Shown here one piece after another: positions 1 through 64,000 of a stretch of 64,000 bases of DNA. This DNA comes from an uncultured Dehalococcoidia bacterium. GTDB lineage: Bacteria > Chloroflexota > Dehalococcoidia > Lucifugimonadales > UBA3495. The notes under the pieces were generated by a model that searched no databases, was not told the origin of the DNA, and worked only from the letters and a program-made list of their open reading frames with translations. How positions within the stretch are numbered: the stretch's first letter is position 1; each line of letters opens with the position of its first letter. The stretch is taken from assembly GCA_958296225.1 (NCBI GenBank), contig OY282456.1, forward strand, positions 3,876,523 to 3,940,522, written 5' to 3'. The translations under genes were made by a program, and so were the position numbers.

Positions 1-588
1 CTGTCCGACTACCGGGTCTATGGCGTCCGCCCGGGGAATCCCATACCCCTTACCGAGCTCACCGCAACCAATCCTCTCCCCGCCCACCAAATCCTGCGCG
101 ACGCCGAACCGGACATTGACGCGCCGGGAGACCTGGCCGTCGCCTTGCTGCGTACCGCAATGACAGTGGGGCCGAATGGCTGCAATCCGGCCGCCCACGA
201 GTTCTTGCAGCCCCGTTTATTCCGGGACAAGAACCGCAGCAGCTTGCCGCTCCAGTTCCTGCACGAGTACGACCTGGCCCGAGCTCTGGAAACCGTTGTT
301 ACGCAACAGCTGGCCGGGCTTTACAACCTGGCCGGCAACGGCTCGGTTTCCCTGCGGGACGTAATAACCCTGGGCCAGCCCCGCCAGCGCCGGAGCAAAC
401 GTCGGGGCAAACCCCTTGCCCAGCAACCGGAAAACCCCAACTCGCGACGGCCAGCGGGGGGCGCCGCGAAATGCCCCATGATACTCAGCGCCACCAAGTT
501 CAAGCAGGCCGGCCGCTTCGCGTTCCGGTACTCTTCCGGCCAGGCGATTCGCGCCTACTGCCATTCCGTTCTGCTGGAACCGGACTAG
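1..588 (+). CDS. NAD-dependent epimerase/dehydratase family protein (5' end outside window)
   Basis: The reading frame is open from the first base, so the N-terminal Rossmann half with the GxxGxxG motif lies upstream. The visible 195 residues look like the C-terminal half of an extended SDR sugar epimerase. There is a DYRVYG segment followed by a P-LTE segment, as found near the active site of this family. Next come an LLRTAMTVGPNG segment resembling the usual LR-x-VGP motif and a FLHEYDLARALE segment resembling the 'hvdDla.A' motif. The protein ends in a typical TKFKQAG...YSSGQAIRAY tail. It is probably involved in nucleotide-sugar or related metabolism; the substrate cannot be told. The stop codon is 5 bp before the next start, suggesting co-transcription with the nucleoside hydrolase. 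Confidence 0.75.
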   Translation: MSDYRVYGVRPGNPIPLTELTATNPLPAHQILRDAEPDIDAPGDLAVALLRTAMTVGPNGCNPAAHEFLQPRLFRDKNRSSLPLQFLHEYDLARALETVVTQQLAGLYNLAGNGSVSLRDVITLGQPRQRRSKRRGKPLAQQPENPNSRRPAGGAAKCPMILSATKFKQAGRFAFRYSSGQAIRAYCHSVLLEPD

Positions 589-593
589 GGCCG

Positions 594-1538
594 ATGGCAC
601 AACGGAATCCGGGCGCGCCCGAACCCGTCATCATTGACACGGACCCGGGAGTAGATGACGCCATCGCCATACTCATGGCGTTGTCCTCCCCTAACCTCAG
701 GGTGGTGGGCATCACCACCACCGCCGGCAACGTGCCTCTGGCCCGCGCCACCCGCAACGCCCTGGCCCTGCTGGAGTACGCCGGCCGCGCCGACATCCCG
801 GTAGGCAAGGGCGCGGCGCGGCCCATCCGCGGCCGCTATGCCTACGCCCGCCACGTGCATTCCGCATCGGGCCTCACCCGGCGGCTGCCGGAGCCGACCA
901 CGCCGGCTGCCGACACCGGCGCGGTTCCGTTCCTGGCCCAAAGGCTGCAGTCCGAACCCGGCGCCGTTACCGTCATTGCCCTCGGCCCGCTGACCAACCT
1001 GGCCCGCTTATTGAGACGGCACAAATCGGCCCTGGATGCGGCCAGGCGGATAATCGTGATGGGCGGCGCGGTAGAAACCGGAGGCAACGCCACGCCCAAT
1101 GCCGAGTTCAACTTTTACAGCGACCCCACGGCGGCCCGTATGGTTGTGGAATCGGGCATACCGATTACCCTGGTAGATTTGGCTCCGTGCCGGCAGGTGT
1201 ATCTGTCCCGCGCCGATGCCGGGCAGTTGCACAGCCCCAGCCCGGCGGGAAAGCTGGCCGCCCAACTGCTTGCCGGCTGGTTCCGTCAGGATGGGCAGCG
1301 CCAGCGATTCAATTTGTACGACCCGCTGGCCGTCATCGCAGCTAGCGACCCGGCCGCGCTGCAACTGCGGCCGGTGACCCTGGCGGTGGCTGATTCGGAG
1401 TCAACCGACGACGCCAGCGAATGGGGGCAGTGCCGCGTGACCGACGCCACGGCCGGCCCCGTATCCGTAGCCGCACCCGACGGCGTAAATGTTCCGGCGG
1501 CCTTTGCCGCAATCCGCAATCTGTTAGAGTGGCAATGA
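594..1538 (+). CDS. Nucleoside hydrolase (IUNH family)
   Basis: A 314-residue protein, the usual length for inosine-uridine-preferring nucleoside hydrolases, which split the N-glycosidic bond of ribonucleosides in the cytoplasm. The family's calcium-binding signature DTDPGVDD is at residues 15-22. Further family marks are the TTTAGNV segment, the ALGPLTNLARL segment, the MGGAVETGGNATPNAEFNFYSD stretch and a late NLYDPLAVIAASD segment. The frame is open further upstream to 471, but that would overlap the preceding gene. The ATG at 594 places the signature near the N-terminus as in relatives. It sits 5 bp after the epimerase stop, so the two are probably one transcript. Base or sugar preference is not visible. 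Confidence 0.9.
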   Translation: MAQRNPGAPEPVIIDTDPGVDDAIAILMALSSPNLRVVGITTTAGNVPLARATRNALALLEYAGRADIPVGKGAARPIRGRYAYARHVHSASGLTRRLPEPTTPAADTGAVPFLAQRLQSEPGAVTVIALGPLTNLARLLRRHKSALDAARRIIVMGGAVETGGNATPNAEFNFYSDPTAARMVVESGIPITLVDLAPCRQVYLSRADAGQLHSPSPAGKLAAQLLAGWFRQDGQRQRFNLYDPLAVIAASDPAALQLRPVTLAVADSESTDDASEWGQCRVTDATAGPVSVAAPDGVNVPAAFAAIRNLLEWQ

Positions 1539-1595
1539 TTTTCGTCATCCGGGCCATCCGGTTTATCCCGGCAAAAAACGCCAAAGGACAGTCCC

Positions 1596-3035
1596 ATGCC
1601 CGCATCCGGCAACGTGCTTATCGTAGTATTCGACGGCCTGCAGCCGTCGCAAATCACCCCGGAGTTGATGCCCAACCTGGCCCAATTCGCCCGCGCCGGC
1701 GTTACCCTGGCCAATCACCACCCGGTGTTTCCCACCGTTACCCGCGTGAACGTATCCAGCATCGTAACCGGATGCCAGCCCGGCAAGCACGGGCTGGCCG
1801 GCAACACGTTCCTCGGCCGGGATTACGACCCCCACCGCGTCATCGCCGCTATGGAACCAACCCTGCAAGCGGTCGTCGCTGCCACGGGCAAAGCGCTCCT
1901 GGCCCCCACGTTGGCGGACATCCTGGGCAGCCACGGAATGGAATACATCGCCATTGGCACCGGCACCAGCGGCAACGCCTACCTGCACAACCCCAACGCC
2001 GCCACCGCCGGCGGCGCTACCATCCACCCCGACTTTACCCTGCCGCGCGGGCTGGACGCCGAGCTGTCAGCGCGCTTCGGCAACTGGCCGGAACCGGACT
2101 TGCCCAACACGGCCCGCCTGGTTCATGCCCGCCGCATCCTCACCGAATACATCCTGCCCGAACGCAACCCCGTGGTGGCCCTGCTCTGGTCATCGGAGCC
2201 GGACAAGACCCAGCACGAGGACGGGGTCGGATTGGGCCGGGCGCCCCAGGCCCTGGCGGAAGCCGACGCGGAATTTGGCGAACTGCTCGCCTATTTAGAG
2301 CAGTCCGGGCGCGCCGGCGCTACCGACGTGTTCGTGGCGTCCGACCACGGCTATTCCACCATCGGGCAAGTGATTCGGGTTGAGCCGATGCTGCGCGCCG
2401 CCGGCTTTCCCACCATTGACCAGCCGGGCGGCGTTGCGGTCGCAGCCAACGGCGGCTCGGCGCTGTTCTACGTCCATGATTGCGAAGCCGGCGCAGCGGA
2501 ACGGCTCGTCTCCTGGCTAACGGCGCAACCGTGGTGCGGCCCGTTATTCGCATCTGAAAGAATCGGTGAACCGGCCGGCACGCTCCCGGCGTCCCTTATC
2601 GGTTGCGACGGCCCCCGGTCGCCCGACCTGGCTATGTCATTTTCATGGCACAGCGCCCCCAATTCAGCCGGCTACGCCGGCCACGCCTTTGCCACCGGCG
2701 GGGCGCCCGGCCAGGGGCAGCACGGCAGCATGAGCCGCCACGAACTGCGCAACGTGGGCATAGCCGCCGGCCCATCAATACGCAACGGAACGGTGATTGA
2801 AACGCCCACCGGCAACATTGACCTGGCCCCAACCATCCTCCACCTGCTGGAAATTGGCGGGGCCGATGGCACGATGGATGGCCGAACGCTGCAAGAAGTT
2901 CTGGCTAACGGATACTGCCACGCCCCGGAACCGTCAATCACAACCCACCAGGCCGCCGTGGGAGATTACCGGCAAGAGGTGCAGGTGAGTCAGGTAGGCA
3001 ACGCTCGCTACGCTGACTGGGGAAACCGGGTCTGA
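1596..3035 (+). CDS. Alkaline phosphatase family protein (type I phosphodiesterase/nucleotide pyrophosphatase-like)
   Basis: A 479-residue metal-dependent phosphoester hydrolase of the alkaline phosphatase superfamily. Near the N-terminus VVFDGLQP supplies the first metal-binding Asp. It is followed by a MPNLAQFARAGV segment and a FPTVTRVNVSSIVTG segment whose Thr is the expected nucleophile. Further metal ligands are expected in the SEPDKTQHED, ASDHGYSTIG and HGSMSRHELRN segments. No signal peptide is visible, so it is predicted cytoplasmic. Its place next to a nucleoside hydrolase suggests nucleotide or phosphodiester salvage; this is inference only. A strong rho-independent terminator follows at 3058. 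Confidence 0.85.
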   Translation: MPASGNVLIVVFDGLQPSQITPELMPNLAQFARAGVTLANHHPVFPTVTRVNVSSIVTGCQPGKHGLAGNTFLGRDYDPHRVIAAMEPTLQAVVAATGKALLAPTLADILGSHGMEYIAIGTGTSGNAYLHNPNAATAGGATIHPDFTLPRGLDAELSARFGNWPEPDLPNTARLVHARRILTEYILPERNPVVALLWSSEPDKTQHEDGVGLGRAPQALAEADAEFGELLAYLEQSGRAGATDVFVASDHGYSTIGQVIRVEPMLRAAGFPTIDQPGGVAVAANGGSALFYVHDCEAGAAERLVSWLTAQPWCGPLFASERIGEPAGTLPASLIGCDGPRSPDLAMSFSWHSAPNSAGYAGHAFATGGAPGQGQHGSMSRHELRNVGIAAGPSIRNGTVIETPTGNIDLAPTILHLLEIGGADGTMDGRTLQEVLANGYCHAPEPSITTHQAAVGDYRQEVQVSQVGNARYADWGNRV

Positions 3036-3057
3036 ATTATCGCGGCCGCTCTGCTTT

Positions 3058-3087
3058 CCGGCCATCTTGCGATGGCCGGGGTTTTTC
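3058..3087 (+). terminator. Rho-independent terminator after the phosphodiesterase gene
   Basis: A perfect 9-bp stem (CCGGCCATC / GATGGCCGG) with a TTGC loop is followed by GGTTTTTC. It lies 22 bp after the phosphodiesterase stop and before the oppositely oriented tRNA gene, so it should end the left-hand + strand transcript. Confidence 0.8.
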
Positions 3088-3101
3088 AATGCCCACGATA
3101 A

Positions 3102-3189
3102 TGGCGGAGGGAGTGGGATTCGAACCCACGAACCCGTTAGGGTTAACGGTTTTCAAGACCGTCGCAATCGTCCACTCTGCCATCCCTCC
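3102..3189 (-). tRNA. tRNA-Ser (anticodon UGA), CCA encoded
   Basis: On the minus strand the acceptor stem GGAGGGA pairs with TCCCTCC. The anticodon loop CTTGAAA gives UGA. A long variable arm typical of class II tRNAs is present, and the T-arm carries GGTTCGAATCC. The discriminator is G at 3105 and the terminal CCA is genomically encoded at 3102-3104. Total length is 88 nt. Confidence 0.95.
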
Positions 3190-3202
3190 GCGGGGCAACG
3201 CG

Positions 3203-3691
3203 CTAGCAATTATCGCTTGCCAGGTCGTTGCCGTTGCCGTTGACCGGTCGCAGTTGTGCGTTTTCCGCTTCCAGCTCGGCGATGCGCTGCTGCAACTGTT
3301 CAATGATGCCGGACTGGTTTGGCGAGGTATGGCCATTGCGGTCCACGATAGCAGTCAAAGCAGTGATTGCCCCGGTCAGCATCGTCATTACTTCCAGGTG
3401 ACGGCGTTCCGCCTCCGCCCGTTCCTCACGGCGCACCTGCTCCGCTTCCGCCCGTTCCTCACGGCGCACCCGCTCCGCTTCCGCCCGTTCTTCTTGACGG
3501 ACACGTTCCGTTTCTACCCGGTCCTCTTTGCGGTCCCGGCTGCGGTTTCTCTGGTCAAGGTAGTAGGTCAGCAATTGGGGCACCCCCAGCACCGCCAGCA
3601 CAACGGCAATGTACGCTGCGCCTTCAAGGTATTGTAGCGTACTGCAACAGGTTGCCGTCAATTCAGCGACGAGGTTAATTTGGGGTGGCAT
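3203..3691 (-). CDS. Small membrane-anchored coiled-coil protein, unknown function
   Basis: A 162-residue protein I do not recognise. Residues about 20-45 form a hydrophobic segment (YIAVVLAVLGVPQLLTYYL), probably a membrane anchor. A charged Arg/Glu-rich helix follows, in which a block of about 11 residues of the type RxEERAEAERV is repeated four times. The end is a leucine-zipper-like IIEQLQQRIAELEAENAQLR. The track start at 3862 is rejected because an ATG at 3691 gives a sensible N-terminus and overlaps the upstream gene by only 17 bp. The pair is probably translationally coupled. The same architecture of one hydrophobic helix plus repeated coiled coil recurs at 21926 and 43625. Confidence 0.6.
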   Translation of the reverse strand: MPPQINLVAELTATCCSTLQYLEGAAYIAVVLAVLGVPQLLTYYLDQRNRSRDRKEDRVETERVRQEERAEAERVRREERAEAEQVRREERAEAERRHLEVMTMLTGAITALTAIVDRNGHTSPNQSGIIEQLQQRIAELEAENAQLRPVNGNGNDLASDNC

Positions 3692-4001
3692 CGGCACTTG
3701 AGAAAAACTCCCGGCCCCAATCGGGGTCATCAATGCCCAGCAGCCCGTTAGTGTAAAGCCGGCAGGCTCGCAGCCACAGCACCAGGATGGCGTTGTTGAC
3801 GTACAGCTGCGGGAGTTCCCGGCCATGCGCCTTGCGAGCGTGGGCCCGGACTCCCGCTTCAAAAAAACGTTCCAGAAAAGGCGTAGGCTCGTTGTCCAGC
3901 GCGCACGCTTCCAGAATTTCCGGCGGGGCTTCGCGGCACAACATCCCCGGCGCCGACTCCGCCAGCCGGAGGTACTCGGGTTCCTGTTCCCGGGTAATCA
4001 C
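3675..4001 (-). CDS. Hypothetical protein, 108 aa
   Basis: Unrecognised. A short, soluble, probably mainly helical protein rich in Glu, Arg and Leu, with segments such as EPEYLRLAESAPG and NAILVLWLRACRLYTNGLLG. There is no signal peptide or obvious catalytic motif. It starts 6 bp after the stop of the NHL-repeat gene and overlaps the next gene by 17 bp, so the three minus-strand genes look like one transcript. Codon use matches its neighbours, and the coupling to the downstream coiled-coil gene supports it being real. Confidence 0.55.
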   Translation of the reverse strand: MITREQEPEYLRLAESAPGMLCREAPPEILEACALDNEPTPFLERFFEAGVRAHARKAHGRELPQLYVNNAILVLWLRACRLYTNGLLGIDDPDWGREFFSSADATPN

Positions 4002-4007
4002 AGCGCA

Positions 4008-5072
4008 TCACAGGTTCATCTGGGGAACCATGTAATTTGCCATCTTGTGGTAAATTTGCAGCCGGCTGCGCTGCGCGTCCAGCACCACCAGACGCCCGCG
4101 GCGGTCGTCGAAATGCACGTCCGTGGGCAGCGCAAAGCGCCACTCCGATTCGGTGGTGGCAACTTCCCGCCGCCGTTTCATATAGTCGGCGTTGGCAACC
4201 ACGGTCATATCCGCCCACTTGCTCAACTGTTGGGCGTCGCCAATCAGCGAGATGATGAAACCGCCTTCCCGGTCGAAAACGTGTACCCGGCCGGCGTGCA
4301 TCCCGTTGTCGCTCCAGTCGGCCACGTACACGTCGCCCTGGGGGTCAACCGTGACCTTGACCGGCAAATGCAGCTGGCCGCGTTTGCTGCCCGGTTCGCC
4401 AATCTGCATCAGCCAGGCGCCGTCGGCGGTGAACTTCTGCACGCGGTGGTTGCGGTGGTCAGCCACGTAAACCGAGCCGTCGTTCCGGTCAACCGTGATG
4501 CCCCACGGCGAATCGAACTCGCCGTCGCCGCTGCCCAGCGAGCCCCAGCTGGCAATCAGCTGCCCGTCGGCGGTGAACTTCCGAACCGCATGACTGCGGC
4601 CGTCGGTGCAGTAGATGTTGCCGTCGGCGTCGCCGGCGATGTTGGCCGTGCTGTGTTCCTTGCCGTCAGCGACGGGAACGGTGCTCCACCGGCGCAGGAA
4701 CGTGCCGTCCCTGTCGAACACCGATACCTGGTTCAGCCATTCGTCGGAGACGAAAATGTGGCCGTTCGGGCCCAGAACCATGCCGGAGGGCCAGATGAAC
4801 TCGCCGTCCCGGTCGCCGTACTTGCCGAACTCGCCGGTAAAGGCTTCGTCCCCGGCCTCGTCGCCCAGGTCGATGATGCTGACACGGGCGCCGTAGCCCA
4901 AGCGATTCCAGGGCACATTGGATATGCCTTCAATCCCCCGGTTCAGCACGTACACCGTGTTGCCCTCCAGCGCCATTGCCGCGGGCTGACTGAACCCCAT
5001 CCCCGACGCCGCGCCGCGCCCCACGGAATGGCTATAGTCATAAACGCGGCCCTTTGCAATTTGCGTTAGCAT
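4008..5072 (-). CDS. NHL-repeat / six-bladed beta-propeller protein
   Basis: A 354-residue protein made of NHL-type blades. Repeated units have the pattern GDGEFxxPxGItVDxxxGxVYVADxxNHRVQKFTxDG, clearest around the DSPWGITVDRNDGSVYVADHRNHRV region; at least five blades can be picked out. Such propellers are binding platforms or lyase-like enzymes. No signal peptide is visible with the chosen start. I prefer the ATG at 5072 (MLTQIAKGRVYDYSH), because the upstream extension to 5174 lacks any blade sequence and any ribosome site. It is head of a short minus-strand run with two small genes of unknown function. Confidence 0.75.
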   Translation of the reverse strand: MLTQIAKGRVYDYSHSVGRGAASGMGFSQPAAMALEGNTVYVLNRGIEGISNVPWNRLGYGARVSIIDLGDEAGDEAFTGEFGKYGDRDGEFIWPSGMVLGPNGHIFVSDEWLNQVSVFDRDGTFLRRWSTVPVADGKEHSTANIAGDADGNIYCTDGRSHAVRKFTADGQLIASWGSLGSGDGEFDSPWGITVDRNDGSVYVADHRNHRVQKFTADGAWLMQIGEPGSKRGQLHLPVKVTVDPQGDVYVADWSDNGMHAGRVHVFDREGGFIISLIGDAQQLSKWADMTVVANADYMKRRREVATTESEWRFALPTDVHFDDRRGRLVVLDAQRSRLQIYHKMANYMVPQMNL

Positions 5073-5230
5073 AATTTTTACCTGCTCACTGACTGTCGTG
5101 TCTTGCGTCAGGGCAATCGCATTTTCCGTAATGCGACTGCCTGATAATGACGGGGCCAGCAGATTCATACCCACTGGCCCCGGCCGGTCTTACCAACCGG
5201 CGCGTCCCGGCAAGCGGAACCCGTCTCTGA

Positions 5231-6358
5231 CTAGACGAAGGCCAACTTCTCGAAGTTCCCGCCCACGATGGGGTTGGCGTCCAGGCTCATCCAGTCTTCC
5301 AGGATAGTGGAGTACACGCTCCGGAAATCGGTGTTGGGAACCAGGTCGCCCTGTTCCAGGTCTTCCGGCTTGGAGGACGGGTACTCGCCGTATTCACCGC
5401 CCTTGATGGAATCGCCCATCAGGAACACCAGGCCGGCGGCGCCGTGGTCGGTGCCGCTGCCGTTGTCGTGGACGCGGCGGCCAAATTCAGAGAACATCAT
5501 CAGGATGATGTTGTCGCTGGCGTCGTTTTCCCGCAGGTCATCGAAGAAGCTCGACACCGCCGCTGACACATCCCGCCACAGGCCGTCGTGCATTCCAACC
5601 TGGTTGGAGTGGCTGTCAAAGCTCCCGTGGTCGCAGTACAGCACCCGGGTGCCCAAGTTGGCCTGATGCACCTGGGAAATGCCCTTCAGCTTGCGGGCGA
5701 TGGGGGTGTCGGGATATTCAACGCTGCTGCTGTACCGGTCCGGCGCCACCTTCAGGATGTCGGCGGCCTTGAGGCCGTCCAGTCCGGTCTGGCCCAGGTA
5801 ATCCATCACGAACCCGCTGCCGATGGTGGGCGAGTACAGGCGCGTGAAGCGGTCGATAATCTTGCCCCGCTGCATCTCTTCCTGAATGCTGGTGAGCATC
5901 CCGAAGTTGTCCAGGTCATCGACGCAGGCGACGGGGACGCCGGGCAGGGCCAGCGCGCGCGGCAGGCTCGGCCCGAAGCTGACGGCGGTGACTACGTTGT
6001 CCTTATTGGGGTCGATGTCGCGGGTGGCCCGGCCCAGCCAGCCCTCGGTGCCCAGCTTGTCCGGCTCGCAGGTGTGCCAGATGTCCATACTGCGGAAGTG
6101 GCTGCGCGGGCTGTTGGCGTAACCGACGCCGTGGATAATGGCCATATCGCCGGCGTCCCAGAACCGCCGCAGGGGCCCGACTTCGGGATGGAACCCGATG
6201 CGGTCGTTCAGTTTGATGATGCGTTCGTCGGGCACGCCCACCACGGGCCGCTTCTCCCGGTACAGGGGTTCGGCGTGGGGGATGACCGTGTTCATATAGT
6301 CGTTGCCGCCGGTCAGCTGCAACACCACCAGAACGGGGTCTTTCCTGGTTGCAGTCAT
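5231..6358 (-). CDS. DUF1501 domain-containing protein
   Basis: A 375-residue member of the DUF1501 family (alkaline-phosphatase/sulfatase-like fold). Family marks are the N-terminal VVLQLTGGNDYMNTVIP, the segment IHGVGYANSPRSHFRSMDIWHT, and the C-terminal MMFSEFGRRVHDNGSGTDHG stretch. Many relatives carry a twin-arginine signal; this one starts directly with the domain, so export is not evident. It lies 84 bp downstream of the DUF1800 gene on the same strand. DUF1800-DUF1501 pairs are a common conserved gene couple of unknown biochemical role, and this is a standard example. Confidence 0.9.
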   Translation of the reverse strand: MTATRKDPVLVVLQLTGGNDYMNTVIPHAEPLYREKRPVVGVPDERIIKLNDRIGFHPEVGPLRRFWDAGDMAIIHGVGYANSPRSHFRSMDIWHTCEPDKLGTEGWLGRATRDIDPNKDNVVTAVSFGPSLPRALALPGVPVACVDDLDNFGMLTSIQEEMQRGKIIDRFTRLYSPTIGSGFVMDYLGQTGLDGLKAADILKVAPDRYSSSVEYPDTPIARKLKGISQVHQANLGTRVLYCDHGSFDSHSNQVGMHDGLWRDVSAAVSSFFDDLRENDASDNIILMMFSEFGRRVHDNGSGTDHGAAGLVFLMGDSIKGGEYGEYPSSKPEDLEQGDLVPNTDFRSVYSTILEDWMSLDANPIVGGNFEKLAFV

Positions 6359-6442
6359 TTTATTGCTCCTGTCAATCCGTGTTTCACTGCGAGGCCGTGG
6401 CTGTGGCGATGCCAGTGGGACGGCATCGCCGCAACAACCGCG

Positions 6443-7846
6443 TCAGGCATATTGGTAGTCGCGCAGCGAAACAATCAGCTGCAGCATCTCGGAGATACGC
6501 TCCTCAGAGGATTTCAGGTCGGTATCGGTGGCCCAGGAAAGGCTGCCTCCCAGCTGAGCGTGGGATACCAGTTCGTCGCGGGTGGCGTCGTCCACTTCCA
6601 GCGGCCCCATCAGGTCCAGGCAGTTGTCCACCATGTCCGCTGCAGTGAGGTCGCCCTGGGCCTGCATCCGCCCAATCATCGACCGGATGCCGGGGCGGCT
6701 GACGTCGCTGACCATATCGGCGGTAAAGTTGATGCGGCGCATCAGCGAGCCGCTGTTAATCCACTCCACGCCGGTATGCCAGCCCTCCACGCTGGGCGGG
6801 TTCAGCAGGTCCTGGCCCATATAGGTGGGCTGCCGGGCCATTTCGCCCAGACCGGGAGCGGGGAACTCGAAGCCGCCCACCAGCCGCAGCGTGCCTACCA
6901 CCACTTCAGCGGGACTCTTCAACCGGGCGTAGCGGGCGTTCTTGAAGAAATCGCTGTTGAACAGCACCCGCAGCACTGCCTTGAGGTCGCAGCCCGAAGC
7001 CACGAAGGTGTCGGCCAGCAACTCGATGGCGTCTTCGTCCTTGGGCGGGATTACCTGCCAGGCGGGAACCTGCGCCTCGTCGGCCACGAAGAAGTTGTAC
7101 AGGTGGCGGGCGATGAAGGTGGCCGTGGCGGGGTGCTCGCAAATGATGTCGATGATGTCCTCGCCGTTGAAGTTGCCCGTCTCGCCGAGGAAGGTCTTTT
7201 CCCCGTCGTCGTGGTCTTCCGGCAGGTAGGTGAAATTCCAGTCGTGGCGGCCGATGGGGCCGCGGGGCAGCTTCGGCTCAAAAGTCCAGCCGGTGAAGGC
7301 CCGGGACGCCTCGCGCACGTCAACCTCGGTGTAGGTGCCGACGCCCATGCTGAACAGTTCCAGCAGTTCCCGGCCCCAGTTCTCGTTCACGGCGTCGGCG
7401 TGGTTCTCGAAGTTGTCCAGCCAGTAAATCATCGCCGGGTTCCTGGCGATTTCCAGCAGCAGATCCTTGTAGTTGCCCATGCCCTGCTCGCGGAACAAAG
7501 CCACCATCCGGGTAATCTCGTCGTAGTGGTCAACTTTGGAGACCCCGGTAGCGAACACCTGGTGCCAGAAGACCGTCATCTTCTCTTCCAGGGGCCGCTT
7601 GGTGTTGGTCATAAAGTACAGCCACTCGGCCGAACCCATGCCCTGAATGGTGCCCGGACGCCAGGTCCAGGGTTGGTAGCGAATCAGCTCGTAACGGTCG
7701 ATGGCCGGTTGACTTTCGGGGTTGAGCAGCTCCTCAACGGTAGCCTCGTACCCTTTGGCGGCGCGGGCTTCCAGCTCTTCGCGGGTAGCCCCAAAACCGG
7801 CACGACGCATCAGATGGGCCATCAAGGCGATGTCCTGAGATGCCAT
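6443..7846 (-). CDS. DUF1800 domain-containing protein
   Basis: A 467-residue protein covering a full DUF1800 domain. Characteristic segments are the N-terminal LMRRAGFGATREELEARAA, KMTVFWHQVFATG in the middle, and ENWGRELLELFSMGVGTYTE followed by DVREASRAFTGW. The C-terminal third carries the expected NPPSVEGWHTG segment. There is no signal peptide. It is transcribed just ahead of its usual partner DUF1501. The biochemical role of the pair is not established. The start ATG is preceded by an AGGAGGCAACAGG-type ribosome site. Confidence 0.9.
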   Translation of the reverse strand: MASQDIALMAHLMRRAGFGATREELEARAAKGYEATVEELLNPESQPAIDRYELIRYQPWTWRPGTIQGMGSAEWLYFMTNTKRPLEEKMTVFWHQVFATGVSKVDHYDEITRMVALFREQGMGNYKDLLLEIARNPAMIYWLDNFENHADAVNENWGRELLELFSMGVGTYTEVDVREASRAFTGWTFEPKLPRGPIGRHDWNFTYLPEDHDDGEKTFLGETGNFNGEDIIDIICEHPATATFIARHLYNFFVADEAQVPAWQVIPPKDEDAIELLADTFVASGCDLKAVLRVLFNSDFFKNARYARLKSPAEVVVGTLRLVGGFEFPAPGLGEMARQPTYMGQDLLNPPSVEGWHTGVEWINSGSLMRRINFTADMVSDVSRPGIRSMIGRMQAQGDLTAADMVDNCLDLMGPLEVDDATRDELVSHAQLGGSLSWATDTDLKSSEERISEMLQLIVSLRDYQYA

Positions 7847-8013
7847 CCTGTTGCCTCCTGTAGCAGTTTCACAGTATTAGCCGACATTATCTGCTATGCT
7901 TGATACAACTGTCAACGACGCGCGGCGCAGCGGGCCCCGGCGATTGCCAGCCCCGCTATCGTCTTTATCCTCATTCCGGTTTATCGTCATTCCGGCGCAA
8001 GCGATTAAATCCC

Positions 8014-8466
8014 GTGTATCCCGGTAAAGAAACACCGACGCCTTCCTTGGGCCGGCTGCTCCTGCTGGCGGCGGCGCTGTTCTCCCTGGCCCTGCCCGTG
8101 GTGGGGCCGCTGGACGACCACCACTTTGCCGAACGCACGCACACCCACGAGCATATTTACCTTGAAGGGCGGCCCGTCCCCCACCAGCACGCTTACGGCG
8201 CCGGCTTGCGACACCCGCACGCCCCAAGGGGCATTGCCCCCGCTGCCAACTACCGGCTGGACAATGACGCGGTAGCCCTGCTGACTTCCGCCACGGCGAG
8301 CCTGATGCTGGCCGTCCTGTCGGCCCCGTACCATGCGGCGCCGGACATTCTCCGGCCCCCGGCGCCGCGGGCGAAAAACGCCAATCCGCTGGCCCGGTTC
8401 GTAACCCCGGCGCGCCGGCCGGACGCGGCGCGCATACCGCCGCCGCAACCGCCGCCGGTGGGGTAA
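8014..8466 (+). CDS. Histidine-rich membrane protein, unknown (possible metal handling)
   Basis: About 150 residues with a GTG start proposed at 8014; a TTG at 7900 is the alternative. The earlier part (7960-8010) is built of TCATTCCGG repeat remnants and looks non-coding. Residues about 12-30 form a transmembrane or signal helix (LLLLAAALFSLALPVVGPL). A dense His cluster follows (HHFAERTHTHEH, PHQHAYGAGLRHPHAP), then a second hydrophobic stretch and a proline-rich tail. There is no recognised family. The gene sits 78 bp upstream of another His-rich exported protein in the same direction, so a shared role in metal binding is plausible but not shown. Confidence 0.5.
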   Translation: MYPGKETPTPSLGRLLLLAAALFSLALPVVGPLDDHHFAERTHTHEHIYLEGRPVPHQHAYGAGLRHPHAPRGIAPAANYRLDNDAVALLTSATASLMLAVLSAPYHAAPDILRPPAPRAKNANPLARFVTPARRPDAARIPPPQPPPVG

Positions 8467-8544
8467 ATCCTCTGCAAATCCGGCTCATCCCCACCCGCCG
8501 CGTTGGTGCGGGGGTGGACAACTTCGGCACGGAGGATTTTCGTG

Positions 8545-9396
8545 ATGCCAGGAATGTACGCAATACTGTGCCGGCCAATGCGCTGGCTGGCCGTCTCTCT
8601 CGTCTGCATCGTCCTGCCGGCAGCGGCGGCGTGTGGCACAACCGCGCAGGAACCGGCGGCGGCCCCCGATAACGTGGTCATCAACCTGCCCATTGCCAAC
8701 CGCGCCGTCGCCCTCACTCGCGAAGACTTGCGCGTTGCGCAGGGTGATACCGTCACTATGAACATTACCGCCGACGAGGCGGGCGAGCTTCATTTACACG
8801 GCTACAACCTCACCGTACCCGTGTCTCCCGAAACGCCGGGCGCGCTGACCTTTGAGGCCGATGCCGCCGGCGCTTTCGGATTGAATTTCCACGTTTTCGC
8901 CGCCGACGGCGCGGCGGGCGATTCCCACGGCGGCCACGACCATAACGGGGGAACGAGTCCTGAACTCATCGCGTCCGCAGCGCCCGTTAGCGTGCGAATC
9001 AGCGCCGACGTTGAGGACAACGGCGGCGTCAACGTCCGCATCATGGCCGACGGGTGGCGCTGGGCGCCGGAATTGGTGGACCAGGAACACACGCCGGGGG
9101 CGGGCCACGGCCACATCTACGTGGACGGCGAGAAAATCGCCCGCGTCTATGGCTCCGACTACCACATCGCGGAGTTGGCGCCGGGCCGCCATGGAATCCG
9201 CGTGACGCTGAATACCAACAACCACGGGGAGCTGACGTATAACGGGCAAAAGGTAGAGGCAATCACTACCGTGAACGTGCCGGACGTGGGCCAGGCACAC
9301 AACGAACACGGCCACGGCGACAACAATCAGGGGGGCCAGGCCGAGCGCGCAATCATCGCCGAAGTGCGCCTGGGCAACCTGGAAGTGTATCCCTAG
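8545..9396 (+). CDS. Exported lipoprotein with cupredoxin-like and His-rich segments
   Basis: A 283-residue protein starting at ATG 8545, placed by a GGAGG at 8531. The N-terminus is a lipoprotein signal ending in LPAAAAC, with Cys30 as the lipidation site. The first domain contains LHLHGYNLTVPV followed by FEADAAGAFGLNFHVF, which resembles cupredoxin-like metal-binding domains. A His/Gly/Asp linker (DSHGGHDHNGG) follows. A second domain has GHGHIYVDGE and LAPGRHGIRVTLNTNNHGEL, like His-rich periplasmic copper or zinc proteins. A role in binding or delivering metal outside the membrane is inferred. The gene ends in front of a strong hairpin terminator. Confidence 0.7.
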   Translation: MPGMYAILCRPMRWLAVSLVCIVLPAAAACGTTAQEPAAAPDNVVINLPIANRAVALTREDLRVAQGDTVTMNITADEAGELHLHGYNLTVPVSPETPGALTFEADAAGAFGLNFHVFAADGAAGDSHGGHDHNGGTSPELIASAAPVSVRISADVEDNGGVNVRIMADGWRWAPELVDQEHTPGAGHGHIYVDGEKIARVYGSDYHIAELAPGRHGIRVTLNTNNHGELTYNGQKVEAITTVNVPDVGQAHNEHGHGDNNQGGQAERAIIAEVRLGNLEVYP

Positions 9397-9401
9397 CAAG
9401 C

Positions 9402-9431
9402 GGCCGGGGCGAATAATCATTCGCCCCGGCC
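9402..9431. terminator. Bidirectional hairpin between convergent genes
   Basis: A perfect 13-bp stem (GGCCGGGGCGAAT / ATTCGCCCCGGCC) with an AATC loop lies between the lipoprotein stop and the citrate synthase stop. There is no long T-tract on either side, but position and strength fit a shared transcription barrier. Confidence 0.6.
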
Positions 9432-9455
9432 GGCGCCGTGAACAGGCTTGCCGCT

Positions 9456-10592
9456 CTACCGCTGTTCAATCGGGACGTACTCCCGGTCCATTTGGCCGAT
9501 ATAGTGCAGCCGGGGGCGCAGCAGGATGTTGTTTTCGTACTGCTCGATGCACTGGGCCGACCAGCCGGGCACCCGTCCCAACGCGAAAATGGGAATGAAC
9601 AGGTCGGACGGAATCCCCAGCAGGTGGTAGATGGAGCCGGCGTAAAAGTCCACGTTGACGTAGATGCCCCGGTCCCGGTAGGGGGCCATTACGTTTTCGG
9701 ACAAGTGGGTGAGAATCTGGAACCAGCGCGGGTCGCCCAGCTTTTCGCCCAGGGCTTGAGAGCGCTCGCGCAGGTGCCGGGCCCGGGGGTCTTCGGCTTT
9801 ATAGACCCGGTGGCCGAACCCCATGATACGCTCGCGATTGTTCAGTTTGTTGCGCGCGTATTCCTCGGCGTTCTCCGGGTTGCCGATTTCCAGCGACATT
9901 TTCATCACTTCTTCGGCCGCGCCGCCGTGGGCCGGCCCTTTCAGCGTGCCCACCGCGCCCGACACGGCGGCGTGCAGCGTCGAGTTGGTGGACGCCGACA
10001 CCCGCGCCGCAAAGGACGATGCGTTGACCCCGTGCTCGGCGTGCAGGATAAAGTCCACGTCCATCAGCGCGACGGTTTCGGCGTCAGGAATCTCGTCGAA
10101 CAGCATATACAGGAAGTTGCCGGCGTGGTTCAGGTCAGGATTGGGCACAACCGGCTCCAGGCCGGAGCGGATGCGATGATGGGCCGTAACAATGGTGGGG
10201 GCCTGGGCCGTCAGGCGCAGCGCCTTGCGGACGTTGGCCTCTGTGGAGTTGTTCTCGGCGTCCTCGTCGAACGCGGCCAACCCAATCATTGCCGTTTGCA
10301 GCACATCCATAGGATGGGCGCGCTGCACCGCGTCGATGACCGTAATGATTTCGTTGGGGATACGGCGGTTGGCCCGTAGATAATCGTCCAGTTCGGCCAG
10401 TTGCTCGCCATTGGGCAGTTGGCCGTACAGCACCAGGTAGATAGTCTCTTCAAAGGTGGACTTCTCGGCCAGGTCGTGGATGTCGTAGCCGCGATAAAGC
10501 AGCTTTCCGATTTCGCCGTCGATGAAACTGGACTGGGTGGTGTCCATATAAATGTTCATCAGACCGCGATGCAGTTCGGGCTGATCGGCCAT
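9456..10592 (-). CDS. gltA: Citrate synthase
   Basis: A 378-residue single-domain citrate synthase of the short type II (GltA/CitZ) class, which condenses acetyl-CoA with oxaloacetate in the TCA cycle. The catalytic and substrate residues are present: His187 in LHAEHGVNASSFAAR, His222 in KGPAHGGAAEEV, the GFGHRVYK motif with His261, and the catalytic Asp315 in YVNVDFYAGSIYH. The C-terminal SAQCIEQYENNILLRPRL segment is typical. An AAGGAGG ribosome site precedes ATG 10592. Methylcitrate synthase activity cannot be excluded from sequence alone, but no prp genes are nearby. Confidence 0.93.
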   Translation of the reverse strand: MADQPELHRGLMNIYMDTTQSSFIDGEIGKLLYRGYDIHDLAEKSTFEETIYLVLYGQLPNGEQLAELDDYLRANRRIPNEIITVIDAVQRAHPMDVLQTAMIGLAAFDEDAENNSTEANVRKALRLTAQAPTIVTAHHRIRSGLEPVVPNPDLNHAGNFLYMLFDEIPDAETVALMDVDFILHAEHGVNASSFAARVSASTNSTLHAAVSGAVGTLKGPAHGGAAEEVMKMSLEIGNPENAEEYARNKLNNRERIMGFGHRVYKAEDPRARHLRERSQALGEKLGDPRWFQILTHLSENVMAPYRDRGIYVNVDFYAGSIYHLLGIPSDLFIPIFALGRVPGWSAQCIEQYENNILLRPRLHYIGQMDREYVPIEQR

Positions 10593-10761
10593 CAGTGTCC
10601 TCCTTGATTAAGGGCGAGGCCCCCGGTAACGCCGGCGCTTTTCGCACGCTCCGGCGGTAGGTTATGCTAGCATTGGCCCCGGCGGAGTGTCAACCAAAAT
10701 ACCCGCCCCAAGACCCGGCAGGAACAACTCTGACGGCTGCCCGGCCCCCACGGAGCGCTCC

Positions 10762-11658
10762 ATGAAATACGGCGTCATCCTGCCCAACGTTGGCCCCCTG
10801 GCCCACATTGATGCCCTCGCCGGCATCGCGCAGCGGGCCGAGGAACTGGAATACGACGGCGTCTTCCTCAGCGACCACGTCGCCATCCCCGCCGACCTGC
10901 GTTCCGCATACCCCTACCGCACTGATGGCCGCTTTCCCCTCACTTGGGATGACCGCATCCTGGAGCCGGTGACCACGCTGGCTTATCTGGCCGCCGTAAC
11001 TCAACACGTCCGGCTGGGCTGCAGCGTCCTGGTGCTGCCCTACCGCCATCCGGCGCTGAACGCCAAAATGCTGGGCACGCTGGATGTTATTTCCGGCGGG
11101 CGGCTCATCGTCGGCGCCGGCGTGGGCTGGATGGCCGAGGAGTTCAGCGCCCTGGATGCCGATTTCAACGCCCGCGGCGCTGTAACCGACGCGCACATCG
11201 CCACCCTGCGCGCGCTGTGGAGCGGCGCGGATGACGGGAAATCGGGACTGATGATGTTCCCCCGGCCGGTTAGCCGGCCCCATCCCCCGATTTGGACCGG
11301 CGGCGCCAGCCCGCCGGCCCTGCGCCGCGCCGCCAACCTGGGCGACGGCTGGCACGGGATACGACAATCCCCGGCAGACGTGGGGCGTGTCGTTGCCCGC
11401 ATCACCGAACTGCGTACTAACGCCGGCCGGACGATGGACGGCTTTGAAATCTCCCTGCGCGCCGGCCTGGACATCACGGACGCCCCGATGCCGGGCGAGG
11501 GGCGCACCCCGCTGCGAGGTTCACCGGAGCAAATCGCCAACGACCTGGCGGCCTACGCTGACGCCGGCCTGACCTACCTGGCGTTGGAACCCCGCGCGGC
11601 CACGCCGGAGCAATTAATCAGCCGGTTAGAGCGTTTTACCGGAATCCGGCGGCCCTGA
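10762..11658 (+). CDS. LLM class F420-dependent oxidoreductase
   Basis: A 298-residue bacterial-luciferase-like flavin/F420 enzyme. It begins MKYGVILPNVGPLAHIDALAGIAQRAEELEYDG in the usual TIM-barrel manner. Further marks are FLSDHVAIP, RLGCSVLVLPYRHPALNAKM, the SGGRLIVGAGVGWMAEEFSAL motif that is highly typical of F420-linked members, and a late HPPIWTGGASPPALRRAANLGDGW segment. The frame is open to a GTG at 10687, but the ATG at 10762 aligns with the start of the fold. The substrate is unknown. It is divergent from citrate synthase and ends with its stop directly against the stop of the SDR gene. Confidence 0.88.
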   Translation: MKYGVILPNVGPLAHIDALAGIAQRAEELEYDGVFLSDHVAIPADLRSAYPYRTDGRFPLTWDDRILEPVTTLAYLAAVTQHVRLGCSVLVLPYRHPALNAKMLGTLDVISGGRLIVGAGVGWMAEEFSALDADFNARGAVTDAHIATLRALWSGADDGKSGLMMFPRPVSRPHPPIWTGGASPPALRRAANLGDGWHGIRQSPADVGRVVARITELRTNAGRTMDGFEISLRAGLDITDAPMPGEGRTPLRGSPEQIANDLAAYADAGLTYLALEPRAATPEQLISRLERFTGIRRP

Positions 11659-12417
11659 TTACTGCGCCGTCCAGCCGCCGTCCACCACCACCTCGCTGCC
11701 GGTGACGAAGGATGATTCGTCAGACGCGAGGTAGAGGACGGCGTGGGCAACTTCATCGGGTTCTCCGTAACGACCCATGGGGATGCGGGAGAGCATCATG
11801 GCGTAGCGCTCCGGGTCGTCGCGGCCGGCGCGGGTCATCTCCGTTACCACCGGGCCGGGATGCACCGAGTTGACCCGTATGCCGTCCCCCGCATATTGCA
11901 GCGCCGCCGCTTTGGTGAAAATCCGCACCGCGCCCTTGGAGGTCTGGTACGCCGCGCCGTTATAGGGTACGGCAACAATCCCCAACTGCGACGAAATGTT
12001 GATGATGGAGCCGCCGCCGGCTTGGCGCATCGCCGGTATCGCCGTCTTGGCGCCCAGGAACACGCCTTTCACGTTCACGTCCATAGTACGGTCCCAGACT
12101 TCGACCGGCTCCTCGTGGATGGGCGACGAACTGCTGCCAATCCCGGCGTTGTTGACCAGCACGTTGAGCATCCCAAACCGCGACACCGCCGCCGCCACGG
12201 CGGCCTGCCAGTCCGATTCCTCCCTAACGTCCAGATGCGTGTAGTAGCAGCGACCGCCGGCGTTAGCGATGTATGCAGCCACCGCTTCACCGGCCTCGTC
12301 CAGGATGTCGCCAATAACCACCGCGGCCCCTTCCTGAGCGAACAGCCGCGCTTCCGACTCCCCCATTCCCCGCGCGCCGCCGCTAATCAGGGCTACCTTA
12401 CCGTCCAACCGGCCCAT
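11659..12417 (-). CDS. SDR family oxidoreductase
   Basis: A 252-residue classical short-chain dehydrogenase. The cofactor-binding glycine motif is SGGARGMG (residues 12-19), and Asp at GDILDEAG suggests NAD preference. NNAGIG is present. The catalytic Ser is in IINISSQLG and the Tyr/Lys pair in YQTSKGAVR. The PGPVVTEM segment and the C-terminal DESSFVTGSEVVVDGGW complete the family pattern. The substrate is unknown. Its stop codon touches the stop of the convergent LLM gene with no gap, so no terminator separates them. Confidence 0.92.
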   Translation of the reverse strand: MGRLDGKVALISGGARGMGESEARLFAQEGAAVVIGDILDEAGEAVAAYIANAGGRCYYTHLDVREESDWQAAVAAAVSRFGMLNVLVNNAGIGSSSSPIHEEPVEVWDRTMDVNVKGVFLGAKTAIPAMRQAGGGSIINISSQLGIVAVPYNGAAYQTSKGAVRIFTKAAALQYAGDGIRVNSVHPGPVVTEMTRAGRDDPERYAMMLSRIPMGRYGEPDEVAHAVLYLASDESSFVTGSEVVVDGGWTAQ

Positions 12418-12447
12418 CTTATCCTCTCCTGTCCTTTATCCTTGCGG

Positions 12448-13638
12448 CTAAAAATTGTATGGTGTCCAGGGTCGATACTGGACGGCAAACATCCGGTCCG
12501 CCCGCAGCAGCGCTCCCGGAGTACACTCCTCCACCAACCCGGCTTGCGCCAGCGTGCTGAAACTCGCGGCCCCCATGTAGGCCGGAGCCAGCGCCGAAAC
12601 CGCCACTATCACATCCGGGGATGCGCCGGTGGCGCGACAGGTGGCCCCGGACAGCGACGTTGCCAACTCGAACCGTCCGTCGTTCCAGGGGCACAGGTCG
12701 TCCCGCACTTCCAAAACCACCCGGTCGCTCGCCAGATAACTGCGGAGTTCCAGGGCGGCGCGGGCGTCCACCACGCGCACCCACAGCCCGTCGCGGGTCG
12801 CTCTTTGCAACCGTCGCGGGTCGGCCAGCAGCCACGGCATGGGGTCGTCCACCGGACGTTTGATTGCCTCCGTGCGTTCGATGAGGTCCATATCGAAGCA
12901 GAATCGCCAGAGCGCGGCGTTGGCTTCTTTCGTGGCTGCCATCAACTCGTTCACAACGAGGCTGGGCCGTCTGGTGCGGTAGGTTACGTAGCCGTCCACT
13001 CTCCCGTCTGATTCGTAGGCGGCGTAAAACAGCCCGCCGGAGCCGCCTTGACGGTGCTCCGGCGCGCGGGAATCCTGCTCCCAATGGTGCATCGCCCTCT
13101 GGAACACCGCCGGGCGGTCAACGGTGCTGCGCCGGAAAACCTCGGGCAACTCTGTCATAATATCCGCCGGCTCGACGAACACGATTCGACCGGGGCTGTC
13201 CTGGGGGCGAGCGTATCCGTTGTGCTGGCGTTCCAGCGTCCATTGCTCATGCACCGACCCAACGCCATATCCGAACCGGCCGTAGATGATGCTTTCGGTG
13301 GCGAACAGCGCGGCGAAGGGCTCGCCACGCTCGTGCACGTCGTTAATCTGACGGCGCATCATCATGGTCATCACGCCGCGCCGCCGGTGCGTGGGCTGCA
13401 CTTCCACGTTAGACACCCCGGCGACTACCGTTGAGCCGCCGGGTATGGACATTTCCAGCCGGTGCGAGTGAGCGCCGCCGACGATGTCCCCGTTCTCGAA
13501 CACGGCGATGGAACGCTCCAGGTCAAAATGGGGCCGCAGTTCCTCCGGGTCGTGGGCCAGCCGGTTGCCGTGGGCGCGCGACTCGGCGCGCAGCCAGTGA
13601 ACAAACTCGTCGGCGGTTACGTTCCTCATCTCTAACAT
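12448..13638 (-). CDS. GNAT family N-acetyltransferase (Eis-like)
   Basis: A 396-residue protein with the three-part layout of Eis-like acetyltransferases. There is an N-terminal GNAT domain with acetyl-CoA loop VSNVEVQPTHRRRGVMTMMMRRQI, a second GNAT-like domain in the middle, and a C-terminal sterol-carrier-like domain that ends in a free carboxylate, used in Eis as the catalytic base. The start at 13638 is preferred because a GGAG lies about 10 bp upstream; the frame is open to 13659. Possible substrates are amines, including aminoglycosides in characterised relatives, but nothing in the context shows this here. It is separated from the SDR gene by 30 bp and may share its transcript. Confidence 0.8.
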   Translation of the reverse strand: MLEMRNVTADEFVHWLRAESRAHGNRLAHDPEELRPHFDLERSIAVFENGDIVGGAHSHRLEMSIPGGSTVVAGVSNVEVQPTHRRRGVMTMMMRRQINDVHERGEPFAALFATESIIYGRFGYGVGSVHEQWTLERQHNGYARPQDSPGRIVFVEPADIMTELPEVFRRSTVDRPAVFQRAMHHWEQDSRAPEHRQGGSGGLFYAAYESDGRVDGYVTYRTRRPSLVVNELMAATKEANAALWRFCFDMDLIERTEAIKRPVDDPMPWLLADPRRLQRATRDGLWVRVVDARAALELRSYLASDRVVLEVRDDLCPWNDGRFELATSLSGATCRATGASPDVIVAVSALAPAYMGAASFSTLAQAGLVEECTPGALLRADRMFAVQYRPWTPYNF

Positions 13639-13826
13639 CGAGTTTGCTCTCCATGCCAATCAGTCAATTTAGTCAAGTACATCAGGCTAATCCGGTGGGT
13701 TTCACAATCGCTCGCATACCAGCCGGCCAGTTCCGGTTTCCTGCAATATGAAACACGTCAGGGTTGGATAACGCTTCCCATCCGCCGTAACCAAACAACC
13801 GTCTGGACGTTGATAAGCGGTAGCGG

Positions 13827-13898
13827 TGGGCCCGACAGGGTTCGAACCTGTGACCTGCCGATTATGAGTCGGATGCTCTGCCACTGAGCTACGGGCCC
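13827..13898 (-). tRNA. tRNA with CAU anticodon (elongator Met, possibly Ile2)
   Basis: On the minus strand GGGCCCG pairs with CGGGCCC. The D-arm is GCTCAGTGGCAGAGC, the anticodon loop is CTCATAA, and the T-arm is ACAGGTTCGAACCCTGT. The discriminator is A at 13827. The next bases are CCG, so CCA is not encoded, unlike the tRNA-Ser at 3102. A CAU anticodon without initiator features means either elongator Met or lysidine-modified Ile; I cannot separate them by eye. Confidence 0.93.
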
Positions 13899-13960
13899 AA
13901 GACCTGCGTGGTAGGGGCAATTCCCGCCCCCCTTCAGGTTAGACCTCACCGCCGCAATCG

Positions 13961-15313
13961 TCAAATGCCCAGCCGCTCCCGGTAATCCGGGTCCCACTCC
14001 GCCAGCTGCCGCCGTGCTATCAGTTCCTGCGGGTCCAGCGTTGGCGATGGCTCGCCGCTGGTAGGCACCGTCGTAATCACCGCCTCGTCAGCCCACGCCG
14101 ACACCTGCGCCGCCGGTTTGCCCAGCAGCGCTTCCAGCAGCGCCACATTGTCCTGGCCAAAGGTGGGAGCCGGGCCGCGTATGCCGAGTGGCGTCCGGGA
14201 CAACTGATAGGGACGCCCCATCAGAATCCGCGGCCCGATGCCCCGCTCCGGCGGATACTCCACCCGCTCCAGAAAATTACGGCTGCGATAATGGGGGTCA
14301 AAGTGAACGTCCTTCCCGCTCAGCACCGGCCCGGAGGCGATGCCCTTGGCCTGCAAAGCGTGCATCAAGTCATATTTGTCTTGATGCCGTGTCCACTGCC
14401 CGATGGCATCGTCAATCTCATCGTGCCCCTGCTGCCGGCCGGCCAGCGTGCCGTAGCGGCCATCCGACGCCAGGTCATTCCGCTCCATCATCCGGCATAG
14501 CGCCCGCCACTGCCGATTATCCCCCACCGACAGCGTAATCCACTGGTCAGCGCCCGCCGCCGGATAGGCCCCCTGGGGGGCGCGGTAGGGGTGCCGGTTG
14601 CCGATGCGTTCGCCCTCCCGCCCGTTGGCGATGGCGTCCATGAGGTACTCCGACAGGAACATGACGCCGGCCTGGTACATACCGATGTCCACCCACTGCC
14701 CCCGGCCCGTGCGGTTGCGGTAGCGCAGCGCGGCCCCGATGGCGAACATTGCGCTCCAGGTGGACAGAAAATCGACGAAGGAACGGCCGGCTTTGGACGG
14801 CTCGTCTCCCGGATACCCGGTGACCCAGCAGTGCCCGTGCGTTCCCTCTTGCGTCGTCGCCTGTGCCGGATAGGACGAATACGGCCCGTCGCCATGCCCA
14901 TACCCGGTGTTGGACACCATGATGATGTCGGGCCGCAGCTGGCGGAGATTGGGATAGTCCAGCCCCCAACGCCGCATCACCCGAGGCGTAAAGTTTTCCA
15001 TCACCACGTCGCTGACCATCACCAGGTCGCGGAAAATTTCCCGCCCTTCCTCGCGTGACATATCCAGCACCAGCGACCGCTTGCCCCGGTTCAACAGCTG
15101 GTACGTAGAGGGACGATTCCACCAATCCTCGCCCGGCTCATTATCCGGGAAGGTGCCGTAGAGGCCGCCGCCGCGCGTGATGTCCGGGCGGCCCGGCCCC
15201 TCAATCTTGATGACTTCCGCGCCCAAATCAGCCAGTTGGCCGCCGGTATAGGGCAATGCAAAGACATAGGTGGAATCCAGCACCCGAATCCCGTCCAGTG
15301 GCAGCGCCGTCAT
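13961..15313 (-). CDS. CaiB/BaiF family (family III) CoA-transferase A
   Basis: A 450-residue family III CoA-transferase, which moves CoA between carboxylic acids through an aspartyl-CoA thioester. The N-terminus LDGIRVLDSTYVFALPYTGGQLADLGAEVIKIEGP is the standard opening. Then come LVLDMSREEGREIFRDLV, the VVMENFTPRVMRRWGLDY motif, and the segment SFVDFLSTWSAMFAIGAALRYRNRTGRGQWVDIGMYQ typical of the large domain. The last stretch GPAPTFGQDNVALLEALLG matches family ends. It is the last gene of a six-gene minus-strand row (19780 to 13961) with four Uma2 genes in between, starting only 2 bp after the last Uma2 stop. The acid partner is unknown. Confidence 0.88.
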   Translation of the reverse strand: MTALPLDGIRVLDSTYVFALPYTGGQLADLGAEVIKIEGPGRPDITRGGGLYGTFPDNEPGEDWWNRPSTYQLLNRGKRSLVLDMSREEGREIFRDLVMVSDVVMENFTPRVMRRWGLDYPNLRQLRPDIIMVSNTGYGHGDGPYSSYPAQATTQEGTHGHCWVTGYPGDEPSKAGRSFVDFLSTWSAMFAIGAALRYRNRTGRGQWVDIGMYQAGVMFLSEYLMDAIANGREGERIGNRHPYRAPQGAYPAAGADQWITLSVGDNRQWRALCRMMERNDLASDGRYGTLAGRQQGHDEIDDAIGQWTRHQDKYDLMHALQAKGIASGPVLSGKDVHFDPHYRSRNFLERVEYPPERGIGPRILMGRPYQLSRTPLGIRGPAPTFGQDNVALLEALLGKPAAQVSAWADEAVITTVPTSGEPSPTLDPQELIARRQLAEWDPDYRERLGI

Positions 15314-15315
15314 AA

Positions 15316-16164
15316 TTAGTAACTCCCCTCCGACTGCTGGCGTCGCAGCTGCGCTTCCAGCTGCCGGATGTGTTCCTCAGCCGCGGCGCGGGCCTGCTGC
15401 TCCGCGCCCAACTGCGCCTCCGCCGATTCCCGCGCATCGCGTTCATCGGCCAGCGCCGATTCCGCCAGCGTCAGCCTGCCTTCCGTTAGAGCCAGCCGAC
15501 CCTCCGCCAGCGTCAGCCTGCCTTCCACCAGCGTCATATCGCAGAGATACCGCCCCGTCTTGCGGTCGTAAAAGCGCAGGCTCGACGCATCGTCAACATC
15601 CCAATCCCACGCCGGATGCCAGCACAGGCACAAGTCCAGCGTCGGGCTGTAGCCCCACACCATCCCGTCCATTTCCGTTATCACCGGAAGGTCCCGGTAC
15701 GCCCCGTTCACCAGTTCCTCCCCCGCCAGCGGATAACCGTAAAAGTCCCCGCCCGTCGGGTCCACCCGCCAGTACTCTCCAATCCCCAAGTCCGCGTACA
15801 GACCCCTCTTGAACCCGGTATCCCGGCCGTGGGTGGACTCCGACGCCACTTCCATCACCAAGTCCGGTGGCTTGCCCACTTCCCAGATGATGTACCCGTT
15901 GCGCCGCACAATGGCCGGCACGTCCACGCCGAAAGCCACGCACAAGTCCGGCTCAACCCGCACGTTCAGATCGTAGGGATCGTAGTTGACCACGCCGGCG
16001 CTGCGCACCAGGGTGTCCGGCTGTCCGGAGAAATGGTGGGCGACGAAGTAGCCGGTCTTGTCAATGGTGGGGGATTGCAGCATATCGCGGGGTTCCGGGT
16101 CGGGACAGACGTAATCATCGGGCAGCGCCACCGGGATGCGGGCGATTTGGGGTTGGGTAGCCAT
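15316..16164 (-). CDS. Uma2 family endonuclease-like protein, copy 1
   Basis: A 282-residue protein with a Uma2 (DUF820) domain, a PD-(D/E)XK nuclease-like fold of unknown role. Core motifs are RVEPDLCVAFGVD, DLVMEVASESTHGRD and KRGLYADLGIGEYWRVDPTG, which supply the usual acidic, E-x-S and Lys-Tyr positions. This copy has the longest tail: a heptad-like SLAEGRL/TLAEGRL coiled coil repeated about four times before the QLGAEQQARAAAEEHIRQLEAQL end. It is the fourth Uma2 gene to be transcribed, 19 bp after the copy at 16184, and abuts CoA-transferase A. I prefer ATG 16164 (MATQPQIARIP), which matches the other three copies. Confidence 0.85.
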   Translation of the reverse strand: MATQPQIARIPVALPDDYVCPDPEPRDMLQSPTIDKTGYFVAHHFSGQPDTLVRSAGVVNYDPYDLNVRVEPDLCVAFGVDVPAIVRRNGYIIWEVGKPPDLVMEVASESTHGRDTGFKRGLYADLGIGEYWRVDPTGGDFYGYPLAGEELVNGAYRDLPVITEMDGMVWGYSPTLDLCLCWHPAWDWDVDDASSLRFYDRKTGRYLCDMTLVEGRLTLAEGRLALTEGRLTLAESALADERDARESAEAQLGAEQQARAAAEEHIRQLEAQLRRQQSEGSY

Positions 16165-16183
16165 AGCAAGCCTCACGCATCCG

Positions 16184-16954
16184 TCAGTGGTTTGCGGAGG
16201 GTTCCGACTGCTGACGGCGCAGCTGCTCTTCCAGCTCCCGGATGCGTTCCTCAGCCGCGGCGCGGGCCTGTTGCTCCGCGCCCAACTGCGCCTCCGCCAG
16301 CGCCAGCCTGCCTTCCACTAGCGTCATATCGCAGAGATACCGCCCCGTCTTGCGGTCGTAAAAGCGCAGGTTCGACGCATCGTCAACATCCCAATCCCAT
16401 GCCGGATGCCAGCACAGGCACAAGTCCAGCGTCGGGCTGTAGCCCCATGCCATCCCGTCCGCTTCCGTTATCACCGGAATGTCCCGGTACGCCCCGTTCA
16501 CCAGTTCCTCCCCCGCCAGTGGATAACCGTAAAAATCCCCGCCAGTAGGGTCAACCCGCCAGTACTCCCCAATCCCCAAGTCCGCGTACAGACCCCGCTT
16601 GAACCCGGTATCCCGCCCGTGGGTGGACTCCGACGCCACTTCCATCACCAAGTCCGGCGGCTTGCCCACTTCCCAGATGATATACCCGTTGCGCCGCACA
16701 ATGGCCGGCACGTCCACGCCGAAAGCCACGCACAAGTCCGGCTCAACCCGCACGTTCAGATCGTAGGGATCGTAGTTGACCACGCCGGCGCTGCGCACCA
16801 GGGTGTCCGGCTGGCCGGAGAAATGGTGGGCGACGAAGTAGCCGGTCTTGTCAATGGTGGGGGATTGCAGCATATCGCGGGGTTCCGGGTCGGGACAGAC
16901 GTAATCATCGAGCAGCGCCACCGGGATGCGGGCGATTTGGGGCTGGGTAGCCAT
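16184..16954 (-). CDS. Uma2 family endonuclease-like protein, copy 2
   Basis: A 256-residue Uma2 protein almost identical to its neighbours through the nuclease-like domain (EPDLCVAFGVD, LVMEVASESTHGRD, GIGEYWRVDPTG). It shares MATQPQIARIPVAL with copy 1 at the N-terminus. The C-terminal coiled coil is shorter, with a single LALAEAQLGAEQQARAAAEERI block. Differences between copies fall mainly in the tail length and in the residues around YRDIPVITEADGMAWG. It is separated from both flanking copies by 19-bp spacers that are themselves near-identical, showing duplication of the whole gene-plus-spacer unit. Confidence 0.85.
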   Translation of the reverse strand: MATQPQIARIPVALLDDYVCPDPEPRDMLQSPTIDKTGYFVAHHFSGQPDTLVRSAGVVNYDPYDLNVRVEPDLCVAFGVDVPAIVRRNGYIIWEVGKPPDLVMEVASESTHGRDTGFKRGLYADLGIGEYWRVDPTGGDFYGYPLAGEELVNGAYRDIPVITEADGMAWGYSPTLDLCLCWHPAWDWDVDDASNLRFYDRKTGRYLCDMTLVEGRLALAEAQLGAEQQARAAAEERIRELEEQLRRQQSEPSANH

Positions 16955-16973
16955 GGCAAGCCTCAGGCATCCG

Positions 16974-17765
16974 TCAGTGGTTTGCGGAGGGTTCCGACTG
17001 CTGACGGCGCAACTGCTCTTCCAGCTGCCGGATGCGTTCCTCAGCCGCGGCGCGGGCCTGCTGCTCCGCGCCCAACTGCGCCTCCGCCGACTCCCGCGCC
17101 GCCCGTTCCGTCGCCAACGCCCCTTCCACCAGCGTCATATCGCAGAGATACCGCCCCGTCTTACGGTCGTAAAAGCGCAGGTTTGACGCATCGTCAACAT
17201 CCCAATCCCATTCCGGATGCCAGCACAGGCACAAGTCCAGCGTCGGGCTATATCCCCATACCATCCCGTCCGCTTCCGTGGCTACTGCGATGTCCCGGTA
17301 CACCCCGTTCACCAGTTCCTCCCCCGCCAGCGGATAACCGTAAAGGTCCCCGCCCGTCGGGTCAACCCGCCAGTACTCCCCAATCCCCAAGTCCGCGTAC
17401 AGACCCCGCTTGAACCCGGTATCCCGGCCGTGGGTGGACTCCGATGCCACTTCCATCACCAAGTCCGGCGGCTTGCCCACTTCCCAGATGATATACCCGT
17501 TGCGCCGCACAATGGCCGGCACGTCCACGCCGAAGGCCACGCACAAGTCCGGCTCAACCCGCACGTTCAGATCGTAGGGGTCGTAGTTGACCACGCCGGC
17601 GCTGCGCACCAGGGTGTCCGGCTGGCCGGAGAAATAGTGGGCGACGAAGTAGCCGGTCTTGTCAATAGTGGGAGATTGCAGCATATCGCGGGGTTCCGGG
17701 TCGGGGCAGACGTAATCATCGGGCAGCGCCACCGGGAGGCGGGCGATTTGGGGTTGGGTAGCCAT
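16974..17765 (-). CDS. Uma2 family endonuclease-like protein, copy 3
   Basis: A 263-residue Uma2 protein with the same motifs as the other copies (EPDLCVAFGVD, LVMEVASESTHGRD, GIGEYWRVDPTG). Its distinguishing tail reads VEGALATERAARESAEAQLGAEQQ, a coiled-coil variant not present in copies 2 and 4. The YRDIAVATEADGMVWG segment is shared with copy 4 rather than with copies 1 and 2, suggesting either stepwise duplication or gene conversion. All catalytic-type residues appear intact, so I see no sign of pseudogenisation. Confidence 0.85.
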   Translation of the reverse strand: MATQPQIARLPVALPDDYVCPDPEPRDMLQSPTIDKTGYFVAHYFSGQPDTLVRSAGVVNYDPYDLNVRVEPDLCVAFGVDVPAIVRRNGYIIWEVGKPPDLVMEVASESTHGRDTGFKRGLYADLGIGEYWRVDPTGGDLYGYPLAGEELVNGVYRDIAVATEADGMVWGYSPTLDLCLCWHPEWDWDVDDASNLRFYDRKTGRYLCDMTLVEGALATERAARESAEAQLGAEQQARAAAEERIRQLEEQLRRQQSEPSANH

Positions 17766-17784
17766 GGCAAGCCTCAGGCATCCG

Positions 17785-18555
17785 TCAGTGGTTTGCGGAG
17801 GGTTCCGACTGCTGACGGCGCAACTGCTCTTCCAGCCGCCGGATGCGTTCCTCAGCCGCGGCGCGGGCCTGCTGCTCCGCGCCCAACTGCGCCTCCGCCA
17901 GCGCCAGCCTTCCTTCCACCAGCGTCATATCGCAGAGATACCGCCCCGTCTTGCGGTCGTAAAAGCGCAGGTTTGACGCATCGTCAATATCCCAGTCCCA
18001 CGCCGGATGCCAGCACAGGCACAAGTCCAGCGTCGGGCTGTAGCCCCATACCATCCCGTCCGCTTCCGTGGCTACTGCGATGTCCCGGTACACTCCGTTC
18101 ACCAGTTCCTCCCCCGCCAGCGGATAACCGTAAAAGTCCCCGCCAGTAGGGTCAACCCGCCAGTACTCCCCAATCCCCAAGTCGGCGTACAGCCCCCGCT
18201 TGAATCCGGTATCCCGGCCGTGGGTGGACTCCGATGCCACTTCCATCACAAAGTCCGGCGGCTTGCCCACTTCCCAGATGATGTACCCGTTGCGCCGGTC
18301 GATGGCGGCTACATCCACGCCGAAAGCCACGCACAAGTCCGGTTCAATCCGACGGTTCATATCGTAAGGGTCGTAGTTCACTACGAAGGGGGGGCGTACC
18401 AGCGTGTTCTCCTGCCCGGAGAAATGGCGGGCGACGAAGTAACCCATTTTGGCGATGGTGGGGCCTTGACTCATTTCCCACGGCTCCGGGTCGGGACAGA
18501 CGTAATCATCGGGCAGAGCCACCGGGAGGCGGGCGATTTGGGGTTGGGTAGCCAT
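17785..18555 (-). CDS. Uma2 family endonuclease-like protein, copy 4 (most diverged)
   Basis: A 256-residue Uma2 protein and the first of the four to be transcribed. The C-terminal two thirds are nearly identical to copy 3. The N-terminal third has diverged: PEPWEMSQGPTIAKMGYFVARHFSGQENTLVRPPFVVNYDP replaces the common version, and the acidic motif reads RRIEPDLCVAFGVD followed by VAAIDRR instead of VPAIVRR. This mosaic pattern suggests it is the older copy with its 3' part homogenised, or a recombinant. It starts 31 bp after the stop of CoA-transferase B. Confidence 0.85.
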   Translation of the reverse strand: MATQPQIARLPVALPDDYVCPDPEPWEMSQGPTIAKMGYFVARHFSGQENTLVRPPFVVNYDPYDMNRRIEPDLCVAFGVDVAAIDRRNGYIIWEVGKPPDFVMEVASESTHGRDTGFKRGLYADLGIGEYWRVDPTGGDFYGYPLAGEELVNGVYRDIAVATEADGMVWGYSPTLDLCLCWHPAWDWDIDDASNLRFYDRKTGRYLCDMTLVEGRLALAEAQLGAEQQARAAAEERIRRLEEQLRRQQSEPSANH

Positions 18556-18586
18556 AATAAACCTCAGTCAGCGTAACCAGCATACC

Positions 18587-19780
18587 CTAGATGACATCCA
18601 ACTGGCGCATCACCGACAGCGCCGCCCGGTCGTAGCCCAGCCCCGCCACGAATATCTCCGCGTTGTCCTGCCCCAGCGTGGGCGCGGCCATCCGCAGCTG
18701 ATAGCCCGCCGGCGACATACGAAACAGCTCGGCCGGCACTTTGATGCGCCCGATAACTGGATGCTCGGTCTCCCGGTAAAATGCCCTTGATTCCAGCTGC
18801 GGACAGTCGGCCAGCTCCGTGGGCGTCTGCACCAACCCGAAGAGCATCCGCTTTTCCGCCGCCTTGGGGAACAGCTCCCACTTCTCCCGCTCGCGGATGG
18901 CGTCCAGCACCACCTGGTCCATGGCCGGCCCGTTGCGGACGCGCTGGGCCCGGTCGGCAAAGCGCGGTTCCAGCAGTTCGGGAGCCTGGAAAAAGTCGGC
19001 AATGTCCTCCCAGGACGCGCCGCCGCCGGCCTGCACGATAATCCAGCCGTCCTTGCAGGGCATCGGGTTTTCCCACATCGTGCCGGCGGCGCGCCGGATT
19101 TGCACGCCGCCGACGAACGGGTAAATCGTCTGCGTCGCCATCATGGTCGATGCCACGCACTCCGTAACCGACACGTCCACGTGCTGGCCCACGCCGTGCC
19201 GGTCCTGGGCGAACAGGGCCATCGCCGTGGCCCCGGCGCCGAACAGCCCGCCCTGGTACTGGGCCTGGAAGCCGCCGTGTTTGAGCGGCGGACGGCCCTG
19301 TACCCCGCTAATGCCCATCACCATGCCCATCGCGTAGGACACAATCTCCGCGCCGGCATATTGACGGTACGGCCCGGTCTGACCAAAGGGAGTTATGGAG
19401 GTCATCACCAGACCCGGATTGACCGCCGATAGCCCCTCATACCCGATGCCCAGGTCATCCAGATACCCGGGCCGGTAGCTCTCAATCACCAAATCCACGT
19501 GCGGCGCCAGTTCCCGGAGCATCCTGCGGCCCGACGCCGATTGCAGGTTGAGCGTGATGCCCTTCTTGTTCAGGTTCAGAATCAGGAAGAACAGGCTCCG
19601 CTCCGGGTGCGGCTCATCGTGATAAAATGGCCCCACCCGGCGCATGGCCGACCCGCCCGGCGGTTCCACCTTCAGCACGTCGGCCCCGTAGTCGGCCAGC
19701 AGCCGGGCGCAAAAAGACCCGGCGATGTCTTCGCTCAAGTCGAGAACTTTGATGCCCGTCAGCGGGCCTGCCATATCCAT
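18587..19780 (-). CDS. CaiB/BaiF family (family III) CoA-transferase B
   Basis: A 397-residue family III CoA-transferase, close to the usual length. It opens MDMAGPLTGIKVLDLSEDIAGSFCARLLADYGADVLKVEPPGG in the standard manner. Then come ERSLFFLILNLNKKGITLNL, the VIESYRPGYLDDLGIGYE motif, ITPFGQTGPYR, and DRHGVGQHVDVSVTECVAS. The C-terminal APTLGQDNAEIFV is typical. It heads the row CoA-transferase B, Uma2 x4, CoA-transferase A. It is only distantly similar to CoA-transferase A, so the pair is not a recent duplication. The start ATG lies directly after a duplicated 16-bp sequence. Confidence 0.88.
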   Translation of the reverse strand: MDMAGPLTGIKVLDLSEDIAGSFCARLLADYGADVLKVEPPGGSAMRRVGPFYHDEPHPERSLFFLILNLNKKGITLNLQSASGRRMLRELAPHVDLVIESYRPGYLDDLGIGYEGLSAVNPGLVMTSITPFGQTGPYRQYAGAEIVSYAMGMVMGISGVQGRPPLKHGGFQAQYQGGLFGAGATAMALFAQDRHGVGQHVDVSVTECVASTMMATQTIYPFVGGVQIRRAAGTMWENPMPCKDGWIIVQAGGGASWEDIADFFQAPELLEPRFADRAQRVRNGPAMDQVVLDAIREREKWELFPKAAEKRMLFGLVQTPTELADCPQLESRAFYRETEHPVIGRIKVPAELFRMSPAGYQLRMAAPTLGQDNAEIFVAGLGYDRAALSVMRQLDVI

Positions 19781-19817
19781 AATCGCCTGCTACAATCAAT
19801 CAATCGCCTGCTACAAT
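19781..19817 (-). repeat. 16-bp direct repeat in the 5' region of CoA-transferase B
   Basis: AATCGCCTGCTACAAT occurs at 19781-19796 and again at 19802-19817 (period 21 bp). On the minus strand the gene-proximal copy contains the AGCAGG that would serve as ribosome site. It could be a duplicated leader or a paired operator site; the sequence does not decide. Confidence 0.6.
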
Positions 19818-19893
19818 TGACCCGTGTCACCGGAGGCCGGCTGTCCCGGCGGCGAGTGCCGGGATTTTATCCCAAGCCGGCGGGGATGGCAAT

Positions 19894-19922
19894 TTGGATT
19901 GCGCCCTCAGATTGCGTACAAT
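19894..19922 (+). promoter_or_regulatory. Candidate sigma70-type promoter of the flavin reductase gene
   Basis: TTGGAT (19894-19899) and TACAAT (19917-19922) are separated by exactly 17 bp. They lie 55 bp upstream of the start codon, with no other gene between. The match is partial, so this is a prediction. Confidence 0.45.
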
Positions 19923-19977
19923 TGCCTGGCCCGATACCCCCAGGCGGAACGTCCGTCGCAGGAGAAAGCCAGCCACC

Positions 19978-20643
19978 ATGCTCATTGACCCCAAAAGTTT
20001 CGACCGTTTCAACATGATTCTTACCGGCGTAGTTGTGCCGCGGCCCATTGCCTTCGTGTCCACCATCTCCACCGAGGGCGTGGTCAACCTGGCGCCGTAC
20101 AGCTTTTTCAACGCGATGGCTTACAACCCGCCGACGCTGATTTTCTCCTCGTCGCGCCGCGCCGCCGGGTGGCAGGACAAGCGCAAGGACACGCTGACCA
20201 ACATTGAGGAGACCGGCGAGTACGTGGTCAACGTGGTGGTGGACGACATCGCCGCGGCGATGAACGCTACCGCCGCCGAGTATCCGGCCGACGTTTCGGA
20301 GTTCGACATTGCCGGCCTTACCGAAGCGCCCGGCGAAATAGTCCAGGCGCCCCGCGTTGCCGAGTCGCCCGTCAATATGGAGTGCCGGTTGATGCAGGTG
20401 GTCAACATCGGGGAGCAGCCCCACGCCCATGGGCTGGTCATCGGCGAAATTGTGCGTATGCACGTCCGCGATGACATCCTGTACGAAGGCCCCAACGGTC
20501 TGCGCATCAACCACGCGGCTTTGCGGCCCACCGGACGCCTGGCCGGGAATATGTACTGCCACACCGATGACGTGTACGAACTCATCCGCCCGGTCTATGC
20601 CCCGCCGGTGGCGGAAGCAGCCGGAGAACGGGCCGCCGACTAA
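19978..20643 (+). CDS. Flavin reductase family protein (FMN-binding split barrel)
   Basis: A 221-residue protein of the flavin-reductase-like domain family. The start at 19978 is set by an AGGAG at 19960. Marks are the N-terminal NMILTGVVVPRPIAFVSTISTEGVVNLAPYSFFNAM and NPPTLIFSSSRR, then KDTLTNIEETGEYVVNVV and the GEIVRMHVRDDI segment. Such proteins supply reduced FMN to two-component monooxygenases. LLM monooxygenases lie at 10762 and 38825, but not adjacent, so partnership is only possible. It is followed 73 bp later by a glutaredoxin gene, and both could be co-transcribed. Confidence 0.85.
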   Translation: MLIDPKSFDRFNMILTGVVVPRPIAFVSTISTEGVVNLAPYSFFNAMAYNPPTLIFSSSRRAAGWQDKRKDTLTNIEETGEYVVNVVVDDIAAAMNATAAEYPADVSEFDIAGLTEAPGEIVQAPRVAESPVNMECRLMQVVNIGEQPHAHGLVIGEIVRMHVRDDILYEGPNGLRINHAALRPTGRLAGNMYCHTDDVYELIRPVYAPPVAEAAGERAAD

Positions 20644-20716
20644 CCCCCCAATGCCCCGCGCCCTCCGGGAGAGGGCCGGGGCGCCGGCCGCCTCAAGCCA
20701 AATCAAGGAGACTAGA

Positions 20717-20971
20717 ATGACCGCCAGCGCTGACCCCGCCATCAAAGTCTATGGCGCCGAATGGTGCCCCGACTGCCACCGTTCCCGCAACTACCTGGAC
20801 AGCCAGTCCGTGGCGTATGAGTACGTCGACGTGGACGGCGACGATGCCGCTCAAAGCTACGTGAAGCAGGTCAACGACAATCGCCTCATCATCCCCACCA
20901 TCATCTTTCCCGACGGCTCTATCCTGGTAGAACCTTCCAACGCCGAGCTGGCCCGGAAACTCCGGGGTTAG
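20717..20971 (+). CDS. Glutaredoxin/mycoredoxin-like thiol-disulfide protein
   Basis: An 84-residue single-domain thioredoxin-fold protein. The start at 20717 is placed by an AAGGAG at 20705. The active site is WCPDC, with Cys17 and Cys20, followed by HRSRNYLDSQSVAYEYVDVDGD. The cis-proline segment is LIIPTIIFPDGS, and the end is NAELARKLRG. The C-P-D-C motif is seen in mycoredoxin-type members. It probably reduces mixed disulfides in the cytoplasm. It is located between a flavin reductase and a terminator shared with the convergent VOC/Fur pair. Confidence 0.88.
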   Translation: MTASADPAIKVYGAEWCPDCHRSRNYLDSQSVAYEYVDVDGDDAAQSYVKQVNDNRLIIPTIIFPDGSILVEPSNAELARKLRG

Positions 20972-20987
20972 GCCGGCCGGCCTGACG

Positions 20988-21024
20988 CGGCGTAAGGGCA
21001 GCCCTGGCGGCTGCCCTTACGCCG
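20988..21024. terminator. Shared hairpin between glutaredoxin and VOC genes
   Basis: CGGCGTAAGGGCAG pairs with CTGCCCTTACGCCG across a short loop, a 14- to 16-bp stem. The right arm runs into the last codons of the VOC gene. There is no T-tract; it probably acts on both convergent transcripts. Confidence 0.55.
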
Positions 21025-21382
21025 GGAACTCCAGCAGTTGCAGTACGTTGCCGTCCGGGTCTTTCAGGGTGGCGACCCAGCCGCCCCAGTGTTCCTGCTC
21101 CGGCGCGCGTATAAACGCCACGCCGGCGGCTGCTAACCGGGCGTGTTCGGCGTGGATGTCGCTGACGCCCAGGTGGGGCATAATTCGCAGCGGGTCCCGC
21201 GATGCGCCGCTGACCGCGCTGTGGCGGCCCACGTTGAACCGCAGCTCGCCCAGCTGGAAGGCGGCAAACCCCTCAGCCTCGTGGAACGAATGCAGCGGCA
21301 GCCGGAGGATGTCCCGGTAGAATCGCAGCATCCGCTCCAGGTCGCCAGTCCAGAGGGTTATGCCGACTACGGCGGTAATCAC
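21017..21382 (-). CDS. VOC family (glyoxalase/bleomycin-resistance fold) protein
   Basis: A 121-residue vicinal-oxygen-chelate protein with two beta-alpha-beta-beta-beta modules. There is an N-terminal VGITLWTGDLERMLRFYRDILRLPL, a central FAAFQLGELRFNVGRH, then PHLGVSDIHAEHARLAAAGVAF and the C-terminal GWVATLKDPDGNVLQLLEF. Likely metal-site residues are the two conserved positions around His in PHLGV and Glu in LLEF; enzymatic activity is not certain. I propose GTG 21382 as start, 5 bp after the stop of the Fur-family gene, giving a two-gene operon. The frame upstream of this start has no VOC sequence. Confidence 0.8.
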   Translation of the reverse strand: MITAVVGITLWTGDLERMLRFYRDILRLPLHSFHEAEGFAAFQLGELRFNVGRHSAVSGASRDPLRIMPHLGVSDIHAEHARLAAAGVAFIRAPEQEHWGGWVATLKDPDGNVLQLLEFPA

Positions 21383-21387
21383 GGCAA

Positions 21388-21825
21388 TTATCCGTCCAGC
21401 CCGCCCGAGTCGATGCAGGACCGGCACCAGCCGTGAAAATCGACGCGCTGCCACATTACCTGAAAGCGGGTTTCGTGGGAAACCTGGTCGCGCAGGCGGA
21501 CGATTATCTCGCTGCCGTCGTCGGCATCGGCGATGCTGGCGCAGCCGATGCACACCAGATTGACGTGGGGGGACACGTTGCTCTCGTAGCGCGACTGCCT
21601 GGCGAAGGGCAGCTCCTGAATCAGCCCGCTCCGGGACAATACGCCCAGGGTGGAATAGACGGTGGCCAGCGTCATCGACGGGAAATGCTGCTGCACGCGC
21701 TCGTGAATCTGCTGCACCGTAGGGTGGTCAGTGGAGTTCAGGACGGCCTCGGCAATGGCCAGGCGCTGGGGCGTAACCCGCACGCCCCCCTGACGTAGCT
21801 GCTGCACTACGGCGCTTTGTATCAT
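21388..21825 (-). CDS. Fur/PerR-family transcriptional regulator
   Basis: A 145-residue ferric-uptake-regulator family protein. The winged helix is GGVRVTPQRLAIAEAVLNSTDHPTVQQIHERV followed by MTLATVYSTLGVLSRSGLIQEL. The metal/dimer domain contains NVSPHVNLVCIGC and WCRSC, so the four structural-zinc cysteines are Cys92, Cys95, Cys134 and Cys137. It could sense iron or peroxide (PerR-like); the regulatory-site residues do not settle this by eye. The start at 21825 is preferred because GGAGGGG precedes it; the frame is open to 21900. Its thiol-redox neighbour (glutaredoxin) makes an oxidative-stress role plausible. Confidence 0.88.
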   Translation of the reverse strand: MIQSAVVQQLRQGGVRVTPQRLAIAEAVLNSTDHPTVQQIHERVQQHFPSMTLATVYSTLGVLSRSGLIQELPFARQSRYESNVSPHVNLVCIGCASIADADDGSEIIVRLRDQVSHETRFQVMWQRVDFHGWCRSCIDSGGLDG

Positions 21826-21925
21826 CGGCCCCTCCGGATCTGCGTCCGCTGCCAACCAAAGCGACCGCGCCAGCAGCATCGTATGGGGCGAGTATAGCAC
21901 TCACCTATTAACGCCACAAACCACG

Positions 21926-22660
21926 CTAATCGGGCAGCGTTTCGTCTCCGGTGGGCATACACTGGGGAGCGGCGGGGGCGGGAGCTGCCGATTTACCGGG
22001 ACGGACAGGAGGGACGGGATTTTGGCCCGCCGCCGACGGGTGAAGTTCCGGCGCCGGAATGACGGTATGGCATGGCGGTGGCAGCGTTACCTGGGGCCCG
22101 GCTATTTCCGTGGGCTGCCCGGCGCCGGGGACGGGGTTGTTGAGCGCGGGGGATTGCGTTTGCTGTGTCTCAGCGACGAGGGTGCGCAGGATGCCCAGGA
22201 TAATCTGCTGGTTCTGCTGGACATCGGCGACTTGCAATTGCAGCTGCGTCACGTCGGTTTGCACCTGCGTCACGTCGGTTTGCAAGTGCGTCACGTCGGT
22301 TTGCAAGTGCGTCACATCGGTTTTCAGCTGCGTCATATCGGTTTGCACCTGCGTCACGTCGGTTTGCACTTGCGCCACATCGGTTTGCAAGTGCGTCACG
22401 TCGGTTTTCAGCTGCGTTACATCGGTTTGCACGTGCGTCACGTCGGCTTGCACTTGCGCCACGTCGGTTTGCAAGTGCGTCACATCGGTTTTCAGCTGCG
22501 TTACATCGGTTTGCACGTGCGTCACGTCGGTTTGCAGCTGCGCCACGTCGGTTTGCACGTACCTGACGTCGGCGTCCAGTTGGGCCAGCCAGAACACCCC
22601 GCCAATCAGGATGCCGGCCGCTACGATGATGGCGGCTATTTTGGATATACTGTCAAGCAT
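21926..22660 (-). CDS. Membrane-anchored long coiled-coil protein with tandem heptad repeats
   Basis: A 244-residue protein of unknown function. Residues about 8-27 are a transmembrane helix (IAAIIVAAGILIGGVFWLAQL). Then comes an extended coiled coil built of about fourteen 7-residue units of the type VQTDVTQ, LKTDVTH and LQTDVAQ. A Pro-rich, probably disordered C-terminus follows. At the DNA level the repeats form a 21-bp periodic array at about 22240-22560 containing CGTCGGTTTGCA again and again. Similar coiled-coil proteins in bacteria (DUF1664/laminin-like matches) are often hits by composition only. Repeat number is likely to vary between strains. Confidence 0.65.
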   Translation of the reverse strand: MLDSISKIAAIIVAAGILIGGVFWLAQLDADVRYVQTDVAQLQTDVTHVQTDVTQLKTDVTHLQTDVAQVQADVTHVQTDVTQLKTDVTHLQTDVAQVQTDVTQVQTDMTQLKTDVTHLQTDVTHLQTDVTQVQTDVTQLQLQVADVQQNQQIILGILRTLVAETQQTQSPALNNPVPGAGQPTEIAGPQVTLPPPCHTVIPAPELHPSAAGQNPVPPVRPGKSAAPAPAAPQCMPTGDETLPD

Positions 22661-22717
22661 TGGCGCTCCCTCCGCCGGCGGATGCGGCCCATTATAGCAG
22701 ATGCGCCGGCCGCCCTC

Positions 22718-22799
22718 TTGTCATTCCGGCGGTTGCCGGAGTCCGGTGTACGCAGCGGCAAGGCAGGCGCATAGGCTCCCGCCGGCGCCGGAATGACAA
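22718..22799. repeat. Inverted-repeat element (REP-like) in intergenic region 22661-23022
   Basis: TTGTCATTCCGGCG at 22718-22731 is exactly inverted at 22786-22799. The same TCATTCCGG core occurs twice at about 7970-8000. It looks like a small dispersed palindromic element. The rest of the 362-bp gap before the giant gene holds only the candidate promoter below. Confidence 0.6.
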
Positions 22800-22869
22800 A
22801 GGGTTAGGCTGCCGAAAAGGAAAGGCGGCCCCGGCCGCGGGTGGGCTATCCCCCGCCCCATTCCGGGGC

Positions 22870-22875
22870 TATAAT
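22870..22875 (+). promoter_or_regulatory. Perfect -10 element (TATAAT) upstream of the giant repeat protein gene
   Basis: TATAAT stands out in this GC-rich gap, about 150 bp before the start codon of the 3,358-residue protein. I see no good -35 at 17 bp, so the assignment is tentative. A CCCCAACTTTGGGG hairpin lies just before the start codon and may affect translation. Confidence 0.35.
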
Positions 22876-23022
22876 CCTCTACGGACTAACCTATGCCGGC
22901 CCGCCTGGCGACCGGCCGGCCCTACGCCGGCTGATGCTGATGCCGTATAGCCGTATAGAGGACGCCCCGATGCCTGCCCGAATGACTGCCCGAATTCTGC
23001 CCCCCAACTTTGGGGTGGCAAA

Positions 23023-26000
23023 ATGACGCCCCGCCGCAGCGTCGTCCTCACTGCCCTGGCCCTGGCCCTGCTGCTGGCGTCCGCCCTGGCCCTGTTGGGC
23101 GGCGCCGGCGACGTGTCCGCTCAAAGCACCACCGACTACGACACCAATGACAACAACCTCATTGACATCACCACGCTGGCGCAGCTCAACGCCATCCGCC
23201 ACGACCTGAACGGCAACGGCGACCCCACTTCCGGAGGAACCGCCGCTTACAACACTGCCTTTCCGTCCCGCGAAGCCGGCGCCACCGGACGCATGGGCTG
23301 CCAGTCCACCTGCGCCGGCTACGAGCTGCGGGCCGACCTGGACTTTGACACCGACGACAGCGGCACCGTGGACAGCAGCGACGACTATCCCAACTGGACG
23401 CCCATCGGAACCAGCGCGGCGCCGTTCAGCAGTACGTTGCAGGGCAACGGACACACCATCGCCAACCTGACTATTGACGCCGGGGCCAGCGTGGCGCGCG
23501 TGGGGCTGTTCGGCCAGGTCAGCGGCGCCATCACCGGCGTGGGCCTGCCCGACGCCAGCGTTAGCGGGGCCGCGACTAATCCCGCCATTGGCGCGCTGGT
23601 CGGCTATCTGAACGCCGGCGGCACGGTAACGTCCAGCTGGGCCACGGGCAGCGTGGCATCCACTGATGCCGGCATCTTTGACAAATACGTGGGCGGGCTG
23701 GTGGGCTACAGCGCCGGCACCGTGCGGGCCAGCTATGCCACCGCATCGGTAACGGCCGCCTCTACGGCCCAGCGGGTGAGCGCCGGCGGCCTGGTGGGGC
23801 AGCTGCAAAGCGGCACCATAACGGCCAGCTACGCCACCGGCGCAGTAGCCGGCGGCGCCGGCGCCAACTCCTTCACCGGCGGGCTGGCGGGCATTATGGG
23901 CGGCAGCACGCCCACCGTAACGGCCTCCTACTCCACCGGCGCCGTCAGCTCCGGCGCCAGCGCCAACATTGGCGGGCTGTCCGGCAGTGTTTCCAGCAGC
24001 GCCGTCATCACCGCCAGCTATTGGGACACCACCACCAGCGGCCACACCGGAACCGGCGCCGGCACGGGCCAAACCACCGTCGCCCTGCAAACCCCCACCG
24101 CCTACGGAACCGGCGCCAGCATTTACTCCGGCTGGAACGTGAACGTGGACGGCGTTGGCGGCAGCGACGACCCCTGGCACTTTGGCACGGCCTCCCAATA
24201 CCCCATCCTGCAATACCAGCGGGATGCGGTGGGGATTGACCGGCAGCGGGGCAGCGCCAGCGTGGACTACGCCAACGGCAACAACCTGATTGACGTTACG
24301 ACGCTGGCCCAGCTGGACGCCATCCGCTACGACCTGGACGGCGACGGCAGCGTGGCCAAAGGCGGCGTCAGCGCCCGCTACGCGGCGGCCTTCCCCGGCC
24401 TGTCCGCCGGCATGGGCTGCCCCGCCCCCGACGGATGCGCCGGCTATGAATTAATGGCCGACCTGGACTTTGACACCGACGACAGCGGCACCGTGGACAG
24501 CGACGACGACTATCCCAACTGGACGCCCATCGGCACATACAGCGCGCGCTATGCCGGCACATTCCAGGGCAACCACCACACCATCGCCAACCTGACTATC
24601 AACTCCGGCGCCAGCGTTGTCGGAATGTTCACCGCGGCCAGCGGCGCCATCTCCGGCGTGGGCCTGCGCGACGTCAACGTCACCGTGACCCGCAGCCCGG
24701 TCCTCGCCGGCACGCTGACCGGCGACCTGTCATCCGGCGGAACGATAACTGCCAGCTGGGCCACGGGCAGCTTGACGGCCACTAATGCTGACGGCAACGC
24801 CAAAAGCCTCGGCGGGATGGTGGGATCTATGTCGGGCAGCCTGCGGGCCAGCTATACCGGGGTGTCGGTAACCGGCCCGGCGGCGGCCTCGCAGATGAGA
24901 ATGGGCGGGCTGGTCGGGCTCCTGGAGAACAACGGCACGATAACGGCCAGCTATGCCACCGGCCCAGTATCCGGCGGCACGGGCGGCAGCGCCGCTTACG
25001 TCGGCGGGCTGGTCGGCGTGGGGGGCAGCACCGCCCAAACCACCATCACGGCGTCTTATGCAACGGGTAGGGTTACGTCGAACGCGACCAACATCGGCGG
25101 GCTGGCCGGGGCGCTGACCGGCAGCGCCAGTGCAATCAACAGCTATTGGGACACCGAAACCAGCGGCATTGCCGACAGCGACCCGTCCACCAGCCCCGGG
25201 GAGGGCAAGACCACGGCCCAGCTGCAAACGCCCGCCGCCTACGGAACCACCGGCATCTACTCCGCCTGGAATATGGACCTGGACAATGCCGATACCGACG
25301 ACGACGTTGCTACCGGGGGCGATGACCCGTGGGATTTCGGCTACGCTTCCCAATACCCGGCGCTGAAGTACGACGGCCTGGACCTGCTAAAGCAGCAGGG
25401 GCGGGGCAGCATCGTCATCGCCCCCGACGCCTTGGACATCAGGCCGGGGGCCAGCGCCGACTACACCGTGCGGCTGGGCGGGCCGCCCAAAGCGGCGGTG
25501 ACGGTAAGCATCGCCAGCGACAACACGGACGTAACCGTTAACCAGGCAACGCTGAACTTTGACGACACCAACTACGCTACGGCGCAAACGGTAACGGTCA
25601 GCGTGGCCAGCGATGCCACCCTGGGCGACACCGCCAGCCTGGCCCACACTGCCGCCGGCGCCGGCAGCGGCTTTGCGGACGTGAGCGCAACGCTGACGGT
25701 AGCAATTATCATCGACTACGACGAGAACGACAACAACCTGATTGACGTCACCACCCTGGCCCAGCTGGACGCCATCCGCCACGACCTGAACGGCAACGGC
25801 GATTCGACCCACACCAGCTACATCGCCGCGTTCCCCGGCCGGACCGCCGGCATGGGCTGTCCCGACGGCTGCACGGGCTACGAGCTGCGGGCCGACCTGG
25901 ACTTTGACACCAACGACGACGGTACGGTGGACAGCAGCGACGCCTATCCCAACTGGACGCCCCTCGGGAATTACTCGGCTACTTTCCAGGGCAACCACCA

Positions 26001-29000
26001 CGTCATCGCCAACCTGAGAATTAACAACTCCGGCCATCAAAGAGTGGGGCTGTTCGGCGAGCTCAGCGGCCACATCTCCGGCGTGGGCCTGCCCAACGTC
26101 AACGTGGTCAGTACGAAAGGCAGCGGTTCGGCAGAGATTGGCGGGCTGGTCGGCTATATGCACGGCGGCGCAACGGTAACCTCCAGCTGGACCACCGGCC
26201 GGGTGGCGGCCACCGGCGGCACCAACGTCCGCAAATATGCCGGCGGACTGGTGGGTCGATCCCACGGCACCGTGCAGGCCAGCTATTCCAGGGCGAGCGT
26301 TAGCGCTGGCAACGGCTTTTACACTTACGGCGGCGGGCTGGTGGGTTACAATTACTACGGCACGGTGCGGGCCAGCTACGCTACCGGCCGGGTGTATGGC
26401 TTCTCTTTCTCCGGCGGCGTGGTGGGCTTGACAATTGGGGGCGCCATCCGGTCATCTTACGCCGTCGGGGTGATTAGCGGGGGCAGCGGGGGCCGGGGCG
26501 GGCTGCTCGGCGGCCATTTCTCCGGGCCCACGGTGGCCAACAGCTATTACAACTGGCAAATCACCGGCGGCGGCCTCGGCACGTCCCGCAACACCAACCA
26601 GCTGCGATCGCCAACCACCTACGCCGCCACTACCACCGACACCTACTTTGACTGGAACCTGAACGTGGACGGCAACACCGAAACCGGAGACGCGGACGGC
26701 AACGACGACCCGTGGCACTTCGGCTACGACGTGCAGTACCCGGTGCTGCAATACGACGGGATGGACATTCTGCGGCAGGATCGGGATACCATCCTGTTCA
26801 CCCCCGCCGCACTGGATTTGGACGAGGGCGACAACGCCACCTACACCGCCCGGCTGGGCGGCGAGCCCAAAGCGGGGAGTACGGTAACCGTAACCATTAC
26901 CGTCCCCGCCGACGCCGACGTAACCATCGACGGCCCCGACGGCGGCAGCGGGTTCAGCAAGAGCGAAACACTGGGAACTTTCAACGCGGGCAACTGGATG
27001 ACGCCCCAGACGGTAAGCGTCCGGACGGCCCACGACGCCGACCTGGCCAACGACGTCTCCATCCTGACGCACGCCGCCGTGGGCGCCGGCAGCGGCTTTG
27101 AGGACGCCAGCGACGGCCTGACCATAACGATTGAGGACGACGACCTGGGCAACATTCTCCTGACCCAAAGCGGCTCGGCCATAACCACGCTGGGCATAAC
27201 CGAGGCGGCCGGCAACGTCGCCTATCAGGTGGCCCCGGACCAGGCGCCGGTGTCCGACGCAACCGTAACCATCACCAGCAACAACGCCGCCGTAACCATC
27301 GACGGCCCCGACTCCGATACCACGTTCACCAACAGCGAAACGCTGACATTCGCCACCGGGGTGACTACGGCGCAGACGGTAACCATCAAGGCGGCGGACG
27401 ACAACGACCCCAACGACGAAAGCGTCACGCTGACTCATACCGCCGCCGGCGAGGGCAGCGGCTACGACGGCGTGAGCAAAACCCTCGCCGTAACCGTAAC
27501 CGACGACGACACGCCCAACATCCTGCTGTCCGCAGCCGCGCTGACCGTAACCGAGGAGGACAGCGGCGGCGGGAGCTACACGGTGCGGCTGACTACCGAG
27601 CCCACGGCTGACGTAACCGTGACCGTAACCGCGTCCGGCAGCCTGACCATCGACGGCCCCGACGCCGCCACTGATTTCACCGCCAGCGAAACGCTGACTT
27701 TCACGGCCAGCAACTGGGATACGGCGACGACGACGATAAAGGTAATAGCGGCGGCGGACGACGACCTGGTGAACAACACCATCGCGATTGCCCACAGCGC
27801 CGCCAGCGCGGACAGCGACTATGCCGGCATCAGCAAATCCCTGCCCGTAACGGTTACGGACAACGACACGCCAACCATCATCATCTCCGAAACCGGCACC
27901 CTGTCGGTGGACGAGGGCGGCGCCGGCGCCTACACCGTCAAGCTCAGCCACCGCCCGGACGCCGGCGTAACCGTCACCGTCACCAGCAGCCTCACCGACG
28001 ACGTGACCATTGACGGCCCCGACGCCGGCGCTACGTTCAGCGACAGCGAAACGCTGAGCTTCTCGACTACCAACTGGAATACGCCGCAGACGGTAACGGT
28101 CAAGGGAGCAACCGACAACGACCTGGCGGACAGCACGGGCAACACCCTGTCCCACGCTGCCAGCAATACGGTGTCGAGCATGGACAGCCTGTTCACCGGC
28201 GCGGCCACCGTAAGCCTGTCCGTAACCGTTACGGACACCACCACGCCCGGCATCCTGCTGACGCAAAGCGGCGCGGCCATCACCGCGCCGTTGGGCATAA
28301 CCGAGCAGGGCAGCGACGTCACTTACGACGTGGCCCTGAGCCACCTGCCGAAGGCCGATGTAACCGTAACCATAACCACCAGCGACAATACCGCCGTGAC
28401 CGTCGCTACCGACGGCACTTTCAGCAACAGCGAAACGCTGACTTTCACCACCGGGGACTGGTCAACGGCGCAGACGGTAACGCTCCGGGCGCCGGACGAC
28501 GGCGACGGCAACACCGTCAACGAAAGCGTCACCCTGACCCACGAGGCCAGCGGCGCGGGCAGCGGCTACGCCAGCATCAGCGACGCCACCCTGACCGTGA
28601 ACGTTACGGACGACGACACGCCCAACATCCTGCTGTCCGCATCCACGCTGACCGTAACGGAGGAGGACAGCGGCGGCGGGAGCTACACCGTGCGGCTGGC
28701 TACCGAGCCCACGGCCAACGTAACCGTAACCGTAACCGCGTCCGGCAGCCTGACCATCGACGGCCCCGACGCCGCTACTGCGTTCACCACCAGCGAAACG
28801 CTGACTTTTACTATGTCAGACTATGCGGCAAAGACGATAAACGTGCGCGCGGGGGCGGACGACGACCTGGCGAACAACCCCATCACGATTGCCCACACTG
28901 CCGCCAGCACGGACAGCGACTACGCCGGCAAGACCGCATCCCTGTCCGTAACCGCTACGGACAACGACACCCCGAGCATCGTCCTGTCTCAAACCGGCGT

Positions 29001-32000
29001 CCTGTCGGTGAACGAGGACGGCAGCGGCAGCTACACCGTCAAGCTCAGCCACCGCCCGGACGCCGGCGTAACCGTCACCGTCACCAGCAGCCTCACCGAC
29101 GACGTGGAAATCGACGGCCCGGACGCCGGCGCTACGTTCAGCGACCGCGAAACGCTGAGCTTCTCGACGACCAACTGGAACACGCCGCAAACGGTAACGG
29201 TCAAGGGCGCAACCGACAACGACCTGGCGGACAGCACGGGCAACACCCTATCCCACGCTGCCAGCAATACGGTGTCGAGCATGGACAGCCTGTTCACCGG
29301 CGCCGCCACCGTAAGCCTGTCCGTAACCGTTACGGACACCACCACGCCCAGCATCCTCCTGACCCAAAGCGGCGCGGCCATCACCACGCTGGGCATAACC
29401 GAGGATGCGGCGGCCGTCTATTATGACGTGGCCCTGAGCCACGCGCCCCTGGCCAACGTAACCGTAACCGTAACCGTCGGCAGCACCCCCACCAACTCCG
29501 TGGAAATCTACAAATCCGGCGGCACTTTCAGCGGCAGCCAGACGCTGACTTTCACCCCGACGAACTACAATACGACGCAGGGGCTAGCCATCCGGGCGCC
29601 GAACGACCCCAACCCCGACGACGAAACCGGCATAACGCTGAGCCACGCCGCCACCGACGCCACGTCCACCGCCAGCGGCTACGACGGCATCAGCAAAGAC
29701 CTGACCGTGAACGTTACGGACGACGACACGCCCAACATCCTGCTGTCCGCAGCCGCGCTGACCGTAACCGAGGAGGACAGCGGCGGCGGGAGCTACACGG
29801 TGCGGCTGACTACCGAGCCCACGGCTGACGTAGCCGTAACCGTAACCGCGTCCGGCAGCCTGACCATCGACGGCCCCGACGCCGCTACTGATTTCACCGC
29901 CAGCGAAACGCTGACTTTCACGGCCAGCAACTGGGATACGGCGACGACGACGATAAAGGTAATAGCGGCGGCGGACGACGACCTGGTGAACAACACCATC
30001 GCGATTGCCCACAGCGCCGCCAGCGCGGACAGCGACTACCACGGCGTCAGCAAGTCCCTGCCCGTAACCGTAACCGACAACGACACCCCGAGCATCGTCC
30101 TGTCTCAAACCGGCGTCCTGTCGGTGAACGAGGGCGGCAGCGACAGCTACACCGTCAAGCTCAGCCACCGCCCGGACGCCGGCGTAACCGTAACCATCAC
30201 CAGCAGCGCCACCGACGACGTGGAAATCGACGGCCCCGACAGCGGCCTCAATTACAGCAACGAGGAAACGCTGCGTTTCTCGACGGGCAACTGGAACGAT
30301 ACGCAAACGGTAAGGGTAAGGGGCCTAACCGACAACGACCTGTCCCACGACACCGGCAACACGCTGACCCACGCCGCCAGCAACACGACGGCCGCCGACA
30401 GCCTGTTCAGCAGCGCCGCCGACGCCGAGCTGTCCGTAAGGGTAACCGACACTACCAGCCCCAGCATCGTGCTAACCCAAAGCGGCGTGGCCATCAGCGG
30501 CGCGCTGCCCATCGACGAGGAGGGCAGCAACGTCACTTACCAGGTGGGCCTGAGCAACGCGCCCCTGGCTCCCGTAACCGTCACCATCACCAGCAACAAC
30601 GCCGCCGTAACCATCGACGGCCCCGACCCCGGCGCCGGGTTCACCGCCAGCGAAACGCTGACATTCGGCACCGGGGTAACTACGGCGCAGACGGTAACCA
30701 TCCAGGCGCCGGATGACGGCAACCACGTCAACGAAAGCGTAACGCTCACTCACGCCGCCAGCGGCTCGCTCAGCGGCTACGCCAGCATCAGCGACGCCAC
30801 CCTGACCGTGAACGTTACGGACAACGACACGCCCAACATCCTGCTGTCCGCCGCCACGCTGACCGTAACCGAGGAGGACAGCGGCGGCGGAAGCTACACG
30901 GTGCGGCTGGCTACCGAGCCCACGGCTGACGTAGCCGTAACCGTAACCGCGTCCGGCAGCCTGACCATTGACGGCCCCGACGCCGCCACTGATTTCACCG
31001 CCAGCGAAACGCTGACTTTCACCCCTGCGGACTATGCGGCAAAGACGATAAACGTGCGCGCGGGGGCGGACAACGACCTGGCGGACAACACCATCACGAT
31101 TGCCCACACTGCCGCCAGCACGGACAGCGACTACGCCGGCATCAGCAAATCCCTGCCCGTAACGGTTACGGACGACGACACGGGCAGCCTCATGCTGTCG
31201 CAAACCGCCCGCACCGTAACCGAGGGCGACGACGCCGGCGCTACCTATACCGTGAAACTGAGCCACCGGCCCTCGGCCGCCGTAACCGTCGCTATCACCA
31301 GCGCCAACGGCAAGGCCGCCGCAACCCCGTCATCCCTAACCTTCAACGCCGCCAACTGGAACACGACGCAGACGGTAACGGTAACGGCGGTGGCCGACGC
31401 CGACCTTGCCGACGGCAGCGACACGCTGACCCACACGCCCAGCGCCACCGGCGGCTACCTGGCCAGCGCAACCGAGGATGTAACCGTAACCGTCCAGGAA
31501 ACCACCGCGCCGGGCATGACCTTCAGCGAGAGCCAGTTGTCTATCGAGGAGAGGGACACCGACACCTACACCGTGGCACTGGCTGCCGCGCCGCCGGCTG
31601 ATACAACCGTCGCCATCACCAGCAGCAACCCCGCAATCACTGTCAACCCGGGGACCTTAACCTTCCCCGTTGCCGACTACAACACCCCCCAGACGGTAAC
31701 GGTCACCACGACGGCGGACGACGACGCTTTCCACGATGCGTCCTGGCTGACGCACACCCCCACCGTCCGGGGCGTCGCCGGCGGCGTCACGCTGCTGCCC
31801 GTACTGCTGCGGGAGCCGGCCCCCAGCGAAAGCGAGGAGCCGGCGCGAATCCGTATCAGGCCGCCGCCGCCGTCGCCGGCCGCTACCTCAACAATCTACG
31901 CCATCGCCCCCCACACGCTTACGGTGTCCGGCATGGCCGGCGTTCCCGACGGGGTGACGGTCAATACGGTGCAGAGCCTGGCCGGGGACTTGACCATTAC

Positions 32001-33099
32001 GTTCAGCGTGCCGCAGGGCATCCCGACCACGCTTGACGGCTACACACTGGACGGGGCTACGCTGGTAGGCATCAGCGTGACGCCGGCGGCGCCGGCGGGC
32101 GGGCTGGAAATCTGCCTGCCCCGGGGCGACGGTTCCACGCAGCTGCTGCACTACCGCTCCGGCCGCTGGCAGGCGGTGCCGGGTTCGGGGCCGCGGGGCG
32201 ACCAGGTTTGCGGCACGGTAAGCGATTTCTCCCCCTTCATCGCCGGCCAGCCGGCAGGAGATGAGCCTGCCCCCGGCCAGCCGACGGGAGATGAGCCTGC
32301 CCCCGGCCAGCCGGAGACCGAGTCCGAGCCGCCGCCGATTATCTACAACCTGAACATCCGCTTTGACGCCCGGCGCATCGCGTTGCCGGAGGGCCATACC
32401 GCCAGCTACCGGGTGCGGCTGGCCGGCCGGCCCGCCGGCCGCGGTGCCACTATCAGAATCCGCAGCGACAACCCGGACGTGAAACCCACTCCCGACGAAC
32501 TGCACTTCACCGCCGCCGACTGGGAGCAGTGGCAAACGGTAAGCATCGCCATCGCCGGCGACGCCAACCATACGGACGAAAGCTCGACGCTGGCGCACTA
32601 CGGCCCCAACCGTGGCTACGGCTCCGTGCTGGTGTCGGTAACGGACACCGGAGACAGCCGGCAGGCTGGCGACACACTCGCGCCGGCGCTGACGGTAATC
32701 ACAGAGCCGGGAGCGCGCTGGGGCGTAACCGCAACGCCAACCACGCCGGCGGATTTGACGGCGCACGGCGTGGTCCGGGTATCGCCGGCCTATGGCGTGC
32801 CGCGCACGGCGGCGGGCTACGGCCTGGGCCGCAACGGCGCAGCGCAAGCCATCGTCAGAGTCGCCGCGCCGGAGGACGCGCCGGTATCGGGGCTGACCGT
32901 CTGCCTGCCGGTAGCCCGGGCGCTGGCGGAGGAGGCGGGGGAACACCGGCTGACGCTGCTGCGGTATGGTGATGCTGACACCGGCGGCGGCTGGCAGGCG
33001 GTGTCCGGCGCGGAGTATGACGCCGCAGCCCAAAGCGTCTGCGCCGCCGGCGTGACCGAGTTCGGGGCTTTTGCGGCAGCCTACATCCTGCCGCAATAA
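23023..33099 (+). CDS. Giant secreted repeat protein (GLUG modules plus tandem beta-sandwich repeats), 3,358 aa
   Basis: A signal peptide (residues 1-34, hydrophobic ALALALLLASALALL, cut near VSAQS) marks export. Three modules of about 350 residues follow, at roughly residues 38-405, 414-790 and 898-1250. Each opens with a DxNDNNLIDxTTLAQL calcium-loop-like segment and a DLDFDTDDSGTVDS segment, and carries several GLUG-type units (GGLVGY...ASYATG). About fifteen beta-sandwich domains of 100-110 residues run from about 1255 to 2935, of the type YTVRLxxxP..VTVTV..NWxTxQTVTV..LTHxA. After a domain at about 2955-3070 come a Pro/Gly/Asp/Glu linker and a last beta domain with a C-terminal module. 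No LPXTG or other anchor is seen. It is probably a surface or matrix adhesin, stabilised by calcium; function inferred. Confidence 0.85.
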   Translation: MTPRRSVVLTALALALLLASALALLGGAGDVSAQSTTDYDTNDNNLIDITTLAQLNAIRHDLNGNGDPTSGGTAAYNTAFPSREAGATGRMGCQSTCAGYELRADLDFDTDDSGTVDSSDDYPNWTPIGTSAAPFSSTLQGNGHTIANLTIDAGASVARVGLFGQVSGAITGVGLPDASVSGAATNPAIGALVGYLNAGGTVTSSWATGSVASTDAGIFDKYVGGLVGYSAGTVRASYATASVTAASTAQRVSAGGLVGQLQSGTITASYATGAVAGGAGANSFTGGLAGIMGGSTPTVTASYSTGAVSSGASANIGGLSGSVSSSAVITASYWDTTTSGHTGTGAGTGQTTVALQTPTAYGTGASIYSGWNVNVDGVGGSDDPWHFGTASQYPILQYQRDAVGIDRQRGSASVDYANGNNLIDVTTLAQLDAIRYDLDGDGSVAKGGVSARYAAAFPGLSAGMGCPAPDGCAGYELMADLDFDTDDSGTVDSDDDYPNWTPIGTYSARYAGTFQGNHHTIANLTINSGASVVGMFTAASGAISGVGLRDVNVTVTRSPVLAGTLTGDLSSGGTITASWATGSLTATNADGNAKSLGGMVGSMSGSLRASYTGVSVTGPAAASQMRMGGLVGLLENNGTITASYATGPVSGGTGGSAAYVGGLVGVGGSTAQTTITASYATGRVTSNATNIGGLAGALTGSASAINSYWDTETSGIADSDPSTSPGEGKTTAQLQTPAAYGTTGIYSAWNMDLDNADTDDDVATGGDDPWDFGYASQYPALKYDGLDLLKQQGRGSIVIAPDALDIRPGASADYTVRLGGPPKAAVTVSIASDNTDVTVNQATLNFDDTNYATAQTVTVSVASDATLGDTASLAHTAAGAGSGFADVSATLTVAIIIDYDENDNNLIDVTTLAQLDAIRHDLNGNGDSTHTSYIAAFPGRTAGMGCPDGCTGYELRADLDFDTNDDGTVDSSDAYPNWTPLGNYSATFQGNHHVIANLRINNSGHQRVGLFGELSGHISGVGLPNVNVVSTKGSGSAEIGGLVGYMHGGATVTSSWTTGRVAATGGTNVRKYAGGLVGRSHGTVQASYSRASVSAGNGFYTYGGGLVGYNYYGTVRASYATGRVYGFSFSGGVVGLTIGGAIRSSYAVGVISGGSGGRGGLLGGHFSGPTVANSYYNWQITGGGLGTSRNTNQLRSPTTYAATTTDTYFDWNLNVDGNTETGDADGNDDPWHFGYDVQYPVLQYDGMDILRQDRDTILFTPAALDLDEGDNATYTARLGGEPKAGSTVTVTITVPADADVTIDGPDGGSGFSKSETLGTFNAGNWMTPQTVSVRTAHDADLANDVSILTHAAVGAGSGFEDASDGLTITIEDDDLGNILLTQSGSAITTLGITEAAGNVAYQVAPDQAPVSDATVTITSNNAAVTIDGPDSDTTFTNSETLTFATGVTTAQTVTIKAADDNDPNDESVTLTHTAAGEGSGYDGVSKTLAVTVTDDDTPNILLSAAALTVTEEDSGGGSYTVRLTTEPTADVTVTVTASGSLTIDGPDAATDFTASETLTFTASNWDTATTTIKVIAAADDDLVNNTIAIAHSAASADSDYAGISKSLPVTVTDNDTPTIIISETGTLSVDEGGAGAYTVKLSHRPDAGVTVTVTSSLTDDVTIDGPDAGATFSDSETLSFSTTNWNTPQTVTVKGATDNDLADSTGNTLSHAASNTVSSMDSLFTGAATVSLSVTVTDTTTPGILLTQSGAAITAPLGITEQGSDVTYDVALSHLPKADVTVTITTSDNTAVTVATDGTFSNSETLTFTTGDWSTAQTVTLRAPDDGDGNTVNESVTLTHEASGAGSGYASISDATLTVNVTDDDTPNILLSASTLTVTEEDSGGGSYTVRLATEPTANVTVTVTASGSLTIDGPDAATAFTTSETLTFTMSDYAAKTINVRAGADDDLANNPITIAHTAASTDSDYAGKTASLSVTATDNDTPSIVLSQTGVLSVNEDGSGSYTVKLSHRPDAGVTVTVTSSLTDDVEIDGPDAGATFSDRETLSFSTTNWNTPQTVTVKGATDNDLADSTGNTLSHAASNTVSSMDSLFTGAATVSLSVTVTDTTTPSILLTQSGAAITTLGITEDAAAVYYDVALSHAPLANVTVTVTVGSTPTNSVEIYKSGGTFSGSQTLTFTPTNYNTTQGLAIRAPNDPNPDDETGITLSHAATDATSTASGYDGISKDLTVNVTDDDTPNILLSAAALTVTEEDSGGGSYTVRLTTEPTADVAVTVTASGSLTIDGPDAATDFTASETLTFTASNWDTATTTIKVIAAADDDLVNNTIAIAHSAASADSDYHGVSKSLPVTVTDNDTPSIVLSQTGVLSVNEGGSDSYTVKLSHRPDAGVTVTITSSATDDVEIDGPDSGLNYSNEETLRFSTGNWNDTQTVRVRGLTDNDLSHDTGNTLTHAASNTTAADSLFSSAADAELSVRVTDTTSPSIVLTQSGVAISGALPIDEEGSNVTYQVGLSNAPLAPVTVTITSNNAAVTIDGPDPGAGFTASETLTFGTGVTTAQTVTIQAPDDGNHVNESVTLTHAASGSLSGYASISDATLTVNVTDNDTPNILLSAATLTVTEEDSGGGSYTVRLATEPTADVAVTVTASGSLTIDGPDAATDFTASETLTFTPADYAAKTINVRAGADNDLADNTITIAHTAASTDSDYAGISKSLPVTVTDDDTGSLMLSQTARTVTEGDDAGATYTVKLSHRPSAAVTVAITSANGKAAATPSSLTFNAANWNTTQTVTVTAVADADLADGSDTLTHTPSATGGYLASATEDVTVTVQETTAPGMTFSESQLSIEERDTDTYTVALAAAPPADTTVAITSSNPAITVNPGTLTFPVADYNTPQTVTVTTTADDDAFHDASWLTHTPTVRGVAGGVTLLPVLLREPAPSESEEPARIRIRPPPPSPAATSTIYAIAPHTLTVSGMAGVPDGVTVNTVQSLAGDLTITFSVPQGIPTTLDGYTLDGATLVGISVTPAAPAGGLEICLPRGDGSTQLLHYRSGRWQAVPGSGPRGDQVCGTVSDFSPFIAGQPAGDEPAPGQPTGDEPAPGQPETESEPPPIIYNLNIRFDARRIALPEGHTASYRVRLAGRPAGRGATIRIRSDNPDVKPTPDELHFTAADWEQWQTVSIAIAGDANHTDESSTLAHYGPNRGYGSVLVSVTDTGDSRQAGDTLAPALTVITEPGARWGVTATPTTPADLTAHGVVRVSPAYGVPRTAAGYGLGRNGAAQAIVRVAAPEDAPVSGLTVCLPVARALAEEAGEHRLTLLRYGDADTGGGWQAVSGAEYDAAAQSVCAAGVTEFGAFAAAYILPQ
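27511..31140 (+). repeat. About 1.1-kb higher-order tandem repeat inside the giant gene
   Basis: The segment beginning ACGCCCAACATCCTGCTGTC recurs at 27511, 28618, 29728 and 30829, spacings of 1107, 1110 and 1101 bp. Each unit encodes three beta-sandwich domains. Long blocks are identical between units, indicating recent expansion or gene conversion. Confidence 0.85.
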
Positions 33100-33135
33100 C
33101 CCCGCCAACCTTTCAAAAGGAGAGGGGGGCAGCGG

Positions 33136-33615
33136 CTAGGATGCGCTGGCCGCGGCGGCGCGAACGGACGCCAGGATGCGCCCGTAGGCGTTGCAGCGGC
33201 ACAGATTGCCGGACAGGGCTTCCCGAATCTCGGCGTCGGTGGGGGCGGGATTGGCGTCCAGCAGGGCGCGGGCTGCCATTACGAACCCCGGGGTGCAAAA
33301 GCCGCATTGCCCGCCGTCCTCGTCAAGGAACGCCTGCTGCAGGGGCGACAGTTCCCCCGCCGGAGCCAGCCCTTCCACCGTAAGCACGCGGCCGCCGGCG
33401 GCGCGCAGGGCCAGCACCTGGCAGGCGTTGACCGGCCGCCCGTCCAGCAGCACGGTACAGGCGCCGCACTCCCCACGGTCGCAGCCCCGCTTGGCGCCGG
33501 TCAGGCCAAGCGCGTCCCGGAGCGCGTCCAGCAAAGACCAGTGGTGGCGCACGGAAAGCGTATGCTCAGCGTCGTTGACGGTGATAGTGATGTCGGCGGC
33601 AGGCGGGTTGGTCAT
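33136..33615 (-). CDS. (2Fe-2S)-binding subunit of a xanthine-dehydrogenase-type oxidoreductase
   Basis: A 159-residue iron-sulfur subunit (CoxS/PaoA type) with two [2Fe-2S] sites. The plant-ferredoxin-like N-terminal cluster is in GAKRGCDRGECGACTVLLDG, with a further Cys in NACQVLAL. The C-terminal helical cluster is in GGQCGFCTPGFVMAARALL and ALSGNLCRCNAYGRI. It passes electrons from the molybdenum site to the FAD subunit. Unusually for this family, the gene is on the opposite strand from, and divergent to, the catalytic and FAD subunit genes at 33826 and 36107. ATG 33615 is preferred over an upstream GTG at 33627. Confidence 0.92.
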   Translation of the reverse strand: MTNPPAADITITVNDAEHTLSVRHHWSLLDALRDALGLTGAKRGCDRGECGACTVLLDGRPVNACQVLALRAAGGRVLTVEGLAPAGELSPLQQAFLDEDGGQCGFCTPGFVMAARALLDANPAPTDAEIREALSGNLCRCNAYGRILASVRAAAASAS

Positions 33616-33825
33616 AGCAGTTGGCACCCTGCGCGGCCGGAAGGCGGCAGCGGATAATGATGACAGCGCGTCGTTGACGTTAGTACGGGGCCATTGTTAC
33701 CATCAGCCCATCACAAATGCAAGTGAGGTTATCGTGGCTGCTGATAGCGTTATCATCGGTGGACTTGCGACTTGCCGACACATTCACCCTGTTCAACTTT
33801 TCCAACCCCAAATATCTGTGACGCT

Positions 33826-36105
33826 ATGACTACTATACCCTCTCCCCTAGCCATCGTCGGCCGCAGCGCCCCCCGCCGGGAACTGCCCGACAAACTCACC
33901 GGCGCCGCCCAATACTCGGCCGACATTGCGCTGCCGGGGCTGTTGCACGGCGTTATCGTCCGCAGCCCGCACCCCCATGCCGACGTGCTGGCCGTGGACG
34001 TCAGCGCCGCTCTGGCCCTGCCCGGCGTCCGCGCTGCCATCACGCCGGCCGATGCGCCGTCCGTCCGGCTGGCGCCTGATCTGGCGGCGCTGGACACGCG
34101 CGTCCGGTTTGCCGGGGATGAAGTGGCCGCCGTGGCCGCCGACGACCTGGATACCGCCCGCCGCGCCGCCGCGCTGGTGCGCGTGGATTATCGTCCCTTG
34201 CCCTTTGTCATCGACCCGGTGGCCGCGCTGGAACCCGACGCTCCCGCCATCCATCCCCAGGGCAACCTGGCCATCCCGGAACCGCTGGCGTTGCAGCGGG
34301 GCGACATCGACGCCGGTTTTGCCGCCGCCGACATTGTCTTGGAGGAAACCTACTATCTGCCCACCCACTCGGCGACCCCGCTGGAACCCCGGGCCGCGCT
34401 GGCCGCCTGGGACGGTGATAATCTCACCGTGTGGAAGTCCACCCGCGGCGTTCACGTTGACCGGGCGGCCCTGGCGCAAGTGCTGGGCCTGGATGCCGGC
34501 CAGGTTCGCGTAATCGGCCCGCATCTGGGCGGCGGCTACGGCAACAAGGATGAGTCGCGCCTGGCGGTGCTGGCGGCGCTGCTGTCGCGGCAAGCGGGCC
34601 AGCCCGTCCGCATTGAATACAGCCGGGAGGAGGAGTTTGTCGCCGGCCGCACCCGCCACGGGGGGCGCATCATCCTGCGGATGGGCGTAACCCGCGACGG
34701 CGACATTACCGCCATCCACGGCGACGCCGTAATGGACTCCGGGGCCTACCAGGCGTCCGCGCCCGGCGTGGCCCGCCGCACGGGGCAGGGTATGCTCTAC
34801 CTGTATCGCTGCCCCAACGTCCGCTTTGACGCGCGGCCGGCGGCCACCAACAAGCCGGTATCGGGCAGCTATCGCGCCCTGGGCGCGCCCCAGGGTCATT
34901 TTGCGCTGGAAACGCTGGTTGACCGGGCGGCGGCGGCCATCGGCATGAACCCGCTGGCTTTCCGGCTGCGCAACCACGTGCCTGTGGCGGGCCAGGCGGG
35001 ACCGCGCTTGACTCCACTCGACGAGATAGTGGACGGCCAGCCGGTGGAAGGCGGCATACCCTTTTCCAGCAACGGCCTGGCGCAGTGCCTGCGTCGCGGG
35101 GCCGCGGAGTTCGGCTGGGACGAGCCCTTTGACCATTCCGACCCCGCCGACCCGTTCCTGCGGCGGGGCCGGGGTCTGAGCATAATGATTTACCGGGGCG
35201 GCGTCGGTTCCGAATCGGCGGCCGGCCTGACCATCGCACCAGATGGCAAAGTGCAACTGGTCAGCGGCATCATCGACGTGGGCGAGGGCGCCGTTACGGT
35301 GCTGTGCCAGTTGGCCGCCGAGGCGCTCTCCGTCGGCTATGATGACGTTGTTCCGCTCTTTGCCGACACCGACGCCACGCCCAACGCGCCCATCACCGCC
35401 GGCTCGACGGCCACTTTCTCCACCGGGACGGCGGTGCTGCGGGCGGCGGAACGATTGCGCGAGTTGATGCGGTCTGCCGCCGCCGGCCAACTGGAAACCA
35501 CCGCCGACGCGCTGACGATAGCCGACGGAGCGGTGTTCGTAACCGACGACCCCACGCGCCGGATGACCTACGCGGCGCTGGCGCAAGCGGCGGGTTCGGA
35601 TGCGCTCACCGCTGAGGCTGTGGTTATGCCCGGCAGTACCGATTACATCGTCAACTCCTTTGGCGCCCACTTCTGCGCGGTTGAAGTGGACACGGCCACC
35701 GGGCGGGTGCGGGTGGCGCGCTACGTGGCCGCCCACGATTCGGGCCGCATCATCAACCCGCGCACTGCGCTGAACCAGGTGGAAGGCGCTATATCGCAGA
35801 TGCTGGGCTTTGCGCTCAGTGAGGAACTGATTACCGACGCGCCCACCGGCATAACCCTCAACGGCAGCTACCTGGAGCACAAAAGCCCCACCATCCAGGA
35901 CTACCCCGACATCACCACCATTTTTGCCGATGTCGTTGACCCCGTGGGGCCGATGGGCGCCAAAGCGCTGGGCGAAGTGCCGTCGGTAGGCGTCGCCCCC
36001 GCCATCGCCAACGCCCTTTACGACGCCATCGGCGTGCGCTTCACCCGCTTGCCGATAACGCCCGACCGGGTGCTGGATGCGTTGACCCGGCAACAGGCTG
36101 GTTAA
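33826..36105 (+). CDS. Molybdopterin-binding subunit, xanthine dehydrogenase/aldehyde oxidase family
   Basis: A 759-residue catalytic subunit that hydroxylates a substrate at a molybdenum cofactor. The N-terminal domain starts VGRSAPRRELPDKLTGAAQYSADIALPGLLHGVIVRSPHPHA. Cofactor-binding segments are IGPHLGGGYGNKDE, SGSYRALGAPQGHFALE and INPRTALNQVEGAISQ. The expected active-site Glu is in ALGEVPSVGVAPAIANAL near the end. The AYxCSFR loop of true CO dehydrogenase is absent, so CO oxidation is unlikely. The substrate is unknown; aldehydes or N-heterocycles are family possibilities. The FAD subunit gene begins 1 bp after its stop. Confidence 0.9.
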   Translation: MTTIPSPLAIVGRSAPRRELPDKLTGAAQYSADIALPGLLHGVIVRSPHPHADVLAVDVSAALALPGVRAAITPADAPSVRLAPDLAALDTRVRFAGDEVAAVAADDLDTARRAAALVRVDYRPLPFVIDPVAALEPDAPAIHPQGNLAIPEPLALQRGDIDAGFAAADIVLEETYYLPTHSATPLEPRAALAAWDGDNLTVWKSTRGVHVDRAALAQVLGLDAGQVRVIGPHLGGGYGNKDESRLAVLAALLSRQAGQPVRIEYSREEEFVAGRTRHGGRIILRMGVTRDGDITAIHGDAVMDSGAYQASAPGVARRTGQGMLYLYRCPNVRFDARPAATNKPVSGSYRALGAPQGHFALETLVDRAAAAIGMNPLAFRLRNHVPVAGQAGPRLTPLDEIVDGQPVEGGIPFSSNGLAQCLRRGAAEFGWDEPFDHSDPADPFLRRGRGLSIMIYRGGVGSESAAGLTIAPDGKVQLVSGIIDVGEGAVTVLCQLAAEALSVGYDDVVPLFADTDATPNAPITAGSTATFSTGTAVLRAAERLRELMRSAAAGQLETTADALTIADGAVFVTDDPTRRMTYAALAQAAGSDALTAEAVVMPGSTDYIVNSFGAHFCAVEVDTATGRVRVARYVAAHDSGRIINPRTALNQVEGAISQMLGFALSEELITDAPTGITLNGSYLEHKSPTIQDYPDITTIFADVVDPVGPMGAKALGEVPSVGVAPAIANALYDAIGVRFTRLPITPDRVLDALTRQQAG

Positions 36106-36106
36106 T

Positions 36107-37096
36107 ATGACGTTTCAATTGCTGCAACCCACCTCTCTTGCCGAAGCGTGCGACTTGCTGGCCGCCGCGCCGGACGACGCCGTTCCCATCGCCGGCGGCA
36201 CCGACCTGCTGTCGGAAATCCGGGACGGCACCGCCAGCCCGGCGACGCTGGTTGCGCTGGACGCCATCGCCGACGCCGGGCTGTACGGCATCAGCGATAC
36301 CGCTGATGGGGGCATCCGCATCGGCGCGCTAACTGCCATTGCCGGCATCGCCGCTGACGCCGGTATCCGCCGCCGCTACGCCGCGCTGGCCGAAGCCGCC
36401 GCCGGCCTGGCGACGCCGCAGGTGCGCAACCTGGGCACGCTGGGCGGCAACCTGAACCAGCGGCCCCGCTGCTGGTACTACCGCCATCCGCTGACGGTGT
36501 GCCTCAAGCGAGGCGGTGACCGCTGCTATGCCGTGCCGGGCGTGGGCAAATATCTGTGCATCACCGGCGGCGACCGCTGTTTTATCGTGCATCCTTCCGA
36601 CACCGCCGTAGCGCTGGCGACGCTGGGCGCGTCGGTGAGCATTGCCTCGGCTGCCGGCGCGCGGACCGTAGCCATCAATGACTACTTTACCGGCCCGGAC
36701 GTGGACTTGATGCGGGAGAATATCCTGCAACCCGGCGAACTGCTGACCGGAGTAACGCTCCCGCCGCCGCCGGACGGCCAGCGCAGCGCTTACCTCAAAG
36801 CGCGGGAGCGCGAATCGGGCGATTTCGCGCTGGTCAGCGTGGCGGCGGCGATAACGGTTGTTGACGGCGCGATAACGCAGGCGTCAGTAACGCTGGGCGG
36901 CGTGGCGCCGACACCGTACCGGGCAGCGGACACGGAAACCTATCTGCAAGGCCGCCCGGTGTCCGCAGTAACGCCGGCCGAAGCGGGAGCGGTCGCCATC
37001 GCCAACCCGCGCCCCTTGCCCGACAACGCCTATAAAATACCCATGGCCGCCAACCTGGTAACCCGTTCGGTGACCAACCTGCTTACGACCGCGTAG
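36107..37096 (+). CDS. FAD-binding subunit with an extra Cys-rich loop (PaoB/HcrB-like)
   Basis: A 329-residue FAD subunit of the molybdenum enzyme. FAD-binding motifs are PIAGGTDLL (residues 27-35) and TLGGNLNQ (111-118). Between them and the C-terminal domain is an insertion holding Cys122, Cys132, Cys140, Cys151 and Cys158 (RCWYYR, VCLKRGGDRCYA, LCITGGDRCFIVHPSD). This matches the loop that binds an additional [4Fe-4S] cluster in 4-hydroxybenzoyl-CoA reductase beta and in E. coli PaoB. That a fourth cluster is present here is inferred from these residues. It is translationally coupled to the catalytic subunit. Confidence 0.9.
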   Translation: MTFQLLQPTSLAEACDLLAAAPDDAVPIAGGTDLLSEIRDGTASPATLVALDAIADAGLYGISDTADGGIRIGALTAIAGIAADAGIRRRYAALAEAAAGLATPQVRNLGTLGGNLNQRPRCWYYRHPLTVCLKRGGDRCYAVPGVGKYLCITGGDRCFIVHPSDTAVALATLGASVSIASAAGARTVAINDYFTGPDVDLMRENILQPGELLTGVTLPPPPDGQRSAYLKARERESGDFALVSVAAAITVVDGAITQASVTLGGVAPTPYRAADTETYLQGRPVSAVTPAEAGAVAIANPRPLPDNAYKIPMAANLVTRSVTNLLTTA

Positions 37097-37109
37097 ATGG
37101 AGGTGACTG

Positions 37110-37550
37110 ATGGGTACATTCAGCGTTTCAATGACCATTACCGGCATAGAATCCGGTCTTTCAGAAACGATGGACGCCATCGTAGATGCCAAAGCGCTCC
37201 ACAGCATAATGCCGTCCGATTTGCTGGCCCGGCTGGGCATTGCGCCCAACGGGTACAGCGACGCCATTGACCTGCCCCGTGGCAGCGCCGAAGCCCAGCT
37301 TGACATACCCACTGACGGCGACGATCTGTACACAGCTGATGACTTCTGCGCGACCATCACCGTCTTATTCGGCCCCAAAGGCAGCCCGCCCATTCTGGGC
37401 CGCACTACATTGGAATCTATGTTCCTGGCTGTTGACCCGGACAACGACCGCCTCATCCCCGCCGAAATCCACATCCCGGGTGATGCAATGGTGGAGCTGT
37501 TGACAGCCGCCGGCCGGCTAAGGCCTGATGCGAAAGATGGGACTGTTTAG
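37110..37550 (+). CDS. Retropepsin-like aspartic protease family protein, active site degenerate
   Basis: A 146-residue protein similar in layout to the next gene: MGTFSVSMTITG at the N-terminus, AIVDAKALHSIMPSDLLARLG where the active site is expected, and PPILGRTTLESMFLAVDPDNDRLIP at the C-terminus. In active clan AA proteins the site reads D-T/S-G-A-x-x-S; here it reads DAKALHS, so the Thr/Ser-Gly part is lost while the Asp remains. It may be a pseudo-enzyme or a binding partner of its neighbour. It overlaps the next gene by 14 bp and follows the oxidoreductase subunits by 13 bp, so they are probably one operon. Confidence 0.65.
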   Translation: MGTFSVSMTITGIESGLSETMDAIVDAKALHSIMPSDLLARLGIAPNGYSDAIDLPRGSAEAQLDIPTDGDDLYTADDFCATITVLFGPKGSPPILGRTTLESMFLAVDPDNDRLIPAEIHIPGDAMVELLTAAGRLRPDAKDGTV

Positions 37551-37893
37551 CGTGCCCCTGACCGTAATCAACACGAATGCCGGCCGCTCCGAAACGATGG
37601 CCGCCATTGTTGATACGGCGGCCAGCTACAGCATGATTCCCGCTGAGGTTATGGCCCGTCTGGACATTGCCCCAACCGGCGAGACCCGCATCCGCATGGC
37701 TGACAACAGCGTTGTTGCAATACCGTTCGGCGATGCGCTCATTGCAGTAGAGGGTCGCCACCAGGTTCTGCGGACGCTGTTCCGCCCCGGCGGCAGCCGG
37801 GCGATTCTGGGCGCTAATACATTGCAAGAGCTGGAATTCGTCGTTGACCCCGTCAACGAACGCCTCATCTCCATTACAGACGTATCGCCTTGA
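37537..37893 (+). CDS. Clan AA retropepsin-like aspartic protease
   Basis: A 118-residue protein starting at ATG 37537, chosen because MGLFSVPLTV then matches MGTFSVSMTI of the preceding paralogue. ATG 37528 is the alternative. The active-site-like motif is IVDTAASYSMIPAEVMARL, close to the DTGAS of single-domain aspartic proteases, with Gly replaced by Ala. The second conserved part is the hydrophobic-hydrophobic-Gly segment ILGANTLQELEFVVDP. Such proteins act as homodimers, each subunit giving one Asp. The target is unknown. Its partner with a broken motif next door suggests possible heterodimers; this is speculation. Confidence 0.7.
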   Translation: MGLFSVPLTVINTNAGRSETMAAIVDTAASYSMIPAEVMARLDIAPTGETRIRMADNSVVAIPFGDALIAVEGRHQVLRTLFRPGGSRAILGANTLQELEFVVDPVNERLISITDVSP

Positions 37894-37951
37894 CATCCGG
37901 CTACCCCTGTAACAGAATAGCGCCATCCTAACCTGCCACAGGAACAAGAGT

Positions 37952-38746
37952 ATGACCACAGTACAGAGCGGTTCCCGCACTACCGTAAATGTCAACGGTA
38001 CTGCCGTCGAAATGTATTCCGGCGGCAGTGGCCCGCCGCTGGTGTTTCTCCACGGCGCTGGCGGTTCCAACGGCTGGCAGCCTTATCACGAAGACCTGTC
38101 CTCCGACTATACGGTGTACGTCCCCAGCCAGCCCGGTTTCAACGGCACCGAAGCGCCCAATTGGGTCAAGACAATTAACGACGTGGCCCACTTCAACCAT
38201 ATGTTCATTGATGCCCTGGGCCTGCAGGACATCGTGCTGATGGGTTCGTCCATGGGCGGCTGGGTCTCCGCGGAGATGGCGGCGATGGATGACCACAACA
38301 TCGCGGCTTTGATTCTGGTGGACGCGGCCGGCATCAAGCCGCGCGACGGCGAGATTGCAGAAATCTTCATGGTGTCTGCGGATACCCGGCTACAGCAGCG
38401 CTTTTACGACCCCGGTCAGGTGGAGAACTACGAGCATTACGCCCGCGAATTGTCTCCCGAAGAACAACTGGTGGTACACTCCAACGCCATCACCGCATCA
38501 CAGCTGTGCTGGAAGCCCTACCTGTACCACCCCAGCCTGCCCCACACCCTGGCCCGGGTTGACACCCCCACCCTGATTGTCTGGGGTCGGGAGGATGCCA
38601 TCATCCCCGTAGAGTGCGGCCACTTGTTCCAGCAGGCCATCCAGGGGAGCCAATTGCGTATCATCGACAACTGCGGCCACTCCCCGGCTGTGGAAAAACG
38701 CAGCGAATTCGTCGCCGCCGTCACCACTTTCCTGGCCAGCCTGTAG
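37952..38746 (+). CDS. Alpha/beta hydrolase
   Basis: A 264-residue alpha/beta-fold hydrolase. The oxyanion segment is VFLHGAGGSNGW. The nucleophile elbow is GSSMGGW, with Ser as nucleophile. The acid is Asp in VWGREDAIIPVECGH and the base His is in IIDNCGHSPAVEKRSEF. There is no signal peptide. The substrate cannot be told; esters, lactones or C-C bonds (meta-cleavage-type hydrolases) are all used by relatives. It is followed on the same strand by an LLM monooxygenase, so both may act in one degradation route. Confidence 0.9.
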   Translation: MTTVQSGSRTTVNVNGTAVEMYSGGSGPPLVFLHGAGGSNGWQPYHEDLSSDYTVYVPSQPGFNGTEAPNWVKTINDVAHFNHMFIDALGLQDIVLMGSSMGGWVSAEMAAMDDHNIAALILVDAAGIKPRDGEIAEIFMVSADTRLQQRFYDPGQVENYEHYARELSPEEQLVVHSNAITASQLCWKPYLYHPSLPHTLARVDTPTLIVWGREDAIIPVECGHLFQQAIQGSQLRIIDNCGHSPAVEKRSEFVAAVTTFLASL

Positions 38747-38824
38747 CGACCTTTGTGGTCGCCTTGTCCCGTCAACCGCCAGCGCACCACTGAGCCAGCG
38801 CACCACTAACAAGGAGCAAACATT

Positions 38825-39976
38825 ATGGCGCACGACCTTGAAGTATTCTGGTTCTCGGAACAACCTTACGGCCACGTCACCGAAGACGACCTGGCCCCCT
38901 ACGAATCGGGGCGGATGCACTTCCCCAACACTTACTTTGACCCCGAAAGGGCCCATGTCCTCTACACCAACTACCACGACCAGTACCAGCTGGCCGATGA
39001 GGCTGGCTTTGACGGCATTATGTCCAACGAGCACCACAGCTCCTACTGGTGCATGAAACCGTCGGTGAACGTGGACGCCGCCGTCATTACCCAGCGCACC
39101 AAGAACGCCAAAATTGCCATGCTGGGCAATGTCATCGCGGTCAACGACCCGGTGAAGATGGCGGAAGAAATCGCCATGCTGGACTGCATCAGCAACGGGC
39201 GCATCATCTCCGGCTTCGTGCGGGGCACCGCGGTGGAGACGCTGCACGCCGGCTACCCGCCCACCGAAAACCGGCCCCGGTTCGAGGAAGCCCACGACCT
39301 GATAGTGAAGTGCTGGACGACGCCCGGCCCCTTCCGCTGGGAGGGCGAGTACTGGCCCCACCGCATGGTGAACCCCTGGGTGGTGCCGATTCAGAAGCCC
39401 CACCCGCCGGTGTGGTTCCCCGGCACCGGCAGCCCCGAGTCCGTAATCTGGGCCGCCAGGCACCGCTACCCCTATATGAACCTCGGCTCCCTGCTGGACT
39501 TGACCAAGCAGCTCAAGGGCATCTACCACGAAACCGCCGCCGAGGAAGGTTACGAAGCCGGCCCGGAGCACTTCGGCTACCTCATCCGCTGCCTGGTCGC
39601 CGACACCGACGAGAAGGCCCAGGAAATTGGCCGCACCTTCCTGTGGACGGAGAACCATCGCAATCGCGGGCCGATGGAATTCAACGACCCGCCGGGCTAC
39701 CAGTCCCGCGAGGCGTTGCGCATCAAAATGTCGCGCCCCCTCATCGGCACCGGCACCATGGGCCGCCGTATGACCTACGAAGACCTGCAGGCCGCCTACA
39801 ACATCATCGTGGGCAGCCCGGAAACCGTAACCGAAAAGCTGCGCCACATCCGCCAGGATTTGGAACCCGGCTACATCCTCATCTACGGCAACGAAGGCCA
39901 CATGGCGCACGAAGACGTAATGCGCTCCGTGGAGCTGCTGGGGACGAAGGTGATACCGGCGCTGAAAGAAGGCTAG
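38825..39976 (+). CDS. LLM class flavin-dependent oxidoreductase
   Basis: A 383-residue bacterial-luciferase-like monooxygenase. Typical segments are LADEAGFDGIMSNEHHSSYW, AKIAMLGNVIAVNDPVKMAEEIAMLDCISNGRIISGFVRG, and the HPPVWFPGTGSPESVIWAARHRYPYM stretch. The C-terminus has IIVGSPETVTEKLRHI. Such enzymes use reduced FMN or F420 and oxygen to oxidise organic compounds. The AAGGAGC before the start is a good ribosome site. Two copies of GCCAGCGCACCACT sit just upstream in the 78-bp gap. It is followed by a strong hairpin terminator at 40008. Confidence 0.88.
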   Translation: MAHDLEVFWFSEQPYGHVTEDDLAPYESGRMHFPNTYFDPERAHVLYTNYHDQYQLADEAGFDGIMSNEHHSSYWCMKPSVNVDAAVITQRTKNAKIAMLGNVIAVNDPVKMAEEIAMLDCISNGRIISGFVRGTAVETLHAGYPPTENRPRFEEAHDLIVKCWTTPGPFRWEGEYWPHRMVNPWVVPIQKPHPPVWFPGTGSPESVIWAARHRYPYMNLGSLLDLTKQLKGIYHETAAEEGYEAGPEHFGYLIRCLVADTDEKAQEIGRTFLWTENHRNRGPMEFNDPPGYQSREALRIKMSRPLIGTGTMGRRMTYEDLQAAYNIIVGSPETVTEKLRHIRQDLEPGYILIYGNEGHMAHEDVMRSVELLGTKVIPALKEG

Positions 39977-40007
39977 GCGGGCAACAGCCGCCACACTTTG
40001 CGCGAAG

Positions 40008-40046
40008 AAAGGCCGGCCGGCCAGGGTATCCTGACGGCCGGCCTTT
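40008..40046 (+). terminator. Terminator after the LLM monooxygenase gene
   Basis: AAAGGCCGGCCG (40008-40019) pairs with CGGCCGGCCTTT (40035-40046), a perfect 12-bp stem with a 15-nt loop and a short T-run. It separates the catabolic genes from the low-GC nuclease gene. Confidence 0.6.
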
Positions 40047-40081
40047 CACGGGCTAATCGTGTAAGCAATCGGAAGGTTGGT

Positions 40082-40981
40082 ATGGAATGCGTTAACGCCG
40101 CCGGAATCGTCCTGCTGCACAATGGGCAGATGCACCCGGATTCCATTGCCGGTTTGGCGCAAGGGGAAGGGTTGGCATCGGACGCAATTAACCAGCGCTG
40201 GCGCGAGCCGTATCAAAGGCTGTATGAACACAGCGAGTTTGAGCTGCGCCAAGCCGGTCTTTATGCCTTGTCGGATTTCGGAGAACGCAAAGCGCGTTTT
40301 CTAGTGGGGGTGCTGGCGGTGATGCGGTATGCTGAAACGCCCATAGCCGCCGCCGATGTTACATTCCAAGTCTTGCAAATGTTGAATATCTCCGGCGACC
40401 CTGAGTGGTTCGATAACTTGAAAAATGAACGACTGTTCTCTGCAAAGGGAGCCGGATACGCCCTTACGGAAAACGGAAAATCGATTGCAAACCTCGTGAT
40501 GCAGTGGTTCCCCGACATTTGCTCACAATTGCAACTGAGTTCGCAGGTAGCTATAAAAGCCTATGGAATTCGGTGGCAACGGCGTGGCGTAGATTGGAAA
40601 GGCAAAAGTACCAAGCTGTACGGGAAACTCCCCAGCAGAAGCGCCAAAGAAATCGACTACAATGGCATCTATGCCTTGTACCGCAAAGATGTCTCTGTTC
40701 CTGTCTATGTTGGGCAAACAACCCGGCGGCTAGCAGAACGACTGGACGAACATACGCGGAATGACAAAAAGGATATATGGGATGAATTCTCGTGGTTCGG
40801 CATAACTCCTATCGACAAATCTGCGCTGTACTACAACGCAGGGGCACAGTTTAACCAATTTGATATGATTAACGCATTGGAAGCAATCCTGATAACTGTA
40901 ATTCCCTGCCTTTGCAATGACGCTCCGGGCGTGTTGTTAGGAGAAAGATTTGAACAGTACCCGAGCGGCGCAATAGTTTAG
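40082..40981 (+). CDS. GIY-YIG nuclease domain protein with N-terminal winged-helix-like part
   Basis: A 299-residue protein. The C-terminal 100 residues carry the GIY-YIG nuclease pattern: GIYALYRK, then VPVYVGQTTRRLAERLDEH with the Arg and His, and the Glu in NALEAILITVI. The N-terminal two thirds hold helical segments of winged-helix type (AETPIAAADVTFQVLQMLNI, GAGYALTENGKSIANLVMQWF), suggesting DNA binding or recognition. The gene is visibly poorer in GC (about 50%) and richer in Lys and Asn than its surroundings, which fits recent transfer. It could be an orphan restriction-type or homing-type endonuclease; no methylase is adjacent. The start at 40082 avoids an unlikely N-terminal extension to 39998. 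Confidence 0.75.
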   Translation: MECVNAAGIVLLHNGQMHPDSIAGLAQGEGLASDAINQRWREPYQRLYEHSEFELRQAGLYALSDFGERKARFLVGVLAVMRYAETPIAAADVTFQVLQMLNISGDPEWFDNLKNERLFSAKGAGYALTENGKSIANLVMQWFPDICSQLQLSSQVAIKAYGIRWQRRGVDWKGKSTKLYGKLPSRSAKEIDYNGIYALYRKDVSVPVYVGQTTRRLAERLDEHTRNDKKDIWDEFSWFGITPIDKSALYYNAGAQFNQFDMINALEAILITVIPCLCNDAPGVLLGERFEQYPSGAIV

Positions 40982-41027
40982 CGACACAGTCGATGCTGGC
41001 GAAACATAGCAACTATCCCGGTAGGTT

Positions 41028-42095
41028 CTACTCGGCCATAATGATAATGGTCACGTTGTCCTGTTCCGCCCGCTGACGGTTCGCATTGGATATGGCGGTT
41101 CCGATAACGACGGGTCTGGCGACGGCCCCGCTGGCGTCTTGCAGTATTCCGGCTCGAATGTTGGCGCGGTCAACATCGTGCTCATCAATGGTGAGAGATA
41201 CTTCGGCGACGGCGTAGGCCGGTTCGTCGTCTGAGAATGCGCCGGCCAGGATGAGGTCGACTCGTTCCAATTCGTCGGCCTGCTCATCGGTGATGGCTCC
41301 CGTCTCGGTGGCTTGGCGCAGCAGGTCCGCGATTCTGTTGTCGTCCGGGACGGTGATCCCGTAAACCACTCTGGATTGCTGCAAACCCATGTAGCGGCGG
41401 GCAGCGCGGGATACCCTTTTCGCCACCTTCCGCTCATAATCGGTTCCGGTTAAATTGCCGAGTTGCCCTTCCATACGCGCCTGGCCCGCTTTCAGTTCGG
41501 AAATATCAGTTTCCATACGGTCTTGCCGGGCTTCCATACGGTCTTGCCGGGCTTCCATGCGCGCCTGGCCCACTTTGAGCTCGGAAATATCGGTTTCCAT
41601 ACGGTCTTGCCGAGCTTCCATATGGTCTTGCCGGACTTCCATGCGCGCCTGGCCCGCTTTGAGCTCGGAAATATCGGTTTCCATGCGGCCTTGCCGGACT
41701 TCCATACGGCCTTGTCCGGCCTTCAGTTCCGCAATATCGCTTTCCATGCGCGCTTGGCTTTCCAGCAGTCCCTGTACGCTTGCCTCTAGCCGGGCCTGGG
41801 CGGCTTTCAGTTCGGCAATGTCGGCGTCAATGCGGTCCTGACGTTCTACGGTGGTCGTGATGACCCGGCTGCTGACAAGTGCATAGCCGGAGATTTGCTC
41901 CGCGACATCCCGGAGCGTTGCTGCCAGCTCCATCTGCCGCTCTATGACCAGGGTAATCAGCTCTTCCTGCCGGCGAGCGATGGCTGGCAGCTGTAGGAAT
42001 TCCTCACCCAATACGTGGTTACGCATCGCGTCGCGAAGCGCCGGGTCCTGCTCCATGGCAGACAAGATATCGTCGAAATCATTAAAAGCGGGCAT
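41028..42095 (-). CDS. Coiled-coil protein with PD-(D/E)XK-like C-terminal domain
   Basis: A 355-residue protein. After an N-terminal helical part (residues 1-100) there is a long coiled coil in which RMETDISELKAGQARMEVRQD-type blocks are repeated several times. The last 120 residues contain YERKVAKRVSRAARRYMG, ERVDLILAG and AYAVAEVSLTID, a layout like restriction-nuclease-type folds in which an Asp and an E-x-x pair form the active site; the usual Lys is replaced (EVS). The C-terminal RPVVIGTAISNANRQRAEQDNVTIII resembles the end of such domains. Related coiled-coil/nuclease-like proteins are common in Chloroflexota and cyanobacteria with no known role. It stands alone, facing the GIY-YIG gene. 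Confidence 0.65.
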   Translation of the reverse strand: MPAFNDFDDILSAMEQDPALRDAMRNHVLGEEFLQLPAIARRQEELITLVIERQMELAATLRDVAEQISGYALVSSRVITTTVERQDRIDADIAELKAAQARLEASVQGLLESQARMESDIAELKAGQGRMEVRQGRMETDISELKAGQARMEVRQDHMEARQDRMETDISELKVGQARMEARQDRMEARQDRMETDISELKAGQARMEGQLGNLTGTDYERKVAKRVSRAARRYMGLQQSRVVYGITVPDDNRIADLLRQATETGAITDEQADELERVDLILAGAFSDDEPAYAVAEVSLTIDEHDVDRANIRAGILQDASGAVARPVVIGTAISNANRQRAEQDNVTIIIMAE

Positions 42096-42198
42096 GATGT
42101 TCCGGTTCCCTGGTAGGATGGCGACTCACTTTAGCATACGCCATTAGATACAATTTCACCGGCGGTTGCATCCAACCGCCGATGAACCCCGCGCCGCT

Positions 42199-43503
42199 CT
42201 ACTGCCCGTTCCGTTCCTGCGACCCGTCAGGGTACAGCTCATCCCACAGCGCGTCGCGCCAGTCCACGCCCACGGGCAGGATGGCCTGGGCCGGGCGCAG
42301 CATATAGTAGTTGTCGCCCACGCCGGGGGGAGCGCCGCCCTCGGCCACCGCCCGGGTCGCCTGCAACAACTGCCGGCGGGCGTACACGATAGCCATGTCG
42401 GTGCGGGTCAGGTTCTCCCGCGTCCGGTCAACGACGTGGCCCATGCTTTCCTGCACCGCTACGTCCTGGGCGTTCACGCCGTCGATGCCGCTGAAGGTTT
42501 CCGTCTTTTGCACGGCGCGGTCAATCATCCAGTTGTTTTCGCGGTTCACCCTGGTGCGGAAGCTGTCCCGCATATGCTCGGGGCCTCGGCCATAGCTGCG
42601 GTCCATGTCAATGCGTTCCTGTGCCTCAATAGGGTCGTCGTAGGACAAATCCCAGTTCCAGACCATCACGCTGTGGTCGTCCATGGGCACCCACATATGG
42701 CCGGAGGCCAGGTATCCGACGGGACCGGGCTTGCCCCGGTAGCCGCGCTGGCTGGCGCGAATCTGGTGGAAGGGCATGATGAAGTGATAGGCCCGGATGT
42801 GGTTGCCCTCGTCGCCCAGCGAGCGGATGCCCGCATAGCGGTAGCCGTAATCCGTGATGTCAACTTCCAGTTCCGGCGGCCTGCCCTGCACGTGGGGCGA
42901 GTCGATGCGCAGGCCGGCGTGGGTCGTGTCCGCGCGCAGCGTGCGGTGCAGGATGGTGGCGTGGGCCGAGTCGATGCCGCCTTCCAGCGCTTGCAGCCAG
43001 TTGCACTCCTGGATGTTCTTGGTAACGTGGCGGTGGGTCTCCGGCACGGCGGCCCACTCGAACCGGGGCGGCGGCGGCATCTGCGCTTTCGGCCCCATAT
43101 ACGCCCAGATGACGCCGCCCAGTTCCAGCGTGGGATAGGCGACCGTTTGCATCTTGGACGGAAAATCGCTGTCCGCCGGCTCGTTCATCATATCGACGCA
43201 CTGGCCGTTCACGTCGAACTTCCAGCCGTGATAGACGCAGCGCAGGCCGCACTCCTCGTTGCGCCCCAGCCACAGGGACGCCAGCCGGTGGGGGCACAGC
43301 TCTTCCAGCAAACCGATGCGGCCGTCGGTATCGCGGAAGGCGATTAACTGCTCGCCCAGCAGCTTGACGCGCACGGGCTCGCCGTCGGGCTCCGCAAGCT
43401 CCCAGGACAGCAGGGCGGGCATCCAGTAGCGGCGCATCAGCTCGCCCATGGGCGTGCCGGGGCCAACCTGGGTCAAGGTTATATTGTCTGCCTGTGAAAT
43501 CAT
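42199..43503 (-). CDS. Rieske (2Fe-2S) aromatic-ring-hydroxylating oxygenase-type protein
   Basis: A 434-residue oxygenase component. The Rieske cluster motif is CPHRLASLWLG...CGLRCVYHGWKFD, giving the Cys-x-His and Cys-x-x-His ligands. The N-terminal LMRRYWMPALLSWEL and the catalytic-domain segment QECNWLQALEGGIDSAHATILH, with His and Asp for the mononuclear iron, place it with phthalate-dioxygenase-type enzymes. It needs a separate reductase, not found in the window. The start at 43503 is set by a GGAGG; the track start at 43662 is rejected. The substrate is unknown, but the nearby amidohydrolase and LLM genes suggest aromatic or amide breakdown. Confidence 0.9.
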   Translation of the reverse strand: MISQADNITLTQVGPGTPMGELMRRYWMPALLSWELAEPDGEPVRVKLLGEQLIAFRDTDGRIGLLEELCPHRLASLWLGRNEECGLRCVYHGWKFDVNGQCVDMMNEPADSDFPSKMQTVAYPTLELGGVIWAYMGPKAQMPPPPRFEWAAVPETHRHVTKNIQECNWLQALEGGIDSAHATILHRTLRADTTHAGLRIDSPHVQGRPPELEVDITDYGYRYAGIRSLGDEGNHIRAYHFIMPFHQIRASQRGYRGKPGPVGYLASGHMWVPMDDHSVMVWNWDLSYDDPIEAQERIDMDRSYGRGPEHMRDSFRTRVNRENNWMIDRAVQKTETFSGIDGVNAQDVAVQESMGHVVDRTRENLTRTDMAIVYARRQLLQATRAVAEGGAPPGVGDNYYMLRPAQAILPVGVDWRDALWDELYPDGSQERNGQ

Positions 43504-43624
43504 CGGCGCATACCTCCTGTTGCTCGGATTAGAGTAGCAGTTAGCAGGGAGTTTTGCTATGCTGTCGTCCCCAGCACAATGAATAGTGACGCAACCACAA
43601 CCCGCCGGGCAAGGAAATTTCGCA

Positions 43625-44152
43625 ATGACTACGATGGCAACACTGAATGATGTCCGCTCCAACCTGATACAGCGGGGCTACCCGCCGGAACAGGTTGACG
43701 CGATGCTGGACCTGGCCGGGCGCATGATGCTGGAGGGGGCGCTGGCGTCGAAAGACGACCTGAACCAACTGCGCAACGAGTTCGCGGAGTTCAAAGTCGA
43801 GATGAACCAGCGGTTCGCTGAGGTGCACGTTGAGATGAACCAGCGGTTCGCTGAGATGCGCGTCGAGATGAACCAGAAATTCGCAGAGATGCACATTGAG
43901 ATGAACGAGCGGCTCGCTGAGATGCGCGTTGAGATGAACCAGAAGTTCGACGATATGCGTGTCGAAATGAGCGAGCGGCTCGCTGAGATGCGCGTTGAGA
44001 TGAGCCAGAAATTCGCCGAGCAGGACGTGCGGGCCAGCAATTTTGAGAACCGAATCATAAAATGGGTGTTCGGGGCCGTATTTGCCGGCGTTGTCCTCAA
44101 CACCGGCATAACCAGCCTGTTGTTGGTAATACTCCCCAGGCTTGTTGACTAG
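43625..44152 (+). CDS. Coiled-coil protein with C-terminal membrane anchor
   Basis: A 175-residue protein of unknown function resembling DUF1640/CCDC90-type layouts. The N-terminal part (TLNDVRSNLIQRGYPPEQVDAMLDLAGRMM) is helical. Then come about nine 11-residue units of the type VEMNQRFAEMR, and a C-terminal transmembrane helix (WVFGAVFAGVVLNTGITSLLLVIL). An AAGGA upstream supports ATG 43625. The 11-residue period gives a right-handed or stalk-like coiled coil. It is divergent from the Rieske gene. Confidence 0.65.
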   Translation: MTTMATLNDVRSNLIQRGYPPEQVDAMLDLAGRMMLEGALASKDDLNQLRNEFAEFKVEMNQRFAEVHVEMNQRFAEMRVEMNQKFAEMHIEMNERLAEMRVEMNQKFDDMRVEMSERLAEMRVEMSQKFAEQDVRASNFENRIIKWVFGAVFAGVVLNTGITSLLLVILPRLVD

Positions 44153-44318
44153 AGACCGCAGTGTTTGGCAGCGGCGCGTGGCTTACTCTCACGCCGCAAA
44201 CCGCATCGCGCGCCGCGCGCCGTCCGGCAAGCGGCAGCAAGATATGTGATTCGGCAGCCTGCGTTAATCTCCATCCTCTGTATCTATCCTGCCAATTCGC
44301 GCCCGCGAGGTTTTGCCG

Positions 44319-45104
44319 ATGCCAATTGTAGATACCCACGTGCATATCGGTCGCAACCACTATGAGCCGGTGGAGATGCTGCTGGCGCAGATGGAGCTGA
44401 ACGACGTCGCCCGCACGGTGCTGGTGCAGTCCACGGCGACGCTGGATAACTCCTACGTGCTGGAATGCCGGCAGCGGTTCCCGGAGCGGCTGGCGGTGGT
44501 GTGCCGCGTTGACGTGGACGACCCGACGGCGCCGGATACGCTGGACGGCCTCCACGCCGCCGGGGCGGAAACCCTGCGCATCCGCAACTTCCAGCGCTCG
44601 CCGGGCAACGACCCCCTGCGCATCTGGCGGGCCGCGGCCGGCCTGGGTCTGTCGGTAAGCGTGGGCGGCCCGGCGGAAGGTTTCGCCTCTGCCGAGTTCG
44701 CCGCTCTGGTGGCGGAACTGCCTCAGCTGACCGTCATCATTGAGCATCTGGCCGGCATGGGCATCCACGCCATCGGCGCGCCGGCAATGCCGCCGGATGA
44801 CGTGTTCCGCCGGGCGTTGACGCTGGCCCGTTTCCCCAACACGGTCATCAAAATTCACGGCCTGGGCGAAATCAGCGACCCGCCGTTCCCATACCGGAAC
44901 ACGCCGCCCTACGTGCGGATGGCCTACGACGCTTTCGGCCCGGAGCGGATGATTTGGGGTTCCGACTGGCCCCGAGTTACCAACCGGGAAGGGTATCGCA
45001 ATTCGCTGCGCTACACCTGGGAACAGATGGCCGGCTGGTGTCCACAGGCAGATTTGGAACGCATATTTGGCGGGACGGCGTTAGCTTTATGGCGGTTTTC
45101 GTAA
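44319..45104 (+). CDS. Amidohydrolase family protein (TIM-barrel)
   Basis: A 261-residue amidohydrolase-2-type protein. It begins MPIVDTHVHIGRN, the metal-binding D-x-H-x-H motif. A central HLAGMGIH segment follows an LTVIIEHL strand with a metal-ligand type His. The C-terminal ERMIWGSDWPR carries the conserved Asp. The family includes decarboxylases and lactonases that act on carboxylic acids. No signal peptide. GCGAGG precedes the ATG. The 166-bp gap before it holds an imperfect inverted GC-rich repeat (around 44175-44206) and no gene that I can support. Confidence 0.88.
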   Translation: MPIVDTHVHIGRNHYEPVEMLLAQMELNDVARTVLVQSTATLDNSYVLECRQRFPERLAVVCRVDVDDPTAPDTLDGLHAAGAETLRIRNFQRSPGNDPLRIWRAAAGLGLSVSVGGPAEGFASAEFAALVAELPQLTVIIEHLAGMGIHAIGAPAMPPDDVFRRALTLARFPNTVIKIHGLGEISDPPFPYRNTPPYVRMAYDAFGPERMIWGSDWPRVTNREGYRNSLRYTWEQMAGWCPQADLERIFGGTALALWRFS

Positions 45105-45138
45105 GAGGGATGCACGAAAGCACAGCCACCGTCACCCT

Positions 45139-45167
45139 TTGACATAATAATCGTCAACCGCCGTTAT
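45139..45167 (+). promoter_or_regulatory. Candidate promoter of the first substrate-binding protein gene
   Basis: A perfect -35 TTGACA (45139-45144) is followed 17 bp later by CGTTAT (45162-45167). A TACAAT at 45176-45181 is an alternative -10. It lies about 95 bp upstream of the start codon in the 158-bp gap after the amidohydrolase gene. Confidence 0.4.
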
Positions 45168-45262
45168 CAACGTGATACAATAGTTGCCATCTTTATCAGG
45201 CTGCACGAGTTCCGCAAACGCGGGGCCCAATCTACACTGGCAGCCATGGAGGCCAATTACCG

Positions 45263-46534
45263 ATGAGCCGATTCACCAAGTACATTGCCGGCGCCGCAAT
45301 CCTGCTGGCGCTGGCCGCGGCCCTGGCCTGCGGGAACCAGGACGCCACGACCCCGGCCCAACCCGGCGATACCGGCGGAACACAGCCCACTGCGATGGCG
45401 CAGGAGCCTACGGCCATGGCTATGGAACCCACTGCGATGATGCAGCAGGAGCCTACGGCTATGGCCCAGGAACCCACGGCCATGGCCATGGAGCCTACGG
45501 CCATGGCTATGGAAGCCACCGCCGCGCCCACCGCTACCGAGTCCACCGCGATGACCAACCAGGGCGACAGCCGTCTGGCTACCGTCCAGAGCCGGGGCAC
45601 TCTGATTTGCGCCAGCAACAACAGCCTCGCCGGTTTCGGCTACATCAACGACGCCGGCAACACCATCGGCTTTGACATTGACCTCTGCCGCGCCGTGGCC
45701 GCCGCCGTGCTGGGCGACGCCGACGCCGTAGAGTTTCGCCCCACTACCGCCGCCGAGCGCGGCCCCACGATGCAGTCGGGCGAAGTGGATATGATGTCCC
45801 GCAACACCACCTGGACCACCTCCCGCAACGCCCAGTGGGGCAACTTCGCGCCCACGATGTTCTACGACGGGCAGGGCTTCATGGTGCCGACCAACCTGGG
45901 CCTCTCCGGTATGCTGGATCTGGAAGGCGCGGCGGTATGCGTGCAGCAGGGCACCACTACCGAACTGAACTTGCAGGACTTCATCAATCAGAACAATCTG
46001 AGCATCCAGGTTTCCACCTTCCCCGACAACATCTCCACCAACGAAGCCTACCTCGCCGGGCAGTGCGACGCTCTGACTACCGACCGCTCCGGCCTGGTCA
46101 GCACCCGCGCCGGCTTTGCGAATCCCGACGACCATGTAATTCTGGCCGGCACCATATCCGAGGAGCCGTTGGGGCCGGTGGTTCCCCATGGCGACGAGCA
46201 ATGGTATGACCTGGTTACCGCCGTAATGGCCATCCTCATCTATGCCGAAGCCTACGGCGTTACCTCCGACAGCGTGCCCACCGCCGTCACCGGCAACACC
46301 GCCGTTGACCGGCTGTTTGGCCTGGAAGGCGCCTACGGACAGGAAACCATGGGCCTCTCGGACACCGCGGCCCAGGACATCATCCGCGCCGTGGGCAACT
46401 ATGGCGAGATTTACGACCGCCACCTGACCCCGCTGGGCCTGACGCGGGAAGGCAGCCGCAACGCCCTGTGGTCGGCCGCCCCCTGCACCGACTGCCCCAA
46501 GGGCGGCCAGATTTATACCGCGCCGCTGCGGTAG
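45263..46534 (+). CDS. Amino-acid ABC transporter substrate-binding lipoprotein 1 (AapJ/BztA-like)
   Basis: A 423-residue extracellular solute-binding protein of the polar amino-acid class. Signal peptide with lipobox ALAC, lipidated at Cys23. Residues about 40-95 are a low-complexity linker made of repeated EPTAMA units. The binding domain then follows: GTLICASNNSLAGFGYIND, IGFDIDLCRAVAAAVLG, GEVDMMSRNTTWTTSRNAQWG, GQCDALTTDRSGL, and the C-terminal APCTDCPKGGQIY. These are the diagnostic segments of AapJ-type proteins that bind general L-amino acids. No permease or ATPase gene follows; instead two paralogues do. The linker is longer than in the other two copies. Confidence 0.9.
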   Translation: MSRFTKYIAGAAILLALAAALACGNQDATTPAQPGDTGGTQPTAMAQEPTAMAMEPTAMMQQEPTAMAQEPTAMAMEPTAMAMEATAAPTATESTAMTNQGDSRLATVQSRGTLICASNNSLAGFGYINDAGNTIGFDIDLCRAVAAAVLGDADAVEFRPTTAAERGPTMQSGEVDMMSRNTTWTTSRNAQWGNFAPTMFYDGQGFMVPTNLGLSGMLDLEGAAVCVQQGTTTELNLQDFINQNNLSIQVSTFPDNISTNEAYLAGQCDALTTDRSGLVSTRAGFANPDDHVILAGTISEEPLGPVVPHGDEQWYDLVTAVMAILIYAEAYGVTSDSVPTAVTGNTAVDRLFGLEGAYGQETMGLSDTAAQDIIRAVGNYGEIYDRHLTPLGLTREGSRNALWSAAPCTDCPKGGQIYTAPLR

Positions 46535-46574
46535 ATTAACGCGCGCTGCCCCGGACACAACCGTGCAGAGCCGG

Positions 46575-46616
46575 CCGGGGGAACGACTGAGGAAGCGTCA
46601 GTCGTTCCCCCGGTTT
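46575..46616 (+). terminator. Terminator between substrate-binding genes 1 and 2
   Basis: CCGGGGGAACGACTGA pairs perfectly over 16 bp with TCAGTCGTTCCCCCGG across a 7-nt loop, then TTT. It sits 40 bp after the stop of gene 1, so gene 1 is probably a separate transcript. Confidence 0.75.
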
Positions 46617-46673
46617 CTATGTCCGGCCACGCCCGGAGTGATGCCGGACGGTCAAAACGCGATTGGCATAGCC

Positions 46674-46696
46674 CCCTCTCCCTTGACGGGAGAGGG
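46674..46696. repeat. Small palindromic REP-like element
   Basis: CCCTCTCCC / GGGAGAGGG with a TTGAC loop, a common form of intergenic palindrome. Another CCCTCCGGGAGAGGG-like sequence is at about 20660. The remaining 46535-46851 gap shows only the terminator and this element. Confidence 0.5.
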
Positions 46697-46851
46697 CCGG
46701 GGAGAGGGTGAGCGGGTTCCGGTTGAGATACGCCCTTTAAAAGTCGCGTTTCCTTTCGGATAACTGTGATATTTTGATGCGGGTATATCCTTGCCCCGTC
46801 CTGCTCCCGGAGGGAAGGGGGTTCGGAACACTGCGCCGGGGAGGGCCAAAA

Positions 46852-48012
46852 ATGGCAATAATGCAGCGCTATGGCAGGTACTTTGTCGGAGCGGTCGCCA
46901 TGCTGGCATTGGCGGCCGTGCTGGCTTGCGGCGGGCGGGAGCCCCCGGTTCCCGCCCCGCCCGCCGCAACGGCGACGCCGTCCCCAACCGCGGCCGCCCC
47001 CACCGCGCCGGCCGCGACCGAGGCGGTATCCGGCGCCGGCCCGGCCGGACGCCTCGGCATTGTAAAAGGTCGGGGCGTCCTGATCTGCGCCAGCAACAAC
47101 ACCGTCGCCGGTTTCGGCTACGTCAACGACGCCGGCAACACCGTCGGCTTTGACGCTGACCTGTGCCGCGCCGTGGCCGCCGCCGTGCTGGGCAGCCCCG
47201 ACGCCGTGGAGTTTCGCCCCGTCACCGCCGCCGAGCGCGGCCCCACGATACAGTCCGGCGAAGTGGATATGATGTCCAACACCACCACCTGGACCACCTC
47301 CCGCAACGCGCAATGGGGCAACTTCGCGCCCACGATGTTCTATGACGGACAGGGGTTTATGGCGCCGGCCGGCCTGGGCATTTCCAGCATTATGGAACTG
47401 GACAACGCGGCGGTCTGCGTGCTGCAAGGCACCACTACCGAGCTGAATTTGCAGGACTTCATCAACCAGAACAACCTGAACATTGCCGTCTCAACCTTTG
47501 CTGACGACATTGCCACTGATGAAGCCTACCGCAGCGGCCAGTGCGATGCTCTGACTACCGACCGCTCCGGGCTGGTCAGCACGCGCTCCGGTTTTGAGAA
47601 CCCCGATGCGCATATCATCCTGCCCGGCACCATTTCCGAGGAACCGCTGGGGCCGCTGGTTCCTCACGGCGATGAGCAGTGGTACGACATCGTTACTGCG
47701 GTAATGGCGATCCTCATCTACGCTGAAGCCTACGGCGTTGCCGCCGACAACGTTCCCGCCGCCCCCACCGGCAACACCGCCGTGGACCGGCTGTTCGGAC
47801 TGGAAGGCTCCTGGGGGCAGGGCGACCTGGGGCTGGAGGACACCGTGGCCCAGGACATCATCCGCGCCGTCGGCAACTACGGCGAGATTTACGACCGCCA
47901 CCTGACGCCGCTGGGCCTGGAACGGGAAGGCAGCCGCAACGCCCTGTGGTCGGCCGCCCCTTGCGCCGGCTGTCCCAAAGGCGGCCAGATTTACGCCGCG
48001 CCGCTGCGTTAG
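46852..48012 (+). CDS. Amino-acid ABC transporter substrate-binding lipoprotein 2
   Basis: A 386-residue paralogue of protein 1. The start at 46852 is set by GGGGAGGG; the extension to 46774 is rejected. The lipobox is VLAC, with Cys26 lipidated. A Pro/Ala/Thr linker (residues about 30-65) precedes the binding domain. All the family segments recur (GVLICASNNTVAGFGYVND, GEVDMMSNTTTWTTSRNAQWG, GQCDALTTDRSGL, APCAGCPKGGQIY). It is very close to protein 1 in the binding domain, while the linker is unrelated in sequence. Probably surface-exposed amino-acid capture. Confidence 0.9.
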   Translation: MAIMQRYGRYFVGAVAMLALAAVLACGGREPPVPAPPAATATPSPTAAAPTAPAATEAVSGAGPAGRLGIVKGRGVLICASNNTVAGFGYVNDAGNTVGFDADLCRAVAAAVLGSPDAVEFRPVTAAERGPTIQSGEVDMMSNTTTWTTSRNAQWGNFAPTMFYDGQGFMAPAGLGISSIMELDNAAVCVLQGTTTELNLQDFINQNNLNIAVSTFADDIATDEAYRSGQCDALTTDRSGLVSTRSGFENPDAHIILPGTISEEPLGPLVPHGDEQWYDIVTAVMAILIYAEAYGVAADNVPAAPTGNTAVDRLFGLEGSWGQGDLGLEDTVAQDIIRAVGNYGEIYDRHLTPLGLEREGSRNALWSAAPCAGCPKGGQIYAAPLR

Positions 48013-48052
48013 GCGCCCCCCCATATACCCTATCAGCGGAGAAAGAATCGGA

Positions 48053-49186
48053 ATGAAAAAGCAGTATCTCCATTATATCGCCGGCGCGGCGGCGCTGCTG
48101 GCGCTGACGCTGGCGGCGGCCTGTACGCAACAGGAAACGCCGGCGCCGCCGCCGGCGACACCTTCCGGGGAAGCCGTGGCCGCGTCGCCGGCCGCCGAGG
48201 CCGTAGCGGCCACGGCTCAGGAGGGCCGGCTGGCCGCCGTGCGCAGCCGGGGCCGCCTGATTTGCGCCAGCAACAACGCCATTCCCGGCTTTGGCTATCT
48301 TGACGAGGGCAACAACGTGGGGTTTGACGTTGACCTGTGCCGCGCCGTCGCCGCCGCCGTGCTGGGCGCCGCCGCCGACGTTGAGGTGCGCCCGGTTACC
48401 GCCACCGAAATGGGGGCTACCCTCCAGTCCGGCGAAGTCGATATGCTGGCCCGCACCGTAACCGTAACCACCTCCCGCGAAACCCAATGGGGCAACTTTG
48501 CCCAGACGATGTACTACGACGGCCAGGGCTTTATCGTGCGCCAGGCCGACGGGCTGACCGGCGCGCAGGAACTGGCCGGGGCCACCGTCTGCGTAACCCA
48601 GGGCACCACCACCGAACTGAACCTGCAAGACTTTTCCAACCTCTACGACCTGGGCATCACCGCCAAAACCTTTGAGCGCACCGACGTGGCCGTGGACGCC
48701 TACCGCAACGGCCAGTGCGACGCCTTCACCACCGACCACTCCGGGCTGTACGCCTATCGCAGCGGCTTTGAGGATAAGGATGAACACATCGTCCTGCCCG
48801 ACACCATCTCCGAGGAACCCCTGGGGCCCGGCGTGCCCCACGGCGATGAGCAGTGGTACGACATCGTGAAAGCGGTAATGGCCATCATCATCTACGCCGA
48901 AGCCTACGGCGTAACCTCAGACACCGTGCCGGCCGCCAAAACCGGCAACTCCGCCGTGGACCGGCTGTTCGGACTGGAAGGCTCCTGGGGCCAGACCGAC
49001 CTGGGCCTCAGCCCAACTGCCGCCCAGGACGTCATCCGCGCCGTGGGCAACTACGGCGAGATTTACGACCGCTACATGGCCCCCCTGGGCCTGGTGCGGG
49101 AAGGCGGACGCAACGCCCTGTGGCCCACCGCGCCCTGCGCCGACTGCCCCAAAGGCGGGCAGCTCTATTCCATACCCCTGCGCTAA
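48053..49186 (+). CDS. Amino-acid ABC transporter substrate-binding lipoprotein 3
   Basis: A 377-residue paralogue, more diverged than the other two. The lipobox is AAAC with Cys24. A shorter Pro/Ala linker is followed by GRLICASNNAIPGFGYLDEG, GEVDMLARTVTVTTSRETQWG, GQCDAFTTDHSGLYAYRSGF and APCADCPKGGQLY. Changes around the binding cleft (MLARTVTVTT instead of MMSNTTTWTT; YDLGITAKTFERTDVAVDAY) suggest a different amino-acid preference. It is 40 bp after gene 2, probably co-transcribed. The CRISPR leader region begins after it. Confidence 0.9.
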   Translation: MKKQYLHYIAGAAALLALTLAAACTQQETPAPPPATPSGEAVAASPAAEAVAATAQEGRLAAVRSRGRLICASNNAIPGFGYLDEGNNVGFDVDLCRAVAAAVLGAAADVEVRPVTATEMGATLQSGEVDMLARTVTVTTSRETQWGNFAQTMYYDGQGFIVRQADGLTGAQELAGATVCVTQGTTTELNLQDFSNLYDLGITAKTFERTDVAVDAYRNGQCDAFTTDHSGLYAYRSGFEDKDEHIVLPDTISEEPLGPGVPHGDEQWYDIVKAVMAIIIYAEAYGVTSDTVPAAKTGNSAVDRLFGLEGSWGQTDLGLSPTAAQDVIRAVGNYGEIYDRYMAPLGLVREGGRNALWPTAPCADCPKGGQLYSIPLR

Positions 49187-49598
49187 CCGCCCAACTCCCG
49201 CCGCCCTTCCGCCCCCGCCGGTTTTTACCGGGATAGATTTGCCGGGATAGAATAGACTGGATAAACAGGATTTGCCGGTTCCGCAATCCTGAAATCCGGT
49301 TTATACTGCGCGCGCAGGGACAGACCCGGCGGCAAGCGGCCCTGACCGCCGGCAACATGAAGGAACCGGGCCCACCGCAAAAGCCGTTCGCGCCGGCGCC
49401 GCTGGCGGTGAACCGCCGGGCCGCCGCAACTTAACAACCGAATAACCCGGCGCTTCCCGGCCGCCGGCCACGTCCGCCGGCCGGAAGGACTCAAACAGCT
49501 GTGGACACCGCCGGGGTGTATCTGGTAAGATGCGGCTACCGGCGCAGCATCATTCCTTTGGCAAATATAGTGGCAGGGTCACTATCAAAACGCCAAGG
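49187..49598 (+). promoter_or_regulatory. Non-coding region, presumed CRISPR leader
   Basis: 412 bp without a supportable gene between the third binding-protein gene and the first CRISPR repeat. The left part holds two copies of ATTTGCCGG around GATAGAATAGACTGGATAAA. TATACT at 49302 is a possible -10. The last 80 bp (CATCATTCCTTTGGCAAATATAGTGGC...) are richer in A/T than the surroundings, as expected of a leader. It lies on the 5' side of the array as judged from repeat orientation. Which part acts as leader is inferred. Confidence 0.5.
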
Positions 49599-52500
49599 GG
49601 TTCCCCCGCACACGCGGGGATAGTCCCGATTCCGCCGCGCCGGGCACAATATGCGCTTGGGTTCCCCCGCACACGCGGGGATAGTCCGTTCGTCACAGCC
49701 TTCTCCTGAGCCCCCGTTGCGGTTCCCCCGCACACGCGGGGATAGTCCCCGGAGGTTGCCGCCGGCAGTGCCAGCCCGAACGGTTCCCCCGCACACGCGG
49801 GGATAGTCCGCGTCATACGGTTTTCTGCTCACCGGCGATGTCGGTTCCCCCGCACACGCGGGGATAGTCCTAGCCAGCCCTCCCTAATCGGGCAAACGTT
49901 TGAGGTTCCCCCGCACACGCGGGGATAGTCCGGCTATCTCCACTGAGCCCGTATTCCCGCCGCCGGTTCCCCCGCACACGCGGGGATAGTCCGACTTCAA
50001 GACGGCGCCGTTCCTCTTCGCTAACGGTTCCCCCGCACACGCGGGGATAGTCCTGGTACGCGCGCAGTCCGTCGTATTCCCGATTCGGTTCCCCCGCACA
50101 CGCGGGGATAGTCCGCCACGCAGTGCCAGGCCAGCGTTCCGGGCTGAGGTTCCCCCGCACACGCGGGGATAGTCCGCGCCAACTCCCGTTGCCCATCGTC
50201 CACGTCCGGGTTCCCCCGCACACGCGGGGATAGTCCCCAGCATATTTATCAACTCATGGCACGGGGGCAGGTTCCCCCGCACACGCGGGGATAGTCCTTA
50301 AGCCGGCCGGCCGGCTGACCGGGAGGGCTGGGTTCCCCCGCACACGCGGGGATAGTCCTTGTCAGAGTGGAGGTCGTCCCGGTCTGCCGGAGGTTCCCCC
50401 GCACACGCGGGGATAGTCCCTGGGATGACATCGCGGCCAGTCTGCAGACCGCGGTTCCCCCGCACACGCGGGGATAGTCCATACTCTGTGCTTTCCACCA
50501 CCAGGGATACGGTGGTTCCCCCGCACACGCGGGGATAGTCCGCTGAACCCGGTCGCAATCATGGGCACCAGAAAGGTTCCCCCGCACACGCGGGGATAGT
50601 CCGTATGGCTGCTCCACGCCGCACCAAATTGCAGGGGTTCCCCCGCACACGCGGGGATAGTCCGCCATTCAAATAGCCGTCGGGATGTTGGGGTAGGGTT
50701 CCCCCGCACACGCGGGGATAGTCCGGCCAGGCAATTCGTCGTTGCGACACATGATGCGGTTCCCCCGCACACGCGGGGATAGTCCGCCTACGCTGGGGTC
50801 GGCGGGGCCCTTGCCGGCGGTTCCCCCGCACACGCGGGGATAGTCCCCAGATAGACGCCTCGACCTGGTACGACGACGAGGTTCCCCCGCACACGCGGGG
50901 ATAGTCCGGAGCATCCAAATGTCAACCACTCTCACCGTGAGGTTCCCCCGCACACGCGGGGATAGTCCTGGGCTTATGATGGGCCCGACACGTCGCCCCT
51001 GGGTTCCCCCGCACACGCGGGGATAGTCCCCGGGCAACGTCAGAGAGGACGACGAATCAGGCGGTTCCCCCGCACACGCGGGGATAGTCCGGGTTCCAAA
51101 ATCGGTTACAGGTATCGCCAGTAGGTTCCCCCGCACACGCGGGGATAGTCCGCCATTTTTGACACTCGCCGGATGCGCGCGGCAGGTTCCCCCGCACACG
51201 CGGGGATAGTCCGTGAGGGTTCCGCCAATTCCCAGGGGCGAGGTTGGTTCCCCCGCACACGCGGGGATAGTCCCCGATTGGCCAGGCCGCCGCGGCGGAT
51301 GCGCTGGGTTCCCCCGCACACGCGGGGATAGTCCGTAATGCCTTTGCCAACATCAGGTCCTCGTGCCGGTTCCCCCGCACACGCGGGGATAGTCCATGGA
51401 CAGCCATAGGCGCAGCCTATGACGCTATGGTTCCCCCGCACACGCGGGGATAGTCCTCCGGCGCCATCTCCATGCGTCAGCCGGGGACGGGTTCCCCCGC
51501 ACACGCGGGGATAGTCCCGGGTCCAACTTCCGAAGGTCGGCCCAGCATTCGGTTCCCCCGCACACGCGGGGATAGTCCGATGGCGGCCGCCGGGGTGGGG
51601 ACAATCGCGCCGGTTCCCCCGCACACGCGGGGATAGTCCTGTAATGCTCGTCGTGGCAACAGGCGTGGATAGGGTTCCCCCGCACACGCGGGGATAGTCC
51701 TGTCAGCGTCAGGCGCGATGCTGGCGATTGCAAGGTTCCCCCGCACACGCGGGGATAGTCCTATCCGCTCCGGCGGTTCTGGAGGCAGCATTGCGGTTCC
51801 CCCGCACACGCGGGGATAGTCCCATCGTTAGGCAAGCAACCGGATTCCAGGATGGGGTTCCCCCGCACACGCGGGGATAGTCCTCACTTTGCCGATAGAT
51901 TATCAGCTCTACCGAGGGTTCCCCCGCACACGCGGGGATAGTCCGCAAATTGGAACGCTACGAACCTACAGCAGGCGGGTTCCCCCGCACACGCGGGGAT
52001 AGTCCCAGCAGCAAGGGCATCAGCGCCGCCGCGGCCGTGGTTCCCCCGCACACGCGGGGATAGTCCGTGGGCGGCCCGCCGTTGCGTCCGGGCCCGGTCG
52101 GTTCCCCCGCACACGCGGGGATAGTCCCAAAACGGGCGATTTTTTTGCCGCTCTATTGTGGGTTCCCCCGCACACGCGGGGATAGTCCCTGCTACGCGGA
52201 AGTAACGACCCGGCGAATTCAGGTTCCCCCGCACACGCGGGGATAGTCCTCTCGACAGACCATTGATTCATCACGTTGTGAGGGTTCCCCCGCACACGCG
52301 GGGATAGTCCTGCGACATCTACCCCGAAATGCCGGATGATGAGGGTTCCCCCGCACACGCGGGGATAGTCCCTGCGAACACTGCAACGAGTTTTTCCCCT
52401 TCACGGTTCCCCCGCACACGCGGGGATAGTCCGGTTGATTGACTAACCCACCACCCCAAGCAAGGGGTTCCCCCGCACACGCGGGGATAGTCCGAGCCGG

Positions 52501-55500
52501 CAACTCCTCCCGCTGCTCAGGCCGCAGGTTCCCCCGCACACGCGGGGATAGTCCGAAATCCTGCAATTCCCGACTGGCGGCGGTAGCGGTTCCCCCGCAC
52601 ACGCGGGGATAGTCCTTCCCCGATTTGCTGGCAGATTTGCTTGCCTGCGGTTCCCCCGCACACGCGGGGATAGTCCTCGTTACCTCGGTATCCAGCGCGA
52701 TGTCCAGCGGGTTCCCCCGCACACGCGGGGATAGTCCCTGCTCCCGGCAGACCGCCATCGCCTCCGCATAGGGTTCCCCCGCACACGCGGGGATAGTCCC
52801 CGGATGATGGACGAGTGGGACGACACCGCCGAGGTTCCCCCGCACACGCGGGGATAGTCCCCAAGAATACCGGGAATGCCAGATTAGCGTACCGGTTCCC
52901 CCGCACACGCGGGGATAGTCCCGCCCCGGACGGTATCCGACGGCAACGCCGCCGGGTTCCCCCGCACACGCGGGGATAGTCCCCCGATACCAACACGAAC
53001 CCGGAGGACACGATGGGTTCCCCCGCACACGCGGGGATAGTCCGTTCGTAGGCCGCGCAATCTTTCGCGGGTTCGTGGTTCCCCCGCACACGCGGGGATA
53101 GTCCCAAAACTACCCGCCGCCGCAAGACCGAACCCGGGGTTCCCCCGCACACGCGGGGATAGTCCGTTGGTAGGGGTGATTCCTTGCCCGCGAAAACTGG
53201 TTCCCCCGCACACGCGGGGATAGTCCGCCGGTGATGGCATCCCAGTCGTTCGGACGCCAGGTTCCCCCGCACACGCGGGGATAGTCCCCGCAGTTAGCGC
53301 ATAGCAGGCCGGCGGCGTGCGGTTCCCCCGCACACGCGGGGATAGTCCGTCAGCGGTAGCGCAACCCGATGCGCCCGCCTTGGTTCCCCCGCACACGCGG
53401 GGATAGTCCTCTGGCAGCCGCTTTACCAGCGGCAACAGCCGGGGTTCCCCCGCACACGCGGGGATAGTCCCGCCGGCCAGCGCGATAGAGGGCGCGGCGG
53501 CGTGGTTCCCCCGCACACGCGGGGATAGTCCTGTCCTTTTCGTGCGTATAGCGGTTGCCGCGGTGGTTCCCCCGCACACGCGGGGATAGTCCCACGCTGA
53601 TGGCGCCCACCCGCGCAATGCCGTCGGTTCCCCCGCACACGCGGGGATAGTCCCTATGACCGAACGCGAAAAGCCGGTTGACGCCGGGTTCCCCCGCACA
53701 CGCGGGGATAGTCCCCCAATGCAGGCCGGCCGTACACCACTTGCTTGGGTTCCCCCGCACACGCGGGGATAGTCCCGTCGTTTCTGTCCGTCGCCAGCCC
53801 AAACAATCGGTTCCCCCGCACACGCGGGGATAGTCCGACCCGACGCCGGCATCGTACCCGGCAAAAGAAGGTTCCCCCGCACACGCGGGGATAGTCCCCT
53901 GGGCCTGCCAGCGCGCTTCGCTGATGAGGTGGTTCCCCCGCACACGCGGGGATAGTCCCGCGCCGCCGGTATGCAGCAGGCGGCAAGGCGGGGTTCCCCC
54001 GCACACGCGGGGATAGTCCCCGATGCCGAGTCGAGTGGTTATAGTTGGACAAGGTTCCCCCGCACACGCGGGGATAGTCCTATACTGGTCTGGCGTCGGG
54101 TCCTCGCCCAGTAGGTTCCCCCGCACACGCGGGGATAGTCCACGGCTCCCAGACCCCGCGTAGAAACTGCGTCGGGTTCCCCCGCACACGCGGGGATAGT
54201 CCCGGCCGACCGCAGGCGGGAGTGCCGCGCCCCGAGGTTCCCCCGCACACGCGGGGATAGTCCCGGGAGGCGTTCAGGGGTTGCCTATCATTCGCTGGTT
54301 CCCCCGCACACGCGGGGATAGTCCTCTAGCGTAATACAAAAGCGTGACGCTAGATTGGGTTCCCCCGCACACGCGGGGATAGTCCTCACATCATCATTTT
54401 TCCGAGTTTCCAGTGTGTGGTTCCCCCGCACACGCGGGGATAGTCCTGCCCCCGGCGTAGCGCTACGCCGGGGGCAAAAGGTTCCCCCGCACACGCGGGG
54501 ATAGTCCTACGGGGGCTGCGAAGCGGGCTTTCGACACGCAGGTTCCCCCGCACACGCGGGGATAGTCCCACGATCTGGACTCCCTGTTCGACATCCGCCC
54601 TGGTTCCCCCGCACACGCGGGGATAGTCCCAACGACCTGGGGCGCTATACCAGGGAGCAGCTGGTTCCCCCGCACACGCGGGGATAGTCCGGCTGCAATC
54701 GTAGTCCAGAGCGGGCTATCCCCGGTTCCCCCGCACACGCGGGGATAGTCCCAGCTCAGCATGAATACGCGCCCCTGCCGCGCCGGTTCCCCCGCACACG
54801 CGGGGATAGTCCCCCCTCCAGCAGAGACGCGGACAGGTCGATATAGGTTCCCCCGCACACGCGGGGATAGTCCTACGCTAGGGCAATGCAGAAGTCAACA
54901 GATAATGGTTCCCCCGCACACGCGGGGATAGTCCGCACCGTAAGGGTCCTGAGCGGCATCCAGCTGGGGTTCCCCCGCACACGCGGGGATAGTCCCTAGG
55001 ATTATACCAGTGTACGCAAGGCGCAAGGGGTTCCCCCGCACACGCGGGGATAGTCCGGGTTTGTCGCCGCCGGCCGTGCCGCTAGCTCCGGTTCCCCCGC
55101 ACACGCGGGGATAGTCCGTTACGAAGTAAATTGGCAACGCCGTCCCGGTCGGTTCCCCCGCACACGCGGGGATAGTCCGATGATGCAGCAGCGGATTGTC
55201 CGTCCACGGGGGGTTCCCCCGCACACGCGGGGATAGTCCCGGGGATGATTGACCCGCAGGCCGGGCTGGACTGGTTCCCCCGCACACGCGGGGATAGTCC
55301 CCGCCGCTCCCCGCCCCGGATATAGGCCCGCCCGGTTCCCCCGCACACGCGGGGATAGTCCTTACAGTTCCGCGCGTTTTGCCGCAGTGTTAGAGGTTCC
55401 CCCGCACACGCGGGGATAGTCCTACGGCTAACACCGGAATCGAATTATCCCGGCCGGTTCCCCCGCACACGCGGGGATAGTCCCCGTAGGCAGCAGCGCG

Positions 55501-58500
55501 TTAGAGCGGACGCACTGGTTCCCCCGCACACGCGGGGATAGTCCCCGCATCGTCGGATTCTACGATGACATTTATCAGGTTCCCCCGCACACGCGGGGAT
55601 AGTCCTTGCAGCTCCGGCATCCTGACAGCGGCAGGGGTGGTTCCCCCGCACACGCGGGGATAGTCCCGCGGCCCAGCGGCCCAGGTGTTCGGCAACGCGG
55701 GTTCCCCCGCACACGCGGGGATAGTCCCCATGCCACAGCACGCACAAACCAAGTGTTCAGGGTTCCCCCGCACACGCGGGGATAGTCCTTCTACGCGGGC
55801 CTGCCAGTCGCAGCGCCATACGGTTCCCCCGCACACGCGGGGATAGTCCTCAAGGAGGCGATGCAATGCCCATATCCATTACGGTTCCCCCGCACACGCG
55901 GGGATAGTCCGCTCCAAGAAGCTCCGGTAGTTGAACATCTGGTGGTTCCCCCGCACACGCGGGGATAGTCCGTACTCCGCGAGGCGGTGGCAGTTCGAGT
56001 GGTTGGTTCCCCCGCACACGCGGGGATAGTCCTGGCTGGGATGACCTGCAGTATCTACTGGGCGAGGTTCCCCCGCACACGCGGGGATAGTCCTCATCCA
56101 GACCATCGCGGTTCTCATTGCCTGGCGGTTCCCCCGCACACGCGGGGATAGTCCGTGGCGTTCAGTGTGATTTACCAAATCATCTACGGTTCCCCCGCAC
56201 ACGCGGGGATAGTCCTGTCACCCCCTACGACCCTACCGACATCGATGAGGTTCCCCCGCACACGCGGGGATAGTCCTTCGGCCGGCGGCTCGGCTACTCG
56301 CATCAGCTTGGTTCCCCCGCACACGCGGGGATAGTCCTACAGAACGTTTAGGCCGGAACGCCCGTCTATCGGTTCCCCCGCACACGCGGGGATAGTCCGA
56401 CATCGCTGGGGCTGTCAACCGACCGCCCCCTGGTTCCCCCGCACACGCGGGGATAGTCCTTTGAGCCAGCGTTTCCGGCGGCAGTGCTAGCAGGTTCCCC
56501 CGCACACGCGGGGATAGTCCTTTCGCAGTCGCTGGTAGGGGCGGGAACGGCGGGGTTCCCCCGCACACGCGGGGATAGTCCGTGCGTCTGCGATTGGACG
56601 GACGGATGCCTGATGGTTCCCCCGCACACGCGGGGATAGTCCCCGTCCAGCACGAAGCCCTCGTTAGCAGCGCTAGGTTCCCCCGCACACGCGGGGATAG
56701 TCCTTGACCGATACCCAGTTTTCGGCTTACGCCAGCGGTTCCCCCGCACACGCGGGGATAGTCCGGACGAAACTTGCGGCTGGTGTCGCCGCGATGCGGT
56801 TCCCCCGCACACGCGGGGATAGTCCCGTCGCTGGGCATGGTCATCTCCTCCACTAGGCGGTTCCCCCGCACACGCGGGGATAGTCCGCACGAATAAGCGG
56901 TATTTAGTGTACATTGATCGGTTCCCCCGCACACGCGGGGATAGTCCGACACCGAGGCAGCGGCGTGAGCCGCTGCCTCGGGTTCCCCCGCACACGCGGG
57001 GATAGTCCCGACAGGTTGTCGGCGACGAACATAGAGCGGCTGGTTCCCCCGCACACGCGGGGATAGTCCGCCGGCCGATGACAGCAGCCCCGTAGCGGGT
57101 CAGGTTCCCCCGCACACGCGGGGATAGTCCTCTGACCAGCCGATAATAGCTGTCGCCGCCGGAGGTTCCCCCGCACACGCGGGGATAGTCCCTGCGTTCA
57201 GAATGACCAGGGGCCCGCCGTGGCGGGTTCCCCCGCACACGCGGGGATAGTCCCGCCACCGCGCTCTCAAAACCTTCATCCGAGTAGGTTCCCCCGCACA
57301 CGCGGGGATAGTCCTTACCATTCCGCGTCCTTCCGTGATCGCTCGGCGGTTCCCCCGCACACGCGGGGATAGTCCTCGACGGGCGAATCTCCGACCGGCA
57401 AGTCGGGCGGTTCCCCCGCACACGCGGGGATAGTCCTTTGCGGGTAGGGAGCAGGCTCATCTGGTCCTCGGTTCCCCCGCACACGCGGGGATAGTCCCGT
57501 TCTCTCTGCCCGAAGCCTGGCCGTGCTGGCGGTTCCCCCGCACACGCGGGGATAGTCCCCATCGTATCCTCCGTTGGGGTGTAGGCTCGTCGGTTCCCCC
57601 GCACACGCGGGGATAGTCCCTGGCAGCTTTGCCTACCCTGCTGGCGGCGGTGGGTTCCCCCGCACACGCGGGGATAGTCCCCAGCCGTGACCTTGCAGCA
57701 TCTGCACCACCTCGGTTCCCCCGCACACGCGGGGATAGTCCCCGACGCAGCAGGGCGGCCATGCCCGCGGCCGTGGTTCCCCCGCACACGCGGGGATAGT
57801 CCCAACCTGCGCGCGGTGGGCGACCTGAACGCCGAGGTTCCCCCGCACACGCGGGGATAGTCCCTCGTGATGACGCACTACATCCCCCGGCGGAGCGGTT
57901 CCCCCGCACACGCGGGGATAGTCCGTTGCCGAGCCGCTCCTCAGTTGTCGCCAGCAGGGTTCCCCCGCACACGCGGGGATAGTCCTACCCCTATTATGCT
58001 GGCGGGGGCGTCGCAAGGGGTTCCCCCGCACACGCGGGGATAGTCCCCTTGCCAGCCGACGAACCGGAGTAGGCAGCGCGGTTCCCCCGCACACGCGGGT
58101 ATAGTCCTCACTGTTCTACCTCCATGTAGCAGGTGCGGCAGGTTCCCCCGCACACGCGGGTATAGTCCTACGCTAGATATTCACCCAGAGCCTGCGGTCA
58201 TGGTTCCCCCGCACACGCGGGGATAGTCCTTTCGTGGCGGCCGGTCACTGCTCCGCTGGCGGGGTTCCCCCGCACACGCGGGGATAGTCCCGACCTATCG
58301 CCGGAGTACAGGGATGACTACGAGGTTCCCCCGCACACGCGGGGATAGTCCCAAAATCTGGTCACCGCACCGGGGGTTGAATCCGGTTCCCCCGCACACG
58401 CGGGGATAGTCCGGTTTTTATCGGCGCCAATCCCCCGCTGGAGACGGTTCCCCCGCACACGCGGGGATAGTCCGTACAGGTACTACCAGTTTCCCGACAT

Positions 58501-61500
58501 AAGGGAGGTTCCCCCGCACACGCGGGGATAGTCCGGTCAAGCGCGCCGGCTCCGCTATCCAGCATCCGGTTCCCCCGCACACGCGGGGATAGTCCGGGCC
58601 GGCCAAAGGTAAAGAATCCGCCGGTCTGGGTTCCCCCGCACACGCGGGGATAGTCCTGTTTTTGTTCCTGCCGTAGTTCAGCTCTCCCAGGTTCCCCCGC
58701 ACACGCGGGGATAGTCCCTGCAGGTCGTGCTTTTTGTCGATGTCCAGCCAGGTTCCCCCGCACACGCGGGGATAGTCCCGGACGCCGGCGCCGGTTTTGG
58801 CTTGGCCGTGTGGTTCCCCCGCACACGCGGGGATAGTCCCCAGCGGTTGAAATAGGGCAGCTGCGTTTGAATGGTTCCCCCGCACACGCGGGGATAGTCC
58901 CCACGGCATCACCCAGCAGCGCGTTAGCGCCATGGTTCCCCCGCACACGCGGGGATAGTCCCTTCGGCCAGCCCTTCGGCCATCCTTTCTACGGGGTTCC
59001 CCCGCACACGCGGGGATAGTCCTCTCGCCGCCCACCCACTGGTCGGCGAGCCAGAGGTTCCCCCGCACACGCGGGGATAGTCCTGTATTGCGATTTTCGT
59101 TGCCCCCCCGACCGATGGTTCCCCCGCACACGCGGGGATAGTCCCTCCGCGACGCCAGACGCGCGATTCCCCGCCTCGGTTCCCCCGCACACGCGGGGAT
59201 AGTCCTCGCCAGCCGGGTATGCCCTGCTCCGGTATCACGGTTCCCCCGCACACGCGGGGATAGTCCTATGACCGCTGGAACCACGACGACGCAGACCTCG
59301 GTTCCCCCGCACACGCGGGGATAGTCCCGTCAGCCTGGCGATTTCCCGCCTTTCTGTATCGGTTCCCCCGCACACGCGGGGATAGTCCCCAGGTTTAGGG
59401 CGGTCGTGTCTTTCGCTGCCAGGTTCCCCCGCACACGCGGGGATAGTCCGAACACCTATCACGTTGGCGATGCGCTGGGATGGGTTCCCCCGCACACGCG
59501 GGGATAGTCCAATGACCGCTTTGGCCAGGCCCAAACGGTTGTCGGTTCCCCCGCACACGCGGGGATAGTCCGGATGCATCATGATTGAAACGCCATCCAC
59601 CGTAGGTTCCCCCGCACACGCGGGGATAGTCCGGATACTGGCGGATGTACAGGCTGAACGTGGCTGGTTCCCCCGCACACGCGGGGATAGTCCTGCCGGC
59701 GTCCTGACTTACGGGCGGGCCGGCCAGGTTCCCCCGCACACGCGGGGATAGTCCGATTGGTAAAATCGTCGCTGCAAAACCCTTTACGGTTCCCCCGCAC
59801 ACGCGGGGATAGTCCAGGCGGTGGTTGACATCGCCTTTATCGTAGTGTGGTTCCCCCGCACACGCGGGGATAGTCCGTAATAAACAGTATCGTGGCCCAG
59901 CACGGGAGCGGTTCCCCCGCACACGCGGGGATAGTCCGTAGGGTTGCTCCACGCCGCACCAAATTGCAGGGGTTCCCCCGCACACGCGGGGATAGTCCAT
60001 GCTCGTCCGGGCATTGGGCATAGTGCCAGTCGGTTCCCCCGCACACGCGGGGATAGTCCTGTCCATTGACAACACGCCTTGCGGCTATCCCGGGTTCCCC
60101 CGCACACGCGGGGATAGTCCTAGTATCATCGTGGTTTTACATCGTCAAAGCGAGGTTCCCCCGCACACGCGGGGATAGTCCTAGTATCATCGTGGTTTTA
60201 CATCGTCAAAGCGAGGTTCCCCCGCACACGCGGGGATAGTCCCGGACACGGCCGGGCGCACAACGTTGCTGATCCGGTTCCCCCGCACACGCGGGGATAG
60301 TCCCCAGCGAGATATTGCCGCCGGACGTGACGATAGGGTTCCCCCGCACACGCGGGGATAGTCCCGTTGCTGATCCAATGCCGACCGCCACGGGTAGGGT
60401 TCCCCCGCACACGCGGGGATAGTCCGGTGCAGCGATATGAGGACAGCGCATGGCCTCCGGTTCCCCCGCACACGCGGGGATAGTCCCCGGCCCTGGTGCT
60501 TGCCGCCGCGGCGGCCCAGGGTTCCCCCGCACACGCGGGGATAGTCCTTTGCGTGCGTTGGGCTGGTATCGGTCTGGAGTGGTTCCCCCGCACACGCGGG
60601 GATAGTCCCGCCGGCGCCGGATTTGGACGACACCCCCCCGGGGTTCCCCCGCACACGCGGGGATAGTCCCCGGCCCAGGTGTGCGGCGGCCCTGGTGTGC
60701 TAGGTTCCCCCGCACACGCGGGGATAGTCCCCCTCCGTCGGGCCGGTGCTACCGTCGGGCCGGGGTTCCCCCGCACACGCGGGGATAGTCCGCACCAGCG
60801 CGGCCCGCAACCCTCCGTCGGGCCGGTTCCCCCGCACACGCGGGGATAGTCCTCCAGTCCTGCCACGCTCACGGCGGCGCAAACCGGTTCCCCCGCACAC
60901 GCGGGGATAGTCCTTACATTGAAGACAGCGAACGCCAGAACGAAAAGGTTCCCCCGCACACGCGGGGATAGTCCGTTTCCCGTAGGGGACTCCCGCCAAG
61001 ACTGTTCGGTTCCCCCGCACACGCGGGGATAGTCCTTTCTGCCGGTACAATCGGGTTTGCCAGCAGCGGGTTCCCCCGCACACGCGGGGATAGTCCGTGG
61101 TCGAGGCGGCGGGGCGGGGACGGCTTTAGGGTTCCCCCGCACACGCGGGGATAGTCCTGTCCCTCGTGAGGCCGCAAGCTCCCGCGCAGGGGTTCCCCCG
61201 CACACGCGGGGATAGTCCCGGTTCCCCGGTCCGCGTCGTGACCGGCTGGGAGGTTCCCCCGCACACGCGGGGATAGTCCCCACATAGTCCAGTGGCGCTG
61301 TCCGCTGCAGCAGGTTCCCCCGCACACGCGGGGATAGTCCCCGCCGCCGCCAGTACCAGGTACTCGCCATAGGGGTTCCCCCGCACACGCGGGGATAGTC
61401 CCTGTTTGACCTTACGCCAACCTCTTGCCACCAAGGTTCCCCCGCACACGCGGGGATAGTCCCCCGCTGTATGCCCCCGCTGATTGAGTCAGCGGGGTTC

Positions 61501-63058
61501 CCCCGCACACGCGGGGATAGTCCGCAGGTGCAGGCTTACCTGTGGGCCCGCACGGTGGTTCCCCCGCACACGCGGGGATAGTCCCGGGTGCCGTCGGCCG
61601 TGACGCCAAATTCCTGCGGTTCCCCCGCACACGCGGGGATAGTCCTGCCGGCGTCCTGACTTACGGGCGGGCCGGCCAGGTTCCCCCGCACACGCGGGGA
61701 TAGTCCCAGACAGCGGACGACATAGCCGGCGGTGTACCGGGTTCCCCCGCACACGCGGGGATAGTCCTGCCCCCGACCGCTGGAAGGTGGCGCTACGGGC
61801 GGTTCCCCCGCACACGCGGGGATAGTCCGTGCGGACGCTGGCACAAGAAAAGGCCGCCGAGGGTTCCCCCGCACACGCGGGGATAGTCCCGGTAATGACG
61901 GTTTGGGCCGCGCCCGCGCCGTGGTTCCCCCGCACACGCGGGGATAGTCCCAGGTCGGCGCAGACGCGGGCATGATCATGAAGGGTTCCCCCGCACACGC
62001 GGGGATAGTCCGTGGACGTGGGATTGAAGGCGCTGGCGGTATGCGGGTTCCCCCGCACACGCGGGGATAGTCCGCAACGATAGAGCGGCCGCCGGTGGAC
62101 ATCCCAGGTTCCCCCGCACACGCGGGGATAGTCCGTTCCGGTCCTTCGCCTGGCCGGCGATACTTTGGGTTCCCCCGCACACGCGGGGATAGTCCCCGCG
62201 AGCTCGCCATCTGGCGGCACCGAACGACGGTTCCCCCGCACACGCGGGGATAGTCCCACCGTTTGCGCCGCCTGTGGCACTGCGGACAGGGTTCCCCCGC
62301 ACACGCGGGGATAGTCCTGGCAACCAGTACGATGTGAGCGAGCTGGTTACGGTTCCCCCGCACACGCGGGGATAGTCCGTGGCGGCCATCCACGAGCTGC
62401 CCCCGGCAGAGGGTTCCCCCGCACACGCGGGGATAGTCCGTTGACCTATCATCGTCTTTCACCAGTTCGAGCGGTTCCCCCGCACACGCGGGGATAGTCC
62501 GTGGAGTACCTGCAGGCAAAAGCCAAAGCCATCGGTTCCCCCGCACACGCGGGGATAGTCCTCGCGGCCAGAAAGTCGGGGCTGACGTCGGGGTGGTTCC
62601 CCCGCACACGCGGGGATAGTCCCTGGAGAAAGAGCGCAACGCCAAGTACGACGTGGGTTCCCCCGCACACGCGGGGATAGTCCCGTGCAGATACGGGCAA
62701 TCGGGTTCGAAACTCAGGTTCCCCCGCACACGCGGGGATAGTCCGTTGCGTTTGCTGATACTCGTATTCCTCTTTGCGGTTCCCCCGCACACGCGGGGAT
62801 AGTCCGGCTTGCAGGTTCTCTATGCCGCAGTCAAGCCCGGTTCCCCCGCACACGCGGGGATAGTCCGGCTTGCCGCTAGGTTAGTGGCAGCTGCACCGTT
62901 TGCCGACGGGTTCCCCCGCACACGCGGGGATAGTCCTTTGCGCTGCAGGTCTTTCGCGGCAGCTACTCGGGTTCCCCCGCACACGCGGGGATAGTCCTGT
63001 CGGCATCCCTCGCCAGCTGGCGGTCATAGCGGTTCCCCCGCACACGCGGGGATGGTAG
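49599..63058 (+). CRISPR. Type I-E-like CRISPR array: 221 repeats, 220 spacers
   Basis: The repeat is 28 bp, beginning GGTTCCCCCG and ending CGGGGATAGTCC, with a CCCCGC...GCGGGG-type internal palindrome. It resembles E. coli-type I-E repeats, whose crRNA handle is AUAAACCG; here it would be AUAGUCC. I followed all repeat starts from 49599 to 63031. The spacing is 61 bp except for three 62-bp steps (spacers starting 52738, 57192 and 62012 are 34 nt) and one 70-bp step (spacer 62867-62908 is 42 nt). This accounts exactly for the length. Repeats are uniform except at 58080 and 58141 (G21 to T) and the last at 63031. Orientation puts the leader on the left. No cas gene is in the window. Confidence 0.97.
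63031..63058 (+). repeat. Terminal CRISPR repeat with altered 3' end
   Basis: The first 23 bases match the consensus exactly. The last five read GGTAG instead of AGTCC. This is either normal decay of the leader-distal repeat or truncation by the adjoining insertion sequence, whose transposase stop codon is only 10 bp further on. Confidence 0.8.
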
Positions 63059-63067
63059 CGTTCCGTT

Positions 63068-63844
63068 TTAGGTGGTTTGGTTGAGCAGGCCCCGGTTTTG
63101 GAGCAATACCAGCAGGTTGTGCGGTGTCCATACCGTGCCCATTCTTTCCCGCCGCCGCAGCTCCCGATTGTGCCGTTCCAAAGGGGAGGTCGTCTTGTGC
63201 CGCGCTTGCCCGGTGGCCAAATGGCGCAGTCCTTTCCCCAGGGCTTTCCGACACCAGTACGTCCCCCGGCCTCCGGTCAACGCGGCCATCCCCGCCGCAT
63301 AGCCCCGGGCCTCCGCCAGGCCGGACGATGCCAGCAGTCGCCGCGCTGCCGGCCAGCCGTCTGCCCCGATGTTCCGCCGGTACTCCCGCAGCAGGTGGAA
63401 ATGGCAGAGTTGATGGGGCGCTTGCCGGCCATAGACCATCCGGATGCCCGCGGCGATGGCCGCATCTCCGTCGCTCACCAGGTGCGTTGGCTGAACCGCC
63501 CCCTGCCGCCAGGCCTGGTCAATCACCCCTGCCCAACTCCCAAAGGCCCCCAGAGCCACGCCGTTTTCATCTCGGATGACCTTCAATTCCGTAGCTCCGG
63601 CCCGCGTTCTGGTCCACAATCCGTCGATCTCCAACACCCGCCCCCGCAGCTCCGGCTGCGCTATTGGCTCCCGTCGCAGCCAGCGGCACAAGGTGCTTTT
63701 GACGAACCCGAACCATTGGCCGCTCTGGGCGTAACTCAACCCCTGCGCCGCCAGTTTGATGGCTAGTTCCCGGGTTTTTTTGAGTACCTCTGATAACGTT
63801 CTGCTTCGCCCAGCAGGTCGGCGCCGCTGGCCATCCGGCCGCAC
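63068..63844 (-). CDS. Transposase catalytic part (orfB), Mutator/MULE-like DDE enzyme
   Basis: A helix-turn-helix-like segment (TRELAIKLAAQGLSYAQSGQWFGFVKSTLCRWL) leads into the catalytic core. DDE candidates are Asp in VLEIDGLWTRT, Asp in HLVSDGDAAIAAGI, and Glu in TTSPLERHNRELRRRERMG. LCHFHLLREYRRNIG between them resembles Mutator/IS256-type transposases. I am not sure of the IS family. The gene is probably made as a fusion with orfA by a -1 frameshift at 63775-63781. The nominal start at 63844 may not be used, since the sensible protein begins after the slip site. No stop interrupts the core, so the element may be active. Confidence 0.8.
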   Translation of the reverse strand: MRPDGQRRRPAGRSRTLSEVLKKTRELAIKLAAQGLSYAQSGQWFGFVKSTLCRWLRREPIAQPELRGRVLEIDGLWTRTRAGATELKVIRDENGVALGAFGSWAGVIDQAWRQGAVQPTHLVSDGDAAIAAGIRMVYGRQAPHQLCHFHLLREYRRNIGADGWPAARRLLASSGLAEARGYAAGMAALTGGRGTYWCRKALGKGLRHLATGQARHKTTSPLERHNRELRRRERMGTVWTPHNLLVLLQNRGLLNQTT

Positions 63845-64000
63845 TGGCCGCAGCGGAACACGGGCATCTGCAACCGAATTGCCCCATAGCGGGTGGTGAT
63901 AGTGCGGGCGTAGCGATGATGCCGGTGCATCGCTAAACCGCAGTCCGGGCAGAGGGGCTGGTAATCATCCAAAGCCTGCTGCAACGACTGCTGCAACCGG
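63763..64000 (-). CDS. Transposase N-terminal part (orfA) with zinc-finger motif, start outside window
   Basis: The frame is open to the window end, so the beginning is missing. The visible 78 residues hold LCPDCGLAMHRHHRYART and FRCGQCGRMASGADLL, a four-Cys zinc-finger arrangement typical of transposase N-termini, and end RYSKKPGN at a stop at 63763. The frame of orfB overlaps this one by about 80 bp. At the A7 run a shift of one base back joins RYSKK to TRELAIKL without a break in sense. Confidence 0.75.
   Translation of the reverse strand, partial: RLQQSLQQALDDYQPLCPDCGLAMHRHHRYARTITTRYGAIRLQMPVFRCGQCGRMASGADLLGEAERYQRYSKKPGN
63775..63781 (-). other. Candidate -1 ribosomal frameshift site (A AAA AAA)
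   Basis: On the minus strand the orfA codons are TCA AAA AAA CCC, giving the slippery heptamer A AAA AAA in the correct register. Slipping back one base continues ACC CGG GAA CTA in orfB. The orfA stop is 9 bp further on. This arrangement is well known from IS1- and IS3-type elements. A sequencing or decay frameshift in the homopolymer is the alternative. Confidence 0.6.

What the first reader, a model, noticed from the sequence alone, without database searches (positions are those of the whole stretch)
50603..59970. Two spacers 9.3 kb apart differ only at positions 4 and 7: possible re-immunisation against an escape variant
Spacer 17 (50603-50635) and spacer 170 (59938-59970) are identical at 31 of 33 positions. 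The two differences (T/G at 4, C/T at 7) are both in the handle-proximal end, which is the seed of type I-E guides. Independent capture of the same protospacer in two viral variants, with changes concentrated where escape mutations act, would leave exactly this trace. Spacer 170 is leader-distal and therefore older. If the first base derives from the PAM, the positions become 3 and 6, of which 6 is tolerant.
Basis: partly seen in the sequence, partly recalled or inferred. Interest (0 to 1): 0.8.

Follow-up and report, generated by a model that had tools for sequence, protein, structure and literature searches.

The report
Same phage site captured twice
A bacterium's giant CRISPR memory holds two nearly identical entries that were almost certainly captured separately from two slightly different relatives of one invader; the two differing bases look like ordinary silent variation in an invader gene rather than proof of immune escape.

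Summary
Spacers 17 (50603-50635) and 170 (59938-59970) match at 31 of 33 positions, differing at 4 and 7, in a 220-spacer type I-E array; chance cannot explain this. In-place mutation after copying is unlikely, because 218 of 221 repeats are identical. Independent capture of one site in two alleles is best supported. The escape reading is not. (1) The PAM, read from six exactly overlapping spacer pairs, is AA directly before the 33-mer, so the differences sit at guide positions 3 and 6; 6 is flipped out in E. coli Cascade, and an rG-dA mismatch at 3 is probably tolerated. (2) On the reverse strand both alleles encode PAIWCGVEQPY, so both differences are silent; three other variant pairs in this genome and a congener also have a silent frame (joint chance 0.04). 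(3) Recapture of the same site occurs at the rate expected from random re-drawing of PAM sites (6 same-site to 7 overlapping pairs; expected same-site fraction 0.42). (4) Other same-site variant pairs differ outside the seed (22; 10 and 13). No protospacer for either allele was found in any collection searched, so the decisive test remains open. This is an ordinary feature of a long, active array.

The parts
50603..50635 (+). spacer 17 (younger allele) GTATGGCTGCTCCACGCCGCACCAAATTGCAGG
59938..59970 (+). spacer 170 (older allele) GTAGGGTTGCTCCACGCCGCACCAAATTGCAGG
49599..63058 (+). CRISPR array A: 221 repeats of GGTTCCCCCGCACACGCGGGGATAGTCC, 220 spacers, terminal degenerate repeat at 63031
49390..49598 (+). 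leader (80% identical to the leader of array C in the same genome)
54081..54113 (+). spacer 74, identical to spacers B18 and C72 in the two other arrays of this genome (repeated capture of one site)
59694..59726 (+). spacer 166, identical to spacer 198
61646..61678 (+). spacer 198, identical to spacer 166
60914..60946 (+). spacer 186; one-base variant (position 22, silent) of spacer B9 in array B
60121..60214 (+). spacers 173 and 174, identical and adjacent (probably slippage duplication)

Best explanation
Spacers 17 and 170 are two independent type I-E captures of one protospacer (PAM 5'-AA immediately before the 33-mer). They come from two diverged relatives of the same long-lived virus or plasmid lineage, separated by about 152 other insertions. 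The bases differ because the invader gene on the opposite strand (reading PAIWCGVEQPY in both alleles) had drifted at two adjacent third codon positions. The same site was drawn twice because the host repeatedly samples a finite set of PAM sites. Shown: array, polarity, PAM, near-identity, and a rate of same-site recapture that fits random re-drawing. Inferred: the coding frame, the neutral nature of the changes, and the identity of the source.
For: Near-identity beyond chance. In-place mutation improbable: about 3 changes in 6,160 repeat bases gives P about 1e-4 for two in one spacer. PAM AA in 6 of 6 exact overlapping pairs (chance 5e-10) and first base A depleted, 15 of 394. Same-site to overlapping pairs 6:7, against an expected same-site fraction of 0.42, p = 0.78. 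Both differences silent on the reverse strand; the other same-register variant pairs (A186/B9; congener G015 8101/12554, whose differences are also 3 bases apart) and one offset pair also have a silent frame; joint chance 0.04. A nearly complete type I-E operon exists in this genome.
Against: No protospacer was found for either allele, so coding frame and source are unproven. Silence alone is weak for this pair (chance 0.21 to 0.25). A silent change can also be an escape change. Both differences do lie in the PAM-proximal eight bases (chance 0.05).
Confidence: 0.74

Rival explanations
1. Re-immunisation against an escape mutant: the virus changed position 4 (and 7) under selection by spacer 170, and the host recaptured the mutated protospacer as spacer 17.
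For: Both differences are PAM-proximal and the leader-proximal copy is the younger. Seed mismatches can block interference yet allow primed capture (PMC12871591).
Against: With PAM AA and the first base as third PAM base the mismatches of the old guide against the new allele are rG-dA at position 3 and rU-dG at position 6. Position 6 is flipped out and of lesser weight in E. coli (PMC5904413); target mutations to A are generally tolerated, rG-dA was tolerated at position 4 and the strongest effects are at 1, 2 and 4 (PMC12871591). Both changes are silent. Other near-identical pairs differ at 22 and at 10 and 13. One seed change would suffice for escape, so the second difference points to accumulated divergence.
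Confidence: 0.17
2. Duplication of a repeat-spacer unit inside the array, followed by two point mutations in one copy.
For: Identical adjacent pairs in this and related arrays (173/174, C75/C76) show that unit duplication happens.
Against: The copies are 153 units apart with unrelated neighbours; repeats carry almost no mutations, giving P about 1e-4; other distant duplicates are unmutated or silent.
Confidence: 0.05
3. One allele is an assembly or consensus error in a long-read genome.
For: The genome's contamination estimate is 7.75%; arrays are hard to assemble.
Against: 218 of 221 repeats are letter-perfect; two substitutions, no indels, both silent, are not a typical error pattern.
Confidence: 0.03

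Closest known systems
Type I-E CRISPR-Cas adaptation (E. coli-like: 61-nt unit, AA-N PAM, polarised insertion)
   Same: Unit length 61, PAM AA plus one base that is the first base of the 33-mer, leader-end insertion, Cas1e, Cas3, Cas5e, Cas6e, Cas7 and a weak Cse1 in the genome
   Different: The 33-mer's first base is C, G or T, rarely A, not fixed G; the cas operon is not beside this array; a type III-A module sits next to array C
Reacquisition or independent acquisition of a spacer (event classes in SpacerPlacer, PMC11472070)
   Same: The same protospacer site entered the same locus twice
   Different: That study's counts are of spacers treated as duplicates (8 reacquisitions and 7 independent insertions among 24,090 spacers); here the two copies differ at two bases
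Re-sampling of persisting viral populations (Weinberger et al. 2012, PMC3330103)
   Same: Old and new spacers target sequences of a lineage that persists and varies by SNPs
   Different: There the viral genomes were reconstructed; here none was found

Membership tests
type I-E CRISPR-Cas array | repeat-spacer unit of about 61 nt with near-invariant repeats | tested here: met
   221 repeats, 218 identical, spacers 33-34 nt (one 42)
type I-E CRISPR-Cas array | AA-type PAM on the 5' side of the protospacer | tested here: met
   6 of 6 exact overlapping pairs show AA
type I-E CRISPR-Cas array | type I-E effector and adaptation genes in the genome | tested here: met
   Cas3, Cas7e, Cas5e, Cas6e and Cas1e found; Cse1 below its cut-off (49 against 70 bits), Cse2 and Cas2 not confirmed by profile; Pfam PF09481 does not ring
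independent recapture of one protospacer | near-identity in register and not explained by copying inside the array | tested here: met
re-immunisation against an escape variant | differences at positions that abolish interference | tested here: inconclusive
   guide positions 3 and 6; 6 flipped out; rG-dA at 3 probably tolerated by E. coli data
re-immunisation against an escape variant | two viral alleles next to the same PAM, younger allele selected | tested here: inconclusive
   no protospacer in any collection searched

The most novel reading that the evidence does not exclude
The array records a real escape and re-immunisation event: the virus changed guide position 3 under pressure from spacer 170 by a change that is silent in its protein, and the host recaptured the same site. 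The silent nature of such pairs would then show that the escape routes used in nature are limited to silent seed changes.
Probability: 0.16. Interest if true: 0.45.

Novelty: new member of a known kind. Interest (0 to 1): 0.22.

Why it matters
Near-identical spacer pairs in one array are a fossil record of how an unseen virus varied. Here they point to ordinary silent drift and repeated sampling of a persisting lineage. The analysis also gives a simple control for claims of escape: compare same-site with overlapping-site captures, and ask whether the differences are silent, before invoking selection.

Tried and rejected
Protospacer searches: both exact alleles, the shared 22-mer and three degenerate peptide patterns in IMG/VR; one peptide pattern in GTDB genome contigs (one hit, L022, antisense to a gene, judged chance), in 50 family genomes and (with 3 mismatches) in 400 phylum genomes; BLAST of the first 8 kb of the array and of spacer 17 against phages, and of spacer 170 against plasmids. 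None gave a credible source. The triple spacer A74 and the A186/B9 peptide were also absent from IMG/VR. Self-targeting of the pair was excluded. Segmental duplication was rejected because neighbouring spacers are unrelated. I tried to enlarge the sample of variant pairs with arrays from other genera, but those found were too small.

Full report
OBSERVATION. The array runs from 49599 to 63058 with 221 repeats and 220 spacers; 218 repeats are identical, two adjacent ones share one change and the last is degenerate. The shared 24-25 nt core occurs nowhere else in the window or the genome with up to three mismatches. Chance is excluded.

POLARITY. The 210 nt before the first repeat are 80% identical to the sequence before array C of the same genome, and the last 18 nt are also shared with a congener. 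The degenerate repeat is at the right end. Spacer 17 is therefore the younger copy.

SYSTEM. The genome (3.97 Mb, one contig) carries two further arrays of the same repeat kind: B, 1.1 kb downstream of A and without that leader, and C, some 0.45 Mb away across the contig ends. Beside array C lies a type I-E operon (Cas3, a divergent Cse1, Cas7, Cas5, Cas6e, Cas1e) and a type III-A module. No cas gene was seen among the genes tested upstream of the window array.

PAM. Among 397 spacers, six pairs overlap exactly by 12 to 25 nt at spacer ends, as protospacers from one genome should. In all six the two bases before the second spacer are AA (chance 5e-10). A is depleted as first spacer base (15 of 394, p = 5e-17). 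I read the PAM as AA plus the first base of the 33-mer, so the differences are at guide positions 3 and 6.

HOW OFTEN ONE SITE IS HIT TWICE. Non-adjacent same-site pairs in this genome: A17/A170, A74/B18/C72 (three pairs), A166/A198, A186/B9. Overlapping pairs on the same strand: seven. If PAM sites are drawn at random, the number of AA sites inside spacers predicts a same-site fraction of 0.42; observed 6 of 13 (p = 0.78), or 4 of 11 counting the triple once (p = 1.0). No special process is needed to explain why one site was drawn twice.

WHAT THE DIFFERENCES LOOK LIKE. On the reverse strand both alleles read PAIWCGVEQPY; the two differences are adjacent third codon positions (CAG/CAA, CCA/CCC). 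In the other five frames the alleles differ or hit a stop. Two random changes are silent in some open frame in 21 to 25% of trials, so this alone is weak. The same holds for A186/B9 (YIEDSERQNE; CGC/CGT) and, in congener G015, for 8101/12554 (positions 10 and 13; TPERTRNEIGQ) and 11212/14857 (FVGKDFIEE). Joint chance is 0.04. A fifth pair (C13/C28), with four differences in 28 letters, is not wholly silent, though the differences in its first 25 letters, one of them at the inferred PAM, are. Of three same-register variant pairs only A17/A170 falls in the seed.

WOULD THE CHANGE HAVE LET THE VIRUS ESCAPE? Guide 170 against the younger allele gives rG-dA at position 3 and rU-dG at position 6 (derived from the two sequences). 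In E. coli, every sixth base is flipped out and position 6 matters much less (PMC5904413). Target changes to A or T are reported as tolerated, rG-dA was tolerated at position 4, and positions 1, 2 and 4 are most sensitive (PMC12871591, a preprint). Full escape is doubtful, with the caveat that this Cascade is divergent and untested.

ALTERNATIVES. Copying inside the array plus mutation has a probability near 1e-4 from the repeat record and predicts shared neighbours, which are absent. Assembly error is unlikely for two silent substitutions in an array with near-perfect repeats.

SOURCE. No credible protospacer was found for either allele. Absence from these collections is not evidence against a viral source: the triple spacer A74 and the A186/B9 peptide were also absent from IMG/VR.

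KNOWN CONTEXT. Reacquisition and independent insertion are named event classes and rare in one survey (8 and 7 of 24,090 spacers, PMC11472070). Viral sequences that persist and vary by SNPs while host arrays keep old spacers have been described (PMC3330103). This pair is a clear example with two alleles, not a new phenomenon.

VERDICT. Real, independent double capture; the escape reading is possible but not favoured. Interest 0.22.

Noticed in passing
window 58080 and 58141: Two adjacent repeats share one change (GGGGATAG to GGGTATAG) although repeats on both sides are consensus; a mutated repeat was apparently copied once and then the consensus returned.
   Followed up: no
window 62867-62908: One 42-nt spacer (number 218) near the old end of an array of 33-mers.
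   Followed up: no
window 59511-59543 (spacer 163); L023:4067-4099: Spacer 163 matches the organism's own chromosome perfectly, inside a von-Willebrand-A-like protein gene, but without the AA PAM. Spacer 165, two units away, matches a nicotinate-phosphoribosyltransferase-like gene in this genome (3 mismatches) and a congener (1), also without AA.
   Followed up: partly
L045:1097-7541 (G000:C1 about 397.6-404.0 kb): A type III-A csm module (Csm2, two Csm3, Csm4, a TIGR02710 CARF protein) lies between array C and the I-E operon; Cas10/Csm1 is spread over two overlapping ORFs that cover only parts of the profile, so it may be broken. If working, it could share I-E guides and reduce the value of seed mutations to a phage.
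   Followed up: partly
L009 about 5534-6427; L010 (reverse strand) about 5383-6276: The same transposase-bearing insertion of nearly 0.9 kb, with ends GGGCGTGTGGTCAAAT, sits inside both array B and array C.
   Followed up: partly
spacers A74 (window 54081-54113), B18, C72: One spacer (TATACTGGTCTGGCGTCGGGTCCTCGCCCAGTA) is present unchanged in all three arrays of the genome; absent from IMG/VR.
   Followed up: partly
L036:8467 and 10541 (congener G015): Two spacers are exact reverse complements of each other over all 33 bases.
   Followed up: no
L037 (congener G008), spacers 1772-1955 and 2016-2199 (reverse-strand coordinates): A block of four spacers is duplicated in tandem, a segmental array duplication.
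   Followed up: no

What the first reader, a model, noticed from the sequence alone, without database searches (positions are those of the whole stretch)
63031..64000. Insertion sequence may sit inside a CRISPR repeat, so the array could continue past the window
The last repeat is perfect for 23 bases and then switches to GGTAGCGTTCC. The transposase stop lies 10 bp beyond, leaving no room for an inverted repeat unless the IS end is at or within the repeat. That is the expected picture if the IS landed in a repeat at base 23. The remaining 5 bases (plus a target duplication) and further spacers would then lie on the far side. If so, the array is larger than 220 spacers and split from its old end.
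Basis: inference. Interest (0 to 1): 0.7.

Follow-up and report, generated by a model that had tools for sequence, protein, structure and literature searches.

The report
Jumping gene splits giant CRISPR array
A small jumping gene that prefers to land just in front of promoters has landed inside one repeat of a very long bacterial CRISPR memory array, apparently because the neighbouring memory sequence looks like a promoter, and the array runs on for 55 more repeats behind it.

Summary
Confirmed. The window lies in a single-contig genome of 3.97 Mb. An element of 1,076 bp (window 63054 to window-equivalent 64129) sits inside repeat 221 of a type I-E-like array. Both its ends are inside the repeat. 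The 9-bp duplication CGCGGGGAT flanks it, and the five missing repeat bases (AGTCC) follow. The array continues for 55 repeats: 276 repeats and 275 spacers in all, with a second, IS5-like element inside a later spacer. Taking out the element and one duplication restores 61-bp spacing. IS6110 in a tuberculosis CRISPR repeat is a published precedent.

The element and its ~122-bp derivatives insert about 16 bp upstream of sigma-A-like promoters: 36 of 125 other ends score 9 of 12 or better at offsets 15-17, against 0-2 at clearly different offsets. Spacer 221 holds the array's only + strand TATAAT, at the right distance. By a matrix trained on the other ends, the real site ranks 4th of 16,896 array positions. 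The cut seems set by a promoter-like spacer, not by the repeat. That promoter points into the cut-off part and might keep it transcribed, which is untested.

The parts
49599..63053 (+). Leader-proximal part of the CRISPR array: 221 repeats (the last one split) and 220 spacers; unit 61 bp, repeat GGTTCCCCCGCACACGCGGGGATAGTCC
49179..49598 (+). Leader region; 93% identical over 138 nt to the region before the first repeat of the second array, which fixes the direction of the array
63031..63053 (+). Left 23 bases of split repeat 221; keeps the whole stem-loop
63045..63053 (+). Left copy of the 9-bp target duplication CGCGGGGAT (right copy at genome 3940652-3940660, beyond the window)
63054..64000 (-). 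Insertion sequence, 1,076 bp in all, continuing to window-equivalent 64129 (genome 3939576-3940651); Mutator-superfamily transposase read on the - strand
63054..63083 (+). Left terminal inverted repeat, 29 of 30 bases matching the right one
63068..63844 (-). Transposase second frame (DDE part, Pfam Transposase_mut and HTH_23)
63763..63999 (-). Transposase first frame (N-terminal zinc-finger-like part); its likely ATG is at window-equivalent 64050, beyond the window
63775..63781 (-). A7 run in phase A AAA AAA, the likely -1 frameshift site; present in all 17 copies of 1,076 bp

Best explanation
A 1,076-bp insertion sequence of the Mutator superfamily transposed into repeat 221 of a 276-repeat type I-E-like CRISPR array. 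It made a 9-bp duplication and cut the array into a leader-proximal part (220 spacers) and a distal part (55 repeats). The landing point was set by the element's preference for sites 15-17 bp upstream of the -35 box of sigma-A promoters: the adjacent spacer 221 carries a promoter-like sequence (TGGTTA, 18 bp, TATAAT) at offset 16. The repeat was hit because it is what lies 16 bp upstream. Shown: insertion, duplication, continuation, and the target preference of the family. Statistically supported: that this preference chose this site. Inferred: spacer 220 can still be matured, because the left half keeps the whole Cas6e-type stem-loop; spacer 221 is lost, because its right half has no stem; and the distal repeats may be transcribed from the promoter in spacer 221, whose expected start lies in repeat 222.
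For: Ends, duplication and continuation. Target preference: TTG at offset 16 in 36 of 125 ends of other copies; TATAAT with at most one mismatch peaks at offsets 38-41. 36 of 125 ends score >=9/12 at offsets 15-17, against 0, 1 or 2 at offset triplets that do not overlap or adjoin. 9 of 17 other full-length copies and 16 of 24 paired short elements in L105-L154 score >=9. Ends of related elements in other genomes of the genus also fit (L044, L045, L063, L064). Window site: rank 4 of 16,896 positions; repeated on array-only positions: 4 of 16,696 with all ends, 14 of 16,696 with a matrix from full-length copies only, 2 of 16,696 with short elements only. TATAAT occurs once on each strand of the IS-free array. 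Stem-loop kept on the left, absent on the right. The published rule for TnGBS, ISLre2 and ISKra4 elements is the same distance (PMC3942029, passages).
Against: The -35 of the site matches TTGACA at only 3 of 6 positions. 7 of 17 other full-length copies have no promoter-like match (>=8) at the rule's distance, so insertion without one is possible. A general promoter scan of the region found no sigma-70 promoter (it needs 4 of 6 per hexamer). Transcription and crRNAs were not measured. A terminator-like pattern is formed at the left junction (3 found against 1.0 expected), so read-through is uncertain.
Confidence: 0.82

Rival explanations
1. The IS prefers CRISPR repeats or palindromic G+C-rich stems, as proposed for IS6110 in the tuberculosis DR region.
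For: The insertion is in the stem of a palindromic repeat. IS6110 is said to use the CRISPR repeat as a hot spot (PMC7820667).
Against: None of the other target duplications seen is a CRISPR repeat. Only one of about 402 repeats with at most two mismatches shows an insertion of this element, though the genome has 200 end matches. No exact copy of this junction in the other 49 of 50 family genomes searched.
Confidence: 0.06
2. Chance: the IS landed at random in neutral DNA and the promoter-like match is a coincidence.
For: 7 of 17 other full-length copies do not follow the rule at >=8; the -35 is weak.
Against: Rank 4 of 16,896; 2 to 14 of 16,696 with other training sets.
Confidence: 0.1
3. Assembly artefact: two arrays or an array end and an IS copy were joined wrongly at one of the many IS copies.
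For: The genome holds 17 other near-identical copies; the reads were not available.
Against: The two flanks share the exact 9-bp duplication and together rebuild one perfect repeat in register; a chance misjoin would not. The copy is distinct, 24 or more differences from every other.
Confidence: 0.02

Closest known systems
IS6110 in the DR (CRISPR) locus of Mycobacterium tuberculosis H37Rv (PMC7820667, abstract and passages read)
   Same: An IS splits one CRISPR repeat into two halves and one array into two; joining the flanks restores the repeat.
   Different: IS6110 is an IS3-family element with a 3-bp duplication; a type III-A array; no promoter-like sequence in the next spacer is reported in the passages read.
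TnGBS, ISLre2 and ISKra4-group elements (Mutator-like p-MULT transposases; PMC3942029, abstract and passages read)
   Same: Insertion at a fixed distance, 15-17 bp, upstream of the -35 of sigma-A promoters; promoters on either side when the two inverted repeats are nearly perfect, as here.
   Different: The transposase here is best matched by ISH6 and only weakly by ISKra4, and uses a -1 frameshift, which the paper reports for the ISMich2 group, not for the promoter-targeting ones. 1,076 bp is slightly below the 1.1 kb minimum the paper gives.
IS insertions into cas genes (PMC10359306, passages read)
   Same: IS transposition interrupts a CRISPR-Cas locus; the paper also mentions earlier reports of insertions into CRISPR loci.
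   Different: There the cas genes are inactivated; here only the array is cut, and most of it stays joined to its leader.
Cryptic promoters inside CRISPR arrays of Sulfolobales (PMC10883916, abstract start seen in a search listing)
   Same: Spacers carry promoter-like sequences.
   Different: Archaeal TATA promoters; no IS targeting in what was seen.

Membership tests
Type I-E CRISPR array | 28-29 nt repeat with CCCCGC/GCGGGG stem and 61-bp unit | tested here: met
   28-nt repeat, 33-nt spacers, 6-bp stem
Type I-E CRISPR array | type I-E cas genes (Cas3, Cas8e, Cas7e, Cas5e, Cas6e, Cas1e) | tested here: met
   Not beside this array, but at about 404-415 kb next to the second array, whose repeat differs at one base. 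Pfam PF09481 alone missed Cas8e. Cas2 and Cas11 were not looked for.
ISKra4 family | transposase over the NCBIfam cut-off | tested here: not met
   32.3 bits against 205
ISKra4 / ISLre2 / TnGBS way of targeting | insertion 15-17 bp upstream of sigma-A -35 boxes | tested here: met
ISMich2 group | transposase in two frames joined by -1 frameshift | tested here: met
   A7 slippery site and two frames in 17 of 17 copies of 1,076 bp; the frameshift itself is not shown. Group membership by tree was not tested.
ISH6 family | transposase over the NCBIfam cut-off | tested here: not met
   69.8 bits against 240, but the best hit of all
ISH6 family | AT-rich duplicated target AANATNTT (from PMC3942029) | tested here: not met
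   Duplications are G+C-rich, 8-10 bp, and differ from copy to copy
IS256 family | transposase over the NCBIfam cut-off | tested here: not met
   40.6 bits against 150
Mutator superfamily (Pfam Transposase_mut) | match over Pfam's gathering score | tested here: met
   21.8 bits against 21, barely

The most novel reading that the evidence does not exclude
Promoter-targeting insertion sequences use promoter-like sequences captured in spacers as landing sites in CRISPR arrays. Because they always land just upstream of such a promoter, the part that they cut off from the leader keeps a promoter of its own pointing into it. A single insertion thus costs one spacer and turns one array into two independently transcribed ones.
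Probability: 0.28. Interest if true: 0.62.

Novelty: new variant of a known kind. Interest (0 to 1): 0.43.

Why it matters
The finding that an IS splits a CRISPR repeat is known from tuberculosis bacteria. What is new here, as far as the searches show, is a reason for the landing point: a promoter-like spacer attracts a promoter-targeting element. It gives a testable link between what a CRISPR array has captured and where mobile elements break it, and a way for the old, cut-off memories to stay expressed. It also shows that tools or readers that stop at the IS would miss 55 repeats.

Tried and rejected
Promoter scan of the IS and its junctions with a generic sigma-70 pattern: no promoter found, three terminator-like patterns against 1.0 expected; not used as evidence for or against beyond what is said. 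Pfam PF09481 to find Cse1: no hit, yet Cas8e is there by PADLOC profiles, so the first impression of a missing Cse1 was dropped. Search for the protospacer of spacer 221 in viral contigs, whole and a 22-base core, exact matches only: none. Search for the exact left junction in 50 family genomes: found without mismatch only in the own genome. Sharing of spacers with relatives: the distal array region matched relatives only at 68-75%, as repeats alone would give. Self-targeting of the IS by spacers: among the 31 listed matches of spacers to fetched DNA none lies in this IS; nearly all are other spacers, one 17-base match lies outside an array (A2_394562 in L002), and only fetched loci were searched. 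Simple count of TTGAC within 60 bp of the copies, without fixed distance: 11 sites in 18 copies against 0.36 per 120 bp elsewhere (about 6.6 expected), an unimpressive excess; the fixed-distance test replaced it. Rows left out: the target-rule set was taken from 17 full-length copies and from 50 loci around end matches among the first 100 of 200 listed; the unlisted 100, the four fetched-nowhere two-mismatch hits, and the fragments L019-L030 were not used; ends with less than 62 bases of flank and repeats of the same first 40 flank bases were dropped, number not printed. The training ends of the matrix were those with a consensus score of at least 8 (41 of 125). Note 1 says 11 of 18 copies have a duplication; the right count is 10 of 18.

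Full report
Observation. The last repeat in the window (63031) matches the 28-nt repeat for 23 bases and then changes to GGTAGCGTTCC. The array in the window has 218 perfect repeats, two with one change, and this one. The window is G000:C1:3876523-3940522 of a one-contig genome of 3,968,852 bases, so about 28 kb beyond the window could be read. The closest named relative found is an uncultured Dehalococcoidia bacterium, OY282494.1, whose IS protein is 88% identical.

The element. The sequence after base 23 is the end of an insertion sequence. It recurs in 17 further near-full-length places, 14 of which start to match at exactly window 63054. The other end is at genome 3940651: 1,076 bp, inverted repeats 29 of 30. 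The flanks are ...GCACACGCGGGGAT and CGCGGGGATAGTCC..., a 9-bp duplication and the rest of the repeat. Of 18 copies (window copy included) 10 have duplications of 8-10 bp. All 17 copies of 1,076 bp have the same two reading frames and an A7 run in the phase A AAA AAA, as expected of a programmed -1 frameshift. The joined protein of 327 residues matches ISH6 (69.8 bits, cut-off 240), IS256 (40.6, 150) and ISKra4 (32.3, 205), all under their cut-offs; Pfam Transposase_mut is just over its own. I file it as a Mutator-superfamily element without a family.

The array. 55 repeats follow the element, the last one degenerate: 276 repeats, 275 spacers counting the one after the split repeat and the one that holds the second element. 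Of the 55 distal repeats 52 are perfect: one search counts 54 perfect among the 58 in L039, of which two are before the IS. The leader is on the left: the region before the first repeat is 93% identical over 138 nt to that before the first repeat of the second array, and the degenerate repeats are at the right end. Longer arrays are known: 587 spacers in Haliangium ochraceum (PMC7145573, passage). The longest in three sponge metagenomes had 169 (PMC5099237, passage); whether this genome is from a sponge is not known to me. The array has no cas genes in the part of the window before it that I listed (36.0-49.6 kb, read by eye); a type I-E set (Cas3e, Cas8e, Cas7e, Cas5e, Cas6e, Cas1e) lies beside the second array at about 404-415 kb.

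Why there. PMC3942029 (passages) reports that several Mutator-like elements insert 15-17 bp upstream of the -35 box of sigma-A promoters. I tested this on all ends except the window copy: 125 distinct ends from 17 full-length copies and 50 loci with ends of the same type, mostly short elements of 121-123 bp. TTG stands at offset 16 in 36 of 125 ends, and typically in 1 to 4 at other offsets. TATAAT-like hexamers cluster at offsets 38-41. The two boxes together reach 9 of 12 in 36 of 125 ends at offsets 15-17; shifting the offsets gives 0 to 2, except 5 and 11 for the triplets that share a position with the right one. Each element has two ends, of which one at most should face a promoter.

The window copy was then the test case. 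To its right lie 14 bases of repeat and spacer 221, GATGGTTATAGACGGCGCGCTTGCGGTATAATG, with TGGTTA at offset 16, 18 bases, TATAAT: 9 of 12. In the array with both elements taken out, 11 of 16,896 positions reach 9, five of them at and around this site. By a matrix trained on the other ends the true site ranks 4th of 16,896; on array-only positions 4th of 16,696, 14th with full-length copies alone (12 training ends), 2nd with the short elements alone (29). Neighbouring positions are not independent, so these ranks are rough probabilities of about 1e-4 to 1e-3. Against it: the -35 is weak, and 7 of 17 other full-length copies have no match of 8 or more.

What it does. The left half keeps the six-pair stem-loop and two bases after it; the right half loses the 5' side of the stem. 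By what is known of type I-E processing (Cas6e cuts at the 3' base of the stem; recalled, not tested), the crRNA of spacer 220 can still be cut at its 3' side, while that of spacer 221 cannot get its 5' handle. Transcripts from the leader must pass the IS, whose transposase is read against them. The promoter-like sequence in spacer 221 points away from the IS into the 55 distal repeats; its start would be expected in repeat 222, before or within the stem, so that spacer 222 and later ones could be matured. This last step is inference only.

Known and new. An IS in a CRISPR repeat with the array split in two is described for IS6110 in M. tuberculosis (PMC7820667, abstract and passages). Promoter-targeted insertion is described for related elements. 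I found no report of the two together in the listings, which cover open papers only and were read as titles and starts of abstracts apart from the papers named.

Noticed in passing
Genome-wide; L105-L154, for example L107, L110, L118, L151, L152: Short elements of about 121-123 bp with the same inverted repeats, probably MITEs moved by this IS. 200 end matches with at most 2 mismatches in the genome. 16 of 24 paired short elements in these loci sit 15-17 bp upstream of a promoter-like sequence scoring 9 or more of 12, so they may affect many genes.
   Followed up: partly
L039 4134-5027 (genome 3943533-3944426) and L041 around genome 392698-393618: An IS5-like element (about 860 bp, CTAG-type target) sits inside a spacer in each of the two arrays.
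   Followed up: partly
window 54081-54113; genome 3941764; genome 392119: The same 33-nt spacer occurs three times, on both sides of the IS and in the second array; neighbours were not compared.
   Followed up: no
G000:C1 397300-416000 (L099): Type I-E cas genes, a type III-A (Csm) set whose Cas10 frame looks short or split, and a TIGR02710 CARF protein lie together beside the second array.
   Followed up: no
G000:C1 3570000-3584000 (L100): A type I-G cas locus with fused Cas4-Cas1, and a full-length copy of the same IS (L005) a few kb away.
   Followed up: no
L041, second array: Two repeat variants in one array: 85 GGTCTATCC...GGGAACC and 33 ending GGGAATC on the + strand, the latter all in the part away from the leader; the array differs from the window array at one repeat base.
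   Followed up: no
window 48053-49598 and genome 3944900 onward: The array lies between a gene for an amino-acid ABC transporter binding protein and a permease gene (names by eye, no family search). In 9 of 9 permease loci looked at from genus relatives (L051-L059) no such repeat is nearby.
   Followed up: partly
window 62867-62908: One spacer of 42 nt where nearly all have 33.
   Followed up: no
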